Source of the DNA: Halosimplex rubrum
Lineage (GTDB): Archaea > Halobacteriota > Halobacteria > Halobacteriales > Haloarculaceae
NCBI RefSeq assembly: GCF_013415885.1
Contig: NZ_CP058910.1
Coordinates: forward strand, 1,364,001-1,428,000
Reading direction: 5' to 3'
DNA: 64,000 nucleotides
In this document: positions 1 through 64,000 of the stretch, piece after piece
Numbering within the stretch: position 1 is the first letter of the stretch
Layout: the number at the start of each line of letters is the position of its first letter
Position numbers and translations under genes: made by a program
Notes under the pieces: generated by a model
Database searches by the model: none
Seen by the model: the letters and a program-made list of their open reading frames with translations, nothing else
Told to the model about the DNA's origin: nothing

Positions 1-429
1 GCCGAGACGTGGGACGTGGGGCTGAACCTCGGAAACGGGACGGCGGCGCTGTTCGCGGTCGTCAGCGTCCTCGCCGCGGCGGTGTACCTCGTCTTCTCGC
101 TGAACCTCAACGTCCCGCGCGAGCGCCGCGGCGTCGTCACCGAACACGTCGCGCTGCTCAACGTCGCGATCCTGGGGATCCTAATCGCCGGGACGGTCGG
201 GCTGTTCGCCCTGGTCGCCGGGATCATGCTCGTCATCGCCTACGTCGTCTTCCCGCCGAACCTGATGACCAACTGGCCGAGCCTCGAAGACCCCGTCGTG
301 ACGGCCGTCGACATCGTTCGCACCGCCGGGTTCATCGCCACCGTCGGCGTCCTCTCGGGCGCGCTCGCCGGCGGCCTCGAAGACCGCACGCTGTTGCGCC
401 ACCTCGCGCTGTTTCGCCGCCGGCCCTGA
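1..429 (+). CDS. C-terminal part of a multi-pass membrane protein (5' end outside the window)
   Basis: The frame is open from base 1 and ends at TGA 427-429, so only the last 142 residues are seen. An internal GTG at 16 is unlikely to be the start because the frame continues upstream. The visible part has three to four hydrophobic helices (about residues 10-32, 47-80 and 100-120) joined by a basic loop with PRERRG, and ends in an arginine-rich tail. I do not recognise the family. It converges on the beta-propeller gene 40 bases away. Confidence 0.65.
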   Translation, partial: AETWDVGLNLGNGTAALFAVVSVLAAAVYLVFSLNLNVPRERRGVVTEHVALLNVAILGILIAGTVGLFALVAGIMLVIAYVVFPPNLMTNWPSLEDPVVTAVDIVRTAGFIATVGVLSGALAGGLEDRTLLRHLALFRRRP

Positions 430-469
430 GGTCGCCGGCCACGCCCACAGCGCCGGCCACCGTCGGGGT

Positions 470-1768
470 TCACTCGCCGGCGTCGACCACCCGGTAGAGC
501 GCGCCCGACTCCTCGGGGTCGGGGTCCCGGTCGTCGGCCTTCTTCGCGTCGAGGTACACCGGGGAGGCGCGCTCGGTGAAGTAGACGGCGTCGTCGGTGA
601 CAAGCGGCGCGCACGTGACGTTGCCGACGCCTTCGACGGCCCACACCTCCTCGCCGGTGGCCTTCTCGACCGCGTAGCAGGTGTCGTCGTACGAGCCGAC
701 GAGCACGTGTTCGCTCGTGACGGTCGGACAGCCGGTTATCCGGCCGCCGGTGTCGAACGACCACCGCTTGCCCCCGTCCTCGAACGCCAGCGCGTAGAGG
801 TTCGAGTCATGGCTGCCGACGTACACCGTCCCCGTCCCGGCCTCGATCGAGGGGCCGGACATCACCAGCCCGCCCGTCCGGAACGACCACTCCTCGGTGC
901 CGTCGTCCAGCGCGACCCGGTAGACCGAACCGTCCCACGACCCGAAGACGGCGCTCCCGCCCGCGGTGGCGACCGGGCCCTTGATCGGCCGTCCGGTCGG
1001 GAACTTCCACAGGTACTCCAGGTCGGGGTAGCTCCAGGCGTAGAGGTAACCGTCGTTCGAGCCGACGACGAGCCGACCGGCCCGGCGGTCGACCGCGGCC
1101 GTCGAGTGGGGGTGGTCGGTGACCCGCTGGTCCTCCCAGACCACGTCGCCGGTGACGGCGTCGACGGCGAACATCGCGCCGCTGGGGTCGTGGTACTCGA
1201 CGGCGATGTAGACGGTGCCGTCGTGATACCCCGGGCTCGACCCGATGGCGTCGCCGAGTTTCGCCCGCCAGTAGCGCTCGCCCGATTCGAGGTCGAAGGC
1301 GTACAGCGCGCCGTCGTAGGCGCCGACGTAGACGGCGCCGTTGGCGACCGCGGGCGTCCCGTGGATCCCCCGCCCGGTCCGGTCGACCGACGACCGCCAG
1401 ACCTCCTCGCCGGCGGGCGTCACCCGCCGGATCTCGCCGTTGTCGCCGGGGACGACGACGTCCCCGCCCGGGACTTCGACGGGGCTGGCCTTGGCCGCCG
1501 TGTGATCGCCGGTGTTGACCTCTCGGACGGTCCAGTCGACCGCCGGATCCGTCGGGACCGTCGCGTCGGGGTAGACGCCGCGTCGCTGGAGGCCGCCGCG
1601 GAACTGCGCCGCCGCGGCCTCGCTGAGCGGTTCGCCGTCGGTCTCGATCCTGCTGTCGGTCTCCGAGCCGCCGGGCGCCGCCACGCAGCCCGCGAGGCCG
1701 GTCGCGACGCCCCCGGCGGCGGCGCCGACCGTCCCGAGAAACGCCCGTCGTGAGTGGCGCTCGTCCAT
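470..1768 (-). CDS. PQQ-binding-like beta-propeller lipoprotein, Tat-exported
   Basis: 432 residues. The N-terminus carries a twin-arginine motif (SRRAFLG, residues 6-12), an Ala/Gly-rich hydrophobic stretch and a lipobox LAGC with Cys28, so the mature protein is probably lipid-anchored on the outer face of the membrane. The rest consists of repeated blades with patterns such as GAVYVGAYDGALYAFD, GYLYAWS, GSVYRV and SNLYALAFEDG, typical of WD40-like PQQ propellers. The same fold occurs in BamB and quinoprotein dehydrogenases; here it is more likely a scaffold or binding protein, because no dehydrogenase partner is adjacent. ATG at 1768 was chosen because it places the Tat signal at the N-terminus; the frame stays open upstream without coding character. 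Confidence 0.88.
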   Translation of the reverse strand: MDERHSRRAFLGTVGAAAGGVATGLAGCVAAPGGSETDSRIETDGEPLSEAAAAQFRGGLQRRGVYPDATVPTDPAVDWTVREVNTGDHTAAKASPVEVPGGDVVVPGDNGEIRRVTPAGEEVWRSSVDRTGRGIHGTPAVANGAVYVGAYDGALYAFDLESGERYWRAKLGDAIGSSPGYHDGTVYIAVEYHDPSGAMFAVDAVTGDVVWEDQRVTDHPHSTAAVDRRAGRLVVGSNDGYLYAWSYPDLEYLWKFPTGRPIKGPVATAGGSAVFGSWDGSVYRVALDDGTEEWSFRTGGLVMSGPSIEAGTGTVYVGSHDSNLYALAFEDGGKRWSFDTGGRITGCPTVTSEHVLVGSYDDTCYAVEKATGEEVWAVEGVGNVTCAPLVTDDAVYFTERASPVYLDAKKADDRDPDPEESGALYRVVDAGE

Positions 1769-1897
1769 GGCCCGGTAGTCGTCGTCGGGTGGTTTCACTG
1801 TTGCGGGGCGCCGGCGGGTCGCCCCCACCAGGTCCACCTTCCGTCGCCGGTTCCGCTCTCCCCCACAGCTAAGGGCTCGGCGGCCGCGCTCGTGGAC

Positions 1898-2095
1898 ATG
1901 GCGACCGACGACGGGACGCCCTCGGGGGACATCCGCGTGTTGCTCGCCCTCGACTTGCTCCTCTCCTCGCTGTTCAGCGTCGGCGCCGTCTACGCCCTGG
2001 ACTTGGCCGGGATCGGCGAGTACACCTGGGAGAACGTCGCGCTGGCGACGGTGTTCCTCGCAGTCGTGACGTACGTCGCGGTCCTCCGGGAGTGA
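1898..2095 (+). CDS. Small two-helix membrane protein
   Basis: 65 residues, starting MATDDGTPSGD and followed by two hydrophobic segments (about residues 12-32 and 42-62) with a short polar turn. The frame is open further upstream, but the proline- and arginine-rich upstream part has no coding character, so the ATG at 1898 is preferred. Haloarchaeal genomes carry many such small membrane proteins. No function can be assigned from sequence. Confidence 0.7.
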   Translation: MATDDGTPSGDIRVLLALDLLLSSLFSVGAVYALDLAGIGEYTWENVALATVFLAVVTYVAVLRE

Positions 2096-2202
2096 GCGCT
2101 GGCGGGACCGGCGGGCGGGGACGACCGCGACCGCTCCGCGGAGCCGGCAAGCCGTTCGGCCGCCGGATCGGTTACCCGTCTCGCGGCCGTAGCGCGCGTG
2201 CC

Positions 2203-2901
2203 ATGACATCAGCACTGTTCGTCGTCAGCGAGGAAGGCTACTGGGGAGAGGAGTGCGTCGAACCGCTCACGACGCTGGAGTCGGCGGGCGTCGACGTGAC
2301 GGTCGCGACGCCGTCGGGCGACCCGCCCGAGGTCGACGAGCGCTCGGTCGACCCCGACGAGGTCGGCGCGGAGACCGCCGAGCGCGTGCGCGAGGTCCAC
2401 GAGAACCACGCCGAACTGAACGACCCCGACCCGGTCGCCCGCGTCTCGGCCGACGGCTACGACGCCGTCGTCTTCCCGGGCGGCCACGGCACCGAGTGGG
2501 ACATCAACCAGGACCGCCACGCTCGCGCGCTCCTCCGGGACGCCGTCGCGGGCGAGGAGGGGACGGCGCTCGTCGTCTGTCACGCCCTCGGGCTCCTGGC
2601 GTTCACCCGCACCGACGACGGCGCGTTCCTCGTCGACGGCCGCGACGTGACGGGCTTCCCGAACGACTGGGAGGCCGGCATCGTCGACGACGACGACCGG
2701 ATGCCCGACGGCCGGAAACTCCCCTACTGGGTCGAGGACGAGGTGAGAGCCGCCGGCGGCGAGTGGGACGCCGAACTCGACACCGAGACGAGCGTCACCG
2801 TCGACGGCGACCTCGTGACCGGCCGCGGGCCGGAATCCTCGGCGGCCGCCGCCCAGGTCCTGCTGGACGAACTCGGCGTCGCCGCCGAAGCCGGCGACTG
2901 A
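2203..2901 (+). CDS. DJ-1/PfpI family protein (class I glutamine amidotransferase-like)
   Basis: 232 residues. The order is that of the DJ-1/PfpI/Hsp31 superfamily: an N-terminal strand with acidic residues (SEEGYWGEE, residues 9-17), the oxyanion region VVFPGGHGTEWD, and the nucleophile elbow VVCHALG with Cys126 followed by His127. Relatives act as glyoxalase III/deglycase-type stress enzymes, chaperones or proteases; the exact activity cannot be told apart by eye. ATG at 2203 begins the first conserved strand (MTSALFVVSEEG). It stands alone between a small membrane gene and a convergent membrane gene. Confidence 0.87.
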   Translation: MTSALFVVSEEGYWGEECVEPLTTLESAGVDVTVATPSGDPPEVDERSVDPDEVGAETAERVREVHENHAELNDPDPVARVSADGYDAVVFPGGHGTEWDINQDRHARALLRDAVAGEEGTALVVCHALGLLAFTRTDDGAFLVDGRDVTGFPNDWEAGIVDDDDRMPDGRKLPYWVEDEVRAAGGEWDAELDTETSVTVDGDLVTGRGPESSAAAAQVLLDELGVAAEAGD

Positions 2902-2924
2902 GGCGGTACCGAAGTCGGACGGCG

Positions 2925-3353
2925 TCAGAAGACGGAGTCCGCCGTCGCGGCCCCGACGACGCTGAAGATGGCGCCGACGCTGACGGCGCGGGCGGTGACC
3001 GCGGCGCGCTCGGCGGTCGTGAGACCCGGGTCGGTGAGGAACGTGGTCGGCGCGGTCAGCGTCAGCGCGAGGACGGCGACCGAGCCGAAGGAGACGAGCA
3101 TGAGCGAGAGAAAGCGCAGCGGGACCCCGGCGACTTCGGCCTCGCGGTCGGGGTCGCGGTCGTCGTCGGCCTCGTAGAGGGCGCCGTAGCCGATGGCGAA
3201 GACGATGGCGACCGTAACGGCGGTGTGGGACCAGGTCATCCGGTCGGCGAGCGTCCACACCTCCTCGGTGACGACGAACGGCCCGGCGAGGAGGAACCCG
3301 CCGACGACCTGCTGTGCGGTGTCGGCGAGTTTGTACCGGGGCGCCCGAGCCAT
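2925..3353 (-). CDS. Haloarchaeal membrane protein, DUF2391-like
   Basis: 142 residues, starting MARAPRYKLADTAQQ, with about four hydrophobic segments (residues 17-35, 45-62, 80-102 and 115-140). The signature GGFLLAGPFVVTEEVW and the ending GAIFSVVGAATADSVF fit the haloarchaeal proteins annotated as DUF2391, from memory. Function is unknown. It converges with the DJ-1 gene, leaving 23 bases between stops. A much longer open frame continues upstream on this strand, but it runs antisense to two real genes and is a GC-driven shadow. Confidence 0.65.
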   Translation of the reverse strand: MARAPRYKLADTAQQVVGGFLLAGPFVVTEEVWTLADRMTWSHTAVTVAIVFAIGYGALYEADDDRDPDREAEVAGVPLRFLSLMLVSFGSVAVLALTLTAPTTFLTDPGLTTAERAAVTARAVSVGAIFSVVGAATADSVF

Positions 3354-3482
3354 GCCACTCCCTATTTCGGGGGCGGGCAAAACGCTGGCGGACCCGGTGG
3401 CCGGCGGCGGCGGACGGCTCGCCGACCGTCGCGCCGCGCTCGACACAGAACCGTTTTCCTCGCGGGCGCCCACCGCCGACCC

Positions 3483-4163
3483 ATGAGCGTCAGCGAGGAG
3501 TTCGACGAGTGGGCCCGCGACGGCCGCGACGAGGGCATGGAACAGCGCCACTGGCACACCGCCAAACACGCCCTGGCGCGGATGCCCGTCGAGGCGGGCG
3601 AGGTCGTCCTCGACCTGGGCTCGGGGAGCGGCTACGCCGGTCGGGCGCTCCGGGAGACCAAGGACGCGGCCCGGTCCTACGGCGTCGACGCCGCGCCGCA
3701 GATGGCCCGCAACGCCCGCGCGTACACAGACGACCGCCGGTCGGGCTTCCTGAACGGCGACTTCGAACACCTGCCGTTCGCCGACGACAGCGTCGACCAC
3801 TGCTGGTCGATGGAGGCGTTCTTCTACGCCCGCGACCCCGACGCCGTGCTGGACGAGCTGCGCCGGGTCCTGCGGCCGGGCGGGACGTTCTACTGCGCCG
3901 TGAACTACTGGGAGGAGAGCGTGCATACGCACAAATGGGACGAGCTGGTCGAGGTGCCGATGATCCGCTGGACGGAGGCCGAGTACCGCGAGCGCTTCCG
4001 GGCGGCGGGCTTTCACGTCGCCGGTCAGGACCGGATCCCCGACACGGAGACGACCATCCCGCCGGCGGGCGAGTTCCCGACCGAGGACTTCGAGACGCGC
4101 GAGGCGATGGTCGAGCGCTACCGCGAGCACGGGACCTTGCTGACCGTCGGCGTGGTGCCGTAG
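3483..4163 (+). CDS. Class I SAM-dependent methyltransferase
   Basis: 226 residues. Motif I is VLDLGSGSGYAG (about residues 40-51), the acidic end of strand 2 is in GVDAAPQMA, motif II is HLPFADDSVDHCWS and the post-motif helix has LDELRRVLRPGG. This is the Methyltransf_11/UbiE-like core. The C-terminal half, with NYWEESVHTHKWDEL, should form the substrate pocket; the substrate is not predictable. ATG at 3483 precedes the first helix. No operon partner: the flanking genes are separated by more than 100 bases or point the other way. Confidence 0.87.
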   Translation: MSVSEEFDEWARDGRDEGMEQRHWHTAKHALARMPVEAGEVVLDLGSGSGYAGRALRETKDAARSYGVDAAPQMARNARAYTDDRRSGFLNGDFEHLPFADDSVDHCWSMEAFFYARDPDAVLDELRRVLRPGGTFYCAVNYWEESVHTHKWDELVEVPMIRWTEAEYRERFRAAGFHVAGQDRIPDTETTIPPAGEFPTEDFETREAMVERYREHGTLLTVGVVP

Positions 4164-4271
4164 TGCGGTGGGGCGTCGTCCGCCGCGACCGGTCGGCGAG
4201 GTCGGCGCCGAGCCCCCTCGTCGGCGCCGCTCGTACCAAACGTTTTGTAGGTGTCGCGTCCACGGAGGGGT

Positions 4272-5435
4272 ATGGCACTGACGCGGCGACAGCAGGTGCT
4301 CGGCGGCCTGTTCGTCGGTATGGCTGCCCTGACGCTGGTGATCCTCTCGCGGGTCGTCGGAACGGTGTTTTTCGCCATCACGGTGGCGTACGTGCTCTAC
4401 CCGGTCCGGCGGATGATCGTCGGTCGGGGGGTCAACCGACGGATCGCGGCCGCGACGGCGACGGCGGTCGGGTTCCTGTTCGTCGCGCTCATCGTCGGAC
4501 CGATCGTCTACGCGCTGTACGGCCGTCAGGCGCTCCTGCTGGAGTTCTTGCGGTCGATCCCGGCCGAACAACCGATCTCGGTCTTCGGGATGTCGTTCGT
4601 GATCGACGTGAGCGCGCTGATCGTGCGGGCGCGGGCTGCGGTCGTGGACATCGGGTTCGACATCGCGGGGGCGGCGCCCGTCCTCGCGCTGAAGGCGTTC
4701 CTGTTCGTCTTCCTCGTCTACGGACTGTTGCTCCGGCCCGGGAACGTCCGCCGGGCGACCCTGCGGCTGGTCCCCGGGGAGTACCACGACGTGGTGCTCG
4801 CGCTGCACCGCTGCGTGCGCGACACGCTGTACGCGCTGTACGTCCTGCAGGCCGCGACCGCGCTGGGTACGTTCGCCGTCGCCTACGTCGTCTTCTCGCT
4901 GCTGGGGTACGACAGCGCGTTCACGCTGTCGGTCTTCTCGGGCCTGCTGCAGTTCATCCCCGTCCTCGGGCCGAGCCTGCTCATCGCCGCCGTGGCGGTC
5001 GGCCAGGCGCTGGCGGGCGAGGTCACCGCGGCGCTCCTCGTGGCCAGTACGGGCCTGGTCCTCATCGGCTTCCTGCCGGACGCGCTCATCCGCCCGCGGC
5101 TGGCCTCGCTGACGACCGGGATGTCCGCGAGCCTCTACTTCGTCGGGTTCACCGGCGGGACGCTGAGTCTCGGCGTCGTCGGCGTCATCGCCGGCCCGCT
5201 CGTCGTCGCGCTGCTCGTCGAGGTGGTCGAACTCATCACCGACGAGCGCACGACCGTCCAGCAGACCTTCGACGGGGCCGCCATCGAGCCCGACGGGCCG
5301 CCGAGCGACCCGCCCGGCAGCCGCGCCGCCGACGCCCTCGCCGGCCCCGAACCGGGCGGGGCGGACGGCTCGTCCGGCGACATCGCCGACGGGACCGCCG
5401 GCGACTCCTCGGGCGGCCCGGCCGACGACGACTGA
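4272..5435 (+). CDS. AI-2E family transporter / permease
   Basis: 387 residues with about eight membrane segments. The arrangement matches the AI-2E (PF01594, formerly UPF0118) family: two N-terminal helices, a soluble loop, a helix at about residue 140, then a conserved C-terminal bundle with FSGLLQFIPVLGP and GVIAGPLVVALL. Family members have been linked to AI-2 export and to Na+/H+ antiport, so the substrate is open. The last 60 residues are a low-complexity Gly/Ser/Asp/Pro tail. A GTG at 4251 is possible, but ATG 4272 starts the conserved MALTRRQQVL segment. Confidence 0.87.
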   Translation: MALTRRQQVLGGLFVGMAALTLVILSRVVGTVFFAITVAYVLYPVRRMIVGRGVNRRIAAATATAVGFLFVALIVGPIVYALYGRQALLLEFLRSIPAEQPISVFGMSFVIDVSALIVRARAAVVDIGFDIAGAAPVLALKAFLFVFLVYGLLLRPGNVRRATLRLVPGEYHDVVLALHRCVRDTLYALYVLQAATALGTFAVAYVVFSLLGYDSAFTLSVFSGLLQFIPVLGPSLLIAAVAVGQALAGEVTAALLVASTGLVLIGFLPDALIRPRLASLTTGMSASLYFVGFTGGTLSLGVVGVIAGPLVVALLVEVVELITDERTTVQQTFDGAAIEPDGPPSDPPGSRAADALAGPEPGGADGSSGDIADGTAGDSSGGPADDD

Positions 5436-5450
5436 TCCGACGGACGGTGA

Positions 5451-5480
5451 CCGACTCCGACGCGACCGACTCCGACGCGA
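5451..5480. repeat. 15-bp tandem direct repeat, two copies
   Basis: The unit ccgactccgacgcga occurs twice head to tail at 5451-5465 and 5466-5480, followed by a partial third copy (ccgacc). It lies in the 84-base space between the convergent AI-2E permease and rhodanese genes. It could be remnant coding low complexity from the Asp/Ser-rich end of the permease rather than a functional site. Confidence 0.7.
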
Positions 5481-5519
5481 CCGACCACGACGGCGACCGG
5501 TCGCCGGTCCCGGGAGCGC

Positions 5520-6362
5520 CTACGCCCCGGTCTCCAGTTCGCGTCCGTCGGCCTCCCACTCGGTGAGACTCCCCTCGTAGAACGCCAGGTCGGGGTAGCC
5601 CAGGTGACGGAGGACCGTGTAGGTGTGGCTGATCCGGCGGGCGGTGTTGCAGTAGAGCACGATCCGCTTGTCGGGGGCGATCCCCCGCTCGTCGAGGATC
5701 GACTCGATCTCGGCGCGGGGTTTCAGCCCGCGGGTCTCGTCGTCGACGAGCTCGCGCCAGTCCAGCCGGACCGCGCCGGGGATGTGCCCCTCCTCGAACT
5801 CCCAGGCCTCGCGGGTGTCGACGACGACGGTGTCGGGGTCGTCGGTCGCCGACGCGACCGCGTCGATCCCGACCAGCGGCGTCTCCGCCGGCGGGTCGAC
5901 CTCGTAGGTCGAGCGCTCGAACTCGGCGACCTCGCTCGTGGTCTCGTGGTCCAATCGCCACGCGGAGAAGTCGCCGTCGAGCAGGTGCAGCCGCTCGGGG
6001 TCGTGGCCGTACAGCTCGGCGGTCACGAGGAAGCGCGCGGCGAAGACGCCGTGGGTGTCGTCGTAGGCGACGATCCGGTCGTCGTTCTCGATCCCGGCCT
6101 CGGACATGAGGTCGGCGAAGGCGTCGGCGCCGGGGAGCATCCCCTGGCCGTCCCCCGACTCCTCGGCGCCCGATCCGCCGGACTCGCCGCCCGCACCGTC
6201 CTCGGCGGCGTGTTCGTCGGCGCGAAACGAGTCGAACGGGACGCTGACGGCGCCCGGGACGTGCCCGATGCCCTCGAACTCCCAGGCGTCGCGGGTGTCG
6301 ACGATCCTGACCTCGTCGAGGCGGTCGGCCACCCGGTCGGCCGGGACGACGATCTCGCTCAT
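5520..6362 (-). CDS. Two-domain rhodanese (thiosulfate/3-mercaptopyruvate sulfurtransferase)
   Basis: 280 residues in two rhodanese modules. The N-terminal module has the aspartate version of the active-site position (DRIVAYDDTHGVFAARF) and is presumably structural. The C-terminal module carries the catalytic loop CNTARR in IVLYCNTARR, so it should form a persulfide. The first module has an Asp/Gly/Ser/Glu-rich insertion (EHAAEDGAGGESGGSG region). Transfers sulfane sulfur from thiosulfate or mercaptopyruvate to thiophilic acceptors in the cytoplasm. ATG 6362 gives MSEIVVPADRVADRL, the usual N-terminal helix. It is divergent from a second rhodanese at 6664. Confidence 0.9.
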   Translation of the reverse strand: MSEIVVPADRVADRLDEVRIVDTRDAWEFEGIGHVPGAVSVPFDSFRADEHAAEDGAGGESGGSGAEESGDGQGMLPGADAFADLMSEAGIENDDRIVAYDDTHGVFAARFLVTAELYGHDPERLHLLDGDFSAWRLDHETTSEVAEFERSTYEVDPPAETPLVGIDAVASATDDPDTVVVDTREAWEFEEGHIPGAVRLDWRELVDDETRGLKPRAEIESILDERGIAPDKRIVLYCNTARRISHTYTVLRHLGYPDLAFYEGSLTEWEADGRELETGA

Positions 6363-6543
6363 ATCCCGGGTTCGGGCGAGCGTACGCTTCAAGATGTCCT
6401 TCCGCCCCGGTCGGAGGTAGGGGCAATTTTGACCGGGACGACGGCGGCGACCTCGTCTCATAAAGGCCGCGTCGACCGGCGGGCGCGTCCGGCGGCCGCA
6501 CCCGTCCCCCGGTCCGAGCCGGTCGCCGAGCACGCGAGACAGA

Positions 6544-6568
6544 GGCCGTGAGAACCATAGTCACGGCC
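6544..6568. promoter_or_regulatory. Inverted repeat between divergent rhodanese genes
   Basis: Perfect 8-bp arms ggccgtga and tcacggcc are separated by 9 bases (6544-6551 and 6561-6568). The element sits in the 301-base gap between the divergent sulfurtransferase genes (6363-6663), about 63 bases upstream of the TATA-like box of the right-hand gene. It is a candidate operator; no regulator is identified. The rest of this gap holds no gene that I can see. Confidence 0.45.
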
Positions 6569-6630
6569 GCTATCGGCAACATGTTCCGCTATAGTCGTCA
6601 AGGGGCGGGACATGCCGACAGTCCTAGCTG

Positions 6631-6636
6631 TATATA
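6631..6636 (+). promoter_or_regulatory. TATA-like box for the right-hand rhodanese
   Basis: TATATA, centred about 30 bases before the ATG at 6664, which predicts a transcript with almost no 5' leader. Confidence 0.6.
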
Positions 6637-6663
6637 GTCGGTAGACCAATGGTTCGATGAATC

Positions 6664-7527
6664 ATGAGCGACTACGCCAAAGACGTGCTCGTCTCGGCCG
6701 ACTGGGTCGACGAGCACCTCGAGGACTTCGAGAGCGACGACGACGACTATCGACTGGTCGAGGTCGACGTCGACACGGAACTGTACGACGAGAGCCACGC
6801 GCCGGGCGCGGTCGGCTGGAACTGGGAGACCGACCTCCAGGACCAGGTCGAGCGCGACATCCTCGAGAAGGAGGACTTCGAGGCGCTGCTGGGTTCGGCG
6901 GGCATCAGCGGGGACACCACAGTGGTCCTCTACGGTGACAACGCCAACTGGTTCGCGGCCTACACCTACTGGCAGTTCAAGTACTACGGCCACGACGACG
7001 TGAAGCTGCTCGACGGCGGCCGCGACTACTGGGTCGAGAACGACTACCCGCTGACCGACGAGGAGCCCGACTTCTCCGCGGTCGAGTACAACGCCGCCGG
7101 CCCGCGCGAGTCCATCCGCGCCTACCGCGACGACGTCGAGAACGCCGTCGAGAAGGGCCTGCCGCTCGTCGACGTGCGCTCGCCCGAGGAGTTCTCCGGC
7201 GAGGTCCTCGCGCCCCCGGGCCTGCAGGAGACCGCCCAGCGCGGCGGCCACATCCCCGGCGCCAGCAACGTCTCCTGGGCCGCCGTCACCAACGACGACG
7301 GCACCTTCAAGACCGCCGAGGAGATCGAAGAGCTCTACGCCGAGGAAGGCATCGAGGGCGACGGCACCGTCGTCGCCTACTGCCGCATCGGCGAGCGCTC
7401 GTCGGTCGCCTGGTTCGCCCTGCACGAACTGGCCGGCTACGACGACGCCATCAACTACGACGGCTCCTGGACGGAGTGGGGCAACCTCGTGGGCGCCCCC
7501 ATCGAGAAGGGCGAGGCCGACGACTGA
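6664..7527 (+). CDS. Two-domain rhodanese (thiosulfate sulfurtransferase)
   Basis: 287 residues, two rhodanese modules. The N-terminal module lacks the catalytic cysteine (VVLYGDNANWFA has Asp at that position). The C-terminal module has the active loop CRIGERS in VVAYCRIGERSSVAWF. The CRxGxR loop is typical of thiosulfate:cyanide sulfurtransferases (TST), whereas the neighbour at 5520 has CNTARR, so the two paralogues probably differ in substrate. The usual C-terminal WTEWGN signature (SWTEWGNL) is present. ATG 6664 fits the TATA box; an ATG at 6657 is out of frame. Codon use is strongly GC-biased. Confidence 0.93.
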   Translation: MSDYAKDVLVSADWVDEHLEDFESDDDDYRLVEVDVDTELYDESHAPGAVGWNWETDLQDQVERDILEKEDFEALLGSAGISGDTTVVLYGDNANWFAAYTYWQFKYYGHDDVKLLDGGRDYWVENDYPLTDEEPDFSAVEYNAAGPRESIRAYRDDVENAVEKGLPLVDVRSPEEFSGEVLAPPGLQETAQRGGHIPGASNVSWAAVTNDDGTFKTAEEIEELYAEEGIEGDGTVVAYCRIGERSSVAWFALHELAGYDDAINYDGSWTEWGNLVGAPIEKGEADD

Positions 7528-7616
7528 CCGAAGGGAGAGAGGCGGCCTCGAATCGGAGCGGGGAGGCGTAGCCGACCCGCGGAGAAGGGCAACTGAGGTC
7601 GTTCAGGCGGTTCCGA

Positions 7617-7622
7617 TTTTTT
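7617..7622 (+). terminator. Possible oligo-T terminator after the rhodanese
   Basis: A run of six T about 90 bases after the stop codon of the upstream sulfurtransferase and before the next promoter. Archaeal termination often uses T-runs, but one short run in this GC-rich context is only weak evidence. Confidence 0.35.
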
Positions 7623-7677
7623 CGACGCTGTGGCCGATAGCCGCGCAACTGCCGGCCGTTCGTCCTTCGAGCGAACG

Positions 7678-7682
7678 TTTAA
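7678..7682 (+). promoter_or_regulatory. TATA-like box of the AbrB/PIN operon
   Basis: TTTAA at 7678-7682, centred 28 bases before the ATG at 7708, so the transcript would start at or next to the start codon. Confidence 0.55.
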
Positions 7683-7687
7683 CTTCG

Positions 7688-7705
7688 TTCCCACCGAAGT
7701 GGGAA
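7688..7705. promoter_or_regulatory. Probable autoregulatory operator of the AbrB/PIN module
   Basis: Perfect 7-bp inverted repeat ttcccac-cgaa-gtgggaa located between the TATA-like box and the start codon of the antitoxin gene. A dimeric AbrB-type protein bound here would cover the transcription start. Autorepression through such sites is established for AbrB/MazE-type antitoxins; its use here is inferred from position and symmetry. Confidence 0.65.
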
Positions 7706-7707
7706 AC

Positions 7708-7974
7708 ATGGGAACGAGCGAGGAGCGACGGGTCGACGAGAAGGGACGGGTCACGATCCCCCAGTCCATCAGAGACGCGTTGCACATCGACCCGGGCGAG
7801 GAAGTGGCCGTGGAACTGGTGGACGACCGGATCGTCATCCGAAACTCCGTCTCACGGGAGCGACTGGTCGAACGGCTGGAGGGCTGCATCACGGCGGAGA
7901 CTCGGGCCGAGGACGCCGACCGGATCGACCCCGAGGACCTGAAATCGGAGTGGACGAGCGACCTGCCGAACTGA
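7708..7974 (+). CDS. AbrB/SpoVT family antitoxin (VapB-like)
   Basis: 88 residues. The N-terminal swapped-hairpin DNA-binding domain reads VDEKGRVTIPQSIRDAL (residues 9-25) followed by GEEVAVELVDDRIVI, the classic AbrB beta-hairpin pattern. The acidic C-terminal half should wrap the toxin. ATG 7708 is chosen because it follows the operator and promoter directly; the frame is open for 26 further codons upstream, across the TATA box, which argues against an earlier start. Its stop codon overlaps the start of the PIN toxin gene. Confidence 0.88.
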   Translation: MGTSEERRVDEKGRVTIPQSIRDALHIDPGEEVAVELVDDRIVIRNSVSRERLVERLEGCITAETRAEDADRIDPEDLKSEWTSDLPN

Positions 7975-8393
7975 TGTACTGCCTCGATGCGAACGTCTGG
8001 ATCTACTTCCTCGATTCCGACCTCGACGAACACGACGCCGTCCGCGACGACGTTGCGGACGTGCTTCGCTCCCGGCCGCTGTTCACGACGACAGTCCTCC
8101 AGATGGAGGTCGTCCACTACTTGACGAATCAGCTGGCCGACAGCGAGCGACAGGTCGAACAGGTGTTGTCGATCGAGGACTCGACCGTCGCGGCGCTACG
8201 GACCACCGACGTAGAACGGGGAGCGGAGTTGCTCGCGGAGTACGACCAGTCCGGTATCGGCGGCCGCGACGCGACGGTGCTGGCCGCGATGGAGCGACAC
8301 GGAGTCGGCCGACTCTGGACACACGACGAGGCGCTCGAGCGGATGGACGACCGTCTCGACTGGCTGACAGTCACCGACCCCGTCACCGAGTAG
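7974..8393 (+). CDS. PIN domain ribonuclease toxin (VapC-like)
   Basis: 139 residues. The start ATG overlaps the antitoxin stop by one base (TGATG), indicating translational coupling. PIN-domain acidic residues are visible: Asp5 in MYCLDANVW, a glutamate in the LQMEVVHYL helix, and the later aspartates in GGRDATVLA and LWTHDEAL. VapC toxins are Mg2+-dependent endoribonucleases that cleave tRNA or rRNA and are neutralised by the cognate VapB. With the upstream gene it forms a complete toxin-antitoxin module. The frame extends upstream to 7950, but the overlap and the PIN start favour 7974. Confidence 0.88.
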   Translation: MYCLDANVWIYFLDSDLDEHDAVRDDVADVLRSRPLFTTTVLQMEVVHYLTNQLADSERQVEQVLSIEDSTVAALRTTDVERGAELLAEYDQSGIGGRDATVLAAMERHGVGRLWTHDEALERMDDRLDWLTVTDPVTE

Positions 8394-8459
8394 CGACCAC
8401 CCGCGTAGTGGGTTGTCCCGGTCCCAACCGTTTTCAGCCCGTCGGCCGAACCGCGGGAC

Positions 8460-8690
8460 ATGGAACTATCGGCTTTCCGCGAGCCGCTGTCACGCGAGGA
8501 GACCGCGGGGCTACTCGCCGTCGCGGCCGTCGTCGCCGTGCTGCTCGGCCCCGACGCCATCACGCTGGCCGAGGGGTCGTCGCTCCTGCTGACGGCCGTC
8601 TCGGCGCTGGCGATGGGGACGCTCGCGTTCGTCGTCGGCGCGCTCGCGCTCGTCGCGATACGCGAACTGCGCGGCGACGGCGAGGAGTGA
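8460..8690 (+). CDS. Small membrane protein
   Basis: 76 residues. After a 15-residue charged N-terminus (MELSAFREPLSREE) there are two hydrophobic helices (about residues 16-36 and 42-68) ending in RELRGDGEE. No motif is recognised. It follows the PIN toxin by 66 bases and could be co-transcribed with it or independent. Confidence 0.65.
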   Translation: MELSAFREPLSREETAGLLAVAAVVAVLLGPDAITLAEGSSLLLTAVSALAMGTLAFVVGALALVAIRELRGDGEE

Positions 8691-8813
8691 GACGACGCCG
8701 CGAGCACCGCCGACGGATCCGGTCGCCGGTGTCCGCGTTCGCTCGCCGAGCCGTTTCCGAGAACTGATCGAACGTCCACGAAACACCACCCTCTTTTACG
8801 CCGACGAGGACCG

Positions 8814-9338
8814 GTGGACGTGTCCCGCTTCGCCGTCCGGACGGCGGTCCACGCCGGCGCGCTGCTCGCGGTGACGGGCGCCGTCGCCTGGCTGACGGGG
8901 ACGCCGTTCGTCTTCCCCAGTCTCGGGCCGACCGCGTACGTGCTGGCGACCCGGCGGACCGCGGACCGGTCGGGACTGGCCCGCGTCGTCGCGGCCCACG
9001 TCGTCGGCGTCGTCGCCGGTCTGGTCTCCTACCGCCTGCTGGCCGACGGCGTCGTCGTCACTGCCGACCTGGCTCCCCGGTCCCCCGCGCTGGCGGCCGT
9101 CGTCGCCAGCGGCGTGCTCGCGCTGGCGCTGACCAGCGCCGGGATGGTCGCGACCGGCGCCGTCCACCCGCCGGCCTGCGCGACGACACTCATCGTCTCG
9201 CTCGGGCTGTTGCCGACGCTCCGCGAGGGCCTGCTGATCGCCGTCGCCGTCTGCGTGCTCGTCGTCGCCCACGCCGTCGTGGTCCGGGCCATCCCGGACG
9301 GGGACGAGCGCGAGCGAGCGGCCCCCGGCGGCTCGTGA
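8814..9338 (+). CDS. HPP family membrane protein
   Basis: 174 residues and about four to five membrane helices. The family signature is visible as FPSLGPTAYVLA near residue 40 and HPPACATTLIVSLG near residue 120, matching the HPP domain (PF04982). Some plant and cyanobacterial members transport nitrite across internal membranes; the role in archaea is not established. GTG 8814 (MDVSRFAVR) is the probable start; a second GTG lies two codons later. Confidence 0.8.
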   Translation: MDVSRFAVRTAVHAGALLAVTGAVAWLTGTPFVFPSLGPTAYVLATRRTADRSGLARVVAAHVVGVVAGLVSYRLLADGVVVTADLAPRSPALAAVVASGVLALALTSAGMVATGAVHPPACATTLIVSLGLLPTLREGLLIAVAVCVLVVAHAVVVRAIPDGDERERAAPGGS

Positions 9339-9383
9339 CTCCGCGAGAGCAAGATTGACAAAGACGCGCTAACAGGTTTCCGT

Positions 9384-10316
9384 ATGGACGAGACCCTCCG
9401 CGAGCGACTCGCGGCCGACGAGGCGCTCGCCGACGCCGCCGCCGTCGTCCTCGACCGCGCCGAATCGGGCGACGGCACCGTCTCCTGGACCGACGTGAGC
9501 GGTGCCGTCCCCGCCGAACAGTGGGGGCGATTGCTCGAATCCGAAGTACTCGTCGCGACGGACGCCGGCTTCGTCGTCGACGACCCAGACGCCGTCCGGG
9601 CAGTCGTCGACGACCGCGACGCCGCCGGGAGCGAGGTCAGTGACGCCGCGGACAGCGCCGACGCGGACGACGACGCCGACGCCGGCTGCTGGTCGGCCGC
9701 CGACAAGCTTGCCGGCGTCGCCGCGCTCGGACTGATGGCCAGCTACCAGGTGCCGGTGGCCCGGGATACCATCGGGAGCACCGCGGACATCTTCCTCGGC
9801 CCGGTCGAGGCCGCCCTGCCGTTCGGGGCGACGATCGCGCTGCTGGCGGTCGCGACGACGGTCGTCTCCACGACGCTGCGGCGCCGGCTGATGGACGGCA
9901 ACCCGCAGGAAGCCGCACAGGAGCGGCTGCAGACCGTCAAAGAGCGGCTCGACGCGGCACGCGAGCGCGGCGACGACGAAGCGGTCGAACGGTTGCAGTC
10001 GCGCCAGCAGGAGCTGATGCTGGAGCAACTGGGAGCGATGAAGCGGATGGTCCGGCCGATGGTCTACGCGATGCTGGTCACGGTCCCGGTGTTCCTGTGG
10101 ATCACGTGGCTGACCGTCAACCCCGCCGCGGCGATCACGCCGGCCGCGCAGGTGTTGCCGATCGCCGGCCGCGTCGTCTGGACGGCTAAGCTGGTCGGGC
10201 CGCTGCAGGTCTGGACGGTCTGGTACATCGCCTGCTCGATCCTCTCGAACGTCGCGGGCAAGCGCGTCGCGAAGAGAGTCGGGCCGAAGATCTCGAACTA
10301 CCGGTCGGTCGTCTGA
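9384..10316 (+). CDS. DUF106 / EMC3-TMCO1-like membrane protein
   Basis: 310 residues. The first 110 residues are acidic and soluble. The rest has the Oxa1-superfamily layout of archaeal DUF106 proteins: a membrane helix (about 140-165), a long basic coiled coil rich in Arg/Gln/Glu (RRRLMDGNPQEAAQERLQ, about 165-215), then two to three helices starting MKRMVRPMVYAMLVTVPVFLW. EMC3/TMCO1/DUF106 proteins are membrane-insertion factors related to YidC. Most haloarchaea have a shorter DUF106 gene near adk or secY; this copy with an acidic N-terminal extension may be a paralogue. Confidence 0.72.
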   Translation: MDETLRERLAADEALADAAAVVLDRAESGDGTVSWTDVSGAVPAEQWGRLLESEVLVATDAGFVVDDPDAVRAVVDDRDAAGSEVSDAADSADADDDADAGCWSAADKLAGVAALGLMASYQVPVARDTIGSTADIFLGPVEAALPFGATIALLAVATTVVSTTLRRRLMDGNPQEAAQERLQTVKERLDAARERGDDEAVERLQSRQQELMLEQLGAMKRMVRPMVYAMLVTVPVFLWITWLTVNPAAAITPAAQVLPIAGRVVWTAKLVGPLQVWTVWYIACSILSNVAGKRVAKRVGPKISNYRSVV

Positions 10317-10475
10317 CCGGCGAACGCAGTATCGCGGTACCGAAACCGGAATTTTGCGGCCGTGAACGGCTCTTCTCTCGTATTTTCTTCGTATCTGTCC
10401 GACTGGTGTCGGGGATTCGAAGTGGCGAGCACACCGGCGAAACGACTATCGGTAAGACCATCGTATCACGTGCGT

Positions 10476-10757
10476 ATGTCCGAAGCGACCACGGGAACCG
10501 ACAGGGAGGACGAGATCGTCACGGTGAATTTCAAGATCACCGAATCGTTTCTCGACGAGATCGACGGCACCTGGCAGGGTCGCGGGTTCAACAGCCGGAG
10601 CGAGTTCATCCGCTACACGCTCCGCGACGCGGTCGAGCATCCGACGTTCGAGCGGGACGAACTCGTCGCGCTGCTCCGGGCGGAGGAAGATGTCCGCGAA
10701 GGACGGACGATGAGCGCCGACGAGGCGCGCGAGCGGTTCGGAACGGACGATGAGTGA
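10476..10757 (+). CDS. Ribbon-helix-helix antitoxin (CopG/ParD-like)
   Basis: 93 residues. The ribbon strand is EIVTVNFKITESFLDEID and the helix-turn-helix is GFNSRSEFIRYTLRDAV, the standard RHH fold. The acidic C-terminal tail (EEDVREGRTMSADEARERFG) resembles toxin-binding tails. ATG 10476 is chosen because the RHH strand normally lies within the first 25 residues. The 3' end overlaps the RelE-like gene by 8 bases. Confidence 0.85.
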   Translation: MSEATTGTDREDEIVTVNFKITESFLDEIDGTWQGRGFNSRSEFIRYTLRDAVEHPTFERDELVALLRAEEDVREGRTMSADEARERFGTDDE

Positions 10758-11031
10758 CGAGTGGGCATGGGAACTTTCCTCGACGGCACAAGACGATCTC
10801 GCTGCGTTCTCCCCCGACGAACAGGATCGTATCCTCGACAAGCTCGACGAGGTCGTCGACTCCCCGTGGCGTGACCCGCCTGACTACGGAGAACCGCTGC
10901 AGAACAGCCCGTACAAGAAGATCCGCGTCGGCGGATTCCGTCTCTCGGTGTCCTTCGGGCGGGACGAACGGCGACTGGTCGTGGCTCGGATCAAGCGCCG
11001 TGGCGGCGCGTACAGCGCCGACGAAGACTGA
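10750..11031 (+). CDS. RelE/ParE family toxin
   Basis: 93 residues. The pattern WELSSTAQDDLAAFSPDEQ, then ILDKLDEVV, then YKKIRVGGFRLSVSFGRDERRLVVARIKRRGGAY is that of the RelE/ParE fold: two helices packed on a four-stranded sheet, with basic residues near the C-terminus. RelE members cut mRNA on the ribosome and ParE members poison gyrase; I cannot tell which this is. The 8-base overlap with the RHH gene supports a type II toxin-antitoxin module. Confidence 0.85.
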   Translation: MSDEWAWELSSTAQDDLAAFSPDEQDRILDKLDEVVDSPWRDPPDYGEPLQNSPYKKIRVGGFRLSVSFGRDERRLVVARIKRRGGAYSADED

Positions 11032-11061
11032 ATCCCGCGCTGTCTCGCGTGGTCGCAGGCG

Positions 11062-12036
11062 TTACTCGTGGCCGATGATCGGCTGCGGTTCGTACGGTTC
11101 TTCGAGGTAGGCCACGTCCGACGCCGACAGCGAGATCTCCAGCGCCTCGACGGCCTGTTCGAGGTGTTCGACGCTCGTGGTGCCGACGATGGGCGCGTCG
11201 ACGTAGTCGTTCTGGAACTGCCAGGCCAGGGCGATCTGGGCCATCGTCACGCCGTGGTCGGCGGCGAGTTCCTGTACGCGCTCGTTGATCTCCCGCCCGC
11301 CGCCGCGCTCGTACTCGGGCGTCGGGTTGTGGAAGTTCTCCGGGTCGCCTCTGTTGGTGCGCTCCAGCTCGTCGAACGGGCGAGCGAGGAAGCCCTGGCC
11401 CAGCGGGCCCCACGGGACGACGCCGATGTCCTCCTTGTCGCACAGGGGCAGCATGTCGCGCTCCTCCTCTCGGTAGGCGACGTGGTAGTGGTTCTGCATC
11501 GTCTCGTAGCTGAGGAGGTCCTCGCGCTCGCTCGTCTGCAGTTGCTCGGCGAGGTCGTGGGTCCACATCGAGGAGGTGCCGGCGTGGCGGATCTTCCCCC
11601 GTCGCTGGGCGTCCGTCAGCGCCCGTAGGGTCGTCTCCGGCGGCGTGTTCGGGTCGACGCGGTGGGTCTGGTACAGATCGATGGTGTCGAGGCCGAGGCG
11701 GTCGAGCGAGGCGTCGAGTTCCTGCTCGATGGTCTTGCGGGAGAGGCCCGAGGCGTTGGGCGTGTCCTCGCCGACGGGGAACCGCACCTTCGTGGCGACG
11801 ACGTGGTCGTCGCGGTCGTAGCCCGAGAGGGCGTCGCCGAGGATCTCCTCGCTCTCGCCGTCGGAGTAGGCGTTGGCGGTGTCGAAGAAGTTGACGCCCA
11901 GGTCGATGGCGCGCTCGATGACCTCCCGACCGTCCTCCTCGTCTAACATCCACGGCTCCTCGCTGCCGAAGCTCATGCAGCCGAGACAGATCTGCGAGAC
12001 CTCCATCCCGGTCGAGCCGAGTGTGGTGTACTCCAT
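11062..12036 (-). CDS. Aldo/keto reductase
   Basis: 324 residues, (beta/alpha)8 oxidoreductase. The catalytic tetrad is visible: Asp52 and Tyr57 in FFDTANAYSDG, Lys83 in VVATKV and His125 in YQTHRVDPNTP. The NADPH-binding C-terminal part has VPWGPLGQGFL and IVGTTSVEHLEQ. The arrangement matches the YajO/Tas-like AKR subfamily that reduces aldehydes and ketones; the substrate is not predictable. ATG 12036 gives MEYTTLGSTGMEVS, the usual first hairpin. It is transcribed towards the toxin-antitoxin pair. Confidence 0.92.
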   Translation of the reverse strand: MEYTTLGSTGMEVSQICLGCMSFGSEEPWMLDEEDGREVIERAIDLGVNFFDTANAYSDGESEEILGDALSGYDRDDHVVATKVRFPVGEDTPNASGLSRKTIEQELDASLDRLGLDTIDLYQTHRVDPNTPPETTLRALTDAQRRGKIRHAGTSSMWTHDLAEQLQTSEREDLLSYETMQNHYHVAYREEERDMLPLCDKEDIGVVPWGPLGQGFLARPFDELERTNRGDPENFHNPTPEYERGGGREINERVQELAADHGVTMAQIALAWQFQNDYVDAPIVGTTSVEHLEQAVEALEISLSASDVAYLEEPYEPQPIIGHE

Positions 12037-12139
12037 GCTCGGCTCTCGGGAGTTCCCACGCAAAAGGCTGGCCCTCGCGGCTCAGGGTTCCGGGATCCGC
12101 TCCCCGGGATCCGTGTGCGGACAGGCGGCCGAACGGGGC

Positions 12140-13582
12140 TCAGTCGCCGGCGGCGGCGTCGGGGCGGTAGTCGCGACTGACCACCTTCCAGGTGCCCGAG
12201 CGATAGCGGTAGTAGGTGACGACCGCGGGGACCGCCATCTCGGCGAGGATGGCGACGTACAGCGCGGTCTGTCCGATGGAGGGCACGGCGACGCCGAGGT
12301 AGGCGATGGGGAGCGCGAACAGGTACAGCCCGGTCAACTGGGCGTAGAAGGGCCAGCGCGTGTCCCCGCTGGCGCGCAGGGGACCGGTCGAGCCGCCGTA
12401 GACGCCGCTGAAGAGGACGCCGAAGCAGGCGACGCGAATGAAGGTGACGACGGTCGGCAGGATCGACGGGTCGTCGACGAACACGCGGCCGATGGGGCGG
12501 GCGAGGACGAACACACCCACGGCGATGACGGCGTAGCAGGCCAGCGAGAAGCGGATGATGTCGTGGGCCCAGGCGCCGGCGTCGTCCTCGTCGTCCTGGC
12601 CGAGCGCCTGCCCGACGAGGCTGGACGACGCCATGCTGAACCCCCAGTTGGGCGTGTCCATCAGCGCGCGGACCCGCATCGCGACGACGTAGGCGGCGAC
12701 GACGTTCGGGCCGAACAGGCCGACGATGTACAGTTTGGGGAACTGGCCGCCGCTGCGGGCGAGGTTGGTCCCGATCAGCGGCGTCGCCATCTCCACGAGG
12801 TCGCCCAGTAGCGACCGGTCGAGGTGGGGGCCCGACAGGGGGATCTGCACGGGGAACTCGCCGATGCCGGGGAGGCCGCCGCGGGCGAGGCCGACCGCGA
12901 ACGCGACGGTCACGAGCGCGTTCGAGAGGGCGGTCCCGACGGCGGCGCCGACGACGCCCCAGCCGAACCCGAAGATGAGCACTGCGTTGATGAGGATGTT
13001 GAGCGCGGCGCCGCCGCCGCGGAGGATCATCGGCGTCCAGGCGTCGTCGGCGCCGACGAGCGCGCGGCTGCCGATGAGGTTCAGCGCCGCGAACGGGACG
13101 CCGAGCGCGACGACTTCGAGGTAGTCGGCGCCGAAGGCGACCGCGGCGTCGCCGGAGCCGATGAGCGCGATCAGCGGCTCGGCGAGGAACCAGTAGACGG
13201 CGATCAGCGGGACGGTGATCGCGACGGTCAGCAGCGCGCTGGCCTTCACGGAGAGGGCGAGTTCCTCGTAGGCGTCGGCGCCGAAGCGCTGGGAGACGAG
13301 GCCGATGGTCCCGCCGGCGACGCCGCCGCCGAGCGCGAACGCGAGGCCCCAGAAGGGGCTGGCGTAGCCGACGCCGGCGATGGCGGTCGGGCCCAGCGCG
13401 ATGCCGACCATCGCCACGTCGGCCGTCGAGCGGGACATCCGCGCGAGGCCGGTGACGATGCGCGGCCACGCCAGGTCGGTCGCCCGTTCGACGCGCTCGC
13501 GGTCGATGATACCGGCGCGAGCGACGATCGACCCGACCCAGAGGAGCAGCGCGCGGACGGGGTTGTACCGGGACCAGGACAC
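12140..13582 (-). CDS. MATE family multidrug/cation antiporter
   Basis: 480 residues with twelve hydrophobic segments in two six-helix halves. The first half carries LARMSRSTADVAMVGIALGPTAIAGVGYA-type sequence with a membrane-buried aspartate, and a GGGVAGGTIGLVSQRFGA loop; the second half has ATPLIGTNLARSGGQ and GFSMASSSLVGQALGQ. These features are typical of the NorM/DinF superfamily, which exports drugs or metabolites using Na+ or H+ gradients. No regulator is adjacent; the gene is divergent from the truncated AEC transporter at 13710. Confidence 0.9.
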   Translation of the reverse strand: MSWSRYNPVRALLLWVGSIVARAGIIDRERVERATDLAWPRIVTGLARMSRSTADVAMVGIALGPTAIAGVGYASPFWGLAFALGGGVAGGTIGLVSQRFGADAYEELALSVKASALLTVAITVPLIAVYWFLAEPLIALIGSGDAAVAFGADYLEVVALGVPFAALNLIGSRALVGADDAWTPMILRGGGAALNILINAVLIFGFGWGVVGAAVGTALSNALVTVAFAVGLARGGLPGIGEFPVQIPLSGPHLDRSLLGDLVEMATPLIGTNLARSGGQFPKLYIVGLFGPNVVAAYVVAMRVRALMDTPNWGFSMASSSLVGQALGQDDEDDAGAWAHDIIRFSLACYAVIAVGVFVLARPIGRVFVDDPSILPTVVTFIRVACFGVLFSGVYGGSTGPLRASGDTRWPFYAQLTGLYLFALPIAYLGVAVPSIGQTALYVAILAEMAVPAVVTYYRYRSGTWKVVSRDYRPDAAAGD

Positions 13583-13709
13583 GGGGACCCGTCTACGCTC
13601 TACCGTGAAAACGGTTTAGAAACGGGATCGACCCGCCGAGACCGGCGCCCTCTGGCGGCGAGTCGACAGCGTTATCGGCGGCGATGTCGATCCCCGGACC
13701 GATATCGCC

Positions 13710-14402
13710 GTGCAGACACTCGACGCCCTCGGGTCGATCCCCTCGGTGTTCCTCTCGTCGGTCGCCCCGCCGCTGTCGATCGCCGCCGCCGGCCGGTCGA
13801 CCGCCGTCCTGTTCGTCCTCGTCCAGAACCTGCTGTTGTACACCGTCGGCGTCTACCTCCTCAGCCGGGGCGGCGACGGGAACGACCGGGTTGCGCTCGG
13901 CCGCGTCGCCCGCCAGCCGGTCGTCTGGGCGCTGGTCGCGGCGGGCGCGGCGGTCGCGCTCGGCGTCGTCCCACCGGCGGGCGGCACGGCGATGGACACG
14001 CTCCGGCTGGTCGGGAACGCGTCGATCCCCGTCTTTCTCGTCGTCCTCGGTCTGCAGGTCGAGTCGATGGACCTGGGCGCCACCGTCCGCGAGACGCTGC
14101 CGACGGTCGGATTGAAACTGCTCGTCGCGCCCGTCGTTGCCGTCGGGATCGCGGCGCTCGTCGACATCGGCGACCCGACCGTGACCGCCGCGTTCGTCGT
14201 CCTCGCCGCCGGCCCCTCGGCGGTCATCCCGCTCGTCCTCTCCATCGAGTTCGGGGACGACGAGGTGAGCGACCCGACCGCCGACGGATCGGCCGTCTCG
14301 ACCGCCGACTACGTCGGGACGGTCGTCTTCCTCACGATCCTCGGGAGCCTCCCCGTGGTCACCGGACTGGTCCTGCTCGCGGAGCTGGGCGTCCTCGGCT
14401 GA
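13710..14402 (+). CDS. AEC (auxin efflux carrier) family transporter lacking its N-terminal half
   Basis: 230 residues. The sequence aligns by eye to the second part of AEC transporters, beginning near the helix before LFVLVQNLLLYTVGVYL and continuing through NASIPVFLVVLGLQVESM and AGPSAVIPLVLSIEFGDD. A full-length member occurs at 35590 in this window (302 residues). The first three to four helices of that protein have no counterpart here. The frame opens only at 13620 after an in-frame TAG, and GTG 13710 is the only plausible start in it. Either a degraded gene or a functional half-transporter; codon use is still normal. Confidence 0.62.
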   Translation: MQTLDALGSIPSVFLSSVAPPLSIAAAGRSTAVLFVLVQNLLLYTVGVYLLSRGGDGNDRVALGRVARQPVVWALVAAGAAVALGVVPPAGGTAMDTLRLVGNASIPVFLVVLGLQVESMDLGATVRETLPTVGLKLLVAPVVAVGIAALVDIGDPTVTAAFVVLAAGPSAVIPLVLSIEFGDDEVSDPTADGSAVSTADYVGTVVFLTILGSLPVVTGLVLLAELGVLG

Positions 14403-14441
14403 GCGGCGGCCGGCGACGGTCGACGGCGGTGACCGGTCCGG

Positions 14442-15719
14442 CTACACGTCGACGGCGTCGCCCACCGCGGGCGCCGTCGCGTCGAAGCCGTCCGCGCGGA
14501 GTTCGTCGGCGAACGCCTCGCAGCGGTCGCCGTGGTTGACGAGCACCGCGGCGTCGTGGTAGTCGTCGAGGAACTCCAGTATCCCCTCGCGGTCGGCGTG
14601 GGCGGAGAAGTCGTAGGACTCGACCTGGGCGGCGACGGGCATCCGCCGGCCGTCGATCTCGGCGCTGCCGGTGTCCAGCAGGTCCCGGCCGGGCGTGCCC
14701 TCGACCTGGTAGCCCGTCATCGCGACCTTGTTCGTCGGCGACCCGCGGATCGCGGGGATGTACGTCATCGCGGGGCCGCCCGAGAGCATCCCGCTGGTGG
14801 TGACGATGACGGTGTTGTCTTCGGCGATGCGCCGGCGCTGGCCGTCGCGACCGTCGACGAAGCGGGCCGCCGACTTGGCCCGCCCGAGCGCGTCGGCGTC
14901 GCGGACGAACTCGGGATGGCGGCGCAGCATCTCCGTCACGCGCTTGCCCATCCCGTCGACGTAGCAGTCGATGTCGTGGGCCTCGCAGATCAGCAGTATC
15001 TCCTGGGTGCGCCCGATCGCGAACGCGGGGACGACGACGGTGCCGCCCTGCCACACCGTCGTGCGCAGGCTCTCGGCGAACCGGTCCTCGATGGCTCCCC
15101 GGTCCTCGTGGGTCACGTCGGAGTAGGTCGACTCGCAGATGACGGCGTCGGCGTCGGGGCGGGCGGTCGTACCCGACACGAGCCGTTGGTCGCCCGTATG
15201 GAAGTCGGAAGAGTACAGCAGTCGCGTCTCGCCGTCGTCGGACTGCGTCCGACTGCCCGAGGTGCTTCGCACCTCGCTGTCGTCGACGAGGACGTGGGCG
15301 CTGCCGGGGATGTGGCCGGCCTCGTAGAACGTGATCTCGTAGCCGGCGGCCTCGAACGGCTCCCGGTAGCCGTGGGTCTCGGAGACCTGGGTGACCCTCC
15401 GGACCTCCGTCTCGGTGAACGGGCAGTCGTAGGTGCCGCCGTGGAGTTTCAGGGTGTCGCGGGCGAGCGTCAGCGCGAGTTCCCGCGTCGGTGGCGTCCA
15501 GTGGATCGGCGGCCGACGGTCCCCCGAGCACAGCGACGGCACCGCGCCGACGTGGTCGAGGTGGCCGTGCGAGACGACGACCGCCTCGGGTTCGATGTCG
15601 TCGACCGGAAACCGGGGCGGGTTGCCGGTCAACAGCCCGTAGTCCAGCAGGAGTCGGTCGTCGATCAGGATCGCGCTGCGACCGACCTCGCGGGCGCCGC
15701 CCAGGAACCGGACGTTCAT
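14442..15719 (-). CDS. Metallo-beta-lactamase/beta-CASP RNA-processing exonuclease
   Basis: 425 residues. The N-terminal metal-binding motif SHGHLDHVG (about residues 50-58), the later AGHIPGSAHV and SSDFHTGDQ, and the C-terminal beta-CASP segment with TTSGMLSGGPA and SAHADREGI identify an mRNA 3'-end processing/CPSF73-like nuclease of the archaeal type, although it lacks the N-terminal KH domains of aCPSF1. ATG 15719 gives MNVRFLGGAREVGRS, the conserved first strand. About 15 residues (SEVRSTSGSRTQSDD) interrupt the normal VLVDD-GETRLLYS strand-turn and coincide with a palindromic DNA insertion at 15234-15285. Confidence 0.88.
   Translation of the reverse strand: MNVRFLGGAREVGRSAILIDDRLLLDYGLLTGNPPRFPVDDIEPEAVVVSHGHLDHVGAVPSLCSGDRRPPIHWTPPTRELALTLARDTLKLHGGTYDCPFTETEVRRVTQVSETHGYREPFEAAGYEITFYEAGHIPGSAHVLVDDSEVRSTSGSRTQSDDGETRLLYSSDFHTGDQRLVSGTTARPDADAVICESTYSDVTHEDRGAIEDRFAESLRTTVWQGGTVVVPAFAIGRTQEILLICEAHDIDCYVDGMGKRVTEMLRRHPEFVRDADALGRAKSAARFVDGRDGQRRRIAEDNTVIVTTSGMLSGGPAMTYIPAIRGSPTNKVAMTGYQVEGTPGRDLLDTGSAEIDGRRMPVAAQVESYDFSAHADREGILEFLDDYHDAAVLVNHGDRCEAFADELRADGFDATAPAVGDAVDV
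15234..15285. repeat. In-frame palindromic micro-insertion in the beta-CASP gene
   Basis: Two adjacent perfect hairpins lie inside the coding sequence: gtcggac-tgc-gtccgac at 15237-15253 and cgaggtgc-ttc-gcacctcg at 15258-15276. They are bracketed by a 7-base direct repeat gtcgtcg (15234-15240 and 15279-15285), 45 bases apart, so the insertion keeps the reading frame. The direct repeat is low-complexity in this genome, so calling it a target-site duplication is inference. Confidence 0.55.
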
Positions 15720-15972
15720 CGCCCGCTTCTACCGCCCTCGGCCGCTTGGGTCCGTCGGTTCGCGGCCGCTTCGCGGAGTCGGTCGGTCCGTCCGCCGCCG
15801 CTCGGCGCCCAAATATCATTTCCGATACTACAAAAACGACTTCGAATGCATGTTTCTAAACCGCTATCTTCTCGGATATCGGGGAATCTACCTGTCGTAT
15901 CTGTTAACCGAGTCTCAATATTGATTCCACAGCGAGAATTCTTTAGTCAGTACGCGTATCAGGTAGGGTATC

Positions 15973-17817
15973 GTGGTCTCGGAGACTGTCTACGTCGGGG
16001 TGGTGGCGCTCTCGACGGCGCTCGCCGTGGCGGTCGCGGTCTGGTTGTGGAACGAGGAGATGAACCTGCAGGGGCAGCTGTTCGTCGGGATCGTCGGCGT
16101 CTACGCCGTGTCGGGCCTGCTGGTGATCGGCGAGCTGCTGGCGCCGTGGCGGTCGTGGATGTTCGCGATGTTCAACTTCGAGGCCGCGCTCACGGGCTTT
16201 CTCCCGCTGCTGTGGTTCCTGCTCATCCTGGAGTACACCGGCTACCTCCGCCGGATCCCCCGACCGGCCGTCTACGCCCTGGTCGGGTGGAACGTCGTGG
16301 TCGGGGTACTGGAGATAACCAACCCGACCCACGACCTGATCTGGAGCGGATACGCGGTCGCCACGTCGCCGTTCCCGCACGTCCAGGCCGAAGGAACGGC
16401 ACTCGCCGCCGTGGTGCTGCTCCCGGGGTCGATACTGTACTACGCGGCGGTCGCGTTGCTGGGCGCGCACCTCCTGGTCGGACCGCGCGTCGCTCGCAAA
16501 CAGACGGCCGCGCTGCTGGTCGGCTACCTCCCGACGTTCGCGATCTTCACGCTGTGGTTCGGTGGCGCCGTCCCGGGGCCGCTGACCGGCGCGCTCGTGA
16601 TCGGGTCGCCGCTGATCCTCGGCGTCGTCGCCTGGGCCGTCTTCCGCCACCAGCTGTTCGACCTGGCGCCGCTGGCGCGGGAATCGGTCCTCGAAGTCCT
16701 CGACGACGCCGTCGTGGTCGTCGACCGCGACCGCCGCCTGCTCGACTACAACGCGGCGGCCGTCGAGACGTTCGGCGCTCTCCCCGACCACGAGGGTGAA
16801 CCCGTCGAGCGACCCCTCCCCGAACTCCGCCCGGTCGACGGGCCCGACGGCGACCGCGACGGGGACCCGGTGACCGGCGACGCCCCGGTCGTCGACCGCG
16901 GGGACGGGACCGCGGCCGCCGTGGGCGAGCCCGACCCGCGCGGCGATCCGACCGAGGTGGCCCCGTCGAACGGGACCGACGACTCTCCGTTCGTCTCGAC
17001 GTTCACGCGGTTCGAGGACGGCGAGGTCAGGGAGTACGACGTGACCGTCTCGCCGCTGGAGGTGCGGGGGTCTGTCGCGGGGTACACGCTGGTGTTGCGG
17101 GACGTGACCGAGCGGCGCCAGCACGTCCGCGACCTCGAACAGCAGACCACCCAACTGGAGCAGTTCGCGGGCAGGCTCAGTCACGACCTGCGGAACCCGC
17201 TGAACGTCGCCTTCGGGCGGGTCGAACTCGCGCGCGAACGGCACGACGACGAGCACCTCGCGACGGCGAGCGACGCTCTCGAACGGATCGAGGGGATCGT
17301 CGACGACACCCTCACGCTCGCCCGCGAGGGTCAGACAATCGACGAGCTCGAACGGGTCGACCTGGCGACCGTCGCCCGCGACGCCTGGGAGACCGTCGAC
17401 ACCGGCGAGGCCGAGCTGGTCGTGGAGCCCGACGCCGGCGTCCGGATCTACGCCGACGCGACGCGGCTGCAGTCGGTCTTCGAGAACTGCTACCGCAACT
17501 GCGTCGAACACGGCGGCGCGTCCGTGACGGTCACCGTCGAACGCTGCGACGACGGGTTCGTCGTCGCCGACGACGGCCCCGGCGTCCCGGCCGACGAGCG
17601 CGAGCAGGTGTTCGAGTACGCCTACTCCTCCGACGACGACGGGACCGGACTCGGGCTCGCCATCGTCGAGGCCATCGCCCGCGCCCACGGCTGGGCGGTC
17701 GAGATGGCCGAGAGCGACAGCGGCGGCGCGAGGGTCGTCTTCTCCGGCGTCGAGACGGTCGAGACGCCCATCGCCGGCGACGGCGGCCGCGTGGTCGTCG
17801 GCGGGGCGGACAACTGA
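15973..17817 (+). CDS. Membrane sensor histidine kinase with 7TM N-terminus and PAS domain
   Basis: 614 residues. Seven hydrophobic helices occupy about residues 1-225, matching the histidine-kinase N-terminal 7TM region. A PAS domain follows (from VLDDAVVVVDRDRRLLDYN, with an Asp/Gly-rich insertion before FVSTFTRFEDGE). The HisKA box is LSHDLRNPLNVAFGR with the phospho-acceptor His near residue 404, and the ATPase has ENCYRNCVEHGG (N), DDGPGVP (G1) and GTGLGLAI (G2). No response regulator gene is nearby. Start GTG 15973 lies 28 bases after a TTTA box at 15942. The 253-base upstream gap (15720-15972) is AT-rich for this window and otherwise empty. Confidence 0.9.
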   Translation: MVSETVYVGVVALSTALAVAVAVWLWNEEMNLQGQLFVGIVGVYAVSGLLVIGELLAPWRSWMFAMFNFEAALTGFLPLLWFLLILEYTGYLRRIPRPAVYALVGWNVVVGVLEITNPTHDLIWSGYAVATSPFPHVQAEGTALAAVVLLPGSILYYAAVALLGAHLLVGPRVARKQTAALLVGYLPTFAIFTLWFGGAVPGPLTGALVIGSPLILGVVAWAVFRHQLFDLAPLARESVLEVLDDAVVVVDRDRRLLDYNAAAVETFGALPDHEGEPVERPLPELRPVDGPDGDRDGDPVTGDAPVVDRGDGTAAAVGEPDPRGDPTEVAPSNGTDDSPFVSTFTRFEDGEVREYDVTVSPLEVRGSVAGYTLVLRDVTERRQHVRDLEQQTTQLEQFAGRLSHDLRNPLNVAFGRVELARERHDDEHLATASDALERIEGIVDDTLTLAREGQTIDELERVDLATVARDAWETVDTGEAELVVEPDAGVRIYADATRLQSVFENCYRNCVEHGGASVTVTVERCDDGFVVADDGPGVPADEREQVFEYAYSSDDDGTGLGLAIVEAIARAHGWAVEMAESDSGGARVVFSGVETVETPIAGDGGRVVVGGADN

Positions 17818-17898
17818 GTCGGGCCCGGCGTCGGTGGGAACGCCCGCATCGACCACCGACCGCACTGCCCGTCGACTGCACTGCGCTTCGGCCGCCGT

Positions 17899-19827
<1,929 letters not shown>

Positions 19828-19848
19828 AGCACCGCATAACGACCGCCC

Positions 19849-19875
19849 GGTTAAATAACTAACTCTCGTGTTAGT
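19849..19875 (-). promoter_or_regulatory. Promoter of the ABC exporter with overlapping operator-like palindrome
   Basis: Read on the minus strand, a TATA-like ttatttaa lies with its centre 27 bases before the ABC exporter ATG. Immediately upstream, where TFB contacts the BRE, is a perfect 6-bp inverted repeat: actaac at 19858-19863 and gttagt at 19870-19875, 6-base spacer. A TetR-family dimer bound here would block pre-initiation complex assembly. Binding is inferred. Confidence 0.6.
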
Positions 19876-19951
19876 CGCGCGGCCCGCCGGACGCGGTTCG
19901 AACCTCCCAGCGGCGCGGAAGGTTTTTGCCCGCGGCCGGCAACACGTCGGT

Positions 19952-20632
19952 ATGGCTTCCGAGGTGGACGTGCAGGGGGACACGCACCAGGAGATAATGG
20001 GCGCCACGTATCACGCCCTCTGCAAGCACGGCTACGCCCACCTCACGATGCAGGACATCGCCGACGAGTTCGACAAGAGCCGCTCGCTGCTGCACTACCA
20101 CTACGACACCAAAGAGGAGCTGATGCTCGCGTTCGTCGACAACACGGTCGGCTGGGTGGGCGCGCGCCTCGCCGAGTCCGACACGGAGGACCCGCTGGGC
20201 CGGCTGGAGGAGTACGTCGACGGCTTCGTCATCGAGCCCGGCGAGGAGGACCGCGAGACGTTCGCCCTGGCCCTGCTCGAACTGCGCGTCCAGGCCGTCC
20301 ACAACGAGCAGTTCCGCGAGAAGCTGGCGACCCACTACCAAACGAACATCGACACCGTGGCCGAGATCATCGCCGACGGCGTCGACGCGGGCGTCTTCCG
20401 CCCGGTCGATCCCGAGGAGATCGGCGAGACCATCTACACCGCGCTCGTGGGTGCCCGGATGTACCAGGTGACGCTCGGCGCCGGCCACGCCAGCCGGCGG
20501 ATGCGCGACGAGATCGCCGAGTTCGTCGTCGACGACCTGCTCGTCGACGGCCGCGCGGTCGCCGAGTTCAACGTCGAGGACGCCGGGTTCGGCAAGGACG
20601 ACGGCGACGACGACGACGACCGCGGGACCTAA
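19952..20632 (+). CDS. TetR/AcrR family transcriptional regulator
   Basis: 226 residues. The N-terminal HTH is complete: GATYHALCKHGYAHLTMQDIA then KSRSLLHYHYDTKEELM (about residues 17-60), followed by an all-helical ligand-binding domain and an acidic C-terminal tail (DDGDDDDDRGT). TetR proteins repress exporter genes until a ligand binds; the divergent ABC exporter with a palindrome on its promoter is the obvious target. ATG 19952 is chosen because it places the HTH at the usual distance from the N-terminus; the upstream extension crosses the shared promoter region. Confidence 0.9.
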   Translation: MASEVDVQGDTHQEIMGATYHALCKHGYAHLTMQDIADEFDKSRSLLHYHYDTKEELMLAFVDNTVGWVGARLAESDTEDPLGRLEEYVDGFVIEPGEEDRETFALALLELRVQAVHNEQFREKLATHYQTNIDTVAEIIADGVDAGVFRPVDPEEIGETIYTALVGARMYQVTLGAGHASRRMRDEIAEFVVDDLLVDGRAVAEFNVEDAGFGKDDGDDDDDRGT

Positions 20633-20657
20633 CGCCCCGGGCCGCAAACGACCGACC

Positions 20658-20963
20658 ATGAAACGCGCCGACCTCGACTTCGAGGGCTTTTTCGACGTGC
20701 GCCAGACGACCGACGACGCCCAGGTCGCCCAGATGACGCTCTCGCCCGGCCAGTCGACCGGCGGGCCCGACAACCGCCACGCCGACAGCGACCAGTGGCT
20801 CTACGTCGTCTCGGGGTCGGGCCGCGCCACCGTCGACGGCGAGGACGTGCGCTTCGAGGCCGAGGACCTCCTCGTGATCGAGGCCGGCGAGACCCACGAG
20901 ATCGAGAACGACGGCGACGAGCCCCTGGAGACGCTCAGCTTCTACGTCCCGCCGATCTACTGA
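20658..20963 (+). CDS. Cupin domain protein
   Basis: 101 residues, a single cupin barrel. Motif 1 is partly recognisable in NRHADSDQWLYVVSGSGRATVDG, and motif 2 in DLLVIEAGETHEIEN, which supplies a metal-binding histidine. Small cupins bind metal ions or small ligands, or act as isomerases and dioxygenases; nothing here specifies which. It starts 25 bases after the TetR gene on the same strand, so it may be part of that transcript. Confidence 0.85.
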   Translation: MKRADLDFEGFFDVRQTTDDAQVAQMTLSPGQSTGGPDNRHADSDQWLYVVSGSGRATVDGEDVRFEAEDLLVIEAGETHEIENDGDEPLETLSFYVPPIY

Positions 20964-21066
20964 GTCGACGGCTGCCGGCGACCGCGAGGGCGACCGCCAC
21001 GCCGCCGACCGCGCCCGAACTTCCGCGACCAGCAGGGTCAAACGCCGACGGCCGTAACGTGGACCC

Positions 21067-21879
21067 ATGCCAGTCGACGACCTCCCGCGACTCGGGCTTG
21101 GGACCTACTCCGACGACGACCGCGAGCAGTGGCGCGAGAACGTCCGGACCGCCCTCGACGCGGGCTTTCGCCACGTCGACACCGCACAGGTCTACGAGAA
21201 CGAACGGTTCGTCGGCGAGGGGCTGGCCGACAGCGACGTGGCCCGCGACGACGTGTGGCTCTCGACGAAGACCGTCCACCACGACGTGCCGCCCGACCCG
21301 GAACAGGTGCCCGCGGCCATCGACGGCTGTCTCGACCGCCTGGGCGTCGACGCCGTCGACCTGCTGTACGTCCACTGGCCCTCGGGGGTCTACGACCACG
21401 AGGAAGTCCTCCCGGCGTTCGACGCCGCCTACGAGGCCGGCAAGACCCGCCACGTCGGGCTGTCGAACTTCACGCCGGAGCTCCTCGACGAGGCTCGGGA
21501 AGTGCTGGACGCGCCCCTCTTCGCCCACCAGGTCGAGATGCACCCGCTGCTCCCCCAGGAGGAACTGGTCGCGTACGCACAGGCGCACGACCACTGGCTG
21601 GTCGCCTACTCGCCGCTGGGGAAGGGGGCGGCGCTGGACGTACCGGAGATCCGCGATGTCGCCGAGAAACACGACGCGACGCCGGCGCAGGTCAGCCTCG
21701 CGTGGGTGACCAGCCACGACAACGTCGCCGCCATCCCGAAGGCCAGCAGCCGCGAACACATGGCACAGAACCTCGCCGCCCGCGACCTCGACCTCGACGA
21801 CGAAGATTTCGAGTTGATCGACTCCATCGACGAGCGCCACCGGGAGATCGACGCCGACCACGGTCCCTGGAACTGGTAG
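21067..21879 (+). CDS. Aldo/keto reductase (2,5-diketo-D-gluconate reductase-like)
   Basis: 270 residues. Catalytic tetrad: Asp38 and Tyr43 in RHVDTAQVYENE, Lys68 in LSTKTV and His103 in LLYVHWPSG. The short loops and the ending with IPKASSREHMAQNL fit the compact AKR5/DkgA-type reductases, distinct from the longer AKR at 11062. Uses NADPH to reduce aldehydes or ketones such as methylglyoxal or keto-sugars in family members. It is the second of three same-strand redox genes after the TetR regulator. Confidence 0.9.
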   Translation: MPVDDLPRLGLGTYSDDDREQWRENVRTALDAGFRHVDTAQVYENERFVGEGLADSDVARDDVWLSTKTVHHDVPPDPEQVPAAIDGCLDRLGVDAVDLLYVHWPSGVYDHEEVLPAFDAAYEAGKTRHVGLSNFTPELLDEAREVLDAPLFAHQVEMHPLLPQEELVAYAQAHDHWLVAYSPLGKGAALDVPEIRDVAEKHDATPAQVSLAWVTSHDNVAAIPKASSREHMAQNLAARDLDLDDEDFELIDSIDERHREIDADHGPWNW

Positions 21880-21944
21880 GCGCCCGTCCGCGAGCGCCAC
21901 ACGATAGGCCAACCACTACGTCGCCGCGCCCCGAGGTTCGATCC

Positions 21945-23381
21945 ATGACAGCCGAGCCGTTCGTCGTGATCGGTGGCGACGCCGCCGGGCTGAGCGCCGC
22001 GAGCAAGTGCAAACGGGAAGCCCCCGACCGCGAGGTGGTCGTCTTCGAGAAGGGCCGGTGGGTCTCCTACGCCCACTGCGGGACGCCCTACTACGTGAAA
22101 GGCGAGATCGACGCGCTGACCGACCTCCTGTCGCTGTCGCCGACGGCGATCGACGACCGGGGGATCGACCTCCGGCGCGAACACGAGATCACGGGGGTCG
22201 ACACCGACGAGCGGACCGTCACGGTCCGCGGCCCGGACGGCGAGGCGCGCGAGCAGTCCTACGGCGACCTGCTGGTCGCGACCGGCGGGCACGCCCTGAC
22301 CGGGCCGATCGACGGGACCGACCTCCTCGGCGCGTTCTCGTTACACGGTATGGACGACGCGGCGGCGATCCGCGCGGCGCTCGAACCCGCTGGCGAGGCG
22401 ACCGTCGAATCGCTAGGCGGCGGGGAGTTCCTCGACCCGTCGGTGATCGAGCCCTACGCCGACCGGACGCCCCCCGAGACGGTCGCCATCGTCGGCGGCG
22501 GCTACGTCGGCGTCGAGATGGCCGAAGCGTTCGTCGCTCACGGGCTCGACGTACACGTCTTCCAGCGGGGCGAGCACGTCCTCGGCCCCTTCGGCGAGGC
22601 CGTCGGCGAGCGCGTCGGGACCGAACTGCGCGACCGCGGCGTGACGCTCCACCTCGGCGAGACGGTCGAGCGACTGGCCGGCGACGAGCGCGTCGAACGG
22701 CTGGAGTGCGCCGGCGGGACCGCCCTGGACGTCGATCTGGCGCTGGTCGGCGTGGGGATCGAGCCGAACGTCGGACTCGTCGCGGACACGCCGGTCGAAC
22801 TCGGCGATTCGGGCGCGGTCGCGGTCGACGACTACGGCCGCACGGCCGTCGAGAACGTCTACGCGGCCGGCGACTGCGCCGAAGCGCGCCACGCCGTCAC
22901 CGGGGAGTTCGACTGGGTGCCGCTCGGCCTGACGGCCAACCGCGCGGGCCGCGCGATCGGGCAGACGGTCGCCGGCGACCCGAAACCGACCGGCGATATC
23001 GCGGGGACGGCGGTCGTCAAGGCGTTCGACCGGGAGTGCGGCCGAACCGGCCTCGTCGACCATGAGCGGGCCGAAGCGGCGGGGTTCGACCCCGTGAGCG
23101 AGACGGTCACGGACGCCTCGCGGTCGGGCTACTACCCCGGCGCGGCGGAGACGGTCGTGACGCTGACGGCCGACCGCGAGACGGGGCGGCTGCTCGGTGG
23201 GACCATCGTCGGCACCGACCGCGCGGCCGTCCGGATAGACACCGTCGCGACCGCGCTGGAGGGCGACATGACCGTCGACGAGGTCGAGACCCTCGATCTG
23301 GCCTACGCGCCGCCGTTCTCGCCCGTCTGGGACCCCGTCCTGACGGCCGCGAAGGTACTGAACGGGTCGCTCGACGACTGA
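21945..23381 (+). CDS. CoA-disulfide reductase / NADH oxidase-like flavoprotein
   Basis: 478 residues, a pyridine-nucleotide disulfide oxidoreductase. The FAD dinucleotide motif is VVIGGDAAGLSAAS (residues 7-20), the single redox cysteine is Cys45 in SYAHCGTPYY, the NAD(P)H motif is VAIVGGGYVGVEMAE and the second FAD contact is VYAAGDCAE. A C-terminal dimerisation domain ends in APPFSPVWDPVL, typical of the CoADR/Nox group. A single Cys in CGxPYY form points to CoA-disulfide or persulfide reduction, or water-forming NADH oxidase activity. ATG 21945 starts 65 bases after the aldo/keto reductase. Confidence 0.9.
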   Translation: MTAEPFVVIGGDAAGLSAASKCKREAPDREVVVFEKGRWVSYAHCGTPYYVKGEIDALTDLLSLSPTAIDDRGIDLRREHEITGVDTDERTVTVRGPDGEAREQSYGDLLVATGGHALTGPIDGTDLLGAFSLHGMDDAAAIRAALEPAGEATVESLGGGEFLDPSVIEPYADRTPPETVAIVGGGYVGVEMAEAFVAHGLDVHVFQRGEHVLGPFGEAVGERVGTELRDRGVTLHLGETVERLAGDERVERLECAGGTALDVDLALVGVGIEPNVGLVADTPVELGDSGAVAVDDYGRTAVENVYAAGDCAEARHAVTGEFDWVPLGLTANRAGRAIGQTVAGDPKPTGDIAGTAVVKAFDRECGRTGLVDHERAEAAGFDPVSETVTDASRSGYYPGAAETVVTLTADRETGRLLGGTIVGTDRAAVRIDTVATALEGDMTVDEVETLDLAYAPPFSPVWDPVLTAAKVLNGSLDD

Positions 23382-23429
23382 CCGCTCGACGCGTCCGAAG
23401 AGTGACCGCGGTGGAGCGCGGTCGTCGCG

Positions 23430-24434
23430 TCAGTCCGCGGCGCTCGCGGCCCCGTCGCTCGCGTCTTCGGCGGTCTCCGACGCCAGCGCGTCGAAGTCGT
23501 AGGCGACGCCGGTCAGGTCCTCGGAGACGGTCCACAGCCGCTCGGCGAGGTCCGCGTCGTAGGAGCGGTCGTTCGAGCGCTGGGGCTCGGGGTGGCCGCG
23601 CATGTCGAACAGGCCGCCGGGACCGATGTACGAGCCGCCGTCGACGCCGGGCGCGGTCGCGGCGTAGGCCAGCGGGAGCGCGCCCATCTCGGCGGACTGG
23701 CCGAGGACGGCGTTGGCCGCCCGCATCGCGTACAGCTTCACCGTCGACCCCTCCTCTCTCGGGCCGCGAGCCTGCAGCGAGGTGTCGGCGTAGCCGGGGT
23801 GACAGGCCGCCGATGTCGTGTCGTCGATACCGGCCGCCGAGAGCCGACGCTGGAGTTCGTAGGCAAAGAGGAGGTTCGCGAGCTTCGACTGGCCGTAGGC
23901 CTCCCACTTGCCGTACGACTCCTCGTGGTGGAGGTCGTCGAAGTCGATCTCCCCGCCCTGGTGGGCGCCGCTGGAGTGGGTGACGACCCGCGTCTCGCCC
24001 GGCGTCTCGACGATCCGCTCTACGAGGTGGGCCGTCAGCGCGAAGTGGCCGAGGTGGTTGACGCCGAACTGCGTCTCGAAGCCGTCGGCGGTCTCCGACC
24101 GGGGGACCGCCATCACGCCGGCGTTGTTGCAGAGGACGTGGATCCCCTCGTAGTCGGCCAGCAGGCCGTCGGCGAACGACTCGACCGACGCGAGGTCGCC
24201 CAGATCGCACTCGCGCACGTCGAGGGCGGTCTCGTCGGCGGGGAACCCCTCGCGCCGGCGGATATCGGCGGCCGCCCGCTCGCCGCGGTCGGTGCTGCGA
24301 CAGGCCATCACGACGGTCGCGCCCTTCCGGACGAACACGCGGGTCGCCTCGAAGCCGAGGCCGCTGTTGGCCCCGGTGACGACGATCGTCTGCCCCGATA
24401 GGTCCGGCACGTCGGCGGCGGTCCAGTTGCTCAT
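23430..24434 (-). CDS. Short-chain dehydrogenase/reductase (retinol dehydrogenase-like)
   Basis: 334 residues. Cofactor motif TGANSGLG (residues 20-27), the NNAG motif at 103-106, catalytic Ser155 in VTHSSGAH and Tyr180-x3-Lys184 in EAYGQSKLAN. Arg47 in ACRS suggests NADP preference. The length and the CHPGYADTSLQ segment resemble the RDH11-13/WWOX-like SDRs that act on hydrophobic alcohols or ketones. ATG 24434 (MSNWTAADVP) is preferred over ATG 24440, two codons earlier. A 15-G tract lies about 47 bases upstream. Confidence 0.9.
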   Translation of the reverse strand: MSNWTAADVPDLSGQTIVVTGANSGLGFEATRVFVRKGATVVMACRSTDRGERAAADIRRREGFPADETALDVRECDLGDLASVESFADGLLADYEGIHVLCNNAGVMAVPRSETADGFETQFGVNHLGHFALTAHLVERIVETPGETRVVTHSSGAHQGGEIDFDDLHHEESYGKWEAYGQSKLANLLFAYELQRRLSAAGIDDTTSAACHPGYADTSLQARGPREEGSTVKLYAMRAANAVLGQSAEMGALPLAYAATAPGVDGGSYIGPGGLFDMRGHPEPQRSNDRSYDADLAERLWTVSEDLTGVAYDFDALASETAEDASDGAASAAD

Positions 24435-24480
24435 ACCCATCGTGCGGGCGCCACCTACTCAAGCCCGGCGCCAAACGACT

Positions 24481-24495
24481 GGGGGGGGGGGGGGG
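24481..24495. repeat. Homopolymer tract of 15 G
   Basis: Fifteen consecutive G on the plus strand, between the MFS stop (24543) and the SDR start (24434), that is in the upstream region of the SDR gene. It is by far the longest homopolymer in the window. It may be a slippage-prone tract or a sequencing/assembly artefact. Confidence 0.9.
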
Positions 24496-24542
24496 CCCGC
24501 CGGATCGGGCCGGCGGCGACGGTGCCGCCGTCGGCCCCCGAC

Positions 24543-25895
24543 TCAGTCGGTGCCTTCGGCCGGCGTCTCCGCCGGGTCGTCGACGACCCGGACGGTGGTC
24601 AACAGGGCGACGATCCCGACCGTGAGGACCGCGCCGAAGACGAACGGCGACCAGTAGACGACGACGGCGTACAGCGCCGTCATGACCGGCGGGCCGACGG
24701 TCCGCCCGAGGCTGCCCGCCCCCTGCGTGACGCCGAAGGCGCCGCCCTGGCGGTCGGCGCTGGTCGCCAGCGAGACCAGCGTCGTCAGCGAGACGTTCAG
24801 CAGGCTATTCCCGAGCGACAGCAGCGTCAGCGCGCCCAGCAGCGCGACCACCCGCGGGCCGAACCCGAAGACCGCCCGCTCGCCCAGCAGCGCCCGGCCG
24901 ATCTCCGGGGAGAACGGGAAGGCGGCGAGCGCGACGACCAGCAGCGCGGCGCCGGCGACGGCGAGCCGCCGGGCGGGGACGACCCGGGCGAGCCGGCCGA
25001 CGAGGACGCCCTGGTTGACCACCGCGAGCGCGCCGACGTAGGTGAGCAGGAGTCCCGCCTGCGAGGCGTCGTAGCCGTACACGTCCGCGACGTATGGGAT
25101 GAACGCCACCTGGATGCCCGAGAAGGCGACCGAGGCGACGAGAAAGGCGCCGACGAGCGGGCCCAGCGTGGCGTCGCGGACGGCGTCGACGAACTGGCCG
25201 ACGACTCGCGGGCGGCCCCCGCTCCCGACGTGGCGGTCGGGTTCGGGCAGGAATCGCCACGTCCCGAGGAAGGCGACGAAGCTCAGGACCGCGGCGCCGA
25301 AGCTCGGCAGCGAGAAGCGCGTCGCCGGGACGAACCCGGGGAAGACGCTCGCCGCACCGGCGACGACGCCGTCGCTGGCCAGCACCGACCCCAGCGCCGG
25401 ACCGAAGACGAACCCCAGTCCGAAGGCGGCGCCGATCAGGCCCAGCGCGCCCGCGCGGCGGTCGACGGGCGTCACGTCGGCGATGTACGCCTGTGCGGTG
25501 GCGATGTTGCCGCCCATCGCACCGGCGAGCATCCGCGCGAGAAACAGCGTCGCCAGCGCCGCGGTCGTGCCCGCGACCGTCTCGACCTCGCCGCCCAGCC
25601 CGAAGACGACCCAGGCGACGGTGTTGGCCAGAAGCGAGAGCATGAGGACCGGCCGCCGGCCGCGGGCGTCCGAGAGCTGGCCCAACAGCGGCGCGAAGAC
25701 GAACTGCATCAGCGAGTACGACGCCGCCAGCAGGCCGTACACCACGTCGGTGCCGCCGAGATCGCGGACGTAGAACGGGAGGATCGGGATGACGATCCCG
25801 AACCCCAGCAGATCGATGAACACGACCGCGAGAACGGCGACGAGCGCCCGCCGCCGCCCGGCGACCGACGCCCCCACGGCGCGAGGGTCCAGCAC
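24543..25895 (-). CDS. MFS transporter (TetA/Bmr-like drug:H+ antiporter)
   Basis: 450 residues, twelve membrane segments. MFS landmarks: VFIDLLGFGIVIPILPFYVRD in the first helix, the loop 2-3 motif GQLSDARGRRPVLM, and the antiporter motif C region GAAFGLGFVFGPALGSVL in helix 5. These match the TetA(DHA1) group of proton-coupled exporters. A central cytoplasmic loop contains FLPEPDRHVGSGGRPR. The start is GTG 25895. It reads in the same direction as thiE upstream and the SDR downstream, but with gaps of about 93 and 108 bases. Confidence 0.9.
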   Translation of the reverse strand: MLDPRAVGASVAGRRRALVAVLAVVFIDLLGFGIVIPILPFYVRDLGGTDVVYGLLAASYSLMQFVFAPLLGQLSDARGRRPVLMLSLLANTVAWVVFGLGGEVETVAGTTAALATLFLARMLAGAMGGNIATAQAYIADVTPVDRRAGALGLIGAAFGLGFVFGPALGSVLASDGVVAGAASVFPGFVPATRFSLPSFGAAVLSFVAFLGTWRFLPEPDRHVGSGGRPRVVGQFVDAVRDATLGPLVGAFLVASVAFSGIQVAFIPYVADVYGYDASQAGLLLTYVGALAVVNQGVLVGRLARVVPARRLAVAGAALLVVALAAFPFSPEIGRALLGERAVFGFGPRVVALLGALTLLSLGNSLLNVSLTTLVSLATSADRQGGAFGVTQGAGSLGRTVGPPVMTALYAVVVYWSPFVFGAVLTVGIVALLTTVRVVDDPAETPAEGTD

Positions 25896-25988
25896 GCTCG
25901 CTCGTTCGGTGCGTGTCGGGGAATAGCTAGGGGCGGTCCCCAGCTCGCCCCTGGCTCGCCGCTCGCTCCCGGTACGCCGTTTGCCCCC

Positions 25989-26630
25989 TCAGTCCCCGCG
26001 AGCGTCGGCGACGGTCCCGGCGAGGTCGCGGGTCGCCGCTTCGGGGTCGTCGGCGCCGGTGACCGCGGTGATGACCGCGACGCCGTCGGCGCCCGCTTCG
26101 ACGATCGGCGCGGCGTTGTCGGCGGTGACGCCGCCGATCCCGACGACCGGGATATCGACGGCCGCGGCGATCTCGCCGACGCGCTCGGGGCCGATCTCGT
26201 ACTCGTCGTCGTCGATGTCGTCCTTCGAGCCCGTGGCGTAGACGGCGCCGACGCCGAGGTAGTCGGCGCCGGCCCGCTCGGCGCGACGGGCGTCCTCGAC
26301 GAACGACACGGACCGGCCGATCAGGGCGTCGGGCCCCAGCTGGTCGCGGGCGACCGGGACGGGCAGGTCGTCGTCGCCGAGGTGAACCCCGTCGGCGTCG
26401 ACCGCGTCGGCGAGGTCGACCCGGTCGTTGACGACGAACGCGACGCCCGCCTCGCGGGTGAGCGTCCGGAGTTTCCGGCCGAGGTGATAGCGCTCGCGGG
26501 CGCTCCGGTCTTTCTCACGCAGTTGCACGACGTCGACCCCGCCGGCGACGGCCGCCTCGACGACCGCTCGCGTCGTTCGGTCCCCCGAGAGACTCTCCTG
26601 CGTGACGAGATACACGCCCCAGTCGGTCAT
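25989..26630 (-). CDS. thiE: Thiamine-phosphate synthase
   Basis: 213 residues, TIM barrel. Diagnostic motifs: YLVTQE at the first strand, VQLREKD with the phosphate-contacting lysine, FVVNDRVDLADAVDADGVHLGDDDLP, IGRSV, ADYLGVGAVYATGSK and VVGIGGVTADNA. Joins HMP-pyrophosphate with thiazole phosphate to make thiamine phosphate. ATG 26630 (MTDWGVYLVTQE) is chosen over an ATG seven codons upstream because family members begin just before the first strand. No other thi gene is in the window. Confidence 0.93.
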   Translation of the reverse strand: MTDWGVYLVTQESLSGDRTTRAVVEAAVAGGVDVVQLREKDRSARERYHLGRKLRTLTREAGVAFVVNDRVDLADAVDADGVHLGDDDLPVPVARDQLGPDALIGRSVSFVEDARRAERAGADYLGVGAVYATGSKDDIDDDEYEIGPERVGEIAAAVDIPVVGIGGVTADNAAPIVEAGADGVAVITAVTGADDPEAATRDLAGTVADARGD

Positions 26631-26771
26631 TGACGACGACTCCGAGCCCACCTACCTGTTACTTTCGAACCGTCTCCCCGACCGACACGTCGGGGACCGC
26701 CGGACGGGACGGGGCGAACACGCCGTCGGAGCGCGCTCGGGCGGCGACTCGCGCCGGCTTCGCCGCCGCAG

Positions 26772-28613
26772 TCACTCGGTGTCCCACACGTCGGCGACGG
26801 GGTTGGACTTCGACTTCGAGCGCCGGGAGCGGCGGTCGCTCCGAGAACTGCCGCTACTGCCGTCGTCGCTCGACCCGGACCCGGAGGCCGACGCGCCCGA
26901 GGCCCCAGACGAACGCTCGCCGGACCCCGTCGAGTCGGACGACCGGGAACGAGCGGACGCGCCGGACGAGCCCGACCCGGTCGCGGCCGTGGCGTCCGCG
27001 GCGGGGAGATCGGGCCGACTCATCCGGTCGACCTGCTCGGCGAACCAGTCGGGCATGTCGACGCGGGCGCGCTCGAACAGGTCCAGCAGCGAGGAGTCGG
27101 CGAGGTAGGTCGCTCCGTGATCGTCTGGCGCTCGCACCGGGCGGCCGCAGGCCTGGATCACGGTCCGCAGGGCGGTCCGGTAGTACCAGCCCCACTGGTC
27201 GTCCTCCAGCCGAGCGGCCACGCGCGAGTCGCGGGTGTTCGGATACGGCGCCTTACACAGGAGCTGCCAGCGACACAGATCGCCTTCCAGGTCCAGCGCT
27301 TCCTCCATCTTCACCGAGAGGAACACGTCGGGGTCGTCGATCCGCTTCCACGTCGACAGCTGGGCGTCGCGGTCCTCGGAGTCGTGGCTGCGGACCCGCG
27401 AGTCGACGCCGAACTCCCGCAGGTGGGCCTGGAGCTGGTCCTGGATGGCGTAGGAGTGGCAGTGGACCAGCCCCTTCTCGTCGGGGTGGGCGGCCATGAT
27501 CCGGACCAGAACCTCCGCGACCCGGGGGATCGTCTCGTCGCGGGCCTCGTAGGTCATCTTCCCCTGGGTCACGTCGTACAGCGGCCGGTTCTCGACGGGG
27601 AAGGTGTGGGGGACTTCGACGAGTTCGACGCGGTCGGGCGCGAGCCCGACGTTGGCGCAGAAGGCGTCCTTGTTGAGGATCGTCGCCGACAGCAGCGCGA
27701 AGTTGCTCGCGCGGTCCCAGACGGTGTGTTTGAGGTACTTCTCGGGCGCCATCGGCTTGATCGTCACGCGACTCCCCTCCCCGCCGTTCTGGTCGACGAC
27801 CCAGGTGGTCCCGCTCTCGTCGTCGCGGTAGTCCTCGGCGAACCACGAGAGGTCCGACTGCAACTGGACGAGCTTGTCGCGCTCGGCGGCCTCCTCGGGG
27901 TCGAGTTCGGCCTGCTGGCGGACCTCCGTCAGTCGGCGGCCGGCCATCGTGTGGAGGGTGTCGGCGTAGCTGACGGCGTCGTCGAGGCCGTCGACGGCGG
28001 GCGGTTCGCAGGCGTCCCAGATCGGGACGGTGTCGGGACCGAGGTCGATGGTGGCGTACATCTCGGCCCAGTTGCCCAGGCCGTGGGCCTCGTCGACCAC
28101 GAGCACGTCGCGCTGGCCGAACACGTCCGAGCCGGCGGTCTGCATGAAGTACGCGAGCGTCATCGCGGCGATGCGGTTGTTCGCGGCGATGGCGCGGTCG
28201 GAGAAGTACGGACAGCGGTGCTGGACCTGGCAGTCGAACATGCGCTCGCGGGCGCAGGGCGCCTGGTCGACCGGGGTGTCGGTCTCGCCGGGGAGGATGC
28301 AGTCGTAGTTGTTCTTCCCGCGGATCACTTTGAGGTCGGTCAGCAGGTCGTCGCGGGCGACGTCGTCCAGCTGGGAGACCTGCGGAGTGGTGTAGTAGGC
28401 GTCGATGGGCTCGCCGGCCTCGCTCTCGCCGGCGGTCCTGGCGCAGCCGGCGATGGCGCGGGCGAGCAGGGACTTGCCGCTGCCGGTCGGGGCGCGCACG
28501 AGGACCACGTCGTTGTCGGCCTCGAAGGCGTCGCGGATGTCGCGCAGGGCCTGCTCCTGCGCGCCGCGGTAGGACGGCGCCGGAAATTCGTCGAAGATCC
28601 GACCGGGTTGCAC
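26772..28613 (-). CDS. XPD/DinG-like ATP-dependent DNA helicase with Fe-S cluster
   Basis: 613 residues. Q-like start with FDEFPAPSYRGAQEQAL, Walker A APTGSGKS (41-48), four cysteines C105, C120, C128 and C134 spaced as in the 4Fe-4S domain of XPD/Rad3/DinG, and a DEAH box (174-177). C-terminal helicase motifs include LLSATIL, LVHCHSYAIQ and IQACGRPVRAPDDHG (motif VI). A Ser/Gly/Arg/Asp-rich tail of about 75 residues follows. Acts as a 5'-3' superfamily 2 helicase in repair or R-loop removal. The start is taken as GTG 28613; the upstream open frame runs antisense through a lipoprotein gene and is not coding. Confidence 0.9.
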   Translation of the reverse strand: MQPGRIFDEFPAPSYRGAQEQALRDIRDAFEADNDVVLVRAPTGSGKSLLARAIAGCARTAGESEAGEPIDAYYTTPQVSQLDDVARDDLLTDLKVIRGKNNYDCILPGETDTPVDQAPCARERMFDCQVQHRCPYFSDRAIAANNRIAAMTLAYFMQTAGSDVFGQRDVLVVDEAHGLGNWAEMYATIDLGPDTVPIWDACEPPAVDGLDDAVSYADTLHTMAGRRLTEVRQQAELDPEEAAERDKLVQLQSDLSWFAEDYRDDESGTTWVVDQNGGEGSRVTIKPMAPEKYLKHTVWDRASNFALLSATILNKDAFCANVGLAPDRVELVEVPHTFPVENRPLYDVTQGKMTYEARDETIPRVAEVLVRIMAAHPDEKGLVHCHSYAIQDQLQAHLREFGVDSRVRSHDSEDRDAQLSTWKRIDDPDVFLSVKMEEALDLEGDLCRWQLLCKAPYPNTRDSRVAARLEDDQWGWYYRTALRTVIQACGRPVRAPDDHGATYLADSSLLDLFERARVDMPDWFAEQVDRMSRPDLPAADATAATGSGSSGASARSRSSDSTGSGERSSGASGASASGSGSSDDGSSGSSRSDRRSRRSKSKSNPVADVWDTE

Positions 28614-28692
28614 GCCCGATCCAACCGGTGCCGGGAGCGTAAAACTGCCGGAAGGCCCGGGACCGGAATCGGCGACGGTGTCGGACGGCAAG

Positions 28693-28698
28693 TATTTA
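28693..28698 (+). promoter_or_regulatory. TATA-like box, lipoprotein 1
   Basis: TATTTA centred 29-30 bases before the ATG at 28725. The paralogous lipoprotein gene downstream has a box at the same distance. Confidence 0.6.
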
Positions 28699-28724
28699 CC
28701 ACCGCGCCGGAAAACGCGACGACG

Positions 28725-30074
28725 ATGACATCCCCGCGACGACGCTTCCTCCGACAGAGCGCCGCTGCCCTCCTGGCCGGCGCGACGGCCGGCTGTCTGA
28801 GCGACGGCACGACCACGACCGACGGCCCCGGCGGCGCCGGGACCGGGACCGACACCGACGCGGCGACGGACGCCGCCACACCGACCGCGACCGGGACCCC
28901 CGAGCCGACGGCGACCCCGACCGACACCGAGACCGCCACGCCGTCCCCCGAGGCGCTCGGCAACGCCGACTACGCCGAGTGGCTGCCGGCCCCGGCGGCG
29001 TTCGGCCGCGACGGCTACGGCTTCACCTCGCTCGCGCCCCGGGACATTCTCGCCCACGAGTCCAACCTCGGCGACGGCGCCACGGACGGCCTGCGAGGCG
29101 ACCCCGGCGTGCCGGGTATCGACTCCTACGCCGCCGCTTCCGGGTTCCACCGGCTCCGACCCGGCGTCCTCGTCTTCGAGGGCGATCTCGACCGCGAGAC
29201 GGCCGTCGGCGACTTCAGGGCGCTCGGGCTCACCGAGGCCGAGACGAGACACGGGTTCGCGCTGTTCACCGGCGACCGGGGCGCGGCGGCGCTGGCCGAC
29301 GCGGCGGTCGTGCTGGCGATGGGTACCGGCGACCCCGACGCGGCCCGCTCGGTCGTCGAGGCGGTGGTGGACGCGAAGGCCGGCGCCGGCCCCCGCTACG
29401 TCGACGCCGTCGCCGACTGCGAGCGCCTGACCGCGGCGGTCGGCTCGGCCCAGCTCGTCAGCGGCCGGACCTACGCCGCCGAGGCGAGGCTGGACGGCGC
29501 CGTCGCCGGCGGGATCGGGATCGAGATCGGCGAGCGCGAGACCCGCGTCCGGGTGCCCGCCGTCTTCCCCGAGGGCGAGGTCGACGAGGCGGTGCTGGCC
29601 GAGTGGGCGGCCGACGCCGGCGTGTTCTACGGACAGTCGGCCGAGACGACCGTCGACGGCCGGGTCGCGACCGCGCGGGCGACGGTGCCCAGCGCCGAGG
29701 TCGAGACCTTCGGAACCGGGTCGTTCCCCGGGTCGCGCCGGACCGCTCCCCGCACGCCGCAGGCCATCTTCGGGCTCGAGTACGAGGCGACCGGCGACGG
29801 CGTCGGGACCCTGGAGATCACACACGAGGGCGGCGATTCGATCCCGAAGGCCCAGTTGTCTCTCCGCGGTGCGGGCTTCGCCGACGTCGAGGGCGCCGAC
29901 CAGACCGCGGCTGGACAGTGGCGAGGGACCGCCAGCGGCGACGACGAGGCGGTCGTCGCCGGGGACTACGTGACGGTCGGCGCCGCCGGCGACTACGAGA
30001 TCAGCGTCGTCTGGGAGTCCGCCGAGGGTGACGCGTCGGCGACGCTCGACGAGGGGTCCGGTCCCGACGCCTGA
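28725..30074 (+). CDS. Tat-exported lipoprotein with pilin-like C-terminal domain (paralogue 1)
   Basis: 449 residues. Signal: SPRRRFLRQ, hydrophobic stretch, lipobox TAGC with Cys24, then a 50-residue Thr/Asp/Pro/Ala spacer typical of haloarchaeal surface lipoproteins. The body (about 85-340) has no recognised family. The last 100 residues (from LEYEATGDGVGTLEITHEGGDS to ATLDEGSGPDA) resemble the beta-sheet C-terminal domain of haloarchaeal type IV pilins. Overall it is about one-third identical by eye to the next gene, sharing landmarks such as YGFTSLAPRDI/YAFLGMAPRAL and RYVDAVADC/RYVDAAPDC. Function unknown; located at the cell surface. Confidence 0.85.
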   Translation: MTSPRRRFLRQSAAALLAGATAGCLSDGTTTTDGPGGAGTGTDTDAATDAATPTATGTPEPTATPTDTETATPSPEALGNADYAEWLPAPAAFGRDGYGFTSLAPRDILAHESNLGDGATDGLRGDPGVPGIDSYAAASGFHRLRPGVLVFEGDLDRETAVGDFRALGLTEAETRHGFALFTGDRGAAALADAAVVLAMGTGDPDAARSVVEAVVDAKAGAGPRYVDAVADCERLTAAVGSAQLVSGRTYAAEARLDGAVAGGIGIEIGERETRVRVPAVFPEGEVDEAVLAEWAADAGVFYGQSAETTVDGRVATARATVPSAEVETFGTGSFPGSRRTAPRTPQAIFGLEYEATGDGVGTLEITHEGGDSIPKAQLSLRGAGFADVEGADQTAAGQWRGTASGDDEAVVAGDYVTVGAAGDYEISVVWESAEGDASATLDEGSGPDA

Positions 30075-30138
30075 GACCGGCCCGCCGACCGCAGGACCGT
30101 CGCCCGCTCCCGTGACGCTTCCACCATCAAATTCGCAA

Positions 30139-30146
30139 TTATTTTA
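30139..30146 (+). promoter_or_regulatory. TATA-like box, lipoprotein 2
   Basis: TTATTTTA centred about 29 bases before the ATG at 30172; the second paralogue therefore has its own promoter although it follows the first by under 100 bases. Confidence 0.6.
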
Positions 30147-30171
30147 CACGCAGTCGGGGAACACGGGTTCG

Positions 30172-31554
30172 ATGCAGGAGACGCGACGGAGTGTGCTGAA
30201 GCGCGGGGGAGCAACGATCGCGGCATTGTCGGCGCTGTCGGGCTGTCTCGGTATCGGCGGTGGCGGAACGCCGACCGAAGCGCCGGACCGCGACGGGGGC
30301 GGTGGCGACGACGAGAGCGACGACGGCGGCGGTGACGCGAGCGAGTCCACGCCCACCGGGACGCCGACGGCGACGCCGACGGCGGCCCGGCCCGAGACGC
30401 CGGTGAGCACGCTGACGCGGTGGATGCCCGACCCGTCGCTGCTCGACCAGACCGAGGAGTCGGGCTACGCCTTCCTCGGGATGGCGCCGCGGGCGCTGGG
30501 CGAGTTCGAGGGCGCGCTCGGTTCGGGCGCGCTGCAACAGTTCCAGGGGCGATACCCCATCCCGGGCGTCGGGACCTTCGGCGAGCAGCGGGCGCTGTTC
30601 CGGTTCGCCCGGACGGCGTCGGTGCTGCTCGGCGACTTCGACCGGACGGTCGTCGAGGACGGTCTCCGCCAGTACGGCTTCGAGGCGGGAGAGGCCTCCC
30701 GCGGGTTCCGCTTCTTTAGCCCCGGCGACCCGCGAGCGGCGGCGGTCCGGGACGGCATGCTGGTCACCGCCGGCGCCGTCTCCAGCGAGGACACGACCGA
30801 CAAGAAACCGGTCGTCGAGGCCATCGTCGACGCGCGGACGGGCAACGCCGACCGCTACGTCGACGCCGCCCCCGACTGCCGACGACTCCTCGGATCGATC
30901 GGCAGCGCGCACGTCCTCGAAGGTCGCACCCACGGGACCGGGGAGACCTTCGAACGGGGCCTCGGCGAGGGGACGGGGTATCACGTGGCCGAAGGCGAGA
31001 CGCGCGTCCGGGCCGCCGCGCTGTTCACCGAGGGCAACGCCGACCGCTCGGCGATGGCCGACTGGACCGGGAGCGCGGACGCGTTCCTCGGCGGCGAGCC
31101 GACGCTCCGGACCGACGGACGGGCCGTCACCGCGACGGCGACGGTCCCGACGGGCGACGTGACCGAGTTCCCGGGCGGGTTCCCCGGTCCGTCGATCGAA
31201 CGGGACTCCGGGTCGGGCGGCCCGCCGACCGTCGCCTTCGGTTTCGACTACGAGTCGACCGGCGACGGCGACGGCGTCGGCGTCGGCGTGCTCACGATCA
31301 CCCACGACGGCGGCGACGCGGTCCCCCGCGAGGCCGTCCAGATCCGCGGAAGCGGCTTCGCCGAGGTCGACGGCGTCGACCAGACGGGGACCGGGGTCTG
31401 GCAGGGTTCGGCCGGTGGCGAGGGCGGATCCCTGACGGCCGGCAACGCCGTCGCGGTCGGGGTCGCCGGCGACTACGAGATAGCCGTCGTCTGGCGGCCG
31501 CCGGACGCCGACCGCTCGGCGACGCTCGCGACGGACGAGGGGCCGGACGCCTGA
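30172..31554 (+). CDS. Tat-exported lipoprotein with pilin-like C-terminal domain (paralogue 2)
   Basis: 460 residues. Signal: TRRSVLKRG, lipobox LSGC with Cys25, Gly/Asp/Ser/Thr spacer to about residue 80, then the same unknown body and pilin-like tail as its upstream neighbour (VLTITHDGGDAVPREAVQIRG and closing ATLATDEGPDA). A lysine- and serine-containing stretch SSEDTTDKKPVVEAIVDA aligns with DPDAARSVVEAVVDA in the paralogue. Tandem duplication followed by divergence is the simplest history. Also unknown in function; both are predicted to be lipid-anchored outside the cell. Confidence 0.85.
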   Translation: MQETRRSVLKRGGATIAALSALSGCLGIGGGGTPTEAPDRDGGGGDDESDDGGGDASESTPTGTPTATPTAARPETPVSTLTRWMPDPSLLDQTEESGYAFLGMAPRALGEFEGALGSGALQQFQGRYPIPGVGTFGEQRALFRFARTASVLLGDFDRTVVEDGLRQYGFEAGEASRGFRFFSPGDPRAAAVRDGMLVTAGAVSSEDTTDKKPVVEAIVDARTGNADRYVDAAPDCRRLLGSIGSAHVLEGRTHGTGETFERGLGEGTGYHVAEGETRVRAAALFTEGNADRSAMADWTGSADAFLGGEPTLRTDGRAVTATATVPTGDVTEFPGGFPGPSIERDSGSGGPPTVAFGFDYESTGDGDGVGVGVLTITHDGGDAVPREAVQIRGSGFAEVDGVDQTGTGVWQGSAGGEGGSLTAGNAVAVGVAGDYEIAVVWRPPDADRSATLATDEGPDA

Positions 31555-31607
31555 TCCGGAGCCGACGGGTCGAGTCCCCGGGGGCCGACCTCGCCCTCGC
31601 GGCGTCC

Positions 31608-31811
31608 CTACAGGTCGGCCACGTCGTCGGCCGTCGGCTCGCGCTCGTCGGGGAGCCGTTCGATGCAGTCGTAACAGAGGAGGTGGTCGGAGCCGTCGGC
31701 GAGTTCGAGCGCCAGCCCGTCGGTCGTCGACTTCTCCGTGGTCCAGATGTTCGCGATGCCGCCGGCGATGCTCACGTCCTCGCCGCAGCCGTCGCATGGC
31801 CGGGTCGTCAT
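31608..31811 (-). CDS. Small zinc-ribbon protein (resembles DUF7561)
   Basis: 67 residues. Two CxxC knuckles: CDGC at residues 6-9 and CYDC near residue 50, with VSIAGGIANIWTTEKS between, so a single zinc site is likely. Such CPxCG-type microproteins are frequent in haloarchaea, and some are needed for biofilm or motility in Haloferax volcanii; the specific role here is unknown. ATG 31811 is used because upstream sequence is arginine-rich shadow. The 206-base gap after it (31812-32017) shows no gene. Confidence 0.7.
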   Translation of the reverse strand: MTTRPCDGCGEDVSIAGGIANIWTTEKSTTDGLALELADGSDHLLCYDCIERLPDEREPTADDVADL

Positions 31812-32017
31812 ACCCGCCGTACGGGAGGGACCGGCAAAAGCGACGCGGGCCGTTCGCCGCCGAACCGCCGAAGCCGGCGCCGACGCGTCGGGACCGGCCG
31901 GCCGCGACCGTCGTCGCGGGGTCGTCGCCGGCGTTCTCGGGTGTCCGTTCACACGTGACACGACCCGTCCACTTATCATCGGGTAGGGGTAACAGGTACA
32001 CCGAACTCCGATCCCAC

Positions 32018-33511
32018 ATGTACGGTCCACCGGTCGTGCTGTACGTCGGGCCCGACGCGGCGGCGGTCGCCGACGCCTGGGCCGAGTCCGGCGACGGCCT
32101 CGTCGTCCGCGGGGCGGCTCCCGAGACCGACGTAGCGGAGCGACTCGCCGAGGACGGGGTCGACGCGGTCGTCTGCGACTGCGACGGGTCGTTCGACGGC
32201 CGGGCGACGGTCGAGGCGGTCCGCGACTCGTCGTCGCTCCCCGTCGTCGCCCTCTCGGTCGGCGACGCCCTGCCGCTGGCGGCCGCGACCGACCTGGGCG
32301 TCGAGAGCTACCTGCAGGTCGACGCCGACACCGACCGCGTCGAGTTGCTGGCGGACCTGCGCCCGCTGATCGAGCGCCGCCGCGAGGCCCGCCGCGAGTC
32401 GACGATGCTCGCCTCGCTGCTGGAGAACGTCCCGCTGTCGGTGTACTTCAAGGACCGCCAGAGCCGCCACGTCCGGGTCAGCGACGAGATGCCGCGGCTC
32501 AGCGGCCCCTCGTATCTGGAGAGCCCCGACGGGAAGCGCCACCACGCGCCCGCGGATGTCGTCGGGAAGACGGACTTCGACCTGTATCCGTCGGCGCTCT
32601 CGGAGGGCGCAGTCGCCGACGACCGTCGCGTCGTCGAGACGGGCGAGTCGGTCGACGACCGGCTGGAACACGCCTACGGCGACGACCTGGAGGAGAGCTA
32701 CGTCACCACCTCGAAGGCGCCCTGGCGCGACGAGCACGGGACGGTGCTCGGGGTCGTCGGGGTGACCCGCGACATCACCGAGCGCAAGCGCTACGAGAAC
32801 CAGCTCGAACGCCAGAACGAGCGGCTCGAACGCTTCGCGAGCGTCGTCTCCCACGACCTGCGCAACCCGCTGGAGGTCGCGCTCGGTCGGCTGGAGTTCG
32901 CTCGCGAGGACGGTGACGACGAGCACTTCGACGCCGTCGAGCGGTCGCTCCACCGGATCGACGACCTCATCGAGGACGTGCTGACGCTCGCCCGCGAGGG
33001 CGAAGCGGTGAGCGACCCCCGACCGGTCGACCTCGCGGCGGTGGCCCGCGCGGCCTGGGGCGTCGTCGAGACCGGGGACGCGACGCTGACCGTCGAGACC
33101 GACGCGACGCTGCTGGCCGACGAGAGTCGCCTCCAGCAGCTGCTGGAGAACGTCGTCGGCAACGCCGTCGAGCACGGTGGCGACGGCGTGACGGTCACGG
33201 TCGGCGACCTGGGCGAGCGCCGGGGCTTTTTCGTCGCCGACGACGGCCCCGGGGTTCCCGAGGACGAACGCGAGGCCGTCTTCGACCCCGGCTACTCGAC
33301 CGACGACCAGGGCACGGGTCTGGGCCTGAGTATCGTCCGAACGATCGCGGAGGCCCACGGCTGGGAGAGCGAGGTGACCGACAGCGAGTCCGGCGGGGCG
33401 CGTTTCGAGTTCGGCGACGTGAACGGCGACGGCCTCGCCGATTCCCGCGCGGACGAGGGGACGGCGGACGAGGGGGCGACGGACGAACGGGCCGGCGCGG
33501 GCGACGACTGA
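32018..33511 (+). CDS. Cytoplasmic histidine kinase with degenerate receiver and PAS domain
   Basis: 497 residues, no membrane helices. Residues 1-120 look like a receiver-type domain (VVLYVGPDAAAVADAW, DAVVCDCDGSFDG) but the usual conserved lysine is replaced (SYLQVDAD). A PAS domain follows with LLENVPLSVYFKDRQSRHVRVS and the closing DITERKRYENQL. HisKA is VSHDLRNPLEVALGR with His279, and the ATPase has ENVVGNAVEHGG, DDGPGVPEDE and GTGLGLSIV. The kinase core is clearly paralogous to that of the 7TM kinase at 15973. No response regulator is adjacent. The tail is Asp/Glu/Ala-rich. Confidence 0.9.
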   Translation: MYGPPVVLYVGPDAAAVADAWAESGDGLVVRGAAPETDVAERLAEDGVDAVVCDCDGSFDGRATVEAVRDSSSLPVVALSVGDALPLAAATDLGVESYLQVDADTDRVELLADLRPLIERRREARRESTMLASLLENVPLSVYFKDRQSRHVRVSDEMPRLSGPSYLESPDGKRHHAPADVVGKTDFDLYPSALSEGAVADDRRVVETGESVDDRLEHAYGDDLEESYVTTSKAPWRDEHGTVLGVVGVTRDITERKRYENQLERQNERLERFASVVSHDLRNPLEVALGRLEFAREDGDDEHFDAVERSLHRIDDLIEDVLTLAREGEAVSDPRPVDLAAVARAAWGVVETGDATLTVETDATLLADESRLQQLLENVVGNAVEHGGDGVTVTVGDLGERRGFFVADDGPGVPEDEREAVFDPGYSTDDQGTGLGLSIVRTIAEAHGWESEVTDSESGGARFEFGDVNGDGLADSRADEGTADEGATDERAGAGDD

Positions 33512-33650
33512 CCCGAGATCCCGCCGGCCGCTTCGTGTGCGTTCAGCACAGGTACCGTACGTATCACGCCGGCCGCCACCGAGCGACCGTCAGCGAGGGG
33601 CTCTCCGTCGAAACAAGCGGGTTCGTACGCGTATCTCCCGCGGCGCGCCG

Positions 33651-34145
33651 TCACCACTCCTTGCAGTCCGGACAGACCAGCCCGTCGTCGCTCCGCCAGC
33701 GCCGTTCGCCCGTCTCGCCGCAGTTCGCGCAGGTCCCGCCGTCGCCGCTCCACGTGTAGGTCGCTTCGGCCGGCTCGACGGTCGCCGGGTCGACGCGGAC
33801 ACCGTCGCCGTCGGCTTCGACACTCCCTTCTGTGTCGTCGCCGTCGGCCCCGGTACTCACCTCTGTGTCGTCTCCGTCGGCTCCGGCGCTCACCTCTGCG
33901 TCGTCGCCGTCGGCCGCGACGCTCGAATCGGTCCCGGCGCTCGTATCGCTATCGTCGCCCTCCGTCTCGGCGTCGGCGTCGCTCGATTCGACCGTGTCGC
34001 TCGCCTCGACCGCGTCCTCCCCGGCGGATCCGTCTGTCGACTCCGCGGGCTGGTCGGACGACTCCGCGGGCTGGTCGGACGACTCCGCGGCGTCGTCTCC
34101 GTCGTCGTCGGCGTCCAGAAAGTCGTCGAGCGACCGGTCTCCCAT
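33651..34145 (-). CDS. Acidic low-complexity protein with C-terminal zinc ribbon (resembles DUF7573)
   Basis: 164 residues. It begins MGDRSLDDFLDADDDGDDA, continues with about 100 residues of Ser/Asp/Glu/Ala/Thr repeats (AESSDQP three times, then GADGDDTEVST-type units), and ends in a zinc ribbon: YTWSGDGGTCANCG, then VCPDC. The ordered parts at both ends are conserved in a haloarchaeal family I recall as DUF7573. The middle is built of short DNA tandem repeats and probably varies in length between strains. Function unknown. Confidence 0.72.
   Translation of the reverse strand: MGDRSLDDFLDADDDGDDAAESSDQPAESSDQPAESTDGSAGEDAVEASDTVESSDADAETEGDDSDTSAGTDSSVAADGDDAEVSAGADGDDTEVSTGADGDDTEGSVEADGDGVRVDPATVEPAEATYTWSGDGGTCANCGETGERRWRSDDGLVCPDCKEW
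34039..34090. repeat. 21-bp tandem repeat in a low-complexity gene
   Basis: gactccgcgggctggtcggac occurs at 34039-34059 and 34060-34080, with a partial third copy (gactccgcgg) to 34090. On the coding strand it encodes the repeated Ala-Glu-Ser-Ser-Asp-Gln-Pro units of the protein above. Confidence 0.85.
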
Positions 34146-34224
34146 GCGTCGTGGTGGTCGCTCGGCCCTCTTAGCGCTGGCGACCCGACCCGGGCCGCCG
34201 GGCCACCGCGAACCCGCCGTTCGA

Positions 34225-34875
34225 CTACGACCGCGCGTCCTCGACGGCCTCGACGAACGCCGCCGCCGACTCGCGGACGCCGTCCCAGTCCTCGCGCTCG
34301 ATGGCGTCGTAGTCCACGAGGGCGGACCCGGCGCCCACCGCGACCGCACCGGCGTCGAAGTAGTCGGCGACGTTGTCCGTCGAGACGCCGCCGGTCGGCA
34401 TGATCGGCACGTCGCCGAGCGGGCCCTGCAGCGCGCCGATGTGGCCCGGCCCCACCGTCGAGGCGGGGAACATCTTCAGCACGTCCGCGCCGGCCTCCAT
34501 CGCCTCGGCGGCCTCCGTGGGCGTCATCACGCCCGGGATGCAGACGACGCCCTCGCGGTTGCAGACGTCGATCACGTCCTCGTTCAGGTTCGGGGCGAGG
34601 ACGAACTCCGCGCCGGCCTCGATGACGTTGCGCGCGGCGGCGGCGTCCATCACGGTGCCCGCGCCGACGATGGCGTCGGTGTCCGCCATCGCGCGGTCCA
34701 CGTCGGCGATCATCTCGCTGCAGCGCGTGGCGTCGGCCGTGATTTCGAGGGCCGTGACGCCGCCCGCGTGGACCGCTTCGGCGACCGGTACGATGTCGTC
34801 CTCGTCGATGCCCCGCAGGACCGCCGTCACGCCGCTGTCGACGATGCGCCGCTGGATCTCGTGTTTGTTCGTCAT
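34225..34875 (-). CDS. 2-dehydro-3-deoxyphosphogluconate (KDPG) aldolase
   Basis: 216 residues, class I aldolase TIM barrel. Glu44 in ALEITADA is the general acid/base residue and Lys134 in LKMFPAST the Schiff-base lysine; IPGVMTPTEA and IMPTGGVS are also family motifs. Splits KDPG into pyruvate and glyceraldehyde 3-phosphate, the last step of the semi-phosphorylated Entner-Doudoroff pathway that haloarchaea use for glucose. The family also includes KHG aldolase activity. No KDG kinase or glucose dehydrogenase gene is adjacent. ATG 34875 precedes the first helix (MTNKHEIQRRI). Confidence 0.92.
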   Translation of the reverse strand: MTNKHEIQRRIVDSGVTAVLRGIDEDDIVPVAEAVHAGGVTALEITADATRCSEMIADVDRAMADTDAIVGAGTVMDAAAARNVIEAGAEFVLAPNLNEDVIDVCNREGVVCIPGVMTPTEAAEAMEAGADVLKMFPASTVGPGHIGALQGPLGDVPIMPTGGVSTDNVADYFDAGAVAVGAGSALVDYDAIEREDWDGVRESAAAFVEAVEDARS

Positions 34876-35011
34876 ACGCCGTCCTGCGACCGGCGGGGCC
34901 AAAAGGGTACCCGGTCGGGCGGCGCAGTCGGCCGGCACCGCTCCGCTTCGGTCCGCTTCGGTCCGCTCCGACCGCCGACATTCTTATTCGCCGACGGCGC
35001 CTACCCCGGGT

Positions 35012-35131
35012 ATGACAGACGCCCCCGACCCGCGGACGACGATGGCCGGCGACAGCTTTCCCCGGATGCCCGGTGCTCTCCTCGTCGGCCTGCTCCTCGT
35101 CCTGTTCGTCCTGTACGTCGTCGTCGGCTGA
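35012..35131 (+). CDS. 39-residue single-helix membrane microprotein
   Basis: The sequence starts MTDAPDPRTTMAGDSFPRM and continues with one hydrophobic helix (about residues 21-38). Support for it being real is a TATA-like cttattc centred about 27 bases before the ATG, a proper stop and strong haloarchaeal codon bias. The larger frame around it is antisense to the aldolase gene and not coding. Function unknown. Confidence 0.6.
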   Translation: MTDAPDPRTTMAGDSFPRMPGALLVGLLLVLFVLYVVVG

Positions 35132-35155
35132 CCCGCCGCCGGCCGCTCGCCACGC

Positions 35156-35533
35156 TCACTCGCTCCCGGGTTCGTAGGGGTGGGCGATGTCCGACTTCGG
35201 CGCGCCCGTCCCCAGCACTCGCACGGGCTCCTCGGCGCCGTCGGGGTTGTACGCGCGGTGCGGGCTCTCCGGTTCGGCGACGAACACCTCGCCCTCGTCG
35301 ACGACGAACTCCTCGTCAGGAGTCTCGACGTGTAGCGTGCCCGAAATCACGTAGAACGCCTCCTCGCGGCTGTCGTGGTAGTGGTAGACTCGGGGGAGCT
35401 GCTCGCCGGGTTCCATCTCGTAGGTCGCCAGGTGCAGCGCCGCGAGTTCGGCCGCGTCGGAGACGCCGCGGCGGTCGCAGGGGTAGTCCGGCGTCGGGTC
35501 GAGGTCGTCGGGGTCGACGTGGTGGTAGCCCAT
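35156..35533 (-). CDS. Cupin domain protein
   Basis: 125 residues. Both cupin motifs are complete: PRVYHYHDSREEAFYVISGTL with two histidines and a glutamate (motif 1), and EGEVFVAEPESPHRAYNPDG with a third histidine (motif 2), so a metal site is likely. It begins MGYHHVDPDDLDP and ends with a TGAPKSDIAHPYEPG tail. The substrate is unknown. It converges with the 39-residue gene and lies 56 bases downstream of the AEC transporter start-to-stop direction on the same strand, so both may share a transcript. Confidence 0.85.
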   Translation of the reverse strand: MGYHHVDPDDLDPTPDYPCDRRGVSDAAELAALHLATYEMEPGEQLPRVYHYHDSREEAFYVISGTLHVETPDEEFVVDEGEVFVAEPESPHRAYNPDGAEEPVRVLGTGAPKSDIAHPYEPGSE

Positions 35534-35589
35534 GCCCGACGATGGGTCGCCGGCGCTGATAAAGCCGAGCGGGGGAGAGTGCCGTCGAA

Positions 35590-36498
35590 CTATCCCATGA
35601 CCTGCAGGATGACGCCGACGGTCCCGAGCGAGGCCAGCGTCGTCGCGAAGACGTTGAGCGAGGCGAGCTGGGAGTCGCCGCCGAGTTCCGTGGCGTAGAC
35701 GTACGTCGAGACCGCCGAGGGCATCCCGAGCATGACGACGACGGCCGTCGCGGCGGTCGGGTCGACGGCCAGCAGGGTGAACACCACCCACGCGACGGCG
35801 GGCATCAGGCCGATCTTCGTCGCGACGACCGAACCCGTCAACCGATAGTCCACGTCGGCGTCGACGACCTCCAGCGAGGCGCCCACGCAGAGCAGCGCGA
35901 CGGGCAAGGCGAGTTCCGAGAGCGCGCCGAGGCCCGTCGCGGCGGCGCCGGGGACGCCGAGGTCGGTCGTCGAGACGGCCAGTCCGGCGACCAGCGCGAG
36001 CAGGACGGGGTTGGTGGCGACGCCGCGGATCTCGTCGGCGACCGCGGCGTCGGCGTCGTTGATGGCGATCAGCGAGCCCACGGTGAGCGGCGTCTGGACG
36101 AGCACGCCGATGCCGAGGACGACCGCGGCGGTCCCGCTGGCGGCCCCGCCCAGCGTCGCTTCGACGAGCGGGAGGCCGAGGAATCCGAGATTCGAGTGAT
36201 AGGACTGGACGACGGCGACGCTACGCTGGCCCCGCGAGGCGCGGCGGCCGTGGACCAGCCAGGCGACGGCGATCACCGTCGCGAACACCAGCAGGACGCC
36301 GCCGACCAGCGCCGGCGAGACGAGTTCGCCCAGCGCCCGGTCGTACGTCGAGGAGAAGACGAGCGCCGGCAGCGCGACGTAGAACGCGATATCGTTGAGC
36401 CAGCCCGTCCGGCGGTCGGTCAACAGGCCGACCCGGCGGGCGGCGAGGCCCGCGAGCAACAGCGCGAGCAGGTAGCCCAGCCGCGCGTACACCTCCAT
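35590..36498 (-). CDS. AEC family transporter (auxin efflux carrier-like), full length
   Basis: 302 residues with ten membrane helices in two five-helix halves. Family landmarks: LNDIAFYVALPALVFSS in helix 2, SNLGFLGLPLVEATLGG in the unwound helix 4, and ALPVALLCVGASLEV with AMPS-like MLGMPSAVSTYVYATE in the second half. AEC/PIN-like carriers export organic anions; bacterial relatives move malate or malonate. Substrate not predictable. It provides the full-length reference for the truncated AEC gene at 13710. ATG 36498 gives MEVYARLGYLLALLL. Confidence 0.9.
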   Translation of the reverse strand: MEVYARLGYLLALLLAGLAARRVGLLTDRRTGWLNDIAFYVALPALVFSSTYDRALGELVSPALVGGVLLVFATVIAVAWLVHGRRASRGQRSVAVVQSYHSNLGFLGLPLVEATLGGAASGTAAVVLGIGVLVQTPLTVGSLIAINDADAAVADEIRGVATNPVLLALVAGLAVSTTDLGVPGAAATGLGALSELALPVALLCVGASLEVVDADVDYRLTGSVVATKIGLMPAVAWVVFTLLAVDPTAATAVVVMLGMPSAVSTYVYATELGGDSQLASLNVFATTLASLGTVGVILQVMG

Positions 36499-36612
36499 AC
36501 CCGGGTGGAACCGAGCGGCGCCTTTCAGGGTTCGGATCGCCGTCGTTCTCGCCGGGACTGGGTCGTGTCGCCCCGAGACCCGTCGTCGGGGGCCGCAGTC
36601 TCGGCCGACCGG

Positions 36613-37593
36613 CTACCGCAGCGCGTCTCGCCGCTCGTCCTCGTCGAGCGCGACGTCGCCGGCCACGTGGCGGCTACAGCGCTCGCACTCGTAGGAGACG
36701 CCGCCGTCGTCGTAGGTCCGGACGGCGGTGCCGAACAGGAAGAGGGCGTCCTTCTGGCGGCGGGCGATGACGGCGTCGGCGTCCTCGCCGCAGTTGGGAC
36801 ACCAGTCCTTGTCGGGCGCGGGCTCCTGCCAGGTGATGCGGTGGCGACCGATCGTCGCGTCGGCGTGGGCCTCCTCCTTCGAGGTCTGGACGACCGCTTC
36901 CGGCGGGACGGGGTCGGAGTCGACGACGTTGTCGAAGCCGCTCTCGGCGGCGGTCGTCGCGGAGACGTACGGGCCGACGCTGACGCGGTTGTCGCGGCCG
37001 ACGAAGAAGACGGTGGCGTCGACGCCGCGGCCCTCGATGCGGACCTCGTTGTCCCAGCCGACGACGTAGACGGTCAGGTCGTGTTTCCCCTCGGTGACTT
37101 CGACGGCGTTCTTCGCGCCGCGGACGCTCACGCCGTCGCGCGGGTCCCGGGCGTCGCGGTCGTGGTTCCACCCGGTGACGGTCACGTCGTAGCCCGCCGG
37201 GTCCTCGGTCGGCGTCGCGGCGCCGTCGTGGAAGACCTGTTCGGCGCCCGCCGGGTCGAGCGCCTCGGCGGCGCCGCTCGCGACGAACACGTCGTCGACC
37301 CCCCGGACCGACACGTCACCGTCGACGTCCTCGACGTAGCCGTCTTCGATGTCACCCGTGACTTCCGTCGCCGCGGCCGGCGAGTCCTCGGCGGGGTCGG
37401 CCCCGCCGTTGCCGGGCGGGACCACGTCGGTGTAGACGTACTCGGCGTCGGCCAGGCGGAGGGTGCCGGCGACGCCGTCGGGACCGACGAACACGTCGGC
37501 GGCGCCGCGGAGACCGACCGGCGTCTCGTGACTGCCGGCGAGTCGCACGTCGCCGGAGTAGCGTTCGGTTCTCGCGTCGGAGGTGTCGCTCAT
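36613..37593 (-). CDS. Haloarchaeal protein with beta-rich repeats and C-terminal zinc ribbon
   Basis: 326 residues, no signal peptide and no membrane helix. The first 230 residues alternate short strands with turns such as VTVTGWNHDRD, VYVVGWDNEVRIEG and FFVGRDNRVSVGPY, suggesting a beta-solenoid or bactofilin-like stack. The C-terminal part has two CxxC knuckles, CPNCG and CERC, about 40 residues apart, a likely zinc ribbon. No family name can be given with certainty. It is divergent from the lipoprotein gene of the aminopropyltransferase operon, 143 bases away. Confidence 0.72.
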   Translation of the reverse strand: MSDTSDARTERYSGDVRLAGSHETPVGLRGAADVFVGPDGVAGTLRLADAEYVYTDVVPPGNGGADPAEDSPAAATEVTGDIEDGYVEDVDGDVSVRGVDDVFVASGAAEALDPAGAEQVFHDGAATPTEDPAGYDVTVTGWNHDRDARDPRDGVSVRGAKNAVEVTEGKHDLTVYVVGWDNEVRIEGRGVDATVFFVGRDNRVSVGPYVSATTAAESGFDNVVDSDPVPPEAVVQTSKEEAHADATIGRHRITWQEPAPDKDWCPNCGEDADAVIARRQKDALFLFGTAVRTYDDGGVSYECERCSRHVAGDVALDEDERRDALR

Positions 37594-37694
37594 TGTGAAC
37601 TCAGTACCGTCACCCTACCGCGGGTCTCTACTTGAATCCCGGCCCACCGTCCGCCGGTTCCACGGCCGCGGAACGTTCCGTTCTGCTGAAACGA

Positions 37695-37703
37695 TAATAT
37701 AAA
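37695..37703 (+). promoter_or_regulatory. TATA box of the aminopropyltransferase operon
   Basis: taatataaa centred 38 bases before ATG 37737, predicting transcription start near 37725 and a leader of about 10 bases. This excludes the earlier in-frame ATG at 37716. Confidence 0.65.
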
Positions 37704-37736
37704 GATACTTGGTCGATGGCCGATGCGGTAGTTGGT

Positions 37737-38450
37737 ATGAAGCGCAGAAGCTTCGTGCGCGGCAGTGCCGGGCTGGCGGCCGGCGGGGCGCTGGCCGGCT
37801 GCCTGGGGATCGGGGGGAGCAACTCCCCGCCGCCCAGAAAGTCCGACGTGTTCGACGACGTCGCCCTCCAGGGAACGACGCTGCAGATCCAGCTGTTGTC
37901 CGAGATCGAGGTCGAGACGCGCCAGCAGAACCAGAGCAACCTCGGCGGCGGCGCGATCGCCGCCCTCCTCCCGGTCGGTCGCGCCCGCGCGGCCAAGGGC
38001 GCCGCCGGCCGCGGTACCGGCGGCTACGGTTCGGCGCCGAAACACTCGCACCACGGCTGGGCCATCTGGCACGGCGGCGCCTACAGCGACGACTGGCGCG
38101 ACGACCACGACGACGAGTTGCGGATGGCCGACGCCTCGGTCGCGACGCTGGGCGTCGCCTACCTGGGGACCGACGACGAGTACGAGAACGACGCGCCGGG
38201 TCCCGGCCCCGGGTCGGTCTCCTGGGACGAGACGTGGGACGACCCCGAGCCCGGCACCGACATGACGGCCGACGTGGCGGCGCTCTCGCCGGGCGACGGC
38301 GTTCGCGAGGGGTGGTACCGCGTCGGGACGGAGCTGGTCTCGGCGGACGGCTCGACGAACTACGGCTGGCAGGCCGTCGACATGGAGGTCGACAACGGCC
38401 TCGGCGAGCCCCAGATGGACAAAGCCTGGTACGTCAAGCCCAGAGTGTGA
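37737..38450 (+). CDS. Tat-exported lipoprotein, first gene of the aminopropyltransferase operon
   Basis: 237 residues. Signal KRRSFVRGS, hydrophobic stretch and lipobox LAGC with Cys22. The mature part begins with a strand-rich segment (DDVALQGTTLQIQLLSEIEVE), has a Gly/Ala/Arg linker, then a conserved-looking core with HGGAYSDDWRDDHDDELRM and SWDETWDDP, rich in His, Trp and Asp. Unrecognised family. It ends 14 bases before the membrane-bound aminopropyltransferase gene, so the two are very likely one operon. ATG 37737 is supported by both the Tat motif position and the TATA box. Confidence 0.83.
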   Translation: MKRRSFVRGSAGLAAGGALAGCLGIGGSNSPPPRKSDVFDDVALQGTTLQIQLLSEIEVETRQQNQSNLGGGAIAALLPVGRARAAKGAAGRGTGGYGSAPKHSHHGWAIWHGGAYSDDWRDDHDDELRMADASVATLGVAYLGTDDEYENDAPGPGPGSVSWDETWDDPEPGTDMTADVAALSPGDGVREGWYRVGTELVSADGSTNYGWQAVDMEVDNGLGEPQMDKAWYVKPRV

Positions 38451-38464
38451 GCCACTGACCGCCG

Positions 38465-40300
38465 ATGGCCCGCGACAGCGACGACGCCGCCGGTGGGGCG
38501 GACCCGCCGCCCAGCCGCTCAGCCGACGAGGAGCCGCCGCTGTCGTCCTCGAATCCGCGCCTCACCGACCGGCGGCTCCTGCTCGCGCTCACCTTCGTCG
38601 TCGCCTTCTGCTCGATCGCCTACGAACTCGTCTACTCGGAGCTGCTGACGGTGTTCTACGGCGGCACCGTCCTCCGGTACTCGATCACCATCGGCCTGTA
38701 CCTGTTCTCGATGGGCGTCGGATCCTTCCTCTCGGCCCACCTCGACGACCCCGCCGGGAACTTCCTCCGGACGGAAGTGTACCTCGCACTGGCCGGGCCC
38801 GCCGGCGCGGGGTTCATGATCGCCCTGAACGCCTTCCCCGACGTGACCCTGACCGTCGGCCGGCTCGCGCTGAAGGAGCCGCTCACGCTCGGGCTCGCCC
38901 ACGTGCCGATCCTGGTCGTCGGCCTGCTCTCGGGGTTCGAGATCCCGCTGCTGAACGAGCTGGTCGAGCACCGCGAGGAGACGCTGTTCGCCGCGCTCGG
39001 CGGCCTCTACCCCCGCAGAATCGTCCGAGGTGCCCTCGGCGTGTTCTTCTCGGTCTCCGAGGCGGAGGGGCGGTCGTTCTCGGAGGTGCTGGGCGTCGAC
39101 TACCTCGGCGGCCTCGCCGGGACGGTCGTCTACGCGCTGGTACTGTACCCCCGCTACGGCCTCGTCGTGTCCGTGCTGGTGCTGGGACTGCTGAACGGAC
39201 TGGCGGCGCTCGCGTTCGCGGCGTGGTCGGCCCGGGCGCCGGCCGCCCGCGGCGCCGACCGGTCGTTCTCGCTGGCGCGGTGGCGCGGGGTCGTCCTCGC
39301 GGGGTTGCTACTGACGGGCGCCTACGGTGGGCTGGTCGCCAACGCCGGCGCGGTCGACCGGGCGGTCACCGGCGCGTACATGGGCGACCGCATCGAGAGC
39401 GAGTACCAGCCCGGGAAAGCCGAGGTGACCGTCACCGGCTTCGAGCGTACCCGCTACCAGCGCATCACCACCTACCGCCGCGACGTGGCCGGCGACCCCG
39501 GCACGGAGACCTGTCTCCGCCTCGACAGCGCGATCCAGCTCTGCGAGAGCTGGGTCGACTCCTATCACGCCGGCCTCGTCGACGTGCCGATGTCGGCGTC
39601 TCTGAATCGCTCGGGAGCGCTCCCCGGCGCCAATGCGTCGTTCGACGTGTTGCTCGTCGGCGGCGGCGACTACATCGCCGTCGACCGCCTGCGCGACTAC
39701 GGCGTGAGCGTCGACCAGGTCGACATCGACGGGGAGTTCCTCGACTACTCGCGCGAGGAGTCGGCGTTCGCCCGCTACAACGACGACGCCTTCGAGTACG
39801 ACCGACTGAACACGACCGTCGGCGACGCGTACAACTACCTCCGGGGCTCGGACAAGCGCTACGACCTGATCCTGCTGGACGTGCCGGGCGCCCGCAGCGA
39901 CGACGCCCTGTCGCTGTACTCGACGGAGTTCTACCGGCTGCTCCGGGGACACCTCGCGGACCGCGGGGTCGTCGCCACCTGGGCGTACTCGGAGTACTGG
40001 TTCCCCCAGCACCACAAGGCGTACGTCGAGACCGTCCGCGAGGCCGGCTTCGACCGCTATCTCCCCTACTCGGTGTACGAGGACCCCGACGGCGACGACG
40101 AGTTAGAGCGCGGCGAGCGCTTCTACCTGCTGTCGGACGGCCCGACGCCGACCCCGAACGTCTCGCGGGCCCGCAGCGACTACCTCGACGCCGTCGCCGA
40201 CCGCTACGAGCGGCTGGACTGGCGGCCGGTCCCGGCCTACCGCGGCGTCGAACCGAACAGCGTCTTCGACCCCAACTACGACGTGATCGTCGACCCATGA
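38465..40300 (+). CDS. Membrane-bound spermidine synthase-like aminopropyltransferase
   Basis: 611 residues. About seven membrane helices fill residues 38-310 (from LLLALTFVVAFCSIAYELVYSELL). The C-terminal domain has the spermidine synthase fold: YQRITTYRRD, LRLDSAIQLCESWVDSYHAGL, the cofactor motif VLLVGGGDYIAVDRL, the acidic residue in VDIDGEFLDY, and LILLDVPGARSDDALSLYSTEFY. Soluble enzymes have GGGDGG and DEYxYH where this has GGGDYI and VDSYH, so the substrate may differ. Sits between a lipoprotein and a DUF2617-like gene with a 4-base overlap to the latter. Confidence 0.88.
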   Translation: MARDSDDAAGGADPPPSRSADEEPPLSSSNPRLTDRRLLLALTFVVAFCSIAYELVYSELLTVFYGGTVLRYSITIGLYLFSMGVGSFLSAHLDDPAGNFLRTEVYLALAGPAGAGFMIALNAFPDVTLTVGRLALKEPLTLGLAHVPILVVGLLSGFEIPLLNELVEHREETLFAALGGLYPRRIVRGALGVFFSVSEAEGRSFSEVLGVDYLGGLAGTVVYALVLYPRYGLVVSVLVLGLLNGLAALAFAAWSARAPAARGADRSFSLARWRGVVLAGLLLTGAYGGLVANAGAVDRAVTGAYMGDRIESEYQPGKAEVTVTGFERTRYQRITTYRRDVAGDPGTETCLRLDSAIQLCESWVDSYHAGLVDVPMSASLNRSGALPGANASFDVLLVGGGDYIAVDRLRDYGVSVDQVDIDGEFLDYSREESAFARYNDDAFEYDRLNTTVGDAYNYLRGSDKRYDLILLDVPGARSDDALSLYSTEFYRLLRGHLADRGVVATWAYSEYWFPQHHKAYVETVREAGFDRYLPYSVYEDPDGDDELERGERFYLLSDGPTPTPNVSRARSDYLDAVADRYERLDWRPVPAYRGVEPNSVFDPNYDVIVDP

Positions 40301-40893
40301 CCTCCGAGACCCTCCAGTTCGTCCACGGAACGGCTCCGCCCACCGACGACGTGCGCGTGTTCGACTCGCTGACCCGCGAGTTGCTCGGCGCCGAGTTCAC
40401 CTTCCGCGTCGTCGGCAGCTCACACTACGTCAGCGCCCCCGCCTACGAGTTCCACGAGCTGTCCACCTGCGATCCCGTCGACGCCGACGGCGCGACGACC
40501 CTGCGCCTCGACGGGCCGACGACGGACGACGCGACCGGCGGCCGACCGCCGAACGGCGACCGCCCGACCGCTGACGCCGTCGACGGCGACGCCCGCCGCC
40601 GTCTCACCCACGCGGCCGACGGGCTGGCCTGCGCGACGATCGTCGAGCGCCGCCCGCTCGCGGCGTTCCCGGTCGACGACGCCTTCGACGTGGCCTATCG
40701 GTTCGGGCCCGACGCCTACACCACGATCGACCTCGCGCCCGACGGCTACGAGACCTATCACACCTACCCCGAGTTCGACCTCGCGCTGTACACGAGGACG
40801 GCCTTCGAGTCGGTGCCCGGCGGGACGCTCGCGGAGACGCTCGACGGCGACGCCCGACGCCGAGCGGAGCGGACCGGCCAGCCGACCGACTGA
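40297..40893 (+). CDS. Possible DUF2617 family protein coupled to the aminopropyltransferase
   Basis: 198 residues, cytoplasmic. ATG 40297 overlaps the stop of the upstream gene (ATGA), a sign of translational coupling. The segment LGAEFTFRVVGSSHYVSAP resembles the LxGASH-type motif I associate with DUF2617, a family often found beside membrane-bound spermidine synthases in actinobacteria; the match is from memory and needs a profile search. A Pro/Asp/Gly-rich insertion at about 70-100 breaks the fold. Ends with FDLALYTRTAFESVPGG. Confidence 0.72.
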   Translation: MTSETLQFVHGTAPPTDDVRVFDSLTRELLGAEFTFRVVGSSHYVSAPAYEFHELSTCDPVDADGATTLRLDGPTTDDATGGRPPNGDRPTADAVDGDARRRLTHAADGLACATIVERRPLAAFPVDDAFDVAYRFGPDAYTTIDLAPDGYETYHTYPEFDLALYTRTAFESVPGGTLAETLDGDARRRAERTGQPTD

Positions 40894-40924
40894 GTCGGCC
40901 GGAAACGGCTCGCCGCGGTCAGCA

Positions 40925-40932
40925 ATATTTAT
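40925..40932 (+). promoter_or_regulatory. TATA-like box of the pentapeptide-channel gene
   Basis: ATATTTAT centred about 30 bases before ATG 40959. Confidence 0.6.
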
Positions 40933-40958
40933 GTTCCACGGTTCTCGTGTGAGAAAGT

Positions 40959-43142
40959 ATGACAGATGGAGGGGACGGGAGCCACGGGCGCGGTGCGGTC
41001 GGGGCTCCCGGGGCGGCCGCGGACGGCGACGCGGGGGACGGGCTCGGCCCGGCGACCGAGGTCCTGCGTCTCTCTCCGGGCGAGCGAGCCGAGCGGGGGA
41101 TCGGCGACGAGACGGTGCGCGAGGCGTTCCTGACGGTCGTCCGCGAGGGCGACGCCGACGCGAAGGACCTGCGGGGCGTCGAGCTGCCCGCCATCGATCT
41201 GGACCGGCTGACCGTCGAGGGAGCGGACCGCCACCCGGTCGACCTCCGGGGGGCGACGATCGAGTCGCTGTCGGCGAGGTTCGCCACGATCCGCCTGCCG
41301 GTCCGGCTGGACGACGCGACGGTCGGCGACGTGACCCTCGACGAGGCCCACGTCGAGGAGGCGATCCTGGCCGACGGCGCGACCGTCACCGGCGAGCTCG
41401 AGGCGTTCGAGACGGAGTTCGCCGGCGACGTGGAGTTCGAGGGCGCGACGTTCGAGGGGCGGTTCGACGTCGACGAGTCGACCTTCGCCAACGACGTGAC
41501 CTTCGACGCCGCGACCTTCCGGGGGCCCGTCGAGGCCCGGGCCGCCGAGTTCTACGGCGACTCGAACCTGCTCGACGACAACACGAGCTTCACCGGCGCC
41601 GCCTTCGAGTCCGACGCGGACTTCCGGCAGACCGGGTTCGGCTTCACCCACTTCGAGCGGGCGACGTTCGCCGGCGAGGCGAACTTCCAGGAGGCGCGCT
41701 TCGACGGCGACGCCGAGTTCGACGAGGCGGTGTTCGAGGGGTTCGCCGACTTCGACGAGGCGCGTTTCGACGGCGACACCGGGTTCGCCGACGTGACGTT
41801 CGCCGGCGACGCCGACTTCCGCGGCGCGACCTTTTCGGGCCGCGAGCGCGCGCTCGACGAGGACGTGACCTTCGCGCGCTCGACGTTCGCCGGCGACGCC
41901 GACTTCCGCCACGCCCGTTTCCGGTTCGTCACCTTCGCCGAGGTGGACTTCGAGGGGGTCACCCACTTCGAGGAGGCGGAGTTCGACGCCGACGCGACGT
42001 TCGTCGGCGCTCGCTTCGCGGCCGAGGCGGACTTCGACGAGGCGCGGTTCCGCGAGGACGCCGACTTCTCGGGCGTCGAGTTCGCCGCCCGGGCGGTGTT
42101 CCGCGGCGCGGAGTTCACCGGTGGCGCGAACTTCCTCGAGGACGACCTGACCTTCGAGGGCGCACACTTCGCCGCCGACGCCGACTTCCACGACGCCGAG
42201 ATCACCTCCGCGAACTTCGTCGACACCGCCTTCGGCGGCGAGATCGACTTCAGCGGCGCCCGCTTCTCCGAGCGCATCGACTTCGAGGCCAGCCAGGTCG
42301 AGGGCGACGCCTGGGTGGACTTCACCCGCGCGAAGATCGTGACCGGCCGCATCACCCAACCCGCCGAGAACTGGGTGCGCTACGACCTGACGCTCGCTTC
42401 CCTCGGCGACGTGGACCTGGTCGCCATCGCCGAGGGGGACCACCGTCGCCTGCTCGACTTCTTCCGCTTTTGCCGCACGGAGTTCACCGAGTTCGACGGG
42501 CACGAGTTCGACTTCAGCGGTCACCGCGAGTATCTGGACCGCAACGCCTGGGCCATCCACGAGTTCCACGAACCGCCCGACGCCGACCCCGACTACGAAC
42601 TCGAGATGACCCCCGAGGTCGTCGAGACCACCTACCTCAAGGCCAAACAGAGCGCCGCCGCCGTCGGCGACATGAAGGTCGCCGGCGAGTTCCGCGTCAA
42701 GCGCCAGCAGTACAGTCGGGCGAAGAACCTCGAAGTCGTCCGCGACGGCTCGGCCGCGACGTGGACCCGCGTCAAGAACCTCGGCCGCGCGACCGAGAAC
42801 TACTTCCTCGGCGTCACCTGCGGCCACGGGATGCGCCCCATCCGGATCGGCTTCGCGTTCGTCCTCGCGCCGCTGCTGTACGTGCCGTTCTACGCGTTCG
42901 GCGGCGGCCCGTTCCGGACGGCCGCCGGGCAGCTCTCCGTCGCGGCGGCGCTCTCCCCGGAGGGGCTGGCGACGCTGTTCGACGTGGCCCGCTTTAGCTA
43001 CATTTCCTACACGACCATCGGCTACGGTTTCCTCGGCCCCGAGGGCCGGATCGCGGAGGTGCTGGCCGCCAGCGAGGCGTATCTCAGCGTCGTCCTCTCG
43101 GCGCTGCTCGTCTACGCGCTGGTCAAGCGCTCGGAGATGTAG
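40959..43142 (+). CDS. Pentapeptide-repeat protein fused to a K+ channel pore
   Basis: 727 residues. Residues 1-75 are disordered and acidic. From about 80 to 450 there are some forty five-residue repeats of the (A/D)xFxx type (for example DADFRGATFSG, TFAGDADFRHARF), which build a right-handed quadrilateral beta-helix. A linker helix (about 500-610) leads to a two-helix pore: TM1 in MRPIRIGFAFVLAPLLYV, pore loop with the selectivity filter TTIGYG at 685-690, and TM2 in AYLSVVLSALLVYALV, ending at SEM. A beta-helix therefore sits on the cytoplasmic side of a tetrameric cation channel, where other channels carry RCK domains. Gating role is inferred. Confidence 0.88.
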   Translation: MTDGGDGSHGRGAVGAPGAAADGDAGDGLGPATEVLRLSPGERAERGIGDETVREAFLTVVREGDADAKDLRGVELPAIDLDRLTVEGADRHPVDLRGATIESLSARFATIRLPVRLDDATVGDVTLDEAHVEEAILADGATVTGELEAFETEFAGDVEFEGATFEGRFDVDESTFANDVTFDAATFRGPVEARAAEFYGDSNLLDDNTSFTGAAFESDADFRQTGFGFTHFERATFAGEANFQEARFDGDAEFDEAVFEGFADFDEARFDGDTGFADVTFAGDADFRGATFSGRERALDEDVTFARSTFAGDADFRHARFRFVTFAEVDFEGVTHFEEAEFDADATFVGARFAAEADFDEARFREDADFSGVEFAARAVFRGAEFTGGANFLEDDLTFEGAHFAADADFHDAEITSANFVDTAFGGEIDFSGARFSERIDFEASQVEGDAWVDFTRAKIVTGRITQPAENWVRYDLTLASLGDVDLVAIAEGDHRRLLDFFRFCRTEFTEFDGHEFDFSGHREYLDRNAWAIHEFHEPPDADPDYELEMTPEVVETTYLKAKQSAAAVGDMKVAGEFRVKRQQYSRAKNLEVVRDGSAATWTRVKNLGRATENYFLGVTCGHGMRPIRIGFAFVLAPLLYVPFYAFGGGPFRTAAGQLSVAAALSPEGLATLFDVARFSYISYTTIGYGFLGPEGRIAEVLAASEAYLSVVLSALLVYALVKRSEM

Positions 43143-43200
43143 GCGGCGGGCCCTCACTTCGTCCGGGCATTCGAGCGTGTGGAGTCGGCGAACCGGCGCT

Positions 43201-44268
43201 TTATAGCAGTTCTGCGGCGAACTCGCGGAATTCCTGTTCGACTTCCTCGGCGATGTCGGGCGTGATCCAGCCGGACGCCCAGTTCATGTTCGCTGTGTGG
43301 AAGATGAGCACGTAGAGGCGCCGGCGCGCGTCGAACGCTTCGTCCGCGGGAAGACCCCGGACTTCCCGGTACCCCTCGTACAGCTCGGACCGGATACACT
43401 CCCGTCGCTTCGAACCGAGCGAGCTCAGCCCGCAGAGGCCCTGCTCGGCACAGGCGAGGTCGTACTCCCGGTCGGTCGTGCGAACGAGCCCCCAGTCGAG
43501 CAGGCCCGTCACCGACCGCGACTCGCGGTCGACGGCCAGGTTCCCGGGATTGTGGTCGACCCGGGCGATCGCCGGCGACCCCGAGAGATCGAGTCGTCGC
43601 TGGCGTCGGTCGATCGCCGCCCGGAGGTCGGGCACCTGATCGCCGAACCGGCCGTCCGCGAGTCCGTCCAGCATCCGCTCGGCCGTCGCCGACAGCTGTG
43701 ACGCCCAGGAATCGCGCGGGTCGTAGAGCGCCAGCCCGTACTCCCGGGCGAGCGGTCGCGTCCCGCCCAGGTCACCAGGTTCGGCGTGCTCGGCGACGAC
43801 GACCGGGCCGTAGCCGTCGAACGCGTCGATGTCGTGGACCTCGGCGATCGACCGACCCACCTGTCGGGCGTACTCAGCCATCTCGTCGTCGGGGATCGCC
43901 GACGCGTCCGTGGGGAGCGGGTCGCCGTCGACTCGTTCCATCAGATACAGGGGAGTCGGCAGGTCCGGGTGGTCGGGAACGACGCCGTACACCTCGGGGA
44001 CGGGCACGGCAGTCTCGGCGCCGAGCAAGCGAAGGAGCTTCGCCTCGGCGGCGAGGTTCCCGCCGCCGCTCTCCTCGTCGGTCGCCTTGAGGACACACTC
44101 GCGGGGTCCGTCGGCCGTCTCAGCCGTCACCGTGACGGTCTCGTTGCCGCCGTCGTCGATCGCGGATGCCGAACGGACGGTCCACCCGTCCGTGACCGCT
44201 GCGATCATCTCTTCGATGTCGGACCCGGCCGCGCCGTCCGACTCCCACACCTGTTCGTCGACAGTCAC
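43201..44268 (-). CDS. Aminoglycoside phosphotransferase (APH) family kinase
   Basis: 355 residues. ATP-lobe pieces are GGNETVTVTAE, VLKATDEE (Lys) and YLMERVDGDPL hinge; the catalytic loop is IARVDHNPGNLAVD, with the base Asp and Asn, and the metal Asp is in VTGLLDWGLV. The normal HxD is replaced by RVDHNPGN, as in several APH-like kinases. Substrate unknown; archaeal members need not be drug-resistance enzymes. The start is uncertain: GTG 44268 (MTVDEQVWESDG) is preferred; the frame is open to TTG 44316. Divergent from the RHH/PIN module with 108 bases between. Confidence 0.8.
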   Translation of the reverse strand: MTVDEQVWESDGAAGSDIEEMIAAVTDGWTVRSASAIDDGGNETVTVTAETADGPRECVLKATDEESGGGNLAAEAKLLRLLGAETAVPVPEVYGVVPDHPDLPTPLYLMERVDGDPLPTDASAIPDDEMAEYARQVGRSIAEVHDIDAFDGYGPVVVAEHAEPGDLGGTRPLAREYGLALYDPRDSWASQLSATAERMLDGLADGRFGDQVPDLRAAIDRRQRRLDLSGSPAIARVDHNPGNLAVDRESRSVTGLLDWGLVRTTDREYDLACAEQGLCGLSSLGSKRRECIRSELYEGYREVRGLPADEAFDARRRLYVLIFHTANMNWASGWITPDIAEEVEQEFREFAAELL

Positions 44269-44341
44269 GTACTCGCCGACTCGGGCCCGCCCAATGAGTC
44301 TTGTCCAGCACGGCAACAGAGCGTGAGCGCGCCCGAAACGC

Positions 44342-44373
44342 TTACTTGTAACTCAGCGTAATACTCTGGTAAC
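44342..44373 (+). promoter_or_regulatory. Promoter/operator region of the RHH/PIN module
   Basis: TTACTTGTAA (44342-44351) lies about 30 bases before ATG 44377 and may serve as the TATA element. GTAA steps recur at 44348, 44358 and 44369, that is every 10-11 bases on the same face of the helix, as expected for cooperative binding of ribbon-helix-helix dimers. Autoregulation is inferred. Confidence 0.4.
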
Positions 44374-44376
44374 ACA

Positions 44377-44634
44377 ATGAGCACACTCAACGTCAAGGTC
44401 CCGGACGAGATGGAGGACGACATCGAGGAATTCCTGGAGCGGCACCCGCACTACCTGAACAAGAGCGAACTCGTCCGTGACGCGCTTCGTCACGTCATCG
44501 GGCCGGACACCGCCGCCAATCCCGGGCAGTCGATCGATGATGACCCGCTGTTCTCCGCACCGGCGGCGACGGCGGAGGAACCGATCTCCGAGGACGAGAT
44601 CGACGAAGTCGTCTACGGCGTCTCCGACGAATGA
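44377..44634 (+). CDS. Ribbon-helix-helix antitoxin
   Basis: 85 residues. RHH motif: STLNVKVPDEMEDDIEEFLE strand and first helix, then YLNKSELVRDALRHVI. The acidic tail EEPISEDEIDEVVYGVSDE should bind the toxin. The stop overlaps the start of the PIN gene by four bases (ATGA), the usual coupling in type II modules. Pairing an RHH antitoxin with a PIN toxin is common (VapBC). Confidence 0.88.
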   Translation: MSTLNVKVPDEMEDDIEEFLERHPHYLNKSELVRDALRHVIGPDTAANPGQSIDDDPLFSAPAATAEEPISEDEIDEVVYGVSDE

Positions 44635-45089
44635 CTCCGCGGTCCGCGACGCCACTGTTCGTGGACACCAGCGCGTTCTACGCGCACTTCGTAGAAAACG
44701 CCCCTCGCCACGGGGAGGCACGGGGGGTGTTCGACGGGATCAGGACTGATGACCTTCCGTATCGTCCGCTCGTCACCTCCAGTTACGTGCTCTCGGAACT
44801 CGCGACGCTGTTACTCCGAAAGACATCTCAGACGGTCGCGAGCGATGCGCTCGAACGGATCCGGTCGTCGTCGGTCGTCTCGATAGTCCATCCGAACGAG
44901 TCCGAGTTCGCTGCGGTCTGCCAGTCGTTCGAACGATTCGACGACCAGCGGATTTCGTTCGTGGACCACTCGATAGCAGTTCTGGCTCGCCAACGCGGCG
45001 TCGAACACGTGTTCGCGTTCGACGACGACTTCAGGGTGTTCGATCTCGCGGTCGTGCCCGCCGACACCGGTGACGTGACCGGACAGTAG
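44631..45089 (+). CDS. PIN domain toxin (VapC-like)
   Basis: 152 residues. PIN active-site residues: Asp in LFVDTSAFYA (residue 12), Glu in SYVLSELATLL, and Asp residues in ISFVDHSIAVLA and VFAFDDDFRVFD. Endoribonuclease toxin by family. The window thus holds two VapC-type modules with unrelated antitoxins (AbrB at 7708, RHH here). Its stop lies 3 bases from the stop of the convergent FrhB-like gene. Codon use is less GC-extreme than in neighbouring genes (several ATT, TCG, GTA codons), in line with mobile toxin-antitoxin loci. Confidence 0.88.
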   Translation: MTPRSATPLFVDTSAFYAHFVENAPRHGEARGVFDGIRTDDLPYRPLVTSSYVLSELATLLLRKTSQTVASDALERIRSSSVVSIVHPNESEFAAVCQSFERFDDQRISFVDHSIAVLARQRGVEHVFAFDDDFRVFDLAVVPADTGDVTGQ

Positions 45090-45092
45090 GTG

Positions 45093-46736
45093 TCAGTGCC
45101 CGCGGTCGTGGGGGTTCATCTCAGTCCCGTAGTTCTCGGCGTGGTCGGCGTAGTCGATGAACCGGGGCGCGTCGGGGTCGAACGGCCGTTCCAGCGACTC
45201 GAAGGCCTTCTGCTTGTCCCACGACTGCAGGCCGCCGACGGCCGACCGGTCCTCGAGGTCGTGGTAGTCTAGGTCGTCTTTCGTCAGGTTCCAGGCGTCG
45301 AGGCCCTGCTCGGTCCGGACGATCACCGAGGAGTACTCGTCGCTGGACCCCACCGATCCGACGGTGAGGTCGGCGCAGTAGCCGGTGAAGTCCGCACACT
45401 CGTCACAGCCCTTCAAGGCGGCGTCGTGGAACGCCTCGACGTCCTCGTCGACGATGAGGTCGCCGTCGCGGTCGTAGACCATCATCCGCCCGTCGAGCAC
45501 GTCCATCTTGCCCACGTCGTCGAGGTCGATGCCGCGCTGTGCGACGATCTGCTCGCCCATCAGGCGCTCGTAGTTGAAGTTCTTCGTACACATCAGGGCG
45601 ATCGTGTAGTCGACCGCGCGGACGCCCGCCTCCTGGCTGGCGTAGTCCCACTCGAAGTCCTGCAGGGCACGGATGCCCTCGATCTCGCAGGGCGTGCCGA
45701 CGAGCGCCAGCGACGCCTCCTCGATTGGGCCCTCGATCTTGTGGTCCCACTGTCCGAGGTCGAGGTTCCCGAGCGCCATCGTCTGGTTGTAGAAACTCCC
45801 GGCGTTCTCGATGCACTCCGCGGGCGTCGTCGCGAGGAAGGACTCGGCCTTCCACGGGTCGTCGTCGCTCTCGGTCGCGATGAGCGCGCCGTCGATCTCG
45901 CCGGCCTCCAGCAGGTGACACAGGACGGAGGTGACGAGCCCGCCGTCCTGCGCCGAGTCGCGCCAGTCGTCCTCGACTTTGGCGGAGAACTCGGTGATGG
46001 GGTCGCCGGCGCCTTTCACGTTGTCGTCGCCGCCGGTGATCTTCCACTGGCGCTCGTAGCGCAGGCCGCCGCGGGGGCAGAAGTCCCAGCACAGCGAACA
46101 GCCGGTACACATCTTGACGAGTTCGGGCAGACCGTCGTCGCCGATGCCGATGGAGTCGGAGGGGCAGGCGGCGACGCAGGTGCCACACTGGATACAGCGG
46201 CCGTCGTCGACGACGGCCTCGTCGAGTTCCATGAACCACGTCTTGTCGTCGGGCGTCTCGATGTCGTTCATCCGCGAGCGGATCTCGTAGGAGGGCGTGT
46301 CCAGTTCCAGCTCCTCCTCGCCGGGCCGCTGGACGCGCCGGTCGGCGGGCGTGTCGTACACGTCCTGGCTCGCGCCCTCCGCGGGTTCGGTGAACTCGAC
46401 ATCACGGAGCTTACCGTGCTCGTCGACGTTCGCGGGCGTCGCGCCACCGTCCGTGGCGACGCCCCCTTGCTGGCGATCGCCGCGTGACCGGCCGCCGCAG
46501 CCGCAGGAACTGCCACAGCCACAGTCGTCGCCGTCGTCGGACCCGCCCACGTCGGGGACGCGGGGTACCGGGTCGTCGCTGCCCCCGTCGGTCAGCAGTC
46601 GTGAGTCGTCGAATTCGATCTCGTCGCCGTCGGGGCCGTGTCCAGTTTCGGCGAGTTCGGGCGCCACGTCGGCAGGTGCGACCTGGTCGGCCTCCGGGCT
46701 GGCCGCCACGCGCTCGCGGGCCCGGTCAGTCCCCAT
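45093..46736 (-). CDS. F420 hydrogenase/dehydrogenase beta subunit (FrhB/FqoF-like) with ferredoxin domain
   Basis: 547 residues. N-terminal 160 residues are disordered and acidic with a cysteine cluster CGCGSSCGCGG (C72, C74, C78, C80). A two-cluster ferredoxin follows: CIQCGTCVAACP (C181, C184, C187, C191) and CTGCSLCWDFCP (C210, C213, C216, C220). The remainder is the FrhB fold, with LALVGTPCEIEGIRAL, IALMCTKNFNYE and the Cys pair in GCDECADFTGYCADLTVG, which bind FAD, F420 and another Fe-S cluster. Oxidises F420H2 in relatives. It overlaps the siroheme reductase stop by 11 bases, so it is the second gene of that operon and its likely electron donor. Confidence 0.9.
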   Translation of the reverse strand: MGTDRARERVAASPEADQVAPADVAPELAETGHGPDGDEIEFDDSRLLTDGGSDDPVPRVPDVGGSDDGDDCGCGSSCGCGGRSRGDRQQGGVATDGGATPANVDEHGKLRDVEFTEPAEGASQDVYDTPADRRVQRPGEEELELDTPSYEIRSRMNDIETPDDKTWFMELDEAVVDDGRCIQCGTCVAACPSDSIGIGDDGLPELVKMCTGCSLCWDFCPRGGLRYERQWKITGGDDNVKGAGDPITEFSAKVEDDWRDSAQDGGLVTSVLCHLLEAGEIDGALIATESDDDPWKAESFLATTPAECIENAGSFYNQTMALGNLDLGQWDHKIEGPIEEASLALVGTPCEIEGIRALQDFEWDYASQEAGVRAVDYTIALMCTKNFNYERLMGEQIVAQRGIDLDDVGKMDVLDGRMMVYDRDGDLIVDEDVEAFHDAALKGCDECADFTGYCADLTVGSVGSSDEYSSVIVRTEQGLDAWNLTKDDLDYHDLEDRSAVGGLQSWDKQKAFESLERPFDPDAPRFIDYADHAENYGTEMNPHDRGH

Positions 46737-48474
46737 GAGCGACACCTCCCGAGACGTTCGCGTCGGCGCGTTGCATGACCTTCCGGAGCCGCTGGTTCCC
46801 GACTCGACGGGTCCACTCGTAGAATCGCTCGCCCGCCTCGCGCTCGTCGACGTAGGCCGCGAACAGCTCCTCGATGGCCGGGATGACCGCGCTCGCGGGT
46901 ACCGCGGTCTCGACCCAGTCGAGGAACTCGTTGTCCGAGCCGAGGCTCCCGCCGAGGCCGAAGTCCATGCCTTCGACGATATTGTCGCCCTCCTCGTTGG
47001 TGGTGCCCTCGGGGTCGTCGACGTCGACCGTCTCGCCGCGGAAGCCGATGTCGGCGATCTGCGGTTGGGCACACGAGGCCGAACAGCCCGACATGTGCAT
47101 CCGGACCACGTCGAGGTCGTCGGGCGTGTCGATGCGCCGATCGAGGGCTTTGGCCCACCGATACACCCGATTCTTCGTCTCGACGATGCCGTAGTTGCAG
47201 AACTCCGAGCCGGTGCAGCCGACGGCGCCCCGCGTGAACGGCCCCGGATCCGGTTCGTACTTGCGGGCGAACGGCTCGTTCAGCAGGTCGCCGACGTTCT
47301 CGGCGGGAACGTGGGTGACGAGGAAGTTCTGGTCGGTGGCCAGGCGGACCGAGGCCTCGTCGGTGCCGTACTCCCGCGCGGCGCGGGCGGCTTCGGCGAA
47401 CTCGTCGCCGCCCATCCGGCCGGCGACGACGTTGAAGCCGACGTACTTCAGCCCGTCTTCTTTCTGGTCGTGGACGCCGACGTGGTCGCCGGTGTACCCC
47501 TCGGTGAGGTCCGTCCCGGCTGTCGGCAGATCCACCTCACAGCGCCGGCGGACCGCTTGCTCGAACGCCTCGGTACCGAGCTGTTCGACGAGATAGCGCA
47601 TCCGGCAGACGCCGCGATTCGACCGATCACCGAGTTCCTTGAACGTCTGGGCGATCGCGCGGCAGAACTCCACCGCGTCGCCCGGCGGGACGAACACGTC
47701 CATCGCCGTCGCCATGCGCGGCCCGTCCGAGAGGCCGCCGCCGACCTTGCAGTGGAAGCCGTAGACCTCCTTGCCACCGTCCGACGAGCCCGACGAGCCT
47801 CCGGCTTCGCCGGAGCCCCCGACTTCCTTGCGCGCGGGCGTCAACCCCACGTCGTTGATCTGCGACTGGCCGCAGTCGCGCGCGCAGCCGGTGACGGTCA
47901 TCTTGAACTTCCGCGGGAGGTTGGCGTACTCCCGGTTCTCCGTGAAGAACTCGGAGACGGCGTCGATGACGGGCTGGGCGTCGAAACACTCGTGACCGTC
48001 CAGCCCGGCGGCCGGACAACCGAGGACGTTCCGGGCGGAGTCGCCACAGCCCTGGATCGTCGTCAGGCCGACCTCGTCGTATCTCGCCCAGACCTCGGGC
48101 ACGTCCTCGACCTCGATCCAGTGCATCTGGATGTCCTGACGGGTCGTGAGGTCGAGGAAGGCGTCGCCCCAGACCGAGTTCTGGTCCTCGCCGCCGTACT
48201 CCGCAGGCGCGGTGGCGTACGTCTCGGCCACCTCGCCGATCACCTCGGCCTGTTCGGGCGTGAGATACCCGCCGGGGACCTTGGTCCGCATCATGAAGTA
48301 GCCGTCCTGCCGCCCGTGAGCATACATCCCGGCCCACTTCAACCGCTCCCACTCGCCGTCGCCCGCGCGCGCCTCGATCTCTTCGAACGACAGCCCCTCT
48401 GCGGCGTACGACTTCACGTCCTCGACCACGTCCAGCGGGTGTTTCTCCTGTTTCCACTCCTCGACCGTGTTCAC
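46726..48474 (-). CDS. Siroheme nitrite/sulfite reductase (ferredoxin-type)
   Basis: About 582 residues. Two NIR/SIR half-domain pairs. The C-terminal half has the siroheme-4Fe4S ligands CTGSEFC and SGCSASCAQPQIADIGF; the N-terminal half also retains cysteines (GCGDSARNVLGCPA, VTGCARDCG) that plant-type enzymes have lost. Performs six-electron reduction of nitrite to ammonia or sulfite to sulfide; sequence by eye does not decide which. No nitrate reductase gene is nearby. A Gly/Ser insertion (GSGEAGGSSGSSDGG) sits between the halves. Start: GTG 48474 (MNTVEEWKQEKHPLDVV) is preferred to GTG 48483; both are inside a hairpin. Confidence 0.9.
   Translation of the reverse strand: MNTVEEWKQEKHPLDVVEDVKSYAAEGLSFEEIEARAGDGEWERLKWAGMYAHGRQDGYFMMRTKVPGGYLTPEQAEVIGEVAETYATAPAEYGGEDQNSVWGDAFLDLTTRQDIQMHWIEVEDVPEVWARYDEVGLTTIQGCGDSARNVLGCPAAGLDGHECFDAQPVIDAVSEFFTENREYANLPRKFKMTVTGCARDCGQSQINDVGLTPARKEVGGSGEAGGSSGSSDGGKEVYGFHCKVGGGLSDGPRMATAMDVFVPPGDAVEFCRAIAQTFKELGDRSNRGVCRMRYLVEQLGTEAFEQAVRRRCEVDLPTAGTDLTEGYTGDHVGVHDQKEDGLKYVGFNVVAGRMGGDEFAEAARAAREYGTDEASVRLATDQNFLVTHVPAENVGDLLNEPFARKYEPDPGPFTRGAVGCTGSEFCNYGIVETKNRVYRWAKALDRRIDTPDDLDVVRMHMSGCSASCAQPQIADIGFRGETVDVDDPEGTTNEEGDNIVEGMDFGLGGSLGSDNEFLDWVETAVPASAVIPAIEELFAAYVDEREAGERFYEWTRRVGNQRLRKVMQRADANVSGGVAHGD
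47782..47815. repeat. Micro-insertion with tandem repeat and hairpin in the siroheme reductase gene
   Basis: The nonamer cgacgagcc is repeated at 47782-47790 and 47791-47799, followed by a perfect hairpin ctccggc-ttc-gccggag (47799-47815). It encodes the Gly/Ser linker absent from typical relatives. The ttc loop matches that of the second hairpin in the beta-CASP gene insertion. Confidence 0.55.
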
Positions 48475-48501
48475 GCGAGCCACCCCCCGGTGGCTCGCGT
48501 G
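48472..48501. promoter_or_regulatory. 13-bp perfect hairpin covering the siroheme reductase start codon
   Basis: Arms cacgcgagccacc (48472-48484) and ggtggctcgcgtg (48489-48501) with a 4-base loop. On the mRNA both possible GTG start codons (48483 and 48474) fall in the 3' arm. It could be an RNA structure that hides the start site or a DNA operator; the sequence alone does not say which. Confidence 0.6.
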
Positions 48502-48928
48502 TGCTCGTCAGTGCCCGTCGTGCTGCCGTTCGCCGCCGTCTCCCTCGACGTTCCGCGAGTGCGTGTATCCCTGGTGTGCATGGTCTCTCTCACGCGACGG
48601 TCGCGTGTGCTACTAGTTCTCACTACCCACGCCCCTGTATCCCACCCTCTCGGTCAGCGCTGCCACGACTGCGTGAAACCCCGCTTCGATTGCCGCTACC
48701 GGTGACGTTCTGCGGCGGCGGAGACACCACCGTTTCGCGTCCAGCGGCCGTCCGGCCGGGGTCGGTACCCGATCGGTCGGCCCGCAGCCGTGTCATGTGT
48801 CCGATCTGCCCGGTTCGGTCCGGTATCACGGCGTACTCCCGGGCTTCTTCGGGGAGCGCCGATCGATGGAATCGGATCATGTTGCCTATTCCCGGCAGCG
48901 ACGGCGAAGGGTGCGTGGAGGTGCGTTC
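48502..48928. other. Long gene-free divergent regulatory region
   Basis: About 430 bases between the siroheme reductase operon (leftward) and a 50-residue gene (rightward). Open frames here are GC shadows without recognisable protein patterns. Visible structure: the hairpin at 48472-48501 on its left edge, a second palindrome at 48591-48607, and the less GC-rich stretch ctactagttctcactac near 48610, which could hold the leftward promoter. If so, the reductase mRNA has a leader of over 100 bases, unusual for haloarchaea. Confidence 0.55.
48591..48607. promoter_or_regulatory. Second palindrome upstream of the siroheme reductase
   Basis: cacgcgac-g-gtcgcgtg, 8-bp arms around one base. It shares the outer sequence cacgcga...tcgcgtg with the start-codon hairpin about 105 bases away, so the two may bind the same regulator. 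Confidence 0.45.
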
Positions 48929-48934
48929 TTATAT
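48929..48934 (+). promoter_or_regulatory. TATA-like box of the 50-residue gene
   Basis: TTATAT centred about 32 bases before ATG 48964, predicting a leader of only about 5 bases. Confidence 0.6.
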
Positions 48935-48963
48935 GGGAGGGAGCCCTGTAAACGATCAACCGA

Positions 48964-49116
48964 ATGAGCGACTCACAGAACGTGCAGGCGGTCGAAGAAG
49001 AGCAGGTCGAATCGGAGGACGAACGCGAGGTCGACACCTCGCACCTCGACGGCGTCGAAGACGGATGCGGCTGCGCCGAGGTGTGGGAACACCTCTCCGA
49101 CGAGCGCGACGAGTAG
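48964..49116 (+). CDS. Acidic 50-residue haloarchaeal microprotein
   Basis: Begins MSDSQNVQAVEEEQVESED and ends in a small conserved-looking knob, EDGCGCAEVWEHLSDERDE, with two cysteines (C-G-C). The first part is disordered and very acidic. Similar tails (GCxEIWEHLSxxR) occur in small haloarchaeal proteins as far as I recall. The TATA box, proper stop and biased codon use support it as a real gene. It is shorter than usual gene-calling limits. Function unknown; the CGC pair might bind a metal or be redox-active. Confidence 0.72.
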   Translation: MSDSQNVQAVEEEQVESEDEREVDTSHLDGVEDGCGCAEVWEHLSDERDE

Positions 49117-49124
49117 GCCGGGCG

Positions 49125-49130
49125 TTTATT
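49125..49130 (+). promoter_or_regulatory. TATA-like box of the HTH-10 remnant
   Basis: TTTATT centred 26-27 bases before ATG 49154, the ideal leaderless spacing. Confidence 0.55.
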
Positions 49131-49153
49131 CTCCGGCGGTGCGAACTGGTTCC

Positions 49154-49288
49154 ATGAGTGTCATCGGGGAGTTGCGGGTGCCGGCGGCGGCGTCCCTACT
49201 GGACGACGCGCTTGGGTCCGTCGCGGGGGCGGTCACTGTCGAGCGGATGGTCGTCGACGGCGAGGGACGCGTCGCCGTGGCGAACTAA
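49154..49288 (+). pseudogene. N-terminal remnant of a bacterio-opsin-activator-type (HTH-10) regulator
   Basis: 44 codons, ATG to TAA. The start MSVIGELRVPAAASLLDDAL and the following VTVERMVVDGEGRVAV look like the first strand-helix-strand of haloarchaeal Bat/HTH-10 regulators, which usually begin MSVIxEFxVP and run for over 200 residues to a C-terminal HTH. Here the frame stops at once and nothing downstream matches, because ftsY begins on the other strand 7 bases later. Either a truncated gene with its promoter left intact or a genuine microprotein derived from one. Confidence 0.55.
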
Positions 49289-49295
49289 GGAGCGG

Positions 49296-50501
49296 TTACT
49301 CCTCGCCGAGGAGTCGGTCGACGATGTCCTCGGGATCGAACGGTTCGAGGTCGCCGTAGTCCTGCCCGGTGCCGAGAAAGAGGATCGGCTTGCCCGTGAC
49401 GTGGGCGATGGAGATGGCCGCGCCGCCCTGCGGGTCGGCGTCGGCCTTCGTCAGCACCGCGCCGTCGATCTCCGCGGCGTCGTCGAACTCGCGGGCGCGG
49501 TTGACGGCGTCCTGGCCCGCGACGGCCTCGTCGACGAACAGCGTCATGTCCGGGTCGATGACCCGGTCGATCTTCGAGAGCTGGTCCATCAGGCCGTCGG
49601 AGGTGTGCAGGCGACCGGCCGTGTCGCCCAGCACCACGTCCACGTCGTTGGCCTTCGCGTACTCGACGGCGTCGTAGATGACCGCGGCGGGGTCCGAGCC
49701 CTGTTCGTGGGAGATGACGCGCTTGTCCAGCGCCTCGGCGTGTTGCTGGAGCTGCTCGTTGGCGCCGGCGCGGTAGGTGTCGCCGTTGGCCAGTACCGCC
49801 GATAGGCCCCGCTGTTCGAAGTACCGCGAGAGCTTGGCGATGGTCGTCGTCTTCCCGACGCCGTTGACGCCGGTGAAGATGATGACGACCGGCGCGTCGC
49901 CCTCGGCCACCCGCTCGTCGAAGTCGAACTGGCCGACGCTGATCACGTCGTACAGCGCCTCGCGGAGCGCGTCGCGGACGAGGTTGCCGGTCGAAGACAG
50001 CCGTCGGCGCGTGTCGCCGACGAGGTTCTCCTCGACGCCGTCGAGGATCTCCTGGGCGACGCCCATCTCCACGTCGCTCTGGAGCAAGGCGAGTTCGAGG
50101 TCGTCGAGGTGGTCCTGCAGGTCGTCCTCGTCGATGACCGTCTTGCCGGTCGCGAACAGCTTCGCCCGCTCGCCGAGGCTCCGACCGTCGTCGGCTTCCG
50201 CCTCGGTCTCGGCGTCCTCGACCTCGGCGCCCGCCGACTCCGCCGTGTCGGGCTCGTCGCCGGCGTCGGTCGCGTCTTCCGCTTCGGCGTCGGCCGCCGG
50301 CGTGTCGACCCCGTCTTCGGCGTCGGACTCGCCGGTCGTCTCCGCTTCGGTCACCGCGGACGCGTCGCTGGCCTCGGCCTCGTCGGGCTCGGCCCCCTCG
50401 GCGTCTCCGTCGACCGCTTCCTCGTCGACCGCCTCGTCGTCGACGTCCTCCTCGACGTCGTCGCTGAAGCGGCCGAGCTTCTCTTTCAGTCCGTCGAACA
50501 T
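49296..50501 (-). CDS. ftsY: Signal recognition particle receptor FtsY
   Basis: 401 residues. An acidic A domain (residues 1-105, Glu/Asp/Ala-rich) is followed by the N domain and the SRP-type GTPase: G1 GVNGVGKTTTIAKL, the I-box and G2 region GDTYRAGANEQL, G3 DTAGRLHTS, G4 TKAD, and the closing GGAAISIAHVTGKPILFLGTGQ. Receives SRP-bound ribosomes at the membrane and passes them to Sec. The long acidic A domain is usual in haloarchaea. Starts 6 bases after the prefoldin stop, same operon. Confidence 0.97.
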   Translation of the reverse strand: MFDGLKEKLGRFSDDVEEDVDDEAVDEEAVDGDAEGAEPDEAEASDASAVTEAETTGESDAEDGVDTPAADAEAEDATDAGDEPDTAESAGAEVEDAETEAEADDGRSLGERAKLFATGKTVIDEDDLQDHLDDLELALLQSDVEMGVAQEILDGVEENLVGDTRRRLSSTGNLVRDALREALYDVISVGQFDFDERVAEGDAPVVIIFTGVNGVGKTTTIAKLSRYFEQRGLSAVLANGDTYRAGANEQLQQHAEALDKRVISHEQGSDPAAVIYDAVEYAKANDVDVVLGDTAGRLHTSDGLMDQLSKIDRVIDPDMTLFVDEAVAGQDAVNRAREFDDAAEIDGAVLTKADADPQGGAAISIAHVTGKPILFLGTGQDYGDLEPFDPEDIVDRLLGEE

Positions 50502-50507
50502 CGGGCC

Positions 50508-50975
50508 TTACTCGTCGTCCTGCTGCTGCATCTGCTGCATCTGCTGCATCTGCTGTTGCTGCATCTGCTGGGCCTGCTGTTCGAGCTCCTCGCTCTCGGT
50601 CTCCAGCTCGGCGATGTCCGAGCGGATCTCCTCGATGCGCTCGTCGAGCGTGTCCTGCTTGTTCTCGAGGATGTCGACGGCGTCGTCCTGCTCCTGCTCG
50701 GCGGCGTAGCCGGCGCCGAACTCGACGATGACCTCGTCGATGTTCTGGATCTCCGCGCGGAGGAACGCGTCGCCGCCCAGCGGCACCTGCACGGTGTCGC
50801 CGGACTCGATGGCCCCGATGGCCTCCATGGCCTCGTTCATCTCCTGTTTCTCGTCCTGGAGCCCGGTGATCTCGTCCTCCATGGCCTCGATCTGCTCCTC
50901 GATCTGCTCGATCTCCTGGGCGATCTGCTGGAGTTGCTGCTGACCGCCGCCGCCACCGCCACCACCGAGGCTCAT
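50508..50975 (-). CDS. pfdA: Prefoldin subunit alpha
   Basis: 155 residues. Begins MSLGGGGGGGG, then two long coiled-coil helices (QQLQQIAQEIEQIEEQIEAM and the mirrored ILENKQDTLDERIEEIRSDI) joined by the beta-hairpin VQVPLGGDAFLRAEI and VIVEFGAGYAAEQ. With the beta subunit it forms the jellyfish-shaped hexameric chaperone that hands nascent proteins to the thermosome. The Gln/Met-rich tail comes from a 9-bp DNA repeat. ATG 50975 overlaps the rpl18a stop by 4 bases. Confidence 0.95.
   Translation of the reverse strand: MSLGGGGGGGGQQQLQQIAQEIEQIEEQIEAMEDEITGLQDEKQEMNEAMEAIGAIESGDTVQVPLGGDAFLRAEIQNIDEVIVEFGAGYAAEQEQDDAVDILENKQDTLDERIEEIRSDIAELETESEELEQQAQQMQQQQMQQMQQMQQQDDE
50520..50569. repeat. 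9-bp microsatellite in the prefoldin alpha gene
   Basis: Repeated ctgctgcat units (five, one with ctgttg in place) encode the Gln-Met-Gln tail of prefoldin alpha on the minus strand. Tail length is likely to vary between relatives. Confidence 0.75.
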
Positions 50976-51145
50976 GCGTCGACCCCCTCGATCTCGACCT
51001 GCGTGCGATTGAGTCCGTGCTTCGAGCCGAACTCGGCGAGGACGTGCTCGCGCGCGACGTTCTCGTTTACCGCTTCGATCTCCTTCTCGAAGGGCTGCCA
51101 GCCGTCGCGGGCACTCCACTGCCCGGTGACTGTGAACTCACTCAT
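50972..51145 (-). CDS. rpl18a: Ribosomal protein L18a (L20a/LX)
   Basis: 57 residues, starting MSEFTVTGQWSARDGWQPFEKEIEA and ending with GLNRTQVEIEGVDA. This is the short archaeal LX form of the eukaryotic L18a/L20a 50S subunit protein. ATG 51145 is chosen from the conserved FTVxGxW start; the frame open beyond it is not coding. Overlaps pfdA by 4 bases. In many haloarchaea it directly follows aif6; here a 500-base interval with an opposite-strand gene intervenes. Confidence 0.93.
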   Translation of the reverse strand: MSEFTVTGQWSARDGWQPFEKEIEAVNENVAREHVLAEFGSKHGLNRTQVEIEGVDA

Positions 51146-51289
51146 GTGTCCCGCTGGGAGAGCGAGCGGGAAGTACCTTCCGCAACGAACTCTCGCCGCC
51201 GTCACCGCGTTCGTCGAGTCCCGGGTGCGGCGGCTCGAACCGGTCGCGCTCGCCCGCGGTCCGCCGATCGTGACGACGAGGTAACAGTT

Positions 51290-51658
51290 ATGTACGACCG
51301 TCACGAACCGTCGCGCATGATGGGGGCTTCGAAGATGTTCGGGTTGCTGGCCAGCGACCGGCGACGACGGGTGTTACTGTTGCTGTGCGAGGAGGAACCG
51401 GTGAGCGTGCCCGACGCCGTCCAGATGCGGGGGGACGCGGCGCGACCATCGGCCAACGGGGGCCGCGACCACGACCGATCGCGACGGCAGACGGTTCGGC
51501 TGTACCACGCCGACCTGCCGAAACTGGCGGCCGCGAACCTGATCGAGTGGAATCGTGACGCCGAAACCGTCAGTCGCGGGCCACGGTTCGGGGAGATCGA
51601 ACCGATGCTAGACGTGCTCGGCGACAACGCCGCGCGGGTCCCGCAGGAGGTCGTCTGA
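51290..51658 (+). CDS. Winged-helix protein (resembles DUF7344)
   Basis: 122 residues. MFGLLASDRRRRVLLLLCEEEPVSVPDAV is the first helix pair of a small haloarchaeal winged-helix fold (I recall it as DUF7344), and QTVRLYHADLPKLAAANLIEWNRD the recognition helix and wing; the end carries FGEIEPMLDVLG. A disordered Arg/Asp-rich insertion interrupts it at about residues 48-66. Probably a DNA-binding regulator. It lies on the opposite strand between aif6 and rpl18a, interrupting the translation gene block. ATG 51290 is used; a Met at residue 10 is an alternative. Confidence 0.72.
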   Translation: MYDRHEPSRMMGASKMFGLLASDRRRRVLLLLCEEEPVSVPDAVQMRGDAARPSANGGRDHDRSRRQTVRLYHADLPKLAAANLIEWNRDAETVSRGPRFGEIEPMLDVLGDNAARVPQEVV

Positions 51659-51668
51659 CCGGCGCGGG

Positions 51669-52334
51669 TCAGTCGATGTAGCCCAGCGCCGACTCGATGC
51701 GGCCCAGTTCCGGACCGGTGGTGTCCTGGCCGACGACGTAGCCGTGGTCGTTGGCCACCAGGCCCGAGCCGACCAGCGGGGCGCCGTAGTTGACGGTGCC
51801 GATGTCGGCGGGCACGTCCAGCAGGTCCTCCAGGAAGTCCAGTTCCGCGTCGGTCGCGTCGGGGTGACAGAGCACGCCGTCGTTCGTCGCGACGGCGGCG
51901 GTGCCGACGGTTCGCGACCCGGCGAGGACGCCCTGCTCGACCGGGACGTCGAGGGCGTCCGCGACGGCGTCGACGGCCGTCTCGGAGAGGTCGGGGTGGA
52001 CGTAGGCGCCGCTGTCGTTGGCGAGGACGACGTTGCCGGCGGCGTTGATCCGGCCGGGGAGTTCGGAGACCCGGAGACCGGTCGCCTCGGCGATCGCCTC
52101 GCGCTCGCGGTCGCGGACGCGGCTGCTGACGAGCAGCCCGTTGCCGTTGCCGGTCGCCAGCGCACCGACGGTGCCCGAGCCGCCGACGGTCGTCGGGACC
52201 GCCGGGACCGCGAGCTCGTCGGCGAGCTCCTCTCGGAGGTCTTCGTCCACGTCGGGGCGGACGAGCAGACAGTCGTCGGTCGCGCGTGCGAAGACACCGA
52301 CGTACGCCGAACCGGAGAAGGCCGCGCGGAGCAA
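51669..52334 (-). CDS. eif6: Translation initiation factor aIF6
   Basis: 221 residues with the five-fold pseudosymmetric repeats of eIF6: [80 protein letters not shown] and [17 protein letters not shown]. Binds the 50S subunit and prevents premature joining with 30S. The start is TTG 52334 ([13 protein letters not shown]), 2 bases after the rpl31e stop; no ATG or GTG would fit. Ends with [13 protein letters not shown]. Confidence 0.95.
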
Positions 52335-52336
52335 GT

Positions 52337-52615
52337 CTACTCTGCGGTCTCGGCTTCGACGACGTGCTCGCCCTCTTCCTCGAAGCGGGCCGCACGGACG
52401 CGGAGCTTTCGCGGCGGGTTCGAGCGGCCGTTGGCCCAGACCGCCTCGTTGATCGAGGGGTCGAGGCGGATGGCGTCGCCGTCGATGGCGAAGTGCTTGG
52501 CGAGGTGCTCGCGGACGATGGACATGGCCTTGTCGGCCTGCTCCTCGTTGGGCGCGGCCTTCACGTCGCGGAGCGGGACGGTCACGACCCGCTCCTCGAA
52601 GTCACCGGCGCTCAT
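52337..52615 (-). CDS. rpl31e: Ribosomal protein L31e
   Basis: 92 residues. [24 protein letters not shown], then [35 protein letters not shown] is the L31e pattern; the acidic C-terminal tail is typical for halophiles. Its start overlaps the rpl39e stop by 4 bases, and its stop lies 2 bases from the aIF6 start, so the three are co-translated. Confidence 0.96.
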
Positions 52616-52764
52616 TCGTCCGTGTCGCTACGGCGCCAGTGGCGCCGCTTCGGGTTGCGTTCGACGTTGCGGTCCGTCTTGAGCATGACCCACGGCGGGA
52701 CCCGCGTGTTCTGGCGCTCGAGTTTCCCCAGGCGCTTCTTCTTGGATTTCGACTTCTTACCCAT
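52612..52764 (-). CDS. rpl39e: Ribosomal protein L39e
   Basis: 50 residues: [19 protein letters not shown], then [11 protein letters not shown] and [11 protein letters not shown]. The highly basic, unusually short sequence is diagnostic for L39e, which lines the 50S exit tunnel. First gene of the rpl39e-rpl31e-aif6 set. The 215-base upstream gap contains the divergent lipoprotein promoter but no further gene. Confidence 0.97.
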
Positions 52765-52951
52765 AGTGTCACCCCCTTCCGCCCCGGCGCTTAAATTCCT
52801 GTTCCTTTGCCCGCGACCGCTCACCGCCCGACCACGCCGCCGTCCTCGCCCGGTCGCCTCGGGCGGTTCTCCCGGTCGTCGGACGCCCGAGTCGCGCCCC
52901 GGAGAGCCGCGAACCGTCGGCTATCAGGTGTGATTCTCCGGTCCGAGTCTC

Positions 52952-52957
52952 TTTATA
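52952..52957 (+). promoter_or_regulatory. TATA-like box of the 170-residue lipoprotein
   Basis: TTTATA centred 25-26 bases before ATG 52980, the leaderless layout. Confidence 0.6.
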
Positions 52958-52979
52958 CTACTATTCGTGTCACGTACGT

Positions 52980-53492
52980 ATGCATCGGCGAACGCTGCTG
53001 TCTACGGCCGCGGCCGCGGTCGCGGTGGCGGGCGGTACGGCCGGCTGTGTCGGCAGTAGCGAGGTGGTGGCGACCGTCCAGCGGTCGGTCTCGGTCCGCC
53101 CCGGTCAGGGGTGGATCGAAGAGCTCCCGGACGTGTCGGACCCGGGCGGCGCGATCCGCTACCGGGCGAAGGCCGACCGGCCGTTCGACGTGTACTTCTT
53201 CGCGAGCGAGGAGTCGTTCATGTTCTACGACACCTACACGGACGGGGACGAGCCGGCGCTGACGCCGAACGGTGACGGTGACGTGAGCGCGTCCGCCGAG
53301 GAAGTAGCCGAGGACACCTACGTCGCCGAGACCCACGACGGCGGGGCGCGACAGCCGATCGACGACTCCGGCCCGTACTACTTCGTCGTCGACCACTCGG
53401 GGTATCGCGGCGAGAACCAGCCGAGATCGGAGCAGCCGTCGCCGCTCGACGTGTTCGTGGACCTGACGGTCACTCGCCGGAAGCTGATCTGA
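52980..53492 (+). CDS. Tat-exported lipoprotein of unknown function
   Basis: 170 residues. Signal MHRRTLLSTAAAAV and lipobox TAGC with Cys23. The mature domain is beta-rich with aromatic patches (PFDVYFFASEESFMFYDTYTDG, GPYYFVVDHSGYRGE), compatible with an immunoglobulin-like or cupredoxin-like sandwich, but no copper ligands are obvious. A related-looking pattern FDVYFFxxxE...YYFVVDHS occurs in other haloarchaeal secreted proteins as far as I recall. Divergent from the ribosomal protein block and convergent with the ZIP transporter. Confidence 0.8.
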   Translation: MHRRTLLSTAAAAVAVAGGTAGCVGSSEVVATVQRSVSVRPGQGWIEELPDVSDPGGAIRYRAKADRPFDVYFFASEESFMFYDTYTDGDEPALTPNGDGDVSASAEEVAEDTYVAETHDGGARQPIDDSGPYYFVVDHSGYRGENQPRSEQPSPLDVFVDLTVTRRKLI

Positions 53493-53532
53493 CGAGCGGT
53501 CGGTCCCGTCCGAGGCCGCCGGGCGACCACGC

Positions 53533-54360
53533 TCACGCGAACGCGAGCGGGACCATCACGAGCACGCCGGCGGTGATCCCGCCGACCAGTTCCCGGCGGC
53601 CCCCGCCGGGCAGGTCCGAGCCGCGCTCCAGGGCCTCGGGGACGAACTCCGTCGCGACGAGGTACACCATCGCGCCCGCGGCGAACCCGAAGCCGAAGGG
53701 AAGGAAGCGCTCGGCCAGCGTCACGAAGTAGTAGGCGACCACGGCGCCCAACGGCTGGGGCAGGCTGGAGAACACCGCCCACCAGACCATCCGCCACTCG
53801 CTGACGCCCATCGACCGCAGCGGGATCGAGATGGCCACGCCCTCGGGGACGTTGTGGATCGAGATGGCGACGGTCATGAACACCGCCAGGACCGGTAGCG
53901 TCAGGCTCCCGAGCGTCACCGTCGCCAGGCTCGGGTCGTCGATCCCCAGCTCGGCGAAGGAGACGCCGACCGCGACGCCCTCCGGGAAGCTGTGGACGGT
54001 CAGGATCCCGAGGATGAGCACGAGCTTCCGGAAGTCCGCCTCCTCGTACTCTCGGGCGTCGAACTCCGCGTCCGCCAGCACCTCGTGGCCGACGACGACC
54101 AGCGCCACGCCCGCGACCACGCCCGGGCCGATGGCGACTGCGGCGTCGACGACCCCGCCCTCGACGACCGCGACCCCCTCGCGGATCAGGCCGAACAGCG
54201 ACGCCGCGACCATGATGCCCGAGGCGAGCCCCCACAGCACCACGTTCCACCGGTCGGAGATTTCGTCGACCAGGAAGAAGGGGAGCGCGCCCAGCCCGGT
54301 CGCCAGCGCCGTCAGCAATCCCGCGAAAAACACCAGCCCGAGGTTCCAGAACTCGACCAT
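53533..54360 (-). CDS. ZIP family metal transporter
   Basis: 275 residues and eight membrane helices. The binuclear metal site motifs are clear: HSFPEGVAVG in helix 4 and HNVPEGVAI in helix 5. A GHEVLADAEFDAREYEEADF loop supplies acidic residues on one face. Probable Zn2+ or other divalent metal importer of the GufA/ZIP type. The 224-base upstream gap is AT-rich and contains possible promoters for both directions, with ttaatagttat near 54390 as the leftward TATA region. Confidence 0.9.
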   Translation of the reverse strand: MVEFWNLGLVFFAGLLTALATGLGALPFFLVDEISDRWNVVLWGLASGIMVAASLFGLIREGVAVVEGGVVDAAVAIGPGVVAGVALVVVGHEVLADAEFDAREYEEADFRKLVLILGILTVHSFPEGVAVGVSFAELGIDDPSLATVTLGSLTLPVLAVFMTVAISIHNVPEGVAISIPLRSMGVSEWRMVWWAVFSSLPQPLGAVVAYYFVTLAERFLPFGFGFAAGAMVYLVATEFVPEALERGSDLPGGGRRELVGGITAGVLVMVPLAFA

Positions 54361-54554
54361 CCCTGCCCGAACCTACGCCGACCGCGTCCTTAATAGTTAT
54401 CACGAATCTTACTATTTTTGGGAGACCTAAAGCGGACGACTCCCGCAGACTACCGATCCCGACCGGCGGCGCGACGCCGTCGGTCCCGGTGTGTGACATC
54501 GTAATTAATGCACCTTATACACACTATGAACATCCGGACTCCTATGCGGTGAAG

Positions 54555-54562
54555 TATAAATA
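54555..54562 (+). promoter_or_regulatory. Strong TATA box of the 99-residue gene
   Basis: TATAAATA centred 26-27 bases before ATG 54585, one of the best archaeal TATA matches in the window, suggesting a well expressed leaderless transcript. Confidence 0.7.
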
Positions 54563-54584
54563 CTGCTTCGCTGAATAAAACAGT

Positions 54585-54884
54585 ATGTCAACGACCGAGG
54601 CGCGCACGACCGACGTGAAGGCGGACGCGGATGCGGGGGAAGCGGGGGAGACGGGGGCACGGCCCCACAAGGTCGTCGACCCGATGGGTGCGACCGGCCG
54701 GATGACCGTCGAGACGCCGGAGGGGGACGAACGGACGGTCGTCGGCTGTCTGGACGGGCTCGTCGCGGGGCGACTCGACGGAAAGGCGCCCGGTTCGACC
54801 GTCCGGATGGAGCTCTCGCCCGCCGCCGACGGCGGGGGGTACGTCGCCGCGCGCGTCCGCCCCGGCGGCCTCCCCGCGCTCTGA
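54585..54884 (+). CDS. Hypothetical 99-residue cytoplasmic protein
   Basis: Acidic, disordered start (MSTTEARTTDVKADADAGEA) then a compact beta-type core: GRMTVETPEGDERTVVGCLDG, TVRMELSPAADGGGYVAARVRPGG. The spacing suggests a small beta-barrel of about 60 residues. No family recognised. The perfect TATA box implies the gene is expressed. It converges with thpR, 26 bases between stops. Confidence 0.72.
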   Translation: MSTTEARTTDVKADADAGEAGETGARPHKVVDPMGATGRMTVETPEGDERTVVGCLDGLVAGRLDGKAPGSTVRMELSPAADGGGYVAARVRPGGLPAL

Positions 54885-54910
54885 ACGGCTATCGCGGCCG
54901 ACGGCGACCG

Positions 54911-55468
54911 CTACAGCGGGAACCGCTCGACGGTGTCGTACGTCGGCCCGTCGGGCCCCAGCACGCTCTCTTTCAGCCGGACCTCCTCGACCGCGAGCCG
55001 TCCCGCGTCGGGGTGGCCCTCGCGGACCGTCTCCCGGACCAGCTCTTTCCCGCCGGCGTGGTCCATCCGGGCTATCGTGACGTGGGGCGTGAACTCGTGG
55101 TCTTCGGCGTCGAACCCCATCGCCGTCGTCCGCGCCTCGACGCCCTCGTGCAGGCGCGTCAGCTCTTCGCCCCCCGAACGCGTCCCGACCCAGACCACGC
55201 TGATGTAGTCGAGAGTCGGGAAGACGCCCAGGCCGCCGAACTCGTACTCGAAGGGGTCGACGCCGGCGTCGTCGACCGCCGCGGCGAGTTCGTCGACGAG
55301 CGCGTCGACCCGCCCGGGGTCGGTGTCGCCGAGAAACTTCAGCGTGACGTGAGCCCCCTCGGGGTCGACGAAGTTCAGCCCCGACGCCCCCGCGAACCGC
55401 TTCTGGACGGCCGCCACCTCGTCGGCGAGCCCGTCGAGGTCGACGGCGACGAACAGTCGCTTGCCCAT
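54911..55468 (-). CDS. thpR: RNA 2',3'-cyclic phosphodiesterase (2'-5' RNA ligase-like)
   Basis: 185 residues. The two HxTx motifs of the 2H phosphoesterase superfamily are present: H40-V-T-L in GAHVTLKFLGD and H129-V-T-I in TPHVTIARM. RLFVAVDL at the N-terminus and GVFPTLDYISVVWVG in the middle are typical of ThpR/LigT. Hydrolyses 2',3'-cyclic phosphates on RNA ends and may join tRNA half-molecules. ATG 55468 is the family start; the very long frame continuing upstream is antisense shadow. Confidence 0.93.
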   Translation of the reverse strand: MGKRLFVAVDLDGLADEVAAVQKRFAGASGLNFVDPEGAHVTLKFLGDTDPGRVDALVDELAAAVDDAGVDPFEYEFGGLGVFPTLDYISVVWVGTRSGGEELTRLHEGVEARTTAMGFDAEDHEFTPHVTIARMDHAGGKELVRETVREGHPDAGRLAVEEVRLKESVLGPDGPTYDTVERFPL

Positions 55469-55618
55469 GTTCGCCCGTCGGCCCGCTCGCGCCTTCAGCC
55501 TTCGGTGGCGCGGCGTTCGACGCTCGGTACGGAGTCTCCGCGAGGACGACCTCCCACGGCTCGGACCCCGCGGCCGGTTCGGGCGCGGTCTTTTGGCCGT
55601 CGGCGCCCAAGCGCGACC

Positions 55619-56494
55619 ATGGAGGTGAACTGCGAGGGGTGTGCCGGGTGCTGTCTCGACTGGCGGGCGTTGGCGCCCGACGACGCCGACCACGGCCACG
55701 AGCGCCGCGGGCGATACCGGCCGCTCGACGATATCGACAACCTCGCGCCAGTGTCGAGCGACGAGGTGCGGGCGTTCCTCGCCGAGGGTCTCGCGAGCGC
55801 GCTGGTCGCCCGCCTGTTCCGCATCGACGACGGCCCGAGCGTCGCCGTCGGCGGCGTCGAGGTCGCCGCCCTCGGCGGCCGCCCCGCCTTCCTCGTCGGC
55901 CTGCGGAAGGTCCCCAAACCCGTCGCGCCCTTCGGCGCCGAGTCCCGCTGGCTCCCGACGTGCGCCTTCCTCGACCCGGTGACGCTCCAGTGTCGCATCC
56001 ACGACAGCGGCGTCTACCCCGAGACGTGCTCGACCTATCCGGGGGACAACCTCGCACTCGACGCCGAGACGGAGTGCGAACGCGTCGAGCGCGCCCACGG
56101 CGGCGAGCGACTGGTCGACGACGACCCGCCCGAGGACGCCGACCCGGTTCTGGGTCCGGGGGCGGTGGGCGCGCGCGTGTTCGCTCACCCCGACGTCGAC
56201 CGGATCGAGGGCGCGGTCGAACGGCTCGCGGCGGGCGAGGCGACGCGGGCCGACCACGCGGAGTTCGTCGCCGTCGCCGCCGCATCGGCCCCGGGGACGC
56301 TCACCGTCAGCGACGAGCGCTGCGAGCGAGCGCGCGAGCGGGCGCTCGAGGCCGACTCCTGGGTCGGCGGCGCCGTCGCGGAGTGGACCGACCGGGCCGA
56401 CGGGGAGCCCCCCGACCCCGGGGTCGCCGCGACCGTCGAGGGCGACCGCGGCGCGCCGCCGACGCCCGGGTGGGACGACCGGCCGGATCGGTGA
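55619..56494 (+). CDS. YkgJ family cysteine-cluster protein
   Basis: 291 residues. N-terminal MEVNCEGCAGCCLDWRALAP and LPTCAFLDPVTLQCRIHDSGVYPETCSTYPG supply the CxxCxxCC...C...C...C set of the CxxCxxCC (YkgJ, PF03692) family, which probably coordinates zinc or an Fe-S cluster. The C-terminal 130 residues are an acidic haloarchaeal extension without cysteines apart from SDERCERARER. Function unproven in the family. Divergent from thpR. Confidence 0.87.
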   Translation: MEVNCEGCAGCCLDWRALAPDDADHGHERRGRYRPLDDIDNLAPVSSDEVRAFLAEGLASALVARLFRIDDGPSVAVGGVEVAALGGRPAFLVGLRKVPKPVAPFGAESRWLPTCAFLDPVTLQCRIHDSGVYPETCSTYPGDNLALDAETECERVERAHGGERLVDDDPPEDADPVLGPGAVGARVFAHPDVDRIEGAVERLAAGEATRADHAEFVAVAAASAPGTLTVSDERCERARERALEADSWVGGAVAEWTDRADGEPPDPGVAATVEGDRGAPPTPGWDDRPDR

Positions 56495-56620
56495 CGCGCG
56501 GTCGACGACCGATCGGTCCGACCGCGTCTCGGTCGGCGCGCCGTCCCGGCCGCGGCGCGTCGGGCAACTCGCCGCCCCAGCGGTCTCGGGTGTTAAGGGG
56601 ATACGGTTCGTGGAACGGGT

Positions 56621-57571
56621 ATGCACGTGCTCGTCACGGGAGCGACGGGGTTCGTCGGGGGGCGGCTCGTCCCCGCGCTGACCAGCGCCGGCCACGAGGT
56701 GCGGGCGCTGGTCCGTGACCCGTCGGCCTACGACCCGCCGCCGGGCGTCGAGGTGGTTCAGGGCGACCTGCTCGAACCGGGGACGCTCGCGTCGGCGTTC
56801 GAGGGGATCGAGGCCGCCTACTACCTCGTCCACTCGATGCGGGCGGGCGACGACTTCGAGGAGCGCGACCGCAGCGCGGCAGGCAACTTCGCCGCGGTCG
56901 CGAGCGACGCGGGCGTCGAGCGGGTCGTCTACCTCGGCGGGCTCGGCGAGGACGGCGACGACCTCTCGCCGCACCTGCGCTCGCGCCGGGAGGTCGAGAT
57001 GATCCTCGCCGACGCCGACTACGCGCTGACGACGCTGCGAGCGGCGGTCATCGTCGGCGACGGCAGCGCCAGCTTCCGGATGGTCCGCCAACTCGTCCGT
57101 CGCCTGCCGCTGATGGTCACCCCGCGGTGGGTGCGAAACGAGTGCCAGCCCATCGCCGTCGACGACGTGGTCGCGTACCTCGTCGGCGTCCTCGACGCGC
57201 CCGAGACCGCCGGCGAGACCTACGGGATCGGCGGCCCCGACGTGTTGACCTACCGCGAGATGCTCGCCCGGACCGCCGAGGCGATGGGCCGGCGCCGGCC
57301 GCTGGTCCTCTCGGTGCCCGTCCTCACGCCGAAACTGTCCTCGTACTGGATCGGGCTGGTGACCGACGTGCCGACCGCCGTGGCGCGCCCGCTCGTCCTC
57401 GGGCTGAAGAACCCGGTGGTCGTCACCGACGACGCCATCCGCGACCACGTCCCCGTCGAGCTGACGACGTTCGACGACGCCGTCCGGAAGGCGCTCGCGC
57501 CCGACGCGGGGACGCCCAGCCCCGCTCCCGGCGGGAACCCGACGGCCGGCGAGCGCGGAGGGCGGCGCTGA
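56621..57571 (+). CDS. NAD(P)-binding NmrA/SDR-like protein
   Basis: 316 residues. Rossmann motif VTGATGFVGGRLV (residues 5-17), LVRDPSAY at strand 2, VVQGDLLEP at strand 3, AYYLVHSM and VVYLGGLGEDG further on. It belongs to the atypical SDRs resembling NmrA/NDUFA9 (complex I 39-kDa-like), which often lack the catalytic Tyr-Lys and act as redox sensors, isomerases or assembly factors. The stop overlaps the start of the next gene by one base (TGATG), so the two are coupled. Confidence 0.9.
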   Translation: MHVLVTGATGFVGGRLVPALTSAGHEVRALVRDPSAYDPPPGVEVVQGDLLEPGTLASAFEGIEAAYYLVHSMRAGDDFEERDRSAAGNFAAVASDAGVERVVYLGGLGEDGDDLSPHLRSRREVEMILADADYALTTLRAAVIVGDGSASFRMVRQLVRRLPLMVTPRWVRNECQPIAVDDVVAYLVGVLDAPETAGETYGIGGPDVLTYREMLARTAEAMGRRRPLVLSVPVLTPKLSSYWIGLVTDVPTAVARPLVLGLKNPVVVTDDAIRDHVPVELTTFDDAVRKALAPDAGTPSPAPGGNPTAGERGGRR

Positions 57572-58383
57572 TGAGCACCGGTTCGGCGTCCGACGACGCG
57601 ACGGCCGGCGACCCGGCGCCCGACGGTGGGGCGACCGACGACGCCGCGACCGACCGCCTCGTCCCGGAGTACGGCGAGACGTGGGTGTACGAGAGCATCT
57701 TCGGCGCGCTCCCGGGGATCGACATCTCCGAGCGGCTGGCGCTGGCGATCCAGTTCTCGCTGTTCGAGGTCGGAGTACTGATCCTGGCGTGGTACTACGG
57801 CCTCGCGGACGGCGCCGTCGCCGGGACCGCCGCGGTCGTCGTCGCCACCGCCGGCAGCGTCGAGATGCTCCGGATCAGCAAACACGTCCGACGGGCCGAC
57901 CCGCCCGAGCCCTACCGCCGGCTGCTGTTCGGCTCCAGCATCGAGGTCGTCCTCGGCGTCCTGGCGTTCGTCGCCCTGCTAACCTACCTGTTCGTCGTCG
58001 ACCCGCGCTCGGCCCGCCCGCTCGCGACGAGTCTGCTCGGGCCCGAACCGCCGCTTCCGGCGACGTACCTCACCCTCCTGATCCTCTGGGACGTGTGTTA
58101 CCGCATCGGCACCGGCTGGTGGGCCAGCGTCGCCGCGCTGTGGCGGTCGGCCCGCTTCCGCTTTTCCCCCGAGCAGACCCGCGCGCTGGCCCGTGCCGAC
58201 CTGGAGACGATGGGCTTCGGCCTCCTCCAGTTGCTGCTGGTCCCGTTCCTGGTTGACCACACCGTTCTGCTGGCGGCCGTCGTCGGCCACGTCCTCGCGG
58301 TCGCGACCGTCACGACGCTGTCACTGGTCGTCCTCTACAGTCGGACAGAAGGGACCGACCCGATTACGAATTTATCGCCTTGA
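57571..58383 (+). CDS. Haloarchaeal multi-pass membrane protein
   Basis: 270 residues. A disordered 30-residue start is followed by VPEYGETWVYESIFGALPGID and about six membrane helices (residues 50-68, 75-95, 110-135, 150-170, 205-225, 230-255), with a cytoplasmic loop WRSARFRFSPEQTRALARADLE. Translationally coupled to the NmrA-like gene, suggesting a joint role, perhaps a membrane redox activity. Family not identified with confidence. The last 20 bases overlap the 3' end of the convergent DUF5786 gene. Confidence 0.78.
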   Translation: MSTGSASDDATAGDPAPDGGATDDAATDRLVPEYGETWVYESIFGALPGIDISERLALAIQFSLFEVGVLILAWYYGLADGAVAGTAAVVVATAGSVEMLRISKHVRRADPPEPYRRLLFGSSIEVVLGVLAFVALLTYLFVVDPRSARPLATSLLGPEPPLPATYLTLLILWDVCYRIGTGWWASVAALWRSARFRFSPEQTRALARADLETMGFGLLQLLLVPFLVDHTVLLAAVVGHVLAVATVTTLSLVVLYSRTEGTDPITNLSP

Positions 58384-58534
58384 ACTGGTCGAGCAGCTCC
58401 TCCGTCGACTCGTCGCTGTCGTACTCCACCTCGCCGCGGTACTCCGTCCGCCGGTCGTCGTCGCTCACCTCGACCTCGCTGTTCTTGCGTTCCCGGCGTT
58501 CGTACTCAACTTCGTCGAATGCACCCATCGACAT
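58364..58534 (-). CDS. DUF5786 family microprotein
   Basis: 56 residues, MSMGAFDEVEYERRERKNSE at the start and STEELLDQFKAINS at the end. This matches the small conserved haloarchaeal family DUF5786 (MSMGAxDExEHERRE..., STEALLDQFKxIK). Very acidic and probably cytoplasmic; function unknown. It overlaps the end of the convergent membrane-protein gene by 20 bases, so the two mRNAs are complementary at their 3' ends. Confidence 0.85.
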   Translation of the reverse strand: MSMGAFDEVEYERRERKNSEVEVSDDDRRTEYRGEVEYDSDESTEELLDQFKAINS

Positions 58535-58705
58535 TGTGTCTCACACCCATACTTGTGAGTTACCACCTATCAATGTAACGGTCGGTGCGATTCTACGTCG
58601 AGCGGCGTCGCTCCGGCCGGTGCGGTCGATTTCGGTCCGCGGCGCCGGCGGCCGAACGGGCGGCGAGTCCGAACAGTGTATACCACTGGCCGCCTCCCTT
58701 TCGAT

Positions 58706-59707
58706 ATGGCCGGACCGGTTCGCTTTCGGCGGTCGACCGGGCGCTGGGACGAGGACAGGGTCAGGCGGGACCTGCTCGCCCCGCTCGACGACCGCTTCGG
58801 CGCCCGACTGACGACGCCGAAGATCGACGGACCTCGCGAGTATCACGCCCGTCGGATCGAGATGGACAACGGCGACCTGGCCCTGTTCGCCTGGAACGAC
58901 GACGGCGCCTACTGGCTGGGCAACACCGAGACGCCCGAGACGCTGTGGCGCACCGACAAGGAGACCTTCGACGAGGCGCCCTTCGAGGTGGCCCGCTGGG
59001 CCCAGCGCGAGCTCACATACGACCTCCAGCGACAGGCCCCCTGGCTCGCTGCCTACGAGTACCTCGCCTGGTTCTTCCTCCCCGTGCTGTTTTCGAAGGA
59101 CGGCCGGGAGACCACCCGCGCCTTCTTCGACCGCGACGCCGCGGGTTTCCCCGACGCCACCCGCGAGGAGGGCCTGGCGTTCTACGAGCGCCTGCTCAAG
59201 ACCGGCGTCCTCGACGACCACCGCTACACCATGGCCGCCAAGCTCGGCACCAGCGAGCGCGACGAGTTCGCCCGCATGCGGGCCACCATGGGCGAGTTCG
59301 ACGCCGCCAAGCTGCTCGCCGACGCCGCGATCCCGTTCGTCCCCGAGTCCGAACAGGACTCGGGCCACGCGCTCGATTTCGCCGTCGAGACGCCGGGCGG
59401 CGAGCGACTCGTCGAGGTCACCCGCCCGATGGCCCCGCGGAACCGCCCCGCCGGCACCGCCATCGCCGCGCTGCGGCGCACCGTCGACTCCAAGACCCGC
59501 GACCAGCTCGCCATCCACGACGACGCCGTCCTCCTCGTCGACTGCACCTCCTTCCGCGACGACGAGTGGAACCCCATCCGCGCCGAGCGCCCCTCCGTCG
59601 GCTACCGGCCCACCGTCGTCTTCCGCTACCGCCCCGACGGCCGCTGCGAGGGCTATCGCCACGGCGACGTGCCCCTCGATCTGGACGGCGCCATCGAGTG
59701 GGTGTGA
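58706..59707 (+). CDS. Haloarchaeal protein, probably DUF5784
   Basis: 333 residues, no membrane helix despite the hydrophobic YEYLAWFFLPVLF stretch. Starts MAGPVRFRRSTGRWDED. A C-terminal region HALDFAVETPGGERLVEVTRP followed by VLLVDCTSF looks like the beta-hairpin core of PD-(D/E)xK-type nucleases, but the expected lysine is a threonine (EVT), so activity is doubtful. I recall the family as DUF5784. ATG 58706 is preferred over an ATG ten codons upstream because it begins the conserved segment. No partner gene. Confidence 0.7.
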   Translation: MAGPVRFRRSTGRWDEDRVRRDLLAPLDDRFGARLTTPKIDGPREYHARRIEMDNGDLALFAWNDDGAYWLGNTETPETLWRTDKETFDEAPFEVARWAQRELTYDLQRQAPWLAAYEYLAWFFLPVLFSKDGRETTRAFFDRDAAGFPDATREEGLAFYERLLKTGVLDDHRYTMAAKLGTSERDEFARMRATMGEFDAAKLLADAAIPFVPESEQDSGHALDFAVETPGGERLVEVTRPMAPRNRPAGTAIAALRRTVDSKTRDQLAIHDDAVLLVDCTSFRDDEWNPIRAERPSVGYRPTVVFRYRPDGRCEGYRHGDVPLDLDGAIEWV

Positions 59708-59758
59708 CCGTTCGACTCGCGCCGCCGCATCTCGGCGCGCGACCCCGAGAGCCGCCGT

Positions 59759-59965
59759 TTACTCGCCGCGGTTCCAGGCGCTCGGTTCCATGCCGATGGC
59801 CTTGACGACCGGGCGATACACCGCGACGATGACGACGACGACGGCGAGTTCCAGCCAGAACCCGAGTTCGCCGACGGCGGCGCGGACGACGCCGAGGACG
59901 ACCGTGACGATGACGACGATGACGAGGTAGTGCGCGACGAGTTCGAGGATCTGATCCCTGTCCAT
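59759..59965 (-). CDS. Small two-helix membrane protein
   Basis: 68 residues: MDRDQILELVAHYLVIVV, then a strongly hydrophobic Val/Ile-rich region forming two helices (residues 9-30 and 34-52), and a basic/polar tail YRPVVKAIGMEPSAWNRGE. Unknown function; similar short proteins are scattered in haloarchaeal genomes. Confidence 0.7.
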   Translation of the reverse strand: MDRDQILELVAHYLVIVVIVTVVLGVVRAAVGELGFWLELAVVVVIVAVYRPVVKAIGMEPSAWNRGE

Positions 59966-60049
59966 GGCGGAGCTACGGACCCGGGGGACAAAAGCGACGG
60001 TTTCGCGGTCGACGCGTCCGCATCGGTCCTGCGGCGCCCGTTCGCGCGC

Positions 60050-60583
60050 TCAGACGAGCGTGTCGGGACGCGTCGAGAGGTACTCGAAGACAGCGCCGAG
60101 ACCGATCCCGTAGACCCAGTGGGCGACGAGCGTGACGGCGAGGTAGCCGACCAGCGCGAGGCCGGCGTAGCCGTCGTAGAACGCGAAGACGAACCCGGTC
60201 CACAGCGCGGTCCCGAAGTAGATCCCGTGGACGGGGTCGCGGCCGCCCGGCAGGTAGTCCTTGAGCGAGGCGAACAGTAGCGGCCAGGGGAACATCCCCG
60301 CGAGGACGAACAGCACGTACCCGGCGGTCACCGGCGGGAACAGGCCTTCCAGACCGACCATCTCGGTGACCGTCGCGAACGACGCGCGCGTGAACACGCC
60401 GAAGCTCTCGCCGATGAGCAGGACGACCGTCATCAGCGCCGTCCCGACGAGCCCCCCCGCCGCCCCGACGACGCCGTCCGCGACGATACCGAACAGCCGG
60501 TCGAAGTCGTCGTCGACCACTGTCGGGTCGTCGAACTCCTCCCCCTCGACCCCCCGCTCCTCCAACTCCCGTGTGTCTGCCAT
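60050..60583 (-). CDS. Membrane protein resembling DUF6789, next to cytochrome oxidase
   Basis: 177 residues. After an acidic 40-residue start, four membrane helices follow with landmarks DGVVGAAGGLVGTALMTVVLL, FPPVTAGYVLFVLAGMFPWPLLFASL and LVAHWVYGIGLGAVFEYL. Proteins of this type (DUF6789, from memory) sit beside terminal oxidase genes in haloarchaea and may help oxidase assembly or quinone handling. It is divergent from coxB with 133 bases between starts. Confidence 0.75.
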   Translation of the reverse strand: MADTRELEERGVEGEEFDDPTVVDDDFDRLFGIVADGVVGAAGGLVGTALMTVVLLIGESFGVFTRASFATVTEMVGLEGLFPPVTAGYVLFVLAGMFPWPLLFASLKDYLPGGRDPVHGIYFGTALWTGFVFAFYDGYAGLALVGYLAVTLVAHWVYGIGLGAVFEYLSTRPDTLV

Positions 60584-60716
60584 GCCATCACGTACCACTC
60601 GAACCGGCAAAAAACTCCCGGCGGATATAGCAGGGCCCGAACCGGTTCGGCGCACTAAAAGGTGCGTGTCAACACGCCCCAAACGATAAGACCGGGTGGG
60701 TCGTTGGTGATCGAAT

Positions 60717-61529
60717 ATGGTAGATGTTGGTGGCGCGGTGGCCGGCGACACCGTCCTGGCGGGGGCCAGCGGCATCCGGGCGCCGGCGGAGGTGTTCGAA
60801 AGCATCTTCGTCGCCTTCCTCGGACTGGGGACGCTGGTCGGGGTCGTCGTCATCTCCTACACGCTGTACAACGCCTACAAGTACCGCTATCGCGAGGACG
60901 AGGACCCCGCGCCCGACGCGGACCGGCCGGAGGTCGGCGAACTCCCGGAGGGCGGGGGCAAGGGCAAGAAGCTGTTCCTCTCGTTCGGCATCAGCGCGTT
61001 CATCGTCCTCTCGCTGGTGATCTGGACGTACGCGTCGCTGTTGTACGTCGAGGGCAAGCCGACGGAAGTCCAGCAGAACGGGGGTGACGTGATGACGGTG
61101 GCGGTCGACGGGTTCCGCTTCGGCTGGCAGTTCACCTACCCCAACGGCGCCCAGGCGAGCACGCTCCGCGTCCCGACGGACACGGTGGTCAACCTCTCGG
61201 TGACGTCGCAGGACGTGTTCCACAACTTCGGCATACCGGAGTTGCGCGCGAAGGCCGACGCGATCCCCGGCCAGACGACGAACGCGTGGTTCGTCGCCGA
61301 GGAACCCGGTCGGTACCAGGCCAACTGCTACGAGATCTGCGGCGAGGGCCACTCCGGCATGACCGCGCAGGTCGAGGCGATGAACGAGTCGGCCTTCGAC
61401 GAGTGGTACGCGACCACGGAGCCGGCGAACGCGAGCGCCGAAAGCGAGGCGGCGAGTAACGGAACCGCGACCGCGAGCGACGGAACGCCGGGCGCGCTCG
61501 CCCCCGTACGGGCGGGAGGTGCGCCGTGA
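60717..61529 (+). CDS. coxB: Cytochrome c oxidase subunit II
   Basis: 270 residues. Two membrane helices (about 30-50 and 88-110), then the CuA cupredoxin domain. Ligands: H169 in DVFHNFGIPEL, C204 and C208 with H212 and M215 in CYEICGEGHSGM, and the tryptophan patch is FGWQFTYPNG. Accepts electrons from a copper protein or cytochrome outside the cell and passes them to heme a in subunit I. A Ser/Ala/Thr-rich tail follows. Its stop overlaps the coxA start by four bases. Confidence 0.95.
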   Translation: MVDVGGAVAGDTVLAGASGIRAPAEVFESIFVAFLGLGTLVGVVVISYTLYNAYKYRYREDEDPAPDADRPEVGELPEGGGKGKKLFLSFGISAFIVLSLVIWTYASLLYVEGKPTEVQQNGGDVMTVAVDGFRFGWQFTYPNGAQASTLRVPTDTVVNLSVTSQDVFHNFGIPELRAKADAIPGQTTNAWFVAEEPGRYQANCYEICGEGHSGMTAQVEAMNESAFDEWYATTEPANASAESEAASNGTATASDGTPGALAPVRAGGAP

Positions 61530-64000
61530 GCCACGGCGAGGCCGGCGGCCACGAGTTCCCGCCGATGAGTTCGGTCAAGCGGTGGTTCGTCACGACCAAT
61601 CACAAGGACATCGGCATCCTCTACACGATCACCGCCCTCTTCTTCCTCGTCCTCGGCGGCGTGCTCGCGATGCTGATGCGCGTCCAGCTGTGGAGCCCCG
61701 GCGCGGGCGTCCTCAGCGCCGGCGCGTACAACCAGGCCGTCTCCGCCCACGGCCTGCTGATGGTGTTCTGGTTCATCTCGCCGTTCGCCTTCGGCTTCGC
61801 CAACTACCTCGTCCCCCTCCAGATCGGCGCCGACGACCTCGCCTTCCCGCGGCTCAACGCGATGAGCTACTGGGCGTACCTCTTTTCGGGACTCCTGTTC
61901 ATCGCTTCCTTCTTCCAGGGCGGCACGTTCGACGGCGGCTGGACGATGTACGCGCCGCTCAATCTCCCCACCTACATGCCCAACATCGGCGGGACGACGG
62001 TCGTGCTGGCGCTGATCATGTTCATCGCCGCGGTGACGATGGGGTCGGTCAACTTCCTGACGACGATGTACCGCATGCGCGCCGAGGGGCTGCGGATGCG
62101 CGACCTGCCGATGTTCTCGATGTCGATTCTCCTGACGGTGTGGATGATGCTCTTTGCCTTCGCGGCGCTGCTGGCGGCGCTGATGATCCTCGCCGCCGAG
62201 CACCTCTTCGGCGTGACCTACTTCTCCGCGGAGGGCGGGACGCTGCTGTGGACCCACCTGTTCTGGTTCTTCGGCCACCCCGAGGTGTACATCGTCTTCT
62301 TCCCCGCGCTGGGGATCATGGCCGAGTGCTTCCAGACGTTCACCGGCCAGCGCATCGTCGGCCGCAAGTGGTTCGTCCTCGCGATGGTGCTCGTCGCGCT
62401 GCAGAGCTTCGTCGTCTGGATGCATCACATGTTCCTGACCGGGATCAACCTGGAGATCAAGACCCTGTTCATGGTCACGACCATCGGCATCTCGCTGCCG
62501 TTCGACCTGATGGTCTTCTCGCTGATCTACACGATGATCAAGGGCCGCATCCGCTTCACCACCCCCTTCCTCTTCTCGCTCGGGGCGCTCATCCTGTTCA
62601 TCATCGGCGGGATCACCGGCGTCTTCCTCGGCGCGGTCGTGCTCGACTACGAGTTCCGGGGCACCTACTGGGTGGTCGCGCACTTCCACTACGTGATGGT
62701 CGGCGGCGCGACCGGCCTGTTCGCCGGCGTCTACTACTGGTTCCCGAAGATGACCGGGCGGATGTACGACGAGACCCTCGGAAAGCTCCACTTCGCGCTG
62801 TACTTCGTCGGGTTCAACCTCCTCTATTTCCCGCTGTTCGTCGCCTGGGAGACCCCCCGCCGGGTGTTCGACTACGCGCCCGGCCTGACGAGCTGGCACC
62901 AGGTCGCCTCGATCGGCGGGTTCGTCCTCGGGGCTTCGTTCCTCGTCATGTTCTACAACCTCTTCAAGAGCATGGCCGTCGGCGAGGAGGTCGGCGACAA
63001 CCCCTGGGAGTACTCGACCACCGCGGAGTGGGCCGTCTCCTCGCCGCCGCCGCTGGAGAACTTCCCCGGGAAACCCAGCTACGCGAGCGGCGAACTCTCC
63101 TTCCGCGACGAGCCCGAACTGACCGCGGACGGCAGCGGCGACGGCAAGCCCGTCGTCTCGGTATCCCCGCGGTCCGACGGCGGTGTCGCGAGCGGAGCGA
63201 GCGAAACCTCGTCGGGCCCACGGTCCGACGGCGGGAGCGTCCGCACGGAGGGCGCCACCGCCGGCGGCGGGACCGGCCTCGTCGGCGGCACGGGGACCGC
63301 GACGCCGGCCGCGGCGGGCACCGCGACGACCCACGGCGAGGAGCGCCACGCCGACCACGCGAGCTTCTGGCCGTTCGTCGTCTGCTTCGCCGGCTTCCTC
63401 ACCTTCCTCGGGGTCTCGGGGATCCGGAGCGGCGGCGTCTATCCGGGCCTCACGGCCGTCGGCGCCGTCTTGAGCGCGGTCGGCTTCGTCGGCTTCGCTA
63501 ACGAATCGTTCTACGTCCCGGAGCCGACCGTCGCGGAACAGTGGCCGTTCGGCGGGGTCGAGAACATGAAGCTGGGGATGTGGACGTTCCTGGCCTCTGA
63601 CGTGGTCCTGTTCGGCGGGTTCGTCGGTTCGTACCTGTTCCTGCGGGTCGCCAACGGCTGGATGCACTGGCACCACGCGTTCATCCCGGAGGCCCACGTC
63701 ACGTTCCCCGGGCTGGTCAACACGTACCTGCTGCTGGCGAGCAGTTTCGCGGTCGTGCTCTCGCTGGTCGCCGCCCACAGAAACTCCAGCCGGGGCGTCG
63801 TTGCCAGCCTCACCGTGACGTGGCTGCTCGGCGTCGGCTTCCTGATCAACAAGGGCATGGAGTGGCAGCACCTGTTCCACATCTCGACGGAAGCGTTCCC
63901 CAACGGCTGGGCGGTCGGGACGAACGTCGCCTCCTCTACCTTCTACCTCACCACCGGGCTCCACGGCGCCCACGTCATCGTCGGGCTGGTCATGCTGCTG
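61526..64000 (+). CDS. coxA: Cytochrome c oxidase subunits I and III fused (3' end outside the window)
   Basis: 825 residues seen, running off the window. GTG 61526 overlaps the coxB stop. Subunit I ligands: H75 for low-spin heme, H251 with Y255 in GHPEVY, H300 and H301 in MHHMF (CuB), H386 and H388 in AHFHYV. D-channel residues D104 and N111 are present, but the K-channel lysine is replaced by M329 (LPFDLMVF). After a Gly/Ser/Thr-rich linker (about 530-610) the subunit III part begins at FWPFVVCFAGFL and includes ENMKLGMWTFLASDVVLFGGF. Fusion of I and III is known in archaeal and Thermus oxidases. Confidence 0.95.
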   Translation, partial: MSHGEAGGHEFPPMSSVKRWFVTTNHKDIGILYTITALFFLVLGGVLAMLMRVQLWSPGAGVLSAGAYNQAVSAHGLLMVFWFISPFAFGFANYLVPLQIGADDLAFPRLNAMSYWAYLFSGLLFIASFFQGGTFDGGWTMYAPLNLPTYMPNIGGTTVVLALIMFIAAVTMGSVNFLTTMYRMRAEGLRMRDLPMFSMSILLTVWMMLFAFAALLAALMILAAEHLFGVTYFSAEGGTLLWTHLFWFFGHPEVYIVFFPALGIMAECFQTFTGQRIVGRKWFVLAMVLVALQSFVVWMHHMFLTGINLEIKTLFMVTTIGISLPFDLMVFSLIYTMIKGRIRFTTPFLFSLGALILFIIGGITGVFLGAVVLDYEFRGTYWVVAHFHYVMVGGATGLFAGVYYWFPKMTGRMYDETLGKLHFALYFVGFNLLYFPLFVAWETPRRVFDYAPGLTSWHQVASIGGFVLGASFLVMFYNLFKSMAVGEEVGDNPWEYSTTAEWAVSSPPPLENFPGKPSYASGELSFRDEPELTADGSGDGKPVVSVSPRSDGGVASGASETSSGPRSDGGSVRTEGATAGGGTGLVGGTGTATPAAAGTATTHGEERHADHASFWPFVVCFAGFLTFLGVSGIRSGGVYPGLTAVGAVLSAVGFVGFANESFYVPEPTVAEQWPFGGVENMKLGMWTFLASDVVLFGGFVGSYLFLRVANGWMHWHHAFIPEAHVTFPGLVNTYLLLASSFAVVLSLVAAHRNSSRGVVASLTVTWLLGVGFLINKGMEWQHLFHISTEAFPNGWAVGTNVASSTFYLTTGLHGAHVIVGLVMLL
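63170..63234. repeat. Direct repeat bracketing an insertion in the CoxA I-III linker
   Basis: cggtccgacggcgg occurs at 63170-63183 and again at 63221-63234, 51 bases apart (17 codons, in frame). The 37 bases between include gcgagcggagcgagcg, a motif frequent in haloarchaeal variable linkers. A slippage duplication or a small insertion element could explain it. Confidence 0.6.

Follow-up and report, generated by a model that had tools for sequence, protein, structure and literature searches.

Two overlapping genes of Halosimplex rubrum probably specify a soluble, two-subunit F420H2:sulfite oxidoreductase (aFsr). In this enzyme, the FrhB-like subunit would transfer a hydride from F420H2 onto FAD, single electrons would pass through the Fe-S clusters of this subunit to the siroheme-[4Fe-4S] centre of its partner, and this centre would reduce sulfite to sulfide in a six-electron reaction, for assimilation or detoxification. 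The interpretation as an F420-dependent sulfite reductase pair was already published in 2012, and hence is not new: Susanti and Mukhopadhyay predicted the same pair in haloarchaea under the name 'aFsr' (aFsr-alpha and aFsr-beta), a putative F420H2-dependent assimilatory-type sulfite reductase (PMC3448663). The pair described here has the same two subunits, organism clade and proposed reaction, and is a member of this group. It combines a duplicated assimilatory-type siroheme reductase subunit, recognized by Pfam and a full-length fold match, with a neighbouring homologue of Fsr-N, made up of FrhB and two N-terminal [4Fe-4S] motifs, an arrangement seen in 97 of 97 type A genomes. The 2012 paper named few species and made its prediction without experiment (PMC3448663), and we found no experimental test of aFsr in the literature. 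What we add is survey-scale evidence that the two genes form a unit, residue-level evidence for sulfite, a cysH context outside the haloarchaea, and the description of two forms of the system. In the main text of PMC3448663 we found neither the two lineages nor rhodanese (the word is absent), the C-terminal cysteine, the contrast of lysine and asparagine within one genome, the joint decay or the non-haloarchaeal cysH operon.

Organization of the locus

The window, meaning the whole stretch of 64,000 nucleotides that was analysed (G000:C1:1364001-1428000), lies within a 4.48 Mb haloarchaeal replicon, and the gene pair occupies positions 45093-48483 on its minus strand. The coordinates, strand and 11-base overlap that the original prediction gave for the two genes are confirmed by the sequence, and Pfam scans agree that a siroheme reductase gene stands next to an FrhB/FqoF-like gene with a two-cluster ferredoxin domain. 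The features are as follows, in window positions.

46726..48483, minus strand: aFsr-alpha, predicted siroheme-[4Fe-4S] assimilatory-type sulfite reductase (NirA/SiR family), type A; Pfam NIR_SIR and NIR_SIR_ferr, fold match to NirA/NiR/SiR
45093..46736, minus strand: aFsr-beta, FrhB/FqoF-like flavin and Fe-S subunit, presumed F420H2 dehydrogenase, type A; Pfam FrhB_FdhB_N/C and 4Fe-4S dicluster, fold match to the F420 subunits of CODH, Fwd, Fsr and Frh
46726..46736, minus strand: overlap of both reading frames, 11 bases, from the sequence
47872..48048, minus strand: four N-half cysteines of aFsr-alpha, C146, C156, C200 and C204 (CX9C and CX3C), a possible extra cluster at a position equivalent to the C-half cluster site
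47902..47916, minus strand: PRKFK motif of aFsr-alpha (residues 190-194) with both active-site lysines, K192 and K194, from alignment with NasD of the same genome (PRKFN) and spinach NiR (PRKWN)
47071..47217, minus strand: CX5C...CX3C ligands of the siroheme-coupled [4Fe-4S] cluster, C423, C429, C467 and C471, invariant in 29 aligned reductases
46497..46523, minus strand: N-terminal CGCGSSCGC motif of aFsr-beta, type A-specific (25 of 29 type A proteins), in an extension predicted to be disordered (pLDDT below 50)
46077..46196, minus strand: two-cluster ferredoxin domain, C181-C220 (Pfam Fer4_21/Fer4_9), cysteines invariant or nearly so
45771..45989, minus strand: FrhB_FdhB_N domain (Pfam PF04422)
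45261..45713, minus strand: FrhB_FdhB_C domain (Pfam PF04432) with conserved cysteines, C350, C383, C444 and C447 being invariant

The reductase reading frame runs from 48483 to 46726, giving 585 codons when counted from the GTG start used; alignment with relatives suggests that translation may really begin at a GTG three codons further downstream. The frame of the FrhB-like gene extends from an ATG at 46736 to a stop at 45093 (547 aa), and the overlap suggests that the two genes are co-translated. On the 3' side lie two convergent genes, a small one and one with a PIN domain, and on the 5' side ftsY and prefoldin alpha follow after a gap of 812 bases. The flanking genes give no pointer to the function of the pair. 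It is also true of the window, as had been noted, that no nitrate reductase gene is nearby, a nasA-type gene (L039) being located about 1 Mb away.

Conservation, adjacency and joint decay

Among 342 Halobacteria genomes, the type A reductase is present in 97 and the type A FrhB in the same 97, with no intact singleton of either. The two genes are neighbours in all 97, which excludes a chance neighbourhood of reductase and FrhB. The reductase is directly upstream for 96 of the 99 type A FrhB rows; one of the three exceptions is a split alignment in G058 (L047), the N-terminal half of which is adjacent to the reductase, and the other two belong to an additional FrhB paralogue, found in G142 and G269, which lacks a neighbouring reductase. 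When the second form of the system (type B, absent from the window) is included, at least one type is found in 105 of the 342 genomes. Moreover, the surroundings of the pair vary from genome to genome (ftsY in some, other genes elsewhere) while the pair itself is constant, implying that selection, and not general synteny, maintains its adjacency. In a congener (G002), residue 173 of the reductase is joined to residue 464 and the FrhB is truncated, and in G342 remnants of the reductase and FrhB genes lie side by side. Decay of both genes in these two genomes indicates that they are lost together. The predicted two-gene unit is therefore found as neighbours in every relative carrying the pair, and the two products would form a complex in our preferred reading.

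The reductase subunit and its relation to Fsr

The reductase gives Pfam matches to NIR_SIR (E 2e-53) and NIR_SIR_ferr (E 1e-29). Its predicted model (mean pLDDT 86.6) matches M. tuberculosis NirA (1zj8) and plant NiR (2akj, 3b0g) over its whole length, with TM-scores of 0.82-0.83 by target length, whereas the match to Fsr is partial in coverage and scores 0.36 or less. This fold match to NirA/NiR/SiR bears out the description of the enzyme as an assimilatory-type reductase. The further idea of a split Fsr stands in so far as FqoF-like and siroheme modules do reside on separate adjoining genes, but the reductase is of the duplicated NirA/SiR type and not a Dsr-like Fsr half, and as a result 'split Fsr' is only an analogy. 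Group I Fsr from Methanocaldococcus and Methanothermococcus (PDB 7np8, 7npa) has in common with the pair an FqoF-like F420H2 oxidase half and a siroheme sulfite reductase. It is, however, one chain with a single Dsr-like half and an inserted ferredoxin, the insertion being visible in the true Fsr relatives L111 and L120, whereas the window pair would comprise two chains with a duplicated assimilatory reductase that lacks the insertion. We rejected the idea that one fused Fsr gene has fallen apart, because the reductase halves differ in type and because, in a quick tree, the two FrhB halves do not come out as sister groups. NirA and plant NiR resemble the reductase in fold and architecture, but are free-standing and ferredoxin-fed.

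The sulfite-binding residues and cluster ligands are all retained in the reductase alignment, with R66, R115 and K192 being invariant and K194 nearly invariant. The four N-half cysteines are conserved in type A and in a third NirA-like paralog of the Halosimplex rubrum genome, and mostly in type B, and none is present in spinach NiR. We speculate that these residues hold a second Fe-S cluster, which would be the electron entry point.

Sulfite or nitrite as substrate

Plant nitrite reductase has asparagine at the place of the second active-site lysine, where the window reductase has lysine. The motif PRK[FYL]K occurs in all type A and B reductases that are readable over this region, whereas NasD of the Halosimplex rubrum genome, encoded beside the nasA-type gene, has PRKFN and spinach NiR has PRKWN. 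Sulfite reductases hold sulfite through two arginines and two lysines (PMC10229431). The contrast of lysine and asparagine, together with a cysH operon outside the haloarchaea and the rhodanese fusion of type B, makes sulfite the likely substrate in preference to nitrite. The operon is found in a Ca. Pyrohabitans MAG, from a thermophilic archaeon, in which the gene order is reductase, FrhB and then cysH (phosphoadenylyl-sulfate reductase, above the curated cut-off); the reductase reading frame of this MAG is interrupted, and the near-identical L132 has an intact one. The third NirA-like protein also carries the lysine (PRKWK), so that aFsr may be redundant in Halosimplex rubrum.

We consider it unlikely that the pair is instead an F420H2-dependent nitrite reductase for nitrite assimilation or detoxification. 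The precedent would be ANME FsrII, an F420-dependent nitrite reductase that does not reduce sulfite with F420H2 despite having a sulfite-competent siroheme site, a failure that its authors attribute to the electron path and not to the substrate site (PMC9295563). FsrII shows that an F420 electron path can favour nitrite, and its nitrite-only behaviour with F420H2 means that active-site residues do not settle the substrate. Moreover, the best-scoring NCBIfam model for the reductase is 'ferredoxin--nitrite reductase', albeit at 376 bits against a cut-off of 594, and the closest folds are those of plant NiR and M. tuberculosis NirA. Nitrite is nevertheless disfavoured by the lysine at the discriminating place in every readable type A and B sequence, by the separate asparagine-containing NasD of the same genome, and by the Ca. 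Pyrohabitans operon and the type B fusion.

The supply of sulfide for cysteine in haloarchaea is described as little known, and the PAPS route to sulfide is reported to be absent from them (PMC3402447). The near absence of canonical cysH from Halobacteria, where it is above cut-off in 1 of 342 genomes, counts against the sulfite reading. Five further genomes with cysH matches at E below 1e-33 all carry aFsr, a number too small to show that aFsr and cysH track each other. The PF01507 matches in the Halosimplex rubrum genome were considered as canonical CysH and set aside, one being a divergent member of the PAPS_reduct family and the other resembling TtuA.

The FrhB-like subunit and its electron donor

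Pfam matches of aFsr-beta are to FrhB_FdhB_C (E 2e-33), FrhB_FdhB_N (E 3e-21) and a 4Fe-4S dicluster ferredoxin domain, and the protein scores below the NCBIfam equivalog or exception cut-offs for FrhB/FpoF (126 against 331.5 and 107 against 475 bits). The predicted model has a mean pLDDT of 73.7, with most of the core above 80 and low values for residues 1-101 and much of 102-162. Its best fold matches are subunits of F420-reducing CODH and formylmethanofuran dehydrogenase (Fwd), Fsr and FrhB, plant HCAR being a weaker match. The N-terminal CGCGSSCGCGG sequence picked out in the original prediction is real, and 25 of the 29 type A relatives carry a motif of the C-x(3-4)-C-x-C type, although the region is a variable stretch among them and has pLDDT below 50. 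The C-terminal residue is histidine in 27 of 29 type A proteins. The protein shares the flavin and Fe-S adaptor fold of FrhB, FqoF/FpoF and the Ca. Ethanoperedens CODH (8riu) and Fwd (8rja) subunits, but differs from these F420 adaptors in its partner enzyme, its separate clade, a long acidic N-terminal extension with the Cys motif, and a further extension at the C-terminus.

A quick tree, with SH-aLRT as its only support measure, was built from 57 proteins of the FrhB family. In it, types A and B, two proteins from thermophilic archaeal MAGs and one Dehalococcoidia protein form one group (SH-aLRT 100), separate from 20 further relatives in the phylum. Three of these 20 have an assigned identity, namely L117 (a true FrhB by cut-off) and the Fsr-type fusions L111 and L120. 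The FrhB-like protein therefore occupies a clade of its own relative to these 20 sampled relatives and does not group with the subunits of another complex. The reductase tree gives the same partition into A and B, with the third paralog and NasD outside. With its own FrhB clade, conserved adjacency and a sequence pattern that favours sulfite, the predicted F420-dependent siroheme reductase gains support.

Use of F420 by aFsr-beta is likely in view of its ferredoxin domain, the FrhB-core cysteines, the fold matches and the presence of cofD (F420 synthesis) in the Halosimplex rubrum genome. Plant HCAR, however, is a ferredoxin-using member of the FrhB family, and the fact that this family is not uniformly F420-dependent counts against the F420 reading. 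As a structural relative of aFsr-beta, HCAR provides a model for a subunit that makes no use of F420 and passes electrons from ferredoxin or another donor to a sulfite reductase. We regard such an arrangement as quite improbable, because the nearest relatives in both sequence and fold are all F420-dependent enzymes, cofD is present, and a ferredoxin-dependent NirA/SiR normally has no need of such an adaptor. F420 genes are present in haloarchaeal genomes, yet almost no F420-using enzyme is known there, and the single F420-dependent reaction reported in halophilic archaea by 2021 is a point in favour of another donor (PMC8305020).

The type B lineage

Type B FrhB proteins (about 420 aa, 40-49% identical) have 30 members in the survey, and the reductase is adjacent in all 30, in 27 according to the tables and in three by reading of the loci (L051, L052, L075). 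Haloarchaeal type B reductases are fused to tandem rhodanese domains, the second of which has a catalytic-type CNTARR loop in 26 of 26 proteins. The type B FrhB ends in cysteine in 33 of 33 non-redundant proteins, among them those of both thermophile MAGs and the one from Dehalococcoidia. Genes near the type B unit of G043 encode a PAPS_reduct-family protein, an NAD-binding protein of the siroheme-synthase type, a tetrapyrrole methylase and CbiX. A rhodanese-NirA fusion was recorded in 2024 in 19 of 529 proteins (PMC11237513), and a link to FrhB was not found in the passages of that paper that we read. Our literature search likewise found no report joining the rhodanese fusion, the FrhB partner and the C-terminal cysteine.

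The rhodanese fusion and the FrhB ending in cysteine suggest thiosulfate as a source of sulfite. Perhaps, and we offer this as a tentative and rather doubtful proposal, aFsr exists as two forms of one sulfide-making system that replaces the missing PAPS route in many haloarchaea. The tandem rhodanese of type B would split thiosulfate, the fused siroheme domain would reduce the released sulfite with electrons from F420H2, and the C-terminal cysteine of FrhB would handle the sulfane sulfur, making type B a self-contained F420-driven thiosulfate reductase; the N-half cysteines would hold the second Fe-S cluster for electron entry. A last reading, in which the reductase has some other sulfur compound or siroheme-related molecule as its substrate, or the complex runs in a different direction, and the FrhB-like neighbour belongs with a different partner, is very improbable. 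The extra N-half cysteines and, in type B, the rhodanese and C-terminal cysteine hint at further chemistry, and a related FrhB adjoins a TcuA-like flavoprotein instead of a reductase. Against this, the sulfite-binding residues and cluster ligands are all kept, true type A proteins always occur together with the reductase, and adjacency is complete for the type B members surveyed.

Implications

If confirmed, aFsr would provide a function for F420 in halophiles, would explain part of the haloarchaeal sulfur supply, and would be a two-gene counterpart of the fused methanogen Fsr. With the type B fusion, in addition, the older proposal of 'thiosulfate, then sulfurtransferase, then sulfite reductase' can be tested directly on a single protein.

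Distribution and relics of the gene pair

The second lineage of the predicted F420-dependent sulfite reductase, type B, is organized as a unit of adjacent genes, and a related order is found in thermophile MAGs.

Type B loci (L055, L051, L054, L056, L121-L130 and others): tandem rhodanese-siroheme reductase fusion, then FrhB protein
L131:2381-5859 (Ca. Pyrohabitans MAG) and L132 (MAG labelled Thermococcus), thermophilic archaeon: reductase-FrhB-cysH

In the type B loci that were read, the FrhB protein ends in cysteine in every case (33 of 33), a count that takes in three proteins with no rhodanese domain in view, two from thermophile MAGs and one from Dehalococcoidia. The last of these, from bacterial MAG L137, is of a type B-like kind with the C-terminal cysteine, and its contig is too short to show a reductase. 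Because the L131 and L132 contigs are near-identical in sequence, one of the two MAG labels probably reflects a binning error.

Two genomes without the intact pair retain adjacent relics of both genes (L040:9223-10501 and L083:4897-5551), and relics of FrhB only are present at L084 and L085.

Neighbours and paralogs

Within the window, a small gene and a PIN-domain (VapC-like) gene (44377-45089), a possible toxin-antitoxin pair, lie on the strand opposite to FrhB, with 3 bases between their end and the FrhB stop. A pentapeptide-repeat protein is encoded at 40959-43142, the C-terminal end of which resembles a potassium-channel pore (TIGYG).

A third NirA-like paralog of H. rubrum (L038:8156-10308), which adjoins a DUF6360 gene, carries the motif PRKWK and the N-half cysteines, and is possibly a second sulfite reductase of this genome. 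Finally, a second FrhB paralog, type A-like and lacking the Cys extension, adjoins a TcuA-like tricarballylate dehydrogenase gene (L079:6801-9886), an arrangement suggesting that the F420 adaptor has been recruited to another flavoenzyme.
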